NCBI GenBank assembly: GCA_018396795.1
Contig: JAGTRH010000054.1
Span: forward strand, 1 to 8,210
DNA: 8,210 nucleotides
Reading direction: 5' to 3'
DNA from: Candidatus Bathyarchaeota archaeon
Lineage (GTDB): Archaea > Thermoproteota > Bathyarchaeia > Bathyarchaeales > B26-1
Under the pieces are notes generated by a model. It was not told the origin of the DNA. It saw nothing but the letters and a program-made list of their open reading frames with translations, and searched no databases. Positions 1 through 8,210 of this stretch are shown here, one piece after another; positions within the stretch are counted from its first letter, which is position 1; every line of letters begins with the position of its first letter. The position numbers were made by a program, and so were the translations under genes.

Positions 1-1
1 T

Positions 2-733
2 ATCTTTAATTTTCACAGGCGTCCTATCTTAGCAAAGATGGCAAAATGGATATTATCATCTTTTGATGTGATAATTACCTTAGCCAAGAAATCAAGGGAC
101 GAGTTAACAGCGATTGGCCTTTCAGGGGGAAAAATGAAGTTGTGCACGCACTGGGTTGATTTAAATGAATTCAGACCTTTAAATAGGAATAAATGTAAAG
201 AAAATCTTGGCTTAAACAGAAAATTTGTCATATTGTTTGTGGGCAGATTTATTGCTAAAAAAGGGATAGATGTGTTGCTTGATGTTGCCTCTGAAGTCAA
301 CCCTGAAGTAGTCTTCGCGTTTATTGGCGACGGCCCTTTATCTGCCAAAATCAGAGAAAGAGCTAGAGATCAACAAAACATCATATTTGTTGGAAAAGTT
401 CCAAAAGAAGACTTGGTGAGGTATTATAATGCCGCAGATTCTCTCATAATTCCTTCCCAGTACGAGGAGCTCTTTGGAAGGGTAGTTATAGAAGCCCTGG
501 CTTGCGGTACGCCTGTAATAGCATCAAATAAGGGGACTCTTCCTGAGATTGTTGATCCATCGGTTGGAATCGTTGTTGATCCATCAAGAGAAGATATTGT
601 CAAAGTGGTAAATTTCCTTTATGAGAATCCCGAGCAACTGGCAAGAATGCGATCTAATTGCAGACATTATGCCAGCGCCAACTTTAGCGAGAAGAACGCT
701 GAAGACATTGCCAGCGCTTATAAAATCGACTAA
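2..733 (+). CDS. GT4-family glycosyltransferase, C-terminal part (5' truncated by window edge)
   Basis: The frame is open from base 2 with no stop, so the gene begins outside the window; the ATG at 38 is internal. About 243 residues are visible: the end of the N-terminal acceptor domain and the whole C-terminal Rossmann domain of a GT-B retaining glycosyltransferase. Visible GT4 hallmarks are the hinge segment 'THWVDLNEF', the 'FVGRFIAKKG' donor-phosphate loop (Arg codon 245-247, Lys codons 257-262), 'FIGDGPL', and the E-x7-E nucleotide-sugar motif in 'EELFGRVVIEALACGTPVI' (Glu codons 467-469 and 491-493). The family transfers a sugar from a nucleotide sugar to a lipid-linked or glycan acceptor at the cytoplasmic face of the membrane. 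Two stop codons in a row (731-736) end it, 19 bases before the next gene. Sugar specificity cannot be read. The family call is very secure; the role in surface-glycan assembly is inferred from the neighbours. Confidence 0.93.
   Translation: MFNFHRRPILAKMAKWILSSFDVIITLAKKSRDELTAIGLSGGKMKLCTHWVDLNEFRPLNRNKCKENLGLNRKFVILFVGRFIAKKGIDVLLDVASEVNPEVVFAFIGDGPLSAKIRERARDQQNIIFVGKVPKEDLVRYYNAADSLIIPSQYEELFGRVVIEALACGTPVIASNKGTLPEIVDPSVGIVVDPSREDIVKVVNFLYENPEQLARMRSNCRHYASANFSEKNAEDIASAYKID
718..725 (+). promoter_or_regulatory. Possible archaeal TATA box (TTATAAAA) before the first methyltransferase
   Basis: TTATAAAA lies in the last codons of the upstream glycosyltransferase, centred about 31 bases before the ATG at 753. 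Archaeal transcription starts about 25-27 bases after the box centre, so a transcript would begin only a few bases before that ATG, giving an almost leaderless mRNA. This fits the lack of a good Shine-Dalgarno sequence there. I see no clear purine-rich BRE upstream, and such AT-rich words arise by chance in this DNA, so the call is tentative. Confidence 0.3.
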
Positions 734-752
734 TAAAAACTTATGGGAAAAG

Positions 753-1604
753 ATGAACGAACAAACAATTAGCCAGATTTTAGTTAATGTGTGGGATCTT
801 TGCTTTAGAAGAAGGGTTATTACCATATTAAGTTATTTGAACGTTAAAGATCATGATTTAGTACTGGACTGCGGTTGTGACGAGGGTTTTTATGGGATGA
901 TATTAAGCGAAGTTTATAAGCCTAGTGTTGTCGGATTGGACGTTGACATAAATACATTGAAAATGGCAAAGAAAAGACTGGGCATATACCCTAGTAATTT
1001 CTTGATTCGAGGGGATGCGACGAGAATCCCGTTTAAGGATGAAACCTTTGATAAAGCTATCCTTTCCGAACTTTTGGAACACGTGCTTGATGATCGAGAG
1101 GTGTTGAAGGAAGTATACAGAGTGCTCAAACCAGGTGGCACAATTGGTATAACAGTTCCTAATCGAAATTACCCTTTTCTTTGGGATCCATTAAACAAGA
1201 TGCGAGAATCCATGGGACTCGGGCACTTTGGACCTGCAGATTCGCTTATAAGCGGTATATGGTCTGGGCATCTCCGACTTTATTACCCTCAACAAATTAA
1301 AAAATTGGTGGAAAGTGTCGGTTTTAAGGTAGAACGGATAGACCCCATAACATACTATTGTATACCTTTTAACCATATAATTCTGGACATTGGAAAAGCC
1401 TTTTACACACACATATCTATACCTCAGTTATACGAAGCTATGGAGAAATTTGAGTGGAGAAAAACTAGATTGAATTCTTCTCTAAATCCTGTTTACATTA
1501 CGCGTAGAATTATGTATGCTATTGACAAACTTAATGATAGGTTTTGCGGTACAACAAAGCCGTCAGTATGTGTAGCTCTAAAAGCTGTGAAGCCAACGAG
1601 ATAA
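753..1604 (+). CDS. Class I SAM-dependent methyltransferase (Methyltransf_11-like)
   Basis: The product is 283 residues with a Rossmann-type methyltransferase core. Motif I is 'VLDCGCDEG' (residues 37-45, SAM-binding glycine loop). Strand 2 ends in the acidic 'VGLDVD' (Asp63, expected to bind the SAM ribose), followed by 'GDATRIPF' (87-94, adenine contact), 'SELLEHVLD' (105-113) and 'VYRVLKPGG' (121-129). A 'GHLRLYY' segment (172-178) followed by 'LVESVGF' is typical of small-molecule and sugar methyltransferases of this clan. A C-terminal extension of about 80 residues after the core has no motif I know and may shape the substrate pocket. The ATG at 753 was chosen because the frame's earlier ATG (621) would lie deep inside the upstream glycosyltransferase and add 44 unrelated residues. 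The gene starts 19 bases after the glycosyltransferase and ends 4 bases before a second methyltransferase. O-methylation of a glycan sugar is the likeliest job given the context, but the substrate is unknown. Confidence 0.9.
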   Translation: MNEQTISQILVNVWDLCFRRRVITILSYLNVKDHDLVLDCGCDEGFYGMILSEVYKPSVVGLDVDINTLKMAKKRLGIYPSNFLIRGDATRIPFKDETFDKAILSELLEHVLDDREVLKEVYRVLKPGGTIGITVPNRNYPFLWDPLNKMRESMGLGHFGPADSLISGIWSGHLRLYYPQQIKKLVESVGFKVERIDPITYYCIPFNHIILDIGKAFYTHISIPQLYEAMEKFEWRKTRLNSSLNPVYITRRIMYAIDKLNDRFCGTTKPSVCVALKAVKPTR

Positions 1605-1608
1605 AACT

Positions 1609-2298
1609 ATGACAGCAGGGTTTAGTAAGGAATATTTTGAAGAGGGGAAGGGTTCTGCATATAGAAGGGGTTATGCAGCAACAAAGGAGCAAGTAAACAT
1701 ATATGCTACACTGACTTATGAAACCTTCCAAAAGTATGGAAAAAAGACATCAAAGCCGAGAATTCTGGATATCGGTTGTGCCTTTGGCTATCTTCTAGGA
1801 TTTTTTGATAGACTTGGATTTGAAACCTTCGGAATCGACGTATCTAGTTACGCGATTCAGAGGTGTAAGGAAACTACAAGAGCAAAGACATTTATCTGTG
1901 ATGTTCAGACGGGAACGCCTTTTGGCGAGAGTTTCTTTGATCTCATTACCCTATTTGATATTATTGAACACCTTGGAAGACCACTAGATGCTTTAAGTGA
2001 GATTTATAGAATTTTGAAACCAGATGGCTTGATCATTTTGTCAACCCCGAATGCAAATTCGATTGGTAGATTTTTATTAAATAAGAAATGGGCAGGGTAT
2101 ATTGACCAAACTCATCTTATTTTGTATACTTCTTATACTATAAGTTTACTTTTAGAAAGAGCAGGATTTAAAACGATAGAAATAAAGAAACCACAGTTTT
2201 ATCCATTTTCCACCCTCTTTAAAGGGAAATTAACCATGTTATGGATTAACAATCCCCTAGGTGGGAGTATATGGATAGTAGCAAGGAAAAAGACTTAA
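1609..2298 (+). CDS. Class I SAM-dependent methyltransferase (Methyltransf_23-like)
   Basis: This 229-residue protein opens with 'EYFEEGKGSAYRRGY', a lead-in common in methyltransferases of polysaccharide loci. The core follows: motif I 'ILDIGCAFG' (52-60), acidic strand-2 end 'FGIDVS' (Asp77), 'ICDV' (96-99), 'LFDIIEHLGRP' (115-125, His121 after the Glu), 'IYRILKPDG' (132-140) and 'LSTPNANS' (144-151). After the core, 'DQTHLILYT' (166-174) is a conserved substrate-side element in this group. It has the same fold as its upstream neighbour but differs in length, N-terminus and motif detail, so this does not look like a recent tandem duplication. It begins 4 bases after the preceding stop, with no Shine-Dalgarno sequence, and its last 28 bases overlap the next gene, so translation of the three is probably coupled. 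Likely role: methylation of a sugar or a glycan end group; the acceptor is not visible. Confidence 0.91.
   Translation: MTAGFSKEYFEEGKGSAYRRGYAATKEQVNIYATLTYETFQKYGKKTSKPRILDIGCAFGYLLGFFDRLGFETFGIDVSSYAIQRCKETTRAKTFICDVQTGTPFGESFFDLITLFDIIEHLGRPLDALSEIYRILKPDGLIILSTPNANSIGRFLLNKKWAGYIDQTHLILYTSYTISLLLERAGFKTIEIKKPQFYPFSTLFKGKLTMLWINNPLGGSIWIVARKKT
2259..2263 (+). promoter_or_regulatory. Shine-Dalgarno site (AGGTG) for the second glycosyltransferase
   Basis: AGGTG matches the core of the archaeal AGGAGGTGA ribosome-binding consensus and lies 7 bases before the ATG at 2271, a good spacing. It sits inside the end of the upstream methyltransferase and supports the start that gives a 28-base overlap. 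It is the only convincing Shine-Dalgarno sequence in the window, as expected for a gene inside an operon rather than at its head. Confidence 0.55.
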
Positions 2299-3479
2299 GC
2301 ATTTTAGGTATATTTTTAGGACTAACGCTCTATCCTGGCTTTGTAAGCGGAGGAGATCTTCACTTTATTGAACTTTTAAAGCGATGTAAAACGCAAAAAC
2401 TTGCTATAGTAACGTCTAAAACAGGCGCCAGAGTTCTTAAAGACAATAGCATTAATGCAAAGACATTTGTTATCTCAGTTCCCTTTGAGGATATACTATG
2501 CAACATGCGAACTCTATCAACAATCACATTATTTTGGATCTTTGTTACGCGCATATTGAAGCTGTTCTTTTTGGTATTTCTTCTTCCTCGTGATTTCCAT
2601 ATAATCTGTGCTTCCTCCCATGGCCTTTATGATGTTCTACCTGCTGTAATCATTTCCAGAATAAGCCCAAGCTCTAAACTTGTTGTGTACGCTCATCTTT
2701 TAGAGCCCCCACCCTTTGAAAGAGCTAAGTATAGTCCTTTACTGCCTAACATTCTTACATGGGTGTCTCAAAGCCTTAGTATTCTACTAATAAAGCGCGC
2801 GCACGCTGTCGTATTTGTGTATCCTTCCGAAGAAGAATGTGCAATCAGGCATGGCATTTTGAGGATGAAAGTTAAAACCATGTATAATGGCATAAATGTG
2901 GAAGAAATTAACAAAGTTGGAAAATTGAGGAACGAGTACGATGCGTGTTTTCTCGCGAGACTTGCTCCATATAAAGGCATTTTCGATATTGTTAGGATAT
3001 GGAAAATAATATGTCAGAAACTGCCTAATGCGCGAATTGCTGTTATAGGTACTGAAAGGGAGAAATATGTTTCTAGGCTAAGGAATGTGATTAAGGAAGC
3101 TGGTTTAGGGAACAATATTACATTACTCGGCGCATTGAGCGGAGAGAAGAAGTACGCAGTCCTTAAATCATGTAAGATTTTCTTTTACCCGAGTTATTTA
3201 GAAAGCTGGGGAATAGTTGTTTATGAAGCAATGGCATGCGGGTTGCCCGTAATAGTTTACGATCTACCAGCCTACAAGATTTTGGATGGTGGTGCTATTA
3301 TTAAGGTTAAAATAGGGAATACAGAGGCCTTCTCAAAGGCAACATTAAAGCTCCTTACGGATGAGGAGTTAAGAAGAAAGATGGGCAAAAGAGCTAAAAC
3401 GATCGTGAGTCAATTCGATTGGGATAAGGTAATAGAGAGAGAATTAGATATTCTCTCTGCGCTTTTAAGGAATATGTAA
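2271..3479 (+). CDS. GT4-family glycosyltransferase, complete
   Basis: The product is 402 residues, a normal length for a GT-B enzyme of family GT4. The N-terminal domain starts at 'LYPGFVSGGDLHFIEL' (20-35), with the glycine-rich acceptor-side loop of this family. Residues about 85-105 form a strongly hydrophobic helix ending in 'FFLVFLLPRDF', likely a membrane-association patch and not a signal peptide. The C-terminal domain has 'YNGINVEEI' (205-213), 'CFLARLAPYKG' (Arg230 and Lys235 as donor-phosphate contacts), 'AVIGTE', and the E-x7-E motif 'ESWGIVVYE' (Glu311, Glu319) followed by 'AMACGLPVIVYDLPAY'. All landmarks expected for activity are present. It should transfer a sugar from a nucleotide donor to a lipid-linked or protein-bound acceptor on the cytoplasmic face. 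The start is supported by an AGGTG site 7 bases upstream and by the position of the first beta strand. Sugar and linkage are unknown. Confidence 0.94.
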   Translation: MDSSKEKDLSILGIFLGLTLYPGFVSGGDLHFIELLKRCKTQKLAIVTSKTGARVLKDNSINAKTFVISVPFEDILCNMRTLSTITLFWIFVTRILKLFFLVFLLPRDFHIICASSHGLYDVLPAVIISRISPSSKLVVYAHLLEPPPFERAKYSPLLPNILTWVSQSLSILLIKRAHAVVFVYPSEEECAIRHGILRMKVKTMYNGINVEEINKVGKLRNEYDACFLARLAPYKGIFDIVRIWKIICQKLPNARIAVIGTEREKYVSRLRNVIKEAGLGNNITLLGALSGEKKYAVLKSCKIFFYPSYLESWGIVVYEAMACGLPVIVYDLPAYKILDGGAIIKVKIGNTEAFSKATLKLLTDEELRRKMGKRAKTIVSQFDWDKVIERELDILSALLRNM

Positions 3480-3490
3480 GTATAATCTTT

Positions 3491-3534
3491 AGGTGAGCGA
3501 GTGAGGAAAACGGAACTCACCTTCTCGCTCGCCT
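3491..3534 (+). repeat. GC-rich imperfect inverted repeat with alternative pairings, in the only real intergenic gap
   Basis: The arm AGGTGAGCGAG (3491-3501) pairs with CTCGCTCGCCT (3524-3534) as an 11-bp stem with one G-T wobble. Inside it, GTGAG (3501-3505) can pair with CTCAC (3516-3520), extending the fold around the loop GAAAACGGAA with CTT as a bulge. The left arm also has a competing perfect partner: AGGTGAG (3491-3497) with CTCACCT (3516-3522). The two folds exclude each other. The patch from 3491 to 3563 is about 62% G+C (45 of 73 by my count), well above its AT-rich surroundings. No T-run follows the stem directly; the nearest is TTTT at 3578-3581. It may be a terminator, a structured 5' leader or a small RNA; I cannot tell which. 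The pairing itself is seen directly; any function is inferred. Confidence 0.6.
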
Positions 3535-3565
3535 CAAGCTCGCCAAGCGCCCCAACCTCCGCTCA

Positions 3566-3571
3566 ATTTAT
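3566..3571 (+). promoter_or_regulatory. Possible TATA-like element before the giant membrane protein gene
   Basis: ATTTAT lies about 25 bases before the ATG at 3593 (centre to start), which fits a leaderless archaeal transcript. There is no Shine-Dalgarno sequence in the 20 bases before that ATG, which also favours leaderless initiation. The match to the TATA consensus is weak and the bases upstream are pyrimidine-rich and not the purine-rich BRE, so this is only a candidate. A second AT-rich word, TATAAT at 3481-3486, would instead place the stem-loop partly inside a 5' leader. Confidence 0.25.
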
Positions 3572-3592
3572 CGCCTCTTTTAAAGTTGGATT

Positions 3593-6500
3593 ATGAGAGA
3601 GGAAATCAAAAGGAAGTTTGAAAGGAAACACTTAAAAAGGATTAAGATTCGAGTGCGTACTGGCGCTATTGTTAATCTAAGTGTATTTTCATCATTTTTA
3701 GTGGTTGCGCTCATCATCTTTCGGAAAATCATCCTTTCGCCAGGGGTTATTGGCTTAGTGAACGACTGGTTTATACCGCCTTTTTCGGGGCAGTTTAAAC
3801 AATTATTTGAAATGAATTGGTACGCATGGTACCCCTACATGGATTTTGGTCAGCGTAGTGGCACGCTGAGCTCAATCCTACTTTACAGGATGTTTCTTTA
3901 CCTTTTGGCCTCACTTAGCCTAGATGGTGGTGTAATATCGAAGATCATCGTGATATTTGTATCAACATTAGCAGGCTTCTCCATGTTCTATTTATGCAGA
4001 CAAATGAAGATCTCATTATTTCCAGCAGTGCTTTCAGGCATCTTTTATATGATGACGCCTATGGTTTTCGATTATTTCGTCGGGGGAATAGAATTTATTG
4101 TGTTTATTTATGCATTGATGCCGTTAATTATCGTCTTCTTTGGAAAATCACTAGAAGAAAAAAACTATAAGAATATCATTATAACTGACATAGCGATCGG
4201 TCTCGCATCTAGCCTCCTGCATATCATCATTATAGGAGTCGCGCTTTTACTTTTCTTCCTTCTTTACAGTTTACAGAGAAAAAATGGTCACGGCTTTCTT
4301 TATTGTTTAAAAATTTTCAGTATTATATTATGTATCAGCTTTCTAATAAGTACATTTTGGATGCTCCCTCTCGTTGACGATGTAATTAAAGGACGGATGT
4401 ATGAATGGTGGGCCGCAGCTCGCCCTCTCCCGATGGAACATTACTTGTTTATGGAACAGTTGGCTTATCCTATAAACATTGTAAGGCTTATAGGTTTCCC
4501 TGCAGGTTATTTCCTCCAGACCGCCTCAACTTCTTATCATTGGCAAGCCGTGAGCTTTATTCCAGTTTTCTTAGCCCTCTTAGCCCTATTGCTCAGACCT
4601 AAAGATGAAAAAGTAATATTCTTTGGAATATTGGCAACGATAGGCATCGTGTTATCTGCTGGAACGAAGGGCCCACTTGATGGAATATGGCTCTGGTTAT
4701 TGAGGGAAACACCCCTAAGGATATTCAGAGAATCCTATAAGTGGATTCCATTAGCATGCATGGGCTACGCGTTTCTCCTAGGAAAGGTTTCTGAAGCCTT
4801 CCAACATTTCGCTTTTAAGAAATTAATCTCCCTAAGTCTGTATAAAAGAAACCTCTTTTCCTCAATGACTCATTCGCAGTTCAAAAAGAGGGCAATCGCA
4901 TCCCTTTTTACGTTTTTAATATTTGGTAGTGTCGTGTTTGCTTCTTCTTGGCCATTTCTCACAGGCGATCTCGGCGGAAATATGCGAACATACAATTTTG
5001 ATCAATATAGAGAATCTTGGAAGTGGCTTTACAACAACCCAAAAGATTTCAGAGTTCTTATGCTACCTGCACCCTATCCTACGCTGTATCCTGGACAAAA
5101 ATATGAAAGCGAGGATATCATATCACATTTTGCGGGAAAACCGTCCATCTATGTTGGTAAGATAACTGCTCCGCAGTTTACGTTATTTCTAATCAAAACT
5201 CTATATGAAAACCGAACAGCTTATCTAAGTAAACTCCTTGGGCTGGCTAATGTCAAGTATATTGTCTTTGACACTGGTAAGATATCGACAAAAACAGCAT
5301 GGTGGATACCCCAAAAATACTTTCCATCAGCACTCTTCACCAACGAAAAAATAATTAGTACGCTAAATCAGCAAGAGAGCATAAAATTAATCAAAAGTGA
5401 TGGTACTATAATTATTTTCAACAATACAGATTACTTGCCTCATGTATTTCCAGCTGATCAGATTAGTTTAATCGCAGGAGACCTTAGCTCTTTAGTAAGC
5501 ATTACTTACATGGAAAGCTTAAAGCTGGAAAGCTTGGGACTAATTTACGTCAATCAACTATCAGCCGAAGACATTAAAATTCTCAGCAACCTTCCCAACG
5601 TAAGAATTATAGTTCAAGATGATTATTTCCTTGAGCTTGTTTTGTCGGCTGTTCCAAAAGAATACATACTAAGACCTATTGAGTATGCTGTGGCCAGCTC
5701 ACCTTTTGAGGGTTGGTGCCCCTATGCTGATTGGTATTGGTATAACTGGTATTATACTGCTGAGTTAGATCGGCTTGTCTTCACATTTGTAAAATCTAAC
5801 CTAACGGTTCCTTACGCGCTAAAGCAAAGTAAAGATTACAATGTTTATTTGAAGACTTATTTTAGTCCTCGTGCATCCAAAATTACGATTTACGACGGTG
5901 GCTTAAAGATAGGGGAGATCACGACCAATGCGTTGAACGAGTTAGGCTTTAGGTGGGTGAATTTAGACTCAGCTCGTTTAAATCAAGGCGACCACGTTTT
6001 GAAAATTGAAAGCGGAGAAGGGGAGAACATTATCGCAAGCATAGCCGTGGTTCCAAAGGACGTTATGGAAGATGCTTTTGAATCGGTTAATGATTTAGTG
6101 CGCAATAAGCAAGTAATTTGGTTATCCGAACTAGAAAAGTGGCAAGTACCTAAAAATATTGCTTGGGCTCAAAGGTGCTTCGACTGTCTGAGATGGCATG
6201 TGAACCCAAATACGATGAAATGGTTAAAATCCAGCATGGTTGAAAATGACACTTTTATTCTCACCGCTCATTTTCATGGAAATGAAACCGTGGCTGAGGA
6301 AGTAGAGATGTACACTGATACAAAACCCATAAATCTTAGGAGTTACCCCTATTTCGAGCTCAGCTATAAGGTTCAAGCCCCTCAAGTACAAACAGTCGCT
6401 ATTGATTTATATGTGGATTTCACAGGCGATTACGTGGCTGATGAAATTGCTTACGACTGGTCAGCGCGTCCATTATTTCAAGTACCTGCACTAAGCGAAT

Positions 6501-7372
6501 ATACATGCTACCAATTTAACATGCTAGAAGAAGTTAAACAGCGCTTCCCAAACAATGAAGCCTACAATTTAGTTGGCGTAAAAATACATTTTAAGAAATT
6601 GAATGTAATGGCGGATGGAAACTACAACTTCTTTATAAAACACGTTCAAGTGTACGGCCTCCCGTGGACACCTTCAGAACTAGGAGTTATCGCTAGTCAT
6701 GGTTTCGCCACGGTCACTAAGCACAACGCCCCGATTAATCGATCATTGTATATTCCAAAGCAAGGGCTGTACGAAATTTACTTGAGAGGTGCTAGTAAGA
6801 TAATTGACTCAGTATTAACAATAAATATGAGCAAAACGGAATTTAAAGCATTATTACATCCCATAAGTGGCGGGCTCCATTGGTATAAAGTAGGAGAAAT
6901 AACACTATCTGAAGGTTTTCACGATGTGTTCCTGAAAACAGATGGTGGTGATGAAGTTTTTCTCGATCAATTACTGATTATGCAGACATCTGATTCACTC
7001 AGAGCCTCGCCAATTACCACTAGTCTTATGCATGAGAGAGTTAACCCCACTAAATACTTGATACACGCTAACGCCTCGCAACCTTTCTATGTAATTTTTA
7101 GTGAAGCCTATGATGATTCATGGAAGATTCACTTAGAGGATGACTCAATACGAGGTTATCCAACATACTCCTTTGGAAATATCTTCTTCATCAATAAGAC
7201 GGGAAGGATAAATATGCTCTTAGAATATGAGCGTCAAAAACTATATGAAGTTGGAAAATGCATATCATTCAGTTCTTTCATCATTCTATCATCATTCCTA
7301 ATTATTCCATCTAGCATCCTTAAATTATTCTCAAAGCGAATAAGAAGCAGAATAAGGCATAATGGGAAATAG
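3593..7372 (+). CDS. Giant GT-C-like membrane protein with large extracytoplasmic beta-rich region (putative polyprenyl-phosphate-sugar-dependent glycosyltransferase)
   Basis: The protein has 1259 residues. The start is fixed by an in-frame TAA at 3581-3583, 9 bases before the ATG. A basic cytoplasmic N-terminus (1-24) precedes roughly ten to eleven membrane helices (about 25-45, then 92-260 and 318-452). The first outside loop carries 'VNDWFIPPF' (Asp58), the place where GT-C enzymes keep their catalytic acid. 'LLRETPLRIFRESYKW' (369-384) and 'RVLMLPAPYP' (487-496) resemble AftD/DUF3367- and YfhO-type proteins, as does 'LGLANVKYIVFD' (549-560). Outside follow a possible mixed alpha/beta domain (about 615-695), a sugar-binding-like beta-sandwich (about 735-820), a second (about 880-1022) with the Asp-rich loop 'DFTGDYVADE' (942-951), a third (about 1050-1131), and 'FYVIFSEAYDDSWKIHLED' (1165-1183), a YfhO-like C-terminal module. 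A final helix (about 1222-1245) leads to a basic tail. Basic loops at 400-433 and 1246-1259 agree with this topology. It probably acts on lipid-linked glycans outside the membrane; the reaction is not proven. Confidence 0.8.
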   Translation: MREEIKRKFERKHLKRIKIRVRTGAIVNLSVFSSFLVVALIIFRKIILSPGVIGLVNDWFIPPFSGQFKQLFEMNWYAWYPYMDFGQRSGTLSSILLYRMFLYLLASLSLDGGVISKIIVIFVSTLAGFSMFYLCRQMKISLFPAVLSGIFYMMTPMVFDYFVGGIEFIVFIYALMPLIIVFFGKSLEEKNYKNIIITDIAIGLASSLLHIIIIGVALLLFFLLYSLQRKNGHGFLYCLKIFSIILCISFLISTFWMLPLVDDVIKGRMYEWWAAARPLPMEHYLFMEQLAYPINIVRLIGFPAGYFLQTASTSYHWQAVSFIPVFLALLALLLRPKDEKVIFFGILATIGIVLSAGTKGPLDGIWLWLLRETPLRIFRESYKWIPLACMGYAFLLGKVSEAFQHFAFKKLISLSLYKRNLFSSMTHSQFKKRAIASLFTFLIFGSVVFASSWPFLTGDLGGNMRTYNFDQYRESWKWLYNNPKDFRVLMLPAPYPTLYPGQKYESEDIISHFAGKPSIYVGKITAPQFTLFLIKTLYENRTAYLSKLLGLANVKYIVFDTGKISTKTAWWIPQKYFPSALFTNEKIISTLNQQESIKLIKSDGTIIIFNNTDYLPHVFPADQISLIAGDLSSLVSITYMESLKLESLGLIYVNQLSAEDIKILSNLPNVRIIVQDDYFLELVLSAVPKEYILRPIEYAVASSPFEGWCPYADWYWYNWYYTAELDRLVFTFVKSNLTVPYALKQSKDYNVYLKTYFSPRASKITIYDGGLKIGEITTNALNELGFRWVNLDSARLNQGDHVLKIESGEGENIIASIAVVPKDVMEDAFESVNDLVRNKQVIWLSELEKWQVPKNIAWAQRCFDCLRWHVNPNTMKWLKSSMVENDTFILTAHFHGNETVAEEVEMYTDTKPINLRSYPYFELSYKVQAPQVQTVAIDLYVDFTGDYVADEIAYDWSARPLFQVPALSEYTCYQFNMLEEVKQRFPNNEAYNLVGVKIHFKKLNVMADGNYNFFIKHVQVYGLPWTPSELGVIASHGFATVTKHNAPINRSLYIPKQGLYEIYLRGASKIIDSVLTINMSKTEFKALLHPISGGLHWYKVGEITLSEGFHDVFLKTDGGDEVFLDQLLIMQTSDSLRASPITTSLMHERVNPTKYLIHANASQPFYVIFSEAYDDSWKIHLEDDSIRGYPTYSFGNIFFINKTGRINMLLEYERQKLYEVGKCISFSSFIILSSFLIIPSSILKLFSKRIRSRIRHNGK

Positions 7373-8210
7373 ATTGAAGATCGCCATATTTGAGCCGAAG
7401 TTCCTTCTCCATCCTAGTGTGGCAGGACCACATACAACATTGATAAAAAGGCAAGCAGAGTTTTTTAGCGAGTCTGGACATGAGGTTGTCATAATAACCG
7501 AAGACATCAATAATAAACAAATGATGGAATCGAGAGAGGATTACGCTATTTACAAGATACGATGTATACTCTCTTGTCTCAGTCGCTTTTTCTTCACCCC
7601 TACTATTTACGTGCCTACTTTCTCCGAGGGATTTGCCCCAAGTATAATATTTAAGACTATAGAAGTTCTAAAAAAAGAGCCTCATATAGATGTTATTTAT
7701 TCCTCTGGTACTCCAATCCCTGGGGTAGTAAGCAACGCTCTCATAAGCCAAAAAAGCGGGATACCCTCTGTGTACTATTTCTTTTATTCCTTTAAGTCTA
7801 GTAGGTGGTGGACTGCTGATATGCCAATAGTAGGGGGAATACCATCACGGTACGTTATTGGCCAATTCTTTAGAATGGCCCTTCGTGAGTTGCTTAGGAG
7901 GAAGAGTTTTCTTAGATGGGGTCTCAGACACATAAATCGGATCATAGCGAGCTCGGTATATGTTAAAAGAAATATTCAAGAAATTGAGCCGCCCTTAAAA
8001 AAGATAAATGTGGTATATCCTAGTGTTACAATACCGTCAGAGAAAGTAATAAAAAAGGAACAAGACAATCTAATAATCACTTACTTTGGTCATCTACGCT
8101 TTGACAGGGGTGTGATTGACGTTTTGAAGGCCTTCTTGACCGTTATTAAGATTTATCCTAATGTGAAATTGATGATAGCTCCAAGTAACATTCATAACCC
8201 AACAAAGATG
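7362..8210 (+). CDS. GT4-family glycosyltransferase, N-terminal 283 residues (3' truncated by window edge)
   Basis: The frame is open from the ATG at 7362 to the last base of the window, giving 283 residues with no stop. It begins 'MGNRLKIAIFEPKF', a first GT-B beta strand, then 'GPHTTLIKRQAEFFSESGHEVVIIT' is the acceptor-domain helix and second strand. 'VIYSSGTPIPGVV' (111-123) and 'INRIIASSVYVKRNI' (191-205, the strand-helix pair ending the N-terminal domain) follow. The C-terminal domain opens with 'NVVYPSV' (216-222) and 'ITYFGHLRFDRGVIDVLKAF' (239-258), where Arg246 and Arg249 stand at the donor-phosphate loop and Arg replaces the more usual Lys. The E-x7-E motif lies past the edge, so catalytic competence cannot be judged. 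The gene overlaps the membrane protein gene by 11 bases, suggesting translational coupling. TTG at 7374 is an alternative start costing four residues. Family assignment rests on the overall GT-B pattern. Confidence 0.87.
   Translation, partial: MGNRLKIAIFEPKFLLHPSVAGPHTTLIKRQAEFFSESGHEVVIITEDINNKQMMESREDYAIYKIRCILSCLSRFFFTPTIYVPTFSEGFAPSIIFKTIEVLKKEPHIDVIYSSGTPIPGVVSNALISQKSGIPSVYYFFYSFKSSRWWTADMPIVGGIPSRYVIGQFFRMALRELLRRKSFLRWGLRHINRIIASSVYVKRNIQEIEPPLKKINVVYPSVTIPSEKVIKKEQDNLIITYFGHLRFDRGVIDVLKAFLTVIKIYPNVKLMIAPSNIHNPTKM

Follow-up and report, generated by a model that had tools for sequence, protein, structure and literature searches.

What kind of enzyme is the 1259-residue membrane protein that is encoded among glycosyltransferase and methyltransferase genes of a Candidatus Bathyarchaeota archaeon, and on what would it act? 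In this work we analysed the stretch of 8,210 nucleotides which carries the gene (the window; Table 1). An earlier note on this DNA proposed a glycosyltransferase or glycan-remodelling enzyme gripping a long glycan outside the cell. The structural part of this proposal, a GT-C fold with CBM-type sandwiches, was borne out by prediction, whereas activity and gripping are what we infer. Prediction and comparison gave a GT-C fold whose structural Z is highest with AftD, an outer part which can be aligned with that of AftD, CBM-type sandwiches, a conserved acid at position 58 and a conserved setting of GT4, GT2 and methyltransferase genes. The protein is probably a GT-C glycosyltransferase of AftD-like type that works at the surface of an archaeal cell. 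Most likely it would take a sugar from a polyprenyl-phosphate donor and add it to a surface glycan on the outside, while the outer modules hold the chain. In this reading the donor and the acceptor, like catalysis and the binding of glycan, are deduced.

Table 1. Features of the window, with positions in nucleotides
Feature	Position	Strand	Basis
GT4 glycosyltransferase, cut by window edge	2..733	+	PF00534 E 4.8e-36 on the 38-730 stretch; 46% identity to Hecatella neighbour
SAM methyltransferase	621..1604	+	PF08241 E 7.9e-19
SAM methyltransferase	1609..2298	+	PF13489 E 8.1e-24
GT4 glycosyltransferase	2271..3479	+	PF00534 E 1.6e-34; 49.6% identity to Hecatella neighbour
Probable AftD-like GT-C glycosyltransferase gene	3593..7372	+	ATG-start ORF, 1259 aa; AftD fold and profile matches; seven close relatives
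GT-C membrane domain, residues 1-455, about 11 spans	3593..4957	+	
Asp58 codon, putative catalytic acid/base, first outer loop	3764..3766	+	Acid conservation; aligned with YfhO-type and AftD-like Asp
Mixed alpha/beta module beside the membrane, residues ~465-690	4985..5662	+	Secondary structure of both models; within AftD-aligned stretch
First beta-sandwich, CBM6-like, residues 735-821	5795..6055	+	Predicted strands
Probable first strand of split CBM6/35/36-like sandwich, residues 840-846	6110..6130	+	Inferred from aligned end points
Inserted, swappable beta-sandwich, residues 878-1021	6224..6655	+	Length variation in A4; pLDDT 35-81 by blocks
CBM6/35/36-like sandwich, main part, residues 1040-1131	6710..6985	+	Predicted strands
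Small C-terminal beta module, residues 1144-1212	7022..7228	+	Weak third HMMER stretch to AftD, 11.2 bits
Last membrane helix and basic tail, residues 1213-1259	7229..7369	+	Hydropathy peak 1220-1238; tail K+R 7
GT4 glycosyltransferase, N-terminal part	7362..8210	+	PF13439 E 1.1e-9; 38% identity to Hecatella neighbour; 11-base overlap with GT-C stop

Membrane topology and gene neighbourhood

The earlier description of a multi-spanning N-terminal half, some 770 outer residues and a final helix with a basic tail agreed with the open reading frame and with our hydropathy scan, in which 10 peaks precede residue 453 and a loop of 767 residues separates them from a single peak at 1220-1238. The C-terminal tail has seven K+R and no D/E, and the N-terminus has 11 K+R and three D+E. 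A long helix of the predicted model, residues 381-418, is absent from the peaks of the scan; when it is counted, the number of spans would be odd, as is needed to place the 767 residues outside.

The gene order in the window (GT4, methyltransferase, methyltransferase, GT4, GT-C, GT4) parallels that of the Hecatella locus L043, with best-match identities of 46% for the first GT4, 30% for the first methyltransferase, 49.6% for the second GT4, 43% for the GT-C protein and 38% for the last GT4. Is this setting common in the family? In the stretches fetched around 17 family loci of the Hecatella class, GT4 genes occurred in 16, GT2 genes in 15 and methyltransferase genes in eight, compared with 3/20, 3/20 and 0/20 in control regions, which were hand-picked, not random, and came from 10 genomes. 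After removal of the locus that supplied the bait the counts were 15/16, 14/16 and 7/16 (Fisher p 2e-6, 1.6e-5 and 0.001, respectively). At one of the family loci, L055, no adjoining gene was labelled as a glycan gene. Locus L046 was left out of the analysis. In view of the conserved neighbourhood it is a fair supposition that the GT-C enzyme completes what the GT4 genes begin.

Could the donor be made nearby? Within the window there is no donor synthase. At locus L002, which also carries an STT3-like gene, one neighbour is similar to polyprenyl-phosphate sugar synthases (160 bits with PRK10714, cut-off 529) and another to AglJ (202 bits, cut-off 325). Wzx-type proteins are present at two of the 17 family loci, and L042 has one more, some 11 kb away from the gene of Hecatella. 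Flippases of the GtrA family (PF04138) occurred in one of 17 genomes with the GT-C family, namely 16 of the 17 family-locus genomes and that of L002; a complete three-component system with a flippase is not claimed.

The nearest kin of the GT-C protein

All structure models of the protein are predictions, with a mean pLDDT of 86 for the N-terminal model and 82 for the outer-part model (in which residue = model index + 439). The top structural Z for both halves belonged to mycobacterial AftD (27.0 for the N-terminal and 22.6 for the outer half), which was also the sole significant PDB profile match (HMMER, E 1.5e-15); with the single sequence as query, no PDB entry matched at E up to 1. The GT-C fold that had been claimed for the N-terminal half is thus supported by the structure model and its fold matches, and no prediction was contrary to it. 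The suspected likeness to AftD (DUF3367) and YfhO is likewise backed by fold, profile and hhalign matches. No Pfam or NCBIfam cut-off was reached by the protein: its best Pfam match was PF10131 (PTPS_related; E 1.3e-5, 24.4 bits against a cut-off of 26.4), and neither PF11847 (GT-C_AftD) nor PF09586 (YfhO) was among the Pfam matches at E up to 1. The PF11847 cut-off was passed by the relatives P0005, P0006 and P0007 and by a second Hecatella protein, and precomputed domains place PF11847 on P0005, P0006, P0007 and P0018 and PF09586 on P0016, P0017, P0019 and P0020.

AftD (PF11847; PDB 6w98, 6wbx and 6wby) is a mycobacterial arabinofuranosyltransferase, chiefly known as an essential enzyme of mycobacteria. 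Like the window protein, it has a GT-C domain followed by the mixed module and by an outer part with CBMs, and the two chains share this order over most of their length; an acid after helix 1 and three outer sandwich modules are also common to both. Part of one published account gives AftD 16 membrane helices and three carbohydrate-binding modules (PMC8698533), and part of another describes an acyl carrier protein bound by it (PMC12041299). The two proteins differ at the C-terminus, where the window protein has one membrane helix and AftD five, and in their outer modules, which are CBM6/35/36-like, and in some relatives of the window protein CBM11-like, but of F5/8 type in AftD. The earlier suggestion of a possibly undescribed family is not supported as it was worded, since the combination is the AftD architecture, and the protein is a variant on this architecture and not a separate one, although the archaeal subfamily to which it belongs stays below every Pfam and NCBIfam cut-off and is unnamed in those libraries of families that were searched. 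We file it as AftD-like and not as AftD because it neither passes the PF11847 cut-off nor has the C-terminal helix count of AftD.

Which residue could be catalytic? We used two alignments whose members were chosen by length and score, A3 with 38 relatives and A4 with 32; P0006, P0007 and P0014-P0020 were excluded from both. The conservation that had been claimed for Asp58 was upheld as that of an acid: in the 38 of 39 A3 rows which have a letter at position 58 it is D in 26, E in eight, Q in three and N in one, hence an acid in 34 of 38, and this column is the most acidic among the 580 columns examined. The Q rows (L019, L020 and L029) are near-copies of one another in the tree. When 15 further sequences were aligned to the GT-C profile, 12 matched, the STT3-like, PMT_2 and Wzx proteins remaining unmatched; ten of the 12 have a letter in column 58, acidic in nine, and one of these ten, the second Hecatella protein (L011), was already inside the profile. 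Asp58 aligned with an Asp of the bacterial AftD-like P0018, and of the YfhO-type P0017 (in 'GGD') and P0019; the relative P0007 has Ser at this position, and the 6w98 sequence is, in our reading of the HMMER alignment, two residues out of register there. Part of a published account describes a conserved Asp as base or nucleophile in GT-C arabinosyltransferases (PMC12041299). Elsewhere, Lys117 is K in 33/38 rows, Arg379 is R in only 27/39, and His is common at position 166 (27/38 rows), where the window protein has Ile.

Could the protein instead resemble MmpA, i.e. be a non-catalytic or transport-assisting protein which helps to move a glycolipid or scaffolds a glycan-building complex? We consider this unlikely. 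Its residues 105-190 do match the NCBIfam MmpA family (E 1.1e-4, 20.9 bits, under the equivalog cut-off of 210), the replacement of His166 by Ile would be in line with it, and MmpA, too, has kinship with the N-terminal part of AftD, through a partial homology to residues 1-668 which the part of the paper concerned gives as data not shown (PMC8698533). Against it stand D or E at position 58 in 8/8 rows of A2, the alignment of the closest relatives, together with the A3 count given above, and the outer region with CBM-like modules, which is retained among close relatives.

It is even less probable that we are dealing with a YfhO-like (PF09586) transferase of a three-component system, i.e. the same chemistry with other nearest kin. 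YfhO is the enzyme that acts last in the CsbB-GtcA-YfhO glycosylation system, and proteins of its type have a related N-terminal GT-C part and the same Asp as the window protein, in the 'GGD' of P0017. They also have a small C-terminal module which looks similar by eye, and in hhalign A3 matched P0017 at E 1.1e-20 over 357 columns, on a par with the AftD-like P0018. However, the alignment with P0017 stops short of the outer region, while that with P0018 spans 542 columns; by VIA, AftD comes first for both models, in a comparison that is uneven because no YfhO structure is among the matches listed; and the rarity of GtrA-type flippases, with one in 17 host genomes, also argues against this alternative. 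Similarly improbable is an oligosaccharyltransferase (OST) of STT3/AglB-like type, passing a whole glycan from polyprenyl diphosphate to protein: Foldseek ranked OST chains (8.1e-9) ahead of AftD (3.6e-6) for model A, which counts against the AftD-like assignment, but by VIA AftD outscored them for model A and came first for model B, the WWDxG motif that defines STT3 is absent in 20/20 proteins P0001-P0020, the window's included, and the GT-C profile did not match the STT3-like protein of L002 even at E 10.

Outer modules and a probably nested sandwich

Going outward, the chain is predicted to form the mixed module, the CBM6-like sandwich, a helix, the strand 840-846, the insert, the CBM6/35/36-like sandwich, the small beta module and the last helix. 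The module borders of the earlier note (615-695, 735-820, 880-1022 and 1050-1131) were in good agreement with the predicted strands, and its mixed alpha/beta module is predicted at ~465-690. It had also proposed three successive sandwiches of sugar-binding type; three such sandwiches are predicted to lie outside, but their order is not simply successive, the stretch 848-1039 probably being nested in the last one. CBM35/36/6 chains, whose alignments are known by their first and last aligned residues only, mostly align from model index 399-403 to ~692. They would thus start at about 840-846 and exceed the 92 residues of 1040-1131, so that the third module of the earlier note (880-1022) would be nested inside the fourth. 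Across 33 A4 rows, several of which are partial ORFs, the length of the stretch 848-1039 is 0-26 residues in 13 and 136-247 in 20; among the 13 short rows both flanks are retained in eight, and most of the second flank is also absent in five. The insert of P0008-P0011 is CBM_11-like (E 6e-4 to 4e-3, under the cut-off), and no family was recognised in the insert region of the window protein, P0002 and P0003.

The outer sandwiches are predicted to have the CBM6/35/36 beta-sandwich fold, and their binding of glycan is predicted by likeness. In A4, E846 is conserved in 20/27 rows and D1125 in 26/32; acidic residues of this kind can bind calcium in the CBM6/35/36 families. The small C-terminal module, which was missing from the list of the earlier note, is common to AftD and, by eye, YfhO-type proteins. 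Its conserved residues in A4 include E1171 (23/32), W1177 (30/31) and N1196.

Relatives and a possible mechanism

Protein searches yielded 20 ids, P0001-P0020, the window protein among them, and where the source names its relatives they are hypothetical proteins. The window protein and seven others at 39-46% identity form a close group of eight (A2), which is fully supported (100/100) in a tree of 45 GT-C parts; the same tree, with many long branches and a midpoint root, does not place the group against AftD or YfhO. A contig scan with the single protein as query found no relatives, and with A2 it found Candidatus Hecatella orcuttiae (43% identity in the best segment), a Parvarchaeota archaeon, Candidatus Borrarchaeum yapensis and a Microgenomates bacterium. 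In the Hecatella class (Bathyarchaeia in the NCBI taxonomy) 61/256 genomes had matches, with at most two candidates scored per genome among the rows shown. The figure of 61 overstates the number of whole enzymes because 12 of these genomes match just the outer or C-terminal part or a short piece; by our reading of the table the other 49 match at least 100 profile positions in the GT-C half. The broader A3 gave matches in 17/141 genomes of the class of the Parvarchaeota locus, 4/5 of the Borrarchaeum class and 123/137 of the class of the Microgenomates locus, and weak matches in these three classes may be other GT-C proteins. Listings of the open literature gave no account of archaeal AftD-like enzymes.

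How might such an enzyme work? We propose that GT4 enzymes would first build a glycan inside the cell. The donor, a polyprenyl (dolichyl) phosphate sugar whose synthesis and flipping take place elsewhere, would enter the membrane-facing cavity, Asp58 would serve as base or perhaps nucleophile, and the sugar would pass to the glycan, the chain of which the CBM modules would hold outside. The inserted sandwich may tune which glycan is accepted. The nearest precedents include the YfhO systems, as described in part of PMC8035078. A similar working, likened by description alone, is that of GT136 ORF12 of Citrobacter, to which part of a published account ascribes a GT-C domain, an outer CBM binding the polymerised glycan and a polyprenyl-phosphate sugar donor (PMC11127046). 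The archaeal AglS of Haloferax volcanii, which according to part of its source transfers mannose from dolichyl phosphate to the S-layer N-glycan (PMC4973528), is a precedent by description for the reaction alone.

The presence of the whole AftD plan in Bathyarchaeia hints at a way in which uncultured archaea may complete their surface glycans, and together with the relatives in Parvarchaeota, Borrarchaeum and Microgenomates it offers a wide natural series on acceptor choice by CBM-bearing GT-C enzymes. Since the CBM is apparently split by an exchangeable insert, acceptor choice could be tested by comparison of natural homologues. Perhaps, as a tentative idea which we hold as rather doubtful, Archaea and Microgenomates-type bacteria contain GT-C enzymes of AftD/YfhO type in a large radiation which has no name, and these decorate assembled surface glycans without AglB. 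In these the catalytic half would be fixed, the exchangeable sandwich nested in an outer CBM would pick the acceptor chain, and the arabinan-making AftD would be one specialised branch.

Two short motifs belong to the outer region, 'VKYIVFD' at residues 554-560 and 'SEAYDDSWK' at residues 1170-1178. The V-K-Y of the former is present in six of the seven further sequences with letters there, and the remaining one has A-K-Y.

Relatives of the enzyme and of its inserted module

Besides its main AftD-like gene, the Bathyarchaeia relative Candidatus Hecatella orcuttiae has a second one (699 aa) about 13 kb away, adjoined by a gene for a Wzx-type flippase. A separate Hecatella frame of 486 codons matches only the stretch with the inserted outer beta-sandwich (profile positions 862-1002, E 1.1e-11), and from this similarity it may be that the sandwich is also present outside the AftD-like enzyme. 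The Parvarchaeota locus L002 holds two distinct GT-C family members about 7 kb apart, together with an STT3-like gene and a GT2 resembling a polyprenyl-phosphate-sugar synthase. In the class of the Microgenomates locus L004, the broad profile of the GT-C family matched 123 of the 137 genomes, although weak matches may be other GT-C proteins, and many matching genomes had several matches on a single contig; these small genomes therefore seem, as judged by sequence, to carry many GT-C enzymes of the AftD-like kind.

Coordinates of the features discussed
Feature	Position	Strand	PF11847 (GT-C_AftD)
Second AftD-like protein, Hecatella	L042:15109-17205	+	E 1.2e-8
Match to the inserted sandwich stretch, separate Hecatella frame	G001:C2:432941-433351		
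GT-C family member, Parvarchaeota	L002:9749-13552		
GT-C family member, Parvarchaeota	L002:20808-23219		
GT4/methyltransferase overlap	window 621-733		
GT-C/GT4 overlap	window 7362-7372		

Overlapping frames in the window

The first methyltransferase ORF and the GT4 ahead of it share 113 bases, and the true start of the methyltransferase is therefore probably further inside its ORF than 621. At the other end, the GT-C gene and the downstream GT4 ORF have 11 bases in common, from the GT4 start to the last base of the GT-C stop codon, and this overlap may mean that the two are translated in a coupled way.
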